12,390 nt of DNA, taken from contig JAUSPT010000085.1 of NCBI GenBank assembly GCA_030652805.1, forward strand, positions 1-12,390, given 5' to 3'. The DNA is from a bacterium. GTDB lineage: Bacteria; JAHJDO01. Shown piece after piece: positions 1 to 12,390 of the stretch. A model generated the notes under the pieces. That model was given only the letters and a program-made list of their open reading frames with translations. It had not been told where the DNA came from and did no database searches. Each line of letters begins with the position of its first letter. The stretch's first letter is position 1. The translations under genes and the position numbers were made by a program.

Positions 1-105
1 CCTGATGAGAAAACTGGCATATCTGAAATCAGGTGCTGGTATGACAATAGGCTTGTTGGTGTTCAAACAGCTAAAAATGAAGACCTAAATATTGTGCACT
101 TTTAA
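1..105 (+). CDS. C-terminal end of an unidentified protein, possibly an integrase-type transposase (partial)
   Basis: Frame 1 is open from the left edge to a TAA at 103-105, giving 34 residues that begin PDEKTGISEIRCWYDNR and end in NIVHF. The other two plus frames are less convincing: frame 3 stops at once, and frame 2 runs to a TAA at 86-88 with poorer protein character. The alternating hydrophobic/charged pattern (EIRCWYDNRLVGVQ) resembles a short beta-barrel tail such as those closing rve-type integrase/transposase proteins, and the stop codon lies inside a tandem repeat that looks like the end of an insertion element. The identification is a weak inference from this tail and its context; no catalytic residue is in the window. 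It converges on the minus-strand operon. Confidence 0.4.
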   Translation, partial: PDEKTGISEIRCWYDNRLVGVQTAKNEDLNIVHF

Positions 106-136
106 ACTTTAAACTGTGCACTTTTAAATTTTATCT
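93..136. repeat. Two tandem 22-nt direct repeats, possible insertion-element end
   Basis: The 14-mer TGTGCACTTTTAAA occurs exactly at 93-106 and 115-128, a period of 22 nt; the full 22-nt units match at 18 positions. The first copy overlaps the stop codon of the partial plus-strand frame (103-105). Repeated motifs just after the last gene are typical of transposase-binding ends of insertion sequences. The other end and any target-site duplication are outside the window, so this reading is an inference. Confidence 0.5.
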
Positions 137-173
137 AACAGGATTTTTTTGCCTCGTATTTTAAAATATATAA

Positions 174-211
174 AAGAGACATACATCCTACTTGCTGAAT
201 GTATGCCTCTT
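174..211 (-). terminator. Rho-independent terminator of the minus-strand gene run
   Basis: Arms 174-186 and 199-211 form a 13-bp stem around a 12-nt loop (187-198). In the minus-strand RNA every position pairs, with one G-U wobble (206 with 179); in the plus-strand RNA the same position is an A-C mismatch. Read on the minus strand the stem is followed by a U-rich tract (about 173 down to 161), while the plus-strand side is not T-rich. It starts 20 nt after the stop codon of the last gene, so it closes the operon. Confidence 0.85.
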
Positions 212-231
212 GATAAGAATATTCTTTAATA

Positions 232-1104
232 TTACTGAGTAATTTCTTCTCTCATTTTTCTGAAATTCTGAGCTGTTTTGGATAAAACCTCTTCAGGAGA
301 AAGATTTGTTTTCATTTGCTCCAGAGAGAAAAATCCATCGAAATTATCTTCAGCCATTATTTGCATCAGTTCCTTTATTGGCATATCTCCTTCTCCAAGA
401 TGCGCATATTCCCAGTTCTTATACATATCGGGTGCATGGAATTCGTGCTTTTTCATTGGAAATGGATTTCCTTCACCAGTATATTTGGCATCTCTTGTAT
501 GCAAATGGGTTACTTTCCCTTTTATTATTGGATAAACTTCACGAGGCACATCCCCGTTTGTTATAGAGTGCGTAAAGTCCCAGTTGATTGAGAGACCGTG
601 AGCATCTGCTCTCTGGAGAATCTCGTTAGCATTCTTCACCCTGCAAATATCATCGTGTGTCTCAAGAGAAAGGATGTCTCCGTGTTCTGCGGCAAATTTC
701 CCGCATTCAGCTATCCCCTTTGCAATTCTATCAAAGAACCTATCTCTATTCTCTATCTTTGGTTCAGGAATAGTTCCTCCAAATACTCTGAGAAGTTTGA
801 TTCCGAGGTCCGATGCCAAAATGATATGCTGTTTGCAATTCTCAATATTTCTGCGGTATTCAGTGTCATCTGGAGAAGAATATTGAACAGAAGTAGCAAG
901 GCAGCTTAAAATTATACCGCCATCTTTACACTTTGTCTTTACCTGTTCACGCTCGGATTTTGTGAGACTCAGCTCAACACCATGTTTATGGTTACTCTCT
1001 ACCCTTGGCTCAAAGCCGTCAAAACCGTATTCTTTTGCTTTTGCAAGGATTGTATCTAAATTCCATTCTTTACAGCTAAAACTCATAAAACTGCTTTTTA
1101 ACAT
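232..1104 (-). CDS. Sugar phosphate isomerase/epimerase-like TIM-barrel protein (AP endonuclease 2 / xylose isomerase-like fold)
   Basis: A 290-residue cytosolic protein with no signal peptide. The xylose isomerase-like TIM-barrel pattern is visible: the N-terminal strand with SFMSFSC (5-11) and GFEPRV (30-35), RVFGG (106-110), and four probable divalent-metal ligands E148 (LSLETHDD), D176 (INWDFTH), H202 (HLHTRD) and E262 (FSLEQ). Family members isomerise, epimerise or dehydrate sugars, inositol derivatives or keto-sugars; the substrate cannot be told. It is clearly paralogous to the TIM barrel at 6086-6877, with the same SFMSFSC start and EPRV-SNH motif, but carries a longer segment after H202 (about residues 206-237). 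Start: ATG with AAGGAG 8 nt upstream, directly behind the previous gene's stop. Last gene before the terminator. Confidence 0.85.
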   Translation of the reverse strand: MLKSSFMSFSCKEWNLDTILAKAKEYGFDGFEPRVESNHKHGVELSLTKSEREQVKTKCKDGGIILSCLATSVQYSSPDDTEYRRNIENCKQHIILASDLGIKLLRVFGGTIPEPKIENRDRFFDRIAKGIAECGKFAAEHGDILSLETHDDICRVKNANEILQRADAHGLSINWDFTHSITNGDVPREVYPIIKGKVTHLHTRDAKYTGEGNPFPMKKHEFHAPDMYKNWEYAHLGEGDMPIKELMQIMAEDNFDGFFSLEQMKTNLSPEEVLSKTAQNFRKMREEITQ

Positions 1105-1118
1105 TTGCGTTTCTCCTT

Positions 1119-1934
1119 TTAATAATTTTTCATAACGGATTTCATGAACTCCACACTTGCAGGAACACCTGTTGTCTCATCTTCCTCTCCCTCATATTCA
1201 AGCGCAACAAACCCATCAAATCCTGCATTCTTGATATGCTGAAGACATTTAGCGTGATCCACGTCTCCCTGTCCAACAACAGTCGGACGAAGTCCTCTTT
1301 TGTGAGCTGGATCCTTTTTAAAATCCTTGAAATGTACATACTTGCAGTATGGGGCAGCAATCTTTGTTCCTTCATCTCCTGCCTGACCGCATTGCATATA
1401 ATTACCCACATCAATCGTAGCTTTCAAAAATGGGGAATTTATTTTTTCTATAACTTCTACCTGTTCTTCTCCTGTGCATGGGAGTCCGCCATGATTTTCT
1501 AAAGCCAATATAACATTGTTTTTCTCAGCAGAAGGAAGAACCAGTTCAATACCTTTTATAACCTTATCAAGTGCTTTTTTAATCTCTTCTGCATTACTTC
1601 TGTCGCTAATGCTTCCACCAAAGATTCTTGAGACAGGAGCGCCTACACCTCCTGCAACGTCCAGCCATCTTTTGACTTTTTCCACATGCTCATTAAATTC
1701 ATCTTCTTCCTTATTAAAACTGTTAGACATAGAAAGGCCTGAAAGTTCAAGCGTTGTCTTTGACATAAGCGCATTTATCTGTTTTACGGCTTCTTTATAT
1801 TCAGGCAAATACGCTACATGGAAATCTATGCCTTCAATTCCAAGTTTTTCAGCTTCAATAACAAATTTTCCCAGATTCCACTTTTCTTCTTTAATTCTTC
1901 TATGATAACTATAGTGACAAAGCGATTTTTTCAT
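1119..1934 (-). CDS. Sugar phosphate isomerase/epimerase-like TIM-barrel protein
   Basis: 271 residues, cytosolic. The xylose isomerase-like TIM barrel is supported by RIFGGS (103-108) and the four expected metal ligands: E146 (LALENHGG), D175 (TIDVGN), H201 (YVHFKD) and E246 (ALEYEG). The GQGDVDH motif (221-227) is the usual loop before the last strands in this family. It lacks the SFMSFSC start shared by the other two TIM barrels here, so it probably acts on a different intermediate. Start: ATG with an AGGAG 7 nt upstream. The stop at 1119-1121 abuts the ribosome-binding site of the following gene, which is 14 nt away, so the two are likely co-translated. The exact reaction (isomerase, epimerase or lyase) is unknown. 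Confidence 0.85.
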   Translation of the reverse strand: MKKSLCHYSYHRRIKEEKWNLGKFVIEAEKLGIEGIDFHVAYLPEYKEAVKQINALMSKTTLELSGLSMSNSFNKEEDEFNEHVEKVKRWLDVAGGVGAPVSRIFGGSISDRSNAEEIKKALDKVIKGIELVLPSAEKNNVILALENHGGLPCTGEEQVEVIEKINSPFLKATIDVGNYMQCGQAGDEGTKIAAPYCKYVHFKDFKKDPAHKRGLRPTVVGQGDVDHAKCLQHIKNAGFDGFVALEYEGEEDETTGVPASVEFMKSVMKNY

Positions 1935-1953
1935 TGTTATTCTCCTATTGTTA

Positions 1954-3000
1954 TTATACAGGACACATTTTATGACACTTATATATCAGCGCAATCTGTC
2001 TTCTAACGCTTTCAGGCGTTATATACAGCGGTTCACCCTGTCGAATGGTCTTATAAACATCATTATAAAAGTCAGGATTTCGTGATGTATCGCTTGGAAC
2101 TTTCCATGTTTGCTCTTTCCATGGAATATCTTCTTTGTTATATGCCCGGTTTGGATCAGGTTTTGTGGAGACACTTCTATTAGGAAGTTTTTTAGGATCA
2201 AAGTATTTCCATCTAAGTTCCTTAGCATTTCCAGCCAGAGTGCCCTGGGTTCCCATTACAAGCCAGTGTTCCTGAGAATATGCGCATGCACTTGTCAGTT
2301 CAAGGTCAATCATTGGCTGCCCTTTTGCCTTTAGTATAATTTTTACATGGTCATCAGCATCTCCAAGCGTCAGTGTCCGCTCCAGATGGCAGAATACTTC
2401 TTCAGGGTCTTTTTCTCCAAATAACTGTAATAATACATCTATAGCATGCGGCGCAGTATTGTTAAGTGTTCCTCCACCAAATTTCTTCAATGTCTGCCAA
2501 TCCCAGCGTCTTCCAAAACCATGCCATGTTTGTTTAATCATTACTATACGCCCCAACTTCCCTGAATCAATAATCTTCTTAATCTTTAGAAAATCAGGTG
2601 TATAACGCCTGTTTTGGAAAGGGGCCAGTATCATGCCGGTCATTTTCGCGGTTTTAAGCATCTTATCTGCGTCAGCTAAACTGGTTGCCATTGGCTTCTC
2701 ACACACAACATGTTTCCCTGCTTTTAACGCTTTAATACTGCAACCTGCATGCAGATGCGAAGGAGTCGCAACAACCACAAGCTCAACATCTGGGTCTTTT
2801 ATTAAGTCGTCGAAATTTGAATATATTTTACATTTAAATTCATCTTGTGCTTCTTTCTGTCTTTTCTTATCAGGGTCAGAAACTGCTACGATCTTATATT
2901 TATCCAATACTTGTCTGATCATACGAATATGGATGTCCCATCCACTCTTCCCAAGTCCAATAACACCTACGTTAATTACTTTGTTTTTTTTCTTAGCCAT
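1954..3000 (-). CDS. Gfo/Idh/MocA family NAD(P)-dependent oxidoreductase
   Basis: 348 residues, the normal length for this family. The N-terminal Rossmann domain has GLGKSG (15-20) for dinucleotide binding, followed by VSDPD (40-44); EKP (101-103) provides the conserved lysine, and the C-terminal domain has FGGGTLNNTAPHAID (174-188) with H185 and D188 as probable catalytic residues. Members oxidise or reduce hydroxyl groups of sugars, inositols or their glycosides with NAD(P). It is paralogous to the oxidoreductase at 5049-6065: both share the WQT...FGGG segment, a GD..D motif and DPDK.RQK. Start: ATG with AAGGAG 8 nt upstream; 11 nt after the preceding gene and 19 nt before the next. The substrate is not identifiable. 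Confidence 0.9.
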   Translation of the reverse strand: MAKKKNKVINVGVIGLGKSGWDIHIRMIRQVLDKYKIVAVSDPDKKRQKEAQDEFKCKIYSNFDDLIKDPDVELVVVATPSHLHAGCSIKALKAGKHVVCEKPMATSLADADKMLKTAKMTGMILAPFQNRRYTPDFLKIKKIIDSGKLGRIVMIKQTWHGFGRRWDWQTLKKFGGGTLNNTAPHAIDVLLQLFGEKDPEEVFCHLERTLTLGDADDHVKIILKAKGQPMIDLELTSACAYSQEHWLVMGTQGTLAGNAKELRWKYFDPKKLPNRSVSTKPDPNRAYNKEDIPWKEQTWKVPSDTSRNPDFYNDVYKTIRQGEPLYITPESVRRQIALIYKCHKMCPV

Positions 3001-3011
3001 GTGTTTTCTCC

Positions 3012-3890
3012 TTATATTTTTACTTCTTCATTGTTTCTTACTGATTTATCAATTGCAAGCAACACCTTAACAGGCATTAAAAGCTCCTTATCAGTTAAGG
3101 GGTTTTCGTTACTATTGATAGTATCTATTAACTTTTTAAAAGCTTTATCATATCCATCCGAAGAATCTACTATCAGATGTCTGCTGCCTTTTTCGCAGTG
3201 AACAAGCACCTGAAACTCTCCTTTCCCTTCTCCGAGAAGATGAAGAGACACAACTTTCTCACTTTGCAAACCTGCTGTTACCCAACAGTTTTTTCCATAC
3301 AATCTAGCGCTAATTGTCTTTACATCATATCCGAATCCATTAAGGAGCATTTCAACTGTGTGTATGCCGTAAAAGAATACGCCACCGTACTCACTCTTAA
3401 AATCAAAAGGGCCGCCAACCATACCTGAATGAATAGGACCTAAGTCTTCAACAGTCTGTTTAAAGAAATTCTGAAAACTGGATGTCTGCCATACACTGGA
3501 CCATGAAGAAAGCCATGTGTTAGTCTGGTGGCTGAGTTCTATAAGCTCTTTTGCTTCTTCTAAGTCGCATGTTATGGGTTTATCAATAAAGGTTGGAATT
3601 TTATTTTTCAGAAATAGCTTTGCATATCTGGCATGATATTTAGCATGACGGTTCATAATAATAATTGCATCAACTTTTCCAAGCATATCCTCCGGCTTAT
3701 CAACAAGTAAAGGAACCTTCCCTTGTTCCTGAACCTGTTTTACGTGCTCCAGAGTATCTCCTTCGCCCGGATATAGAGCTTCTACGAATGCACCATTCAT
3801 AGTTTTCTCAACATTAAACCGCTTGCATGCCTGGTTCACATGCGAATTCTCCGTTCCGATTACACCGAATCTTATTACTTTTGTCTCCAT
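3012..3890 (-). CDS. Divergent Gfo/Idh/MocA family oxidoreductase
   Basis: 292 residues, shorter than the usual ~340-380. The first strand reads GVIGTENSH (9-17), so the classical GxGxxG dinucleotide loop is missing, but the family's IDKP (102-105, with K104) and a C-terminal YGIHTVE (174-180, H177 in the catalytic His position, E180 where Asp is usual) are present. This variant (GTENSH start) forms a recognisable branch of the family. It may be a dehydrogenase with altered cofactor binding, or a partner or non-redox member; the sequence does not decide. Start: ATG with a strong AGGAGG 6 nt upstream. It lies 22 nt after the UroD-family gene and 11 nt before the next oxidoreductase, with its stop inside that gene's ribosome-binding site. 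Confidence 0.8.
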   Translation of the reverse strand: METKVIRFGVIGTENSHVNQACKRFNVEKTMNGAFVEALYPGEGDTLEHVKQVQEQGKVPLLVDKPEDMLGKVDAIIIMNRHAKYHARYAKLFLKNKIPTFIDKPITCDLEEAKELIELSHQTNTWLSSWSSVWQTSSFQNFFKQTVEDLGPIHSGMVGGPFDFKSEYGGVFFYGIHTVEMLLNGFGYDVKTISARLYGKNCWVTAGLQSEKVVSLHLLGEGKGEFQVLVHCEKGSRHLIVDSSDGYDKAFKKLIDTINSNENPLTDKELLMPVKVLLAIDKSVRNNEEVKI

Positions 3891-3912
3891 CCCTTGCCTC
3901 CTTTTTTTATTT

Positions 3913-5052
3913 TTATCTTATTTTCTGAAACTCTTCCCACATTACCCAGAAGTTCTCTGCAGGGACATCTGCCTGGATATTGTGAATAGCAGAAAATACA
4001 TATCCTCCATCTTTAGCAAGTATGTCAACGGATTTTTTTACATCATCCCTAACCTGCTGAGGTGTTCCATGAGGCAGAGTCTCCTGAGTATTAACTCCTC
4101 CTCCCCAGAAACAAATGGCTTTTGAGAATTCATTTTTTAATCTTTCAGCGTTCATACCTACAGCATTAGTTTGCACTGGATTCAATACATCTACACCTAT
4201 ATCAATAAGATCTGGAATTATTTCTGATATTGCACCACAGCTATGAAAGAAAATTTTCGCTTTAGGAGCTTTTGATTTGATAAAAGACAATAGCTTCTTT
4301 TGTCTCGGCTTTAGAATTCCCCTATACATATCAGGTGAGACCAATAAACTTTGCTGCGTCCCAAGGTCGTCGCATTCAGCAATAATATCTGCTCGCTTTC
4401 CTGCAAATGAAAGAACTCTATCCCAGTATCGCATTTTTACTTCCAGTATTTTATCAATTAAATACTCAGCCATTTTGACAGATGTAGCCAGGTCCATGTA
4501 AAAATTTTCGTAGCCTCTTATCCTGAAAGCCATTTCAAACAACCCCGCGCAATTGCGGTCAACTATCAGTGCCTTATCATCAGGTATAATCTCAAGTTCT
4601 TTTCTTAATATATCAAAGTTAACTGTCTTCTCAGGATCTGGAAAATCATATAATCTTAAATCCCCAATGGTTTTTGCATTCTGAAGAGGAGAGGCAGAGT
4701 CCTCGTTAAAGTAGAAATCTGTTTCAGTATTCATATTCCATGTTATACCCCATTCATCTTGATAGCTTATTGTTTTATCTTCTTTAGTTGTTTTTTTGTT
4801 AAGATTGTAAACGCGTGGCGGTCCAAGTCTTATAGTATCCACACCTAAATAATCAAGAACCTGTTTTGAGGGAATAACAATTTGCTGTATATCATCATGC
4901 ATTATAAAATCACATGGCAGATTTCGCAATTTCATTGCATTTATGAAAGCTGTTTTTGTAATAGCTGTTACTGTTGTCCCGGACAAGTCATAGGGAATTT
5001 TATCGGGTTCAGAATGTCCAAGTGCTCTTAAAACTCGCTCCCTTGATGTCAT
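3913..5052 (-). CDS. Uroporphyrinogen decarboxylase (UroD/MtaA-like) family protein
   Basis: 379 residues. The start TSRERVLRALGHSEPDKIP is the typical opening of the UroD superfamily, which covers haem-pathway decarboxylases and the zinc methyltransferases MtaA/MtbA/CmuA. Features resembling the methyltransferase branch are FFHSCGAI (268-275; H270 and C272 in the zinc-ligand position), DVLNPVQ (288-294) and AIHNIQADVP (355-364), where H357 stands at the site of the third Cys ligand of MtaA-type proteins. Among sugar-catabolic genes and far from haem genes it is unlikely to be HemE. A role in methyl transfer or another metal-dependent step is inference. Its ATG overlaps the stop of the preceding oxidoreductase by 4 nt (ATGA), implying translational coupling and a shared pathway. 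Confidence 0.85.
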   Translation of the reverse strand: MTSRERVLRALGHSEPDKIPYDLSGTTVTAITKTAFINAMKLRNLPCDFIMHDDIQQIVIPSKQVLDYLGVDTIRLGPPRVYNLNKKTTKEDKTISYQDEWGITWNMNTETDFYFNEDSASPLQNAKTIGDLRLYDFPDPEKTVNFDILRKELEIIPDDKALIVDRNCAGLFEMAFRIRGYENFYMDLATSVKMAEYLIDKILEVKMRYWDRVLSFAGKRADIIAECDDLGTQQSLLVSPDMYRGILKPRQKKLLSFIKSKAPKAKIFFHSCGAISEIIPDLIDIGVDVLNPVQTNAVGMNAERLKNEFSKAICFWGGGVNTQETLPHGTPQQVRDDVKKSVDILAKDGGYVFSAIHNIQADVPAENFWVMWEEFQKIR

Positions 5053-6065
5053 AGCTTGATTGTACTTCCCTTTTTATTGGATTCTCGGACAGTGTCCAGC
5101 ACTTTCATAAGGTTCAGCACACTTTCAGGTGTGACTGAAAAAGATTTTTCCCCATGTATTGCCTGAGCCAGTTCGAGGTAAATTACAGAAGCATCTCCGT
5201 AAATAAACTTTCCAACAGGTGTTCTCTCTATAACATCTCTCTTCTCGCTATTACCGGGAATACCCGTAACAAATTGTTGTTTCTTTTTCGGGACAACTAC
5301 ATAAATATATTTTTCATCTGATGTAATTGTTCCAAGTGAGCCCTGTATAAACCATCTTGGAAGCTGTTCTGCTCCGATGCCAATATTTATTTCGCCTATT
5401 ATATCAGAATTTTTAAAAGCAAGAATGGTTTTAATGCTATCCTCGACATCTCCTGGATTAATGGCCTGCCAGAGTTTTCCCCATACGCTTTCCACAGGTT
5501 CATTAACCAGTTCTATAACCTGATCAATAAGATGAGGTCCCCAGTTCAGAAGATAGCCGCCTCCGAATTTGCTCTTTGTCTGCCAGTCGTCACGTACATC
5601 ATAGAATAAAAAGTTTCTTTGAATGCTGAACGCCTCGCCAATTTTACCTTCAGCAATTATTTTTTTAATCTGCGTAAAATCCGTTCCCCAGCGAGATGGC
5701 TGCCATGGAGCCAGTATCCTTTTGTATTTTTTTGAGGCATCCAGCATTTTTTTTACCTGAACTGCATTAATTGCCATTGGTTTTGTAACCAGAACATGTA
5801 CCCCTTTTTTCATAGCTTCAATCGCCATTGAAACGTGTTGGTCGCTTCTTGTAATGATACATGCAAGGTCTATTTTTTCTTTTTTGAACAAAGAGGATAG
5901 ATTATTGTATGTGGAACATCCAAATCGCTGGTAAGCTTTTTTTTGTCTTTCCTTATCAGGGTCACATACAGCTACCACTTCATACTCAGGCAGAGCTTCA
6001 AGCGGGTCTGCATGAAGTTTACTTCCACTGCGTCCATAACCAATAATTGCTGTTCTTATAGCCAT
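5049..6065 (-). CDS. Gfo/Idh/MocA family NAD(P)-dependent oxidoreductase
   Basis: 338 residues. The Rossmann loop is GYGRSG (9-14), followed by VCDPDKERQKK (33-43); TKP (94-96) carries the conserved lysine K95, and the C-terminal domain contains WQTKSKFGGGYLLNWGPHLID (161-181) with H178 and D181 as probable catalytic residues. EKP is changed to TKP relative to the usual motif. It is paralogous to the oxidoreductase at 1954-3000. Likely an NAD(P)-dependent dehydrogenase of a sugar or cyclitol-like substrate, cytosolic. Start: ATG with AAAGGAG close upstream; 20 nt after the TIM-barrel gene, and its TGA overlaps the ATG of the following UroD-family gene. Confidence 0.9.
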   Translation of the reverse strand: MAIRTAIIGYGRSGSKLHADPLEALPEYEVVAVCDPDKERQKKAYQRFGCSTYNNLSSLFKKEKIDLACIITRSDQHVSMAIEAMKKGVHVLVTKPMAINAVQVKKMLDASKKYKRILAPWQPSRWGTDFTQIKKIIAEGKIGEAFSIQRNFLFYDVRDDWQTKSKFGGGYLLNWGPHLIDQVIELVNEPVESVWGKLWQAINPGDVEDSIKTILAFKNSDIIGEINIGIGAEQLPRWFIQGSLGTITSDEKYIYVVVPKKKQQFVTGIPGNSEKRDVIERTPVGKFIYGDASVIYLELAQAIHGEKSFSVTPESVLNLMKVLDTVRESNKKGSTIKL

Positions 6066-6085
6066 AGTCTTCTCCTTTGAATCTC

Positions 6086-6877
6086 CTATTCATACTTCTT
6101 CATTATCGACAGTTCGCGCGGCAAATGTATTTCATAAGATTCCCAGTTAATCCATTCTCCGCTTAAAAAGCCACTGTAATTGCTATCTTTTAAAAGCTGC
6201 ATTGCTCGTTGATGATCAATATCTCCTTCGCCAATCGGGACCATAACCAACTTGCCGTCTTTCTTTGTGACTCCGTCATGGAAGTGAATATGCTTAATCC
6301 ATAATTTGAGTGTCTGGAATGCTTCATCCATTGTCACTTTTTCCACACGGACAGGATGCATGATATCCCAGTTAACAGCAATTGCTGGGTGATTTACCCT
6401 CTTCATTACCTCCGCGAGATGCTTGGGATTACACCAGTGATCATGAGTTTCCAAACACACAGTTACATTCCTTTCCACAGCGTGACCAGCAACAGATTGC
6501 ATGGATTTAACCAGAAGATCAATTGCTTCTTCTCTGGTGGTTCCTTCCGGAATCACGCCGCCAAATACCCTGATTACAGGAGCGCCGACATCAGCTGCCA
6601 GATCAATTGATTCATGTGTATCACTAATCATATCCTCATTGGTTGCAGGATTAGCATAGATGCAGGATGTTGCAATGCAGGAAAAAACAATACCACTTTC
6701 TTTCGACTTTTCTTTGCATTCCTTGCGGAAAGATTGGGATGAATCAAACTCAATTTTATGCCTATGGTTAGAGCTGACCCGTGGTTCAATGCCATAGTAA
6801 CCATACTTTTTGGCAACTGCTATCATTTCGTCCAGATTAAGTTCAGGACACGAAAAACTCATAAAAGAAAATTTCAT
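6086..6877 (-). CDS. Sugar phosphate isomerase/epimerase-like TIM-barrel protein
   Basis: 263 residues with a xylose isomerase-like TIM barrel. SFMSFSC (4-10) and GIEPRV (29-34) form the start, RVFGG (103-107) follows, and the probable metal ligands are E143 (VCLETHDH), D171 (VNWDIMH), H198 (HIHFHD) and E241 (SGEW). GEGDIDH (216-222) is the usual late loop. It is a close relative of the TIM barrel at 232-1104, and the two share their N-terminal motifs almost residue for residue, so an ancestral duplication is likely. Start: ATG with GGAGAG just upstream. It follows the UroD/MetE-like gene by 46 nt and precedes an oxidoreductase by 20 nt. Function is isomerisation, epimerisation or a related sugar reaction; substrate unknown. 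Confidence 0.85.
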   Translation of the reverse strand: MKFSFMSFSCPELNLDEMIAVAKKYGYYGIEPRVSSNHRHKIEFDSSQSFRKECKEKSKESGIVFSCIATSCIYANPATNEDMISDTHESIDLAADVGAPVIRVFGGVIPEGTTREEAIDLLVKSMQSVAGHAVERNVTVCLETHDHWCNPKHLAEVMKRVNHPAIAVNWDIMHPVRVEKVTMDEAFQTLKLWIKHIHFHDGVTKKDGKLVMVPIGEGDIDHQRAMQLLKDSNYSGFLSGEWINWESYEIHLPRELSIMKKYE

Positions 6878-6923
6878 AATCTCTCCACTTTTTGTTGTTT
6901 TTTTACAGTTAAGTCTTTATGCT

Positions 6924-8141
6924 TTAAAAAACTTTTGCAATTACCTCTCTTGTAATTTTCATCCATTCACGAACTCGGTTTTGATCTCCCTCAACGGTTT
7001 CTATGTCTTTCAGCGTGATGTCAACGTGACAGTCTTTGCATGCTTCCAAGTCTTTCTTCAAAATTGAACGGATGCGGTCAGGATTAAAACCATAGCCTAC
7101 CATATCAGTGGGGCTTGGACGGTAACTCAGGACATAGTCTTGCCCGATTTGCTCAGCACATTTCGCCACATTCGCAAAGGGAGAAATGGCAATGCGGCGC
7201 AGGTTTGGAATTTGACGCAGCATATTGATCTTGTGGGTAAGATCCTCGCAGCAACCATATGCCACCAACCCGAACCTTTTTAAGATTGGAAGCTGGTATT
7301 GCAACATAAACTCATTGTGCATTGCTGGAGATACAGCCGTAAATTCTTGCGCCGCCATGAATCCCCATAAGTTGCTTTGCATTACGCCATTAACATTTGC
7401 TGCTGGGTCATCAAGCTCTTCCACATAGGGCATGGACTGATTCTGGTGTGCGCAAAGACCCCAGTCTCTAGCCTCTTCAGCTTGCTTGTGTGTCCGCAAA
7501 ATACCATCACTCATGAATTTCAATAATTTGTGCAGCCAGTCCGGATTATCAATCATATCCATCATAAAATGTTCAATCCCTCTTAAATGTCCCAAACTAG
7601 TTGAGATATCACCTCTCCACATGAGGTATGCGGGACCGCGGTCAACATTGATTGTAATGACATCGCCAATAGCATCCTGCAGACGATTTACATTACGAGT
7701 TGTAGCTTCCTCATCAATTTCGTGCCAGGGAGCGTGCAACTTTCCAATATCTTCCAGCTTTTTTATGGGATAGTCTATTTTGTAGGAGCCGCCTTGTTCA
7801 TCTGAGAAGTTTCGTTTACCATCAATTCCAAACCCTTTACACTTTCGCGTCGCTTGTACAGTTACCCATGGCTCAAAAATAGAATCATCATTCAAAGTAT
7901 CCCAGAACAAGTCGTGTCTTAAAATGTTCTCAAAGTCTCTAAGGAAGGCATCTTCGCAACAGCACTTGGATTGAGGCATTTCTCTCCATGCGAAAGCTCG
8001 TACATAAATGAGAGGATAGTTTCCTTTAAGACTGTTGTGTCGTCGCCACAGGGTACGACGCTCCTTTTGCACATCTCTATTGCAAACCTCAAGATATTGC
8101 CTGGCGAGGTCACGTAGAATAACTTTGTCATTTGAAGTCAT
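6924..8141 (-). CDS. UroD / cobalamin-independent methionine synthase-like family protein, Cys-rich
   Basis: 405 residues, cytosolic. The late part has the pattern of the UroD/MetE-like group: NLWGFMAAQEF (257-267), GLVAYGCCEDLTHKI (291-305), PNLRRIAISPFANV (312-325) and DYVLSYRPSPT (335-345). The Cys pair C297/C298 with E299 is a probable metal or cofactor site; C60-C61-C62 and C328 add further cysteines. Relatives have no firmly assigned reaction; corrinoid- or zinc-linked methyl transfer is the usual guess. The ATG at 8141 is the only standard start (ATG/GTG/TTG) between the upstream in-frame stop and about residue 55, and it has no recognisable Shine-Dalgarno sequence. It is the first gene after a 74-nt gap behind the AraC regulator and the first of the catabolic block. 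Confidence 0.8.
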   Translation of the reverse strand: MTSNDKVILRDLARQYLEVCNRDVQKERRTLWRRHNSLKGNYPLIYVRAFAWREMPQSKCCCEDAFLRDFENILRHDLFWDTLNDDSIFEPWVTVQATRKCKGFGIDGKRNFSDEQGGSYKIDYPIKKLEDIGKLHAPWHEIDEEATTRNVNRLQDAIGDVITINVDRGPAYLMWRGDISTSLGHLRGIEHFMMDMIDNPDWLHKLLKFMSDGILRTHKQAEEARDWGLCAHQNQSMPYVEELDDPAANVNGVMQSNLWGFMAAQEFTAVSPAMHNEFMLQYQLPILKRFGLVAYGCCEDLTHKINMLRQIPNLRRIAISPFANVAKCAEQIGQDYVLSYRPSPTDMVGYGFNPDRIRSILKKDLEACKDCHVDITLKDIETVEGDQNRVREWMKITREVIAKVF

Positions 8142-8215
8142 ATGACGAATGCTAGCACAATAACTGATAGCTGTCTTTAGAATAAATCACTTTTTTGTTG
8201 GATTTTTCACTGTAG
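8142..8215 (-). promoter_or_regulatory. 74-nt gap before the catabolic block, candidate regulated promoter
   Basis: This is the longest space inside the minus-strand run and lies directly between the AraC-family gene and the first catabolic gene, so it is where an AraC-controlled promoter would be expected. I see no strong -35/-10 pair. A GCTAGC palindrome lies at 8150-8155, and a perfect 10-nt palindrome (GTCATATGAC) starts in the last bases of the gap and covers the start codon. No terminator hairpin with a U-tract was seen. Assignment is by position only. Confidence 0.3.
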
Positions 8216-9064
8216 CTATACTGTTTCAGAGAGAGAAGCCAGAAATTCAGATGGAGTAATTCCTTCTTTTTGCTTGAATATATAGCTAAAATAATGGGAG
8301 TCTTCATATCCGACAAGAGAAGAAACTTCAGAAATATTGTAATCTGTTTCAATAAGCAGGCGCTTTGCGTGGTTAATTCTTTTACTGGTAAGATAATCAA
8401 TAGGGGATTTACCTATAATTTTCTTAAAAATATTACCAAAATATGTTTCACTTAGATTTGCTTCTCTAGCCATATCTTGCAGGGTTATATCCTTTTGATA
8501 GTTAGCTCGTATGAATTTTTCTGCTTTGATTATATTTTTGTAACTTTTTATCCGTCGGAATTGATGGCTGTCTTTTGTATTTAAATAGGTATTTAGAACA
8601 AGACCAAGTAGAGCTTTTAATTCACCACCTGTAATGATGGGAGAGACCATTGACTGATTATGCATATGATGATAAACAATAGCAGAACATATTGTTCTTA
8701 TTTCAGCATCTGTTTGAATATGAACAATTCGAGGCCACTTTTTCCCATTTGGCAAAATAGGTGTCTTTCTCTTTAATTTATTTGTATTATAAAAATCAAA
8801 GTGGATGTAGTAACGGGCAAAATTTTCATCTCCTTCTGTATATATATTGAAATTTTCCCCAGGATACACAAGAAGCACATCCCCTTTTTCAAGGTGATAT
8901 TCGGCATCATCTACAACTAATGTTCCTCTTCCTGATGCAACAAAATGGAGATCATGGTCAGAGCAAACCTGTGTTTTTTTGCTTTTTTCAACAAATCCTG
9001 GTGGAGAACTGGTTTTTCCTGCAGAATTCACCACAGGAGAAATATTACTAAGGTCTTTAGTCAT
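8216..9064 (-). CDS. AraC-family transcriptional regulator with N-terminal cupin
   Basis: 282 residues, two domains. An N-terminal cupin-like sensor (about 38-95; HDLHFVASGRGTLVVDD, then GDVLLVYPGE) probably binds a small ligand such as a sugar. The C-terminal DNA-binding domain (about 175-278) has both helix-turn-helix units: ITLQDMAREANLSETYFGNIFK and the signature GYEDSHYFSYIFKQKEGITPSEF (252-274 region). It probably activates the downstream catabolic genes when ligand is bound; target and ligand are inference from position. Its ATG is only 5 nt after the icd stop and has no clear Shine-Dalgarno sequence, so translation may depend on coupling to icd. Lines sampled within it are about 28-32% G+C, lower than the following two genes. 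Confidence 0.9.
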   Translation of the reverse strand: MTKDLSNISPVVNSAGKTSSPPGFVEKSKKTQVCSDHDLHFVASGRGTLVVDDAEYHLEKGDVLLVYPGENFNIYTEGDENFARYYIHFDFYNTNKLKRKTPILPNGKKWPRIVHIQTDAEIRTICSAIVYHHMHNQSMVSPIITGGELKALLGLVLNTYLNTKDSHQFRRIKSYKNIIKAEKFIRANYQKDITLQDMAREANLSETYFGNIFKKIIGKSPIDYLTSKRINHAKRLLIETDYNISEVSSLVGYEDSHYFSYIFKQKEGITPSEFLASLSETV

Positions 9065-9069
9065 ATTAG

Positions 9070-10281
9070 CTATTCTGTCATGTTCTTTATGACTTCATCT
9101 CCAAACTCAGAGCATTTAAGAAGCTTTGCTCCATTCATCAATCTTTCAAAATCATATGTAACTTTTTTGCTTAAGATTGCCTTACTTATTCCTTCAGTAA
9201 TAAGATTCGCAGCCTCCTCCCATCCAATATATCTAAACATCATCTCTCCAGACAATATCAATGAGCCGGGGTTTACCTTATCCATACCTCTATACTTGGG
9301 CGCTGTGCCATGAGTTGCCTCAAATATTGCATGACCGGTTTCATAGTTGATATTTCCGCCGGGTGATATTCCGATGCCTCCTACCTGTGCAGCTATCGCG
9401 TCTGAAATGTAATCTCCATTGAGATTCATTGTAGCTATTACATCGAATTCGTCTGTTCTTGTTAATATTTGCTGTAAGAAAATATCAGCAATGGTATCTT
9501 TTATTAAGATTTTTCCCCGAGGAACGCTTCCTTTACATTCGTTCCATGATATAACTTCTTCTGAAAACTCATCCTTTGCCAGCTCATATCCCCAGTTTCT
9601 AAATGCACCCTCTGTATATTTCTGAATATTGCCTTTATGAACAAGAGTTACGCTTTTTCTTTTATTCTTTATAGCATGCTTTATTGCTGCTCTTATTAAT
9701 CTTTTACTTCCAGTCTCACTTATGGGTTTCAGGCCTATGCCAGAGTCTTCCCTAATGTGCCATCCAAAAGAATCTTTGCAAAAGCTGATAAGCTTCTTTA
9801 CATCTTCTGAATATGCTTGTAGTTCTAGGCCTGCATAGACATCCTCTGTGTTTTCCCGAAAGATAATTACATCAACCTTCTCTGGATGCTTGACCGGGCT
9901 CGGGACACCTTCGAGCCATCTTACTGGTCGCAGACAAACGTATAGATCCAATAATTTTCTAAGAGTTACATTTAGACTTTTAAAGCCGCCGCCAACAGGC
10001 GTTGTTAGAGGACCTTTTATGCCTACCAGATATTTTTTGAAAGCATTAACTGTTTGTTCAGGTAGCCATTCTTTTGTTTTTTTATATGCTTTTTCTCCTG
10101 CAAATATTTCTTTCCATACAATTTTTCTCTTGCCTTTATATGCCTTCTCAACCGCAGCGTTAAATACTCTTACCGAAGCTCGCCAGATATCAGGACCAGT
10201 TCCATCTCCCTCAATAAAGGGAATAATTGGTTTATCAGGCACACAGAGTTTTCCTTCTCTCATCCTGATTTGGTTGCCCAT
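9070..10281 (-). CDS. icd: Isocitrate dehydrogenase, NADP-dependent
   Basis: 403 residues (the E. coli enzyme has 416). It oxidatively decarboxylates isocitrate to 2-oxoglutarate in the TCA cycle, in the cytosol. Visible active-site elements are [12 protein letters not shown] (22-33), the substrate loop S102/N104 with R108, R118, R142 ([11 protein letters not shown], with Y149), K216 (VHKGN) and NLNGDYISD (286-294, D290 and D294). NADP preference is indicated by K329-Y330 in ATHGTAPKY, and by Y376 and R380 in VTYDFERLM, the residues that contact the 2'-phosphate in E. coli. The C-terminus is very like enterobacterial Icd. The ATG is 2 nt after the aconitase stop, with AAAGGA inside the end of acn; an operon with acn is almost certain. 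A second in-frame ATG is at codon 7. Confidence 0.96.
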
Positions 10282-10283
10282 TA

Positions 10284-12227
10284 TTATTTGTCCTTTCTTT
10301 TTATATAATTTAATAAACCTCCTGCCACTATTATCTGTTTTTCCTTTTCAGTAAAATCATATTTCACCTCAATATTAACATTCTTGGTTTTGTTTTTTAA
10401 AACTAGTTTTGCATTTTTTGTTATTGTTTTCTCTACATCCCGAATTTCCCCAATATCTCCTGCATTTAGATGCTGATAATCCTCGGATTTTATAAAGATA
10501 AGAGGCAGGATGCCAAAGTTTATTAAATTGGTTCTATGGATTCTTTCTATGGATTTTGCAATAACAGCTTTTACTCCCAGATACATTGGGCATATAGCTG
10601 CATGCTCGCGGCTTGAACCTTGTCCATAACTCAGTCCAGTCACAATAATATTACTATAACCATCTAATTTATTGTCCTTACATCGGTTCGGGAAAGACGG
10701 ATCAATCTCTTCAAATACAAATTGAGAGTATTTTTTAATATTGGAGCGATATTTCAATCTTGATCCTGCAGGCATTATGTGATCAGTAGTAATTTCATCT
10801 CCTACTTTAATTGCAATTTTAGCATTGATATTTTCAGACAAAGGTTTGTTTTTGGGAGGCTCTCCAATATTCGGGCCTTTATATATCTTTGTTTTTTTGC
10901 CCTCAGGTGCCGGGTGGATGATCATAGTGTCATCTACATGAAATTTCTTTGGTAGGTCAAAAGATGGGAAAACAGGTTCCTTAAGATCACGTGGATCAGT
11001 GATTTCTCCGGACAGGGCACAGGCAGCAGCTGTTTCAGGACTTGATAGGTAAACAAAAGCAGATTGAGTCCCGCAACGGCCCTTGAAATTTCTATTACTG
11101 GTTCTGATGCTTACTGCTCCTGTAGCTGGAGCGTGGCTGTTCCCAATACAGAATCCACATGCACACTCTGCAATTCTAGCCCCTGCATCAATCAATGTGG
11201 AAAGACTGCCGTCATCTGTTATCATTTTTAATACCTGCCTTGAACCTGGAGAAACTACAAAGCTTACGTTCTGTGAAATTTTATGTCCTTTGACTATATG
11301 AGCAGCTGTCTTAAGGTCATTATAGGAAGAGTTGGTGCAACTGCCAATGATTACTTGATCTACCCTTTTCCCAGCTAGTTCTCTTACCGGAGCAACATTT
11401 CCCGGGCTATGAGGACATGCCAGCATGGGTTCAATTTCAGAAAGATTAATGTTTATTACTTTTTCATACTTAGCATCTGAGTCTGCCTTTAATTCTTTCC
11501 ACACACTTTCTCTATTCTCAGCTACAAGAAATTTCTTTGTAAGAAAGTCGCTGGGGAAAACTGATGTTGTCACGCCAAGCTCTGCACCCATATTGGTTAT
11601 AATCGCTCTTTCTGGGACATCTAAACTTTCAAGTCCACTGCCTCCATATTCTATTATGGTTCCAACGTTTCCTTTGGTGCCAAACATCTTTAAAATTGTA
11701 AGTATTATATCCTTTGCGTTTATCCATGGATTTAATTTGCCTTCCAGATTAATGCGGATGATTCTGGGATAACGCAGGGTATATTCACATGTTCCCATTG
11801 CCACAGCTACGTCCAATCCACCTGCTCCGATAGCGAGCATTCCCATGCCTCCGGCTGTAGGAGTGTGGGAATCTGAACCAAGAAGTGTTTTTCCAGGCTC
11901 AGCAAACCTTTCCAGATGCACCTGATGGCATATTCCATTTCCCGCTCTGGAAAAATAAGCTCCATACTTACAAGCAGCAGTTTGAAGATAGCGGTGGTCA
12001 TCGGCATTCTCAAAACCGGCCTGTATAGTATTATGGTCAACATAACTGACAGATAGCTCTGTTTTTATCTTTTGAATTCCAAGAGCTTCAAACTGCAGGT
12101 AAGTCATTGTTCCTGTAGCATCCTGGGTAAGGGTCTGGTCTATTTTTAGAATAATTTCTTTACCAGATATCATTTTCCCTTTCAGGAGATGTTCTTTTAT
12201 GATTTTTTCTACTATACCTAAACCCAA
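10284..12227 (-). CDS. acn: Aconitate hydratase, short single-chain form
   Basis: Converts citrate to isocitrate via cis-aconitate with a [4Fe-4S] cluster. With the start preferred here it has 647 residues, much shorter than E. coli AcnA/AcnB (about 865-890) but typical of the compact bacterial form. [13 protein letters not shown] opens the first domain; VDHN and [14 protein letters not shown] follow; the cluster ligands are C297 (IGSCTNSS), C357 and C360 (ECACGFC), numbered from this start. The swivel domain has [14 protein letters not shown] and [14 protein letters not shown]. Start choice: the frame continues to a TTG at 12278, but a TTG at 12227 gives GLGIVEKI, the usual family N-terminus, with AGGGGA 7 nt upstream. 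Homoaconitase or isopropylmalate dehydratase is less likely given the adjoining icd. Confidence 0.93.
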
Positions 12228-12234
12228 TTTTATG

Positions 12235-12240
12235 TCCCCT
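12235..12240 (-). promoter_or_regulatory. acn: Ribosome-binding site that decides the acn start
   Basis: The minus strand reads AGGGGA here, 7 nt before the TTG at 12227. The competing TTG at 12278 also has an AAGGA (12288-12292) 9 nt upstream, so the choice rests on the family N-terminus and on the promoter proposed at 12250-12278. Confidence 0.55.
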
Positions 12241-12249
12241 TCATTCTTT

Positions 12250-12278
12250 AATATAACTTTCTTTGAGTGAAATAGCAA
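12250..12278 (-). promoter_or_regulatory. Candidate sigma70-type promoter for acn-icd
   Basis: On the minus strand TTGCTA (12278-12273) is separated by exactly 17 nt from TATATT (12255-12250): four of six matches to TTGACA and five of six to TATAAT. Transcription would begin near 12243, leaving a very short leader that still contains the Shine-Dalgarno sequence. If real it rules out the TTG at 12278 as start codon, as this would be the -35 box. AT-rich DNA makes chance matches common. Confidence 0.4.
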
Positions 12279-12345
12279 TAAAAAGTATCCTTAAATCAAA
12301 AATTTCTTGACAGGTGCGGAGGCTGAGAAACATAGGTAACACTCG

Positions 12346-12354
12346 TGGTATGAT
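12346..12354 (+). promoter_or_regulatory. Possible extended -10 promoter pointing out of the window
   Basis: TGGTATGAT fits an extended -10 element (TGn followed by TATGAT, five of six matches). A perfect TTGACA at 12307-12312 lies on the same strand but is 36 nt away, too far to pair with it. It would drive a divergent gene beyond the right edge. Weak. Confidence 0.25.
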
Positions 12355-12368
12355 AGAAGACATCCAAA

Positions 12369-12390
12369 CATTGCGAGCTAGCGAGCAATG
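12369..12390. repeat. Imperfect REP-like palindrome at the right edge
   Basis: The 22-nt segment starts CATTGC and ends GCAATG, with a GCTAGC palindrome at its centre and only two mismatched positions per arm; it also contains the direct repeat GCGAGC-TA-GCGAGC. It resembles short dispersed intergenic repeats that begin CATTGCGAG and end GCAATG. It may be cut by the window edge, so its real length is unknown. Confidence 0.45.

Follow-up and report, generated by a model that had tools for sequence, protein, structure and literature searches.

The window analysed here, a stretch of 12,390 nt, is one complete contig (G000:C85) of a 2.0-Mb genome assembly. Eight co-directional open reading frames run from 8141 to 232 on the minus strand, all confirmed at their stated coordinates within the span given by an earlier note on this DNA, in the 5'-to-3' order U1-T1-G1-U2-G2-G3-T2-T3. 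U1 (6924–8141) is a UroD-fold protein by predicted structure; T1 (6086–6877) is a xylose-isomerase-like TIM barrel, followed by the Gfo/Idh/MocA dehydrogenase G1 (5049–6065), the MtaA-like UroD-superfamily protein U2 (3913–5052), the short, divergent Gfo/Idh/MocA protein G2 (3012–3890), a further Gfo/Idh/MocA dehydrogenase, G3 (1954–3000), and two more TIM barrels, T2 (1119–1934) and T3 (232–1104). The genes are separated, from U1 to T3, by 46, 20, −4, 22, 11, 19 and 14 nt, and 3' of T3, on the same strand, lies a terminator-like hairpin of 15 pairs with a T-rich tail (211–174), the longest stem of its kind in the window, where the total of terminator-like matches (10, versus 8.9 by chance) is not above chance. 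The tight spacing described in the earlier note was thus found, and a terminator-like hairpin stands where the note placed its terminator.

The same-strand run continues upstream of the block through an AraC-family regulator (8216–9064; Pfam HTH_18 and AraC_binding), icd, encoding NADP-isocitrate dehydrogenase (9070–10281; NCBIfam TIGR00183, 665 bits, cut-off 567), and the aconitase gene acn (10284–12278; kept in 5 of 5 genomes of the genus), all of them minus-strand genes; going upstream, the gaps are 74, 5 and 2 nt. The AraC gene probably encodes the regulator of the block; it is absent from the locus of a congener (G002) in which the block has been lost. No transporter, kinase, glycosidase or corrinoid protein gene was found within the 12,390-bp window, an absence that applies to this contig alone. 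PADLOC gave no match for U1 or G2, and a scan of viral contigs with icd as the query matched only icd relatives.

Gfo/Idh/MocA enzymes catalyse NAD(P)-linked oxidation of sugar or polyol hydroxyls, and xylose-isomerase-like metal barrels perform enediol chemistry (epimerisation, isomerisation, elimination). The three Gfo proteins scored 41–112 bits against Pfam GFO_IDH_MocA (cut-off 24), and the three TIM barrels, which match Pfam AP_endonuc_2 (PF01261), all keep an intact E/D/H/E metal set (E143, D171, H198 and E241 in T1); dehydrogenase roles for the former and isomerase roles for the latter are probable. Because T1 and T3 (35% identical) and G1 and G3 (38%) are paralogous, the block reads as two UroD+TIM+Gfo sets, and the pathway suggested in the earlier note looks more like two modules than one invariant eight-step route. 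Its other suggestion, that this set of oxidoreductases, isomerases and UroD-fold proteins matches no characterised pathway, agrees with the NCBIfam searches, in which none of the block's Gfo or TIM proteins reached a cut-off (IolG, IolE or others). A variant of inositol catabolism, with an IolG-like dehydrogenase and an IolE-like dehydratase, would draw on the same superfamilies and would explain why IolG is the best NCBIfam match of G3 and why T2 and T3 weakly match IolE, but with scores far below the curated cut-offs (123 versus 355 bits for IolG, at most 32 versus 290 for IolE), and with no other iol gene in the window, we regard it as very improbable.

The Gfo and TIM proteins also bear on oxidation-dependent glycoside cleavage or inversion of the Dgp or Ycj type, in which a Gfo protein would form a 3-keto-glycoside, a TIM barrel would eliminate the aglycone or epimerise a neighbouring carbon, a second Gfo protein would re-reduce, and the UroD-fold proteins would carry out an unrelated or non-methyl step. 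G1 and G3 match DgpA2 (9m37, with isoorientin) and E. coli YcjS (26–30% identity) along with many uncharacterised dehydrogenases, T2 matches Art22 (8z1i, E 2e-15) and, weakly, DgpC1 (9m3b), and the E-D-H-E metal set resembles that of C-deglycosidases (PMC8563793). A Gfo dehydrogenase together with a metal-dependent TIM barrel is common to the block and the DgpA-DgpB/C and CarA-B/C C-deglycosylation systems, and E. coli ycjMNOPQRSTU likewise has a Gfo dehydrogenase beside a TIM-barrel epimerase. Against this, uncharacterised Gfo proteins outscore DgpA2, the beta subunit is missing from the block, all of whose genes belong to other families (Pfam), and three Gfo proteins, three TIM barrels and two UroD-fold proteins exceed what these systems need. 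The Ycj comparison is further weakened because YcjR is not detectably similar to any block protein (no BLASTP match better than E 0.01), and the block lacks the phosphorylase, transporter and Zn-dehydrogenase of that cluster while having UroD-fold proteins. We consider a Dgp- or Ycj-like route unlikely.

UroD-fold proteins include the corrinoid methyltransferases MtvB, OdmB, VdmB, MtoB and CdmB. U2 scored 71.7 bits against Pfam URO-D (gathering score 23.9), and its best solved structure by profile search was the methylcobalamin:CoM methyltransferase MtaA (4ay7, E 3e-11), which was also the best Foldseek match (E 6e-14) of its predicted model (pLDDT 91.5); by structural Z score (VIA, about 27) MtaA tied with UROD itself (27.1 versus 26.7). 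In common with MtaA/MtvB/CdmB-type methyltransferases, U2 has, besides the fold, the His-x-Cys pair of the corrinoid-methyltransferase zinc site (H270 and C272 in HSCG, aligned to HICG of MtaA and invariant in 14 sequences). D229 and H357 are also invariant, and H357 falls on the position of MtaA's third Cys ligand, a substitution that does not exclude methyltransferase function, because zinc-free members of this group exist (CdmB, PMC13222342). Scores against the NCBIfam models were well below their cut-offs (57 versus 400 bits for MtaA, 51 versus 235 for CmuA). The HemE N-terminal RQAGR motif is missing from U2 and had no match in the ORFs of the window or the neighbouring ORFs. Methyl transfer by U2 is plausible and is the best-supported reading of the protein.

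U1 had no match in Pfam, including the URO-D model, or in NCBIfam. Its AlphaFold2 model (mean pLDDT 92.7) aligned with UROD over 292 residues (VIA, Z 19.6, rmsd 3.6), followed by MtaA (4ay8, Z 17.2), MetE (Z about 11) and unrelated barrels (about 9 or less), and profile-profile comparison with the U2 family returned a probability of 93.6%. At the level of predicted structure, the UroD-superfamily fold of U1 is therefore confirmed, and the earlier note's count of three Gfo proteins, three metal-site TIM barrels and two UroD-fold proteins is borne out, by Pfam and, for U1, by this model. An alignment of 21 relatives contains 29 invariant positions, including D85, D86, R187, G188, E222, W259, Y295, C298 and E299. 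Where the HxCG zinc motif is expected, U1 has YGCCE, with the His ligand, and so the His-x-Cys of UroD-type corrinoid methyltransferases, lost, and with the second Cys and the Glu of the Gly-Cys-Cys-Glu site invariant. Because of this change in the motif, methyl transfer by U1 is only speculative, and the demethylation that had been proposed for the UroD-fold proteins of the block applies best to U2.

Relatives of U1 at 45–75% identity were found in 18 genomes, titled as Planctomycetota, Armatimonadota, Latescibacterota, Verrucomicrobia, Kiritimatiellae, Lentisphaerae/Victivallales, Neomarinimicrobiota and Clostridia, with one more at 30% on a Subdoligranulum plasmid record. U1 appears to travel alone, as its neighbourhoods in the 18 genomes share no partner gene; the neighbours include a serpin, GH116, GH30, malic enzyme and a DUF4838 protein. 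The U1 tree mixes phyla, with most forks weakly supported, and the U1 of the window shares 75% identity with a planctomycete relative but 60% with its counterpart in the congener G001.

Comparison within the phylum covered five genomes, all of one genus (the source, G000, and congeners G001–G004). In G001 (L031), acn-icd-araC is followed by U1'-G1-U2-G2-G3-T2-T3, with T1 missing; the order G1-U2-G2-G3-T2-T3 thus recurs, with protein identities of 88–97% and dN/dS of 0.11–0.33 for these six shared non-U1 genes, ratios by which the six are under purifying selection, and which, with the recurrent order, argue that the block is not a chance arrangement. G004 (L117) has a U2-G3-T2 core after a different TIM gene, and the contig examined is without the rest of the block (G2 and T3 missing, G1 not found), while in G003 the C-terminal part of U2 lies at a contig edge. 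In G002, acn-icd is kept, and a 47-bp remnant of U2 beside icd (91% identity; L122 13993–14039) indicates loss of the whole block. U1 and its G001 counterpart (L031 14079–15323) differ with a dS of 2.3, compared with 0.08–0.19 for most neighbouring genes, whereas their first 20 codons are 95% identical (later bins mostly 45–80%), which suggests that recombination probably replaced U1, and T1, and that one breakpoint fell within U1. Separately, G2 (3012–3890) has a dS of 0.57 to its G001 orthologue, compared with about 0.1 in the flanking genes, and may have a history separate from theirs.

The block order is restricted to the genus, mosaic and unstable. Gene-order conservation, which the earlier note had proposed as a check, was found within the genus; in other phyla, the neighbourhoods of 18 relatives of U1 and about 22 of U2 did not show the order. 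The genomes searched for U2 relatives included a Planctomycetota sample (392) and Latescibacterota (16), those for T2 relatives Armatimonadota (291), and the order was seen at none of these loci; these U2 and T2 checks were performed on all six frames, the loci being GC-rich. The closest partial set outside the genus was a TIM-UroD-UroD arrangement with a U2-like second UroD gene in an armatimonadotal genome (G008, L098 7703–10878).

This variability would be expected if the locus, bounded by acn-icd and gcvPB/rpsA, were an accretion site that gathers independent genes for sugar modification, U2-G3-T2 alone being a true pathway unit. G001 without T1 and with a different U1, G004 with U2-G3-T2, and G002 without any of the block all fit such a site, as do the raised dS values of G2 and U1 and the occurrence of T1 and T2 copies beside other UroD genes; the six genes that hold their order under purifying selection between G000 and G001, and the tight spacing with one overlap, which suggests co-translation, do not. 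We consider accretion unlikely. Copies of both TIM genes occur elsewhere: an internally deleted copy of T1 (88% nucleotide identity at its 5' end) lies between an MttB-UroD pair and an amidohydrolase gene (L064 6101–8973, G000:C86), and a copy of T2 (86%) immediately follows a UroD gene that is broken into two overlapping frames (L123 1888–3746, G001:C5).

The absence of a corrinoid protein gene, which the earlier note had listed, holds for the window and not for the genome, which encodes a single, stand-alone corrinoid protein of 216 aa (PF02607+PF02310); its gene neighbours one of AraC type, and the RACo reactivase is encoded about 5 kb away. All three genes lie within about 7 kb (L059 1118–8360, G000:C100). 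In this the genome resembles those with MtaA/MtvB/CdmB-type systems, from which the block differs in having neither a corrinoid protein nor a second methyltransferase gene, and in the His at the third ligand position of U2. In G001, the corrinoid protein and RACo are encoded on the block's own contig, and G002, which has lost the block, has neither. G002 nevertheless has six URO-D matches without a PF02607 protein, so not every UroD-fold gene in the genus needs a corrinoid protein. Each of the 18 foreign genomes that carry U1 has at least one PF02607 ORF much shorter than MetH (209–345 aa; in G011 only a 108-aa piece), a suggestive association of U1 with a stand-alone corrinoid protein, counted among U1-bearing genomes only.

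Pfam URO-D has 19 matches in the source genome, where UroD-fold genes number about 20 and several of them adjoin Gfo or TIM genes. Of the 20 UroD-fold genes outside the window, 6 have a Gfo or TIM gene on the same strand within 3 kb, compared with one Gfo and one TIM gene in 367 kb of sampled background, an enrichment that is rough, as the background stretches were chosen by hand on large contigs and clustered genes are not independent. MttB-type methyltransferase genes also occur beside UroD genes in this genome, and at L153 a gap of 9 nt separates a U2 relative (42% identity) from a homocysteine S-methyltransferase gene.

We tentatively read the block, at somewhat less than an even chance, as a catabolic operon linked to AraC in a bacterium that degrades carbohydrates. 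Its two modules would carry out oxidation, isomerisation or elimination, and demethylation of a sugar-like compound, with a corrinoid protein acting in trans. The functional sets would be U1-T1-G1 and U2-G2-G3-T2-T3. We infer an order of steps in which Gfo proteins would oxidise a hydroxyl group on a substrate resembling a sugar or inositol, and possibly re-reduce a later intermediate, the metal-dependent TIM barrels would exploit the keto group for epimerisation, isomerisation or elimination, and U2, less surely U1, would act as substrate:corrinoid methyltransferases. The methyl donor would be the substrate or its keto product, and the acceptor the one stand-alone corrinoid protein, which is encoded outside the block and which RACo would keep active. 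The reading is supported by the families and folds, by the MtaA matches of U2 and the alignment of H270, C272 and H357, by the presence of the corrinoid protein and RACo in the genome and of neither in G002, by the PF02607 ORFs of the 18 foreign genomes, by links to methyl transfer (the homocysteine S-methyltransferase gene at L153 and the T1 copy after MttB-UroD at L064), by the recurrent pairing of UroD genes with Gfo or TIM genes and by purifying selection. Arguing against it are the lack of a corrinoid protein, second methyltransferase or transporter gene in the block, the His in place of the third Cys in U2, the missing His in U1, the Z-score tie of U2 with UROD and the six URO-D matches of G002, a genome with no PF02607 protein. 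A single fixed pathway is weakened by the mosaicism, with U1 and T1 swapped in G001 and, in G004, G2 and T3 missing and G1 not found.

A more specific version of the demethylation reading, possible but doubtful, is an anaerobic route for O-methylated sugars or cyclitols that would combine keto-activation by Gfo and TIM proteins with B12-dependent demethylation. A single corrinoid protein acting in trans would then serve about 20 UroD-fold and MttB methyltransferases, and U1 would represent a new Cys-Glu class of UroD-fold methyltransferase. Open-licence literature was searched for UroD with Gfo and xylose-isomerase-like genes, and for the removal of methyl groups from O-methylated sugars under anaerobic conditions, and no paper on this gene combination was found. 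The families themselves are known, and the eight-gene order is of less value than the UroD+Gfo+TIM module that recurs, the one corrinoid protein as a hub, and the U1 family, for which no model exists in Pfam or NCBIfam. Many uncultured bacteria that degrade carbohydrates have multiple UroD-fold genes, which are readily mistaken for heme enzymes in annotation; if UroD+Gfo+TIM modules are pathways that demethylate sugars and feed one corrinoid protein, many such genes become testable as B12-dependent sugar metabolism, and the U1 family gains a role.

Two further observations were made at other loci. One cluster of the source genome (L060 1754–11986, G000:C38) contains three UroD genes, a split transketolase, a sulfatase and a Gfo gene, and at L107, L127 and L128, short, repeated prepilin-like ORFs with FTLIELLVVIAIIALLAS leaders lie beside carbohydrate genes.
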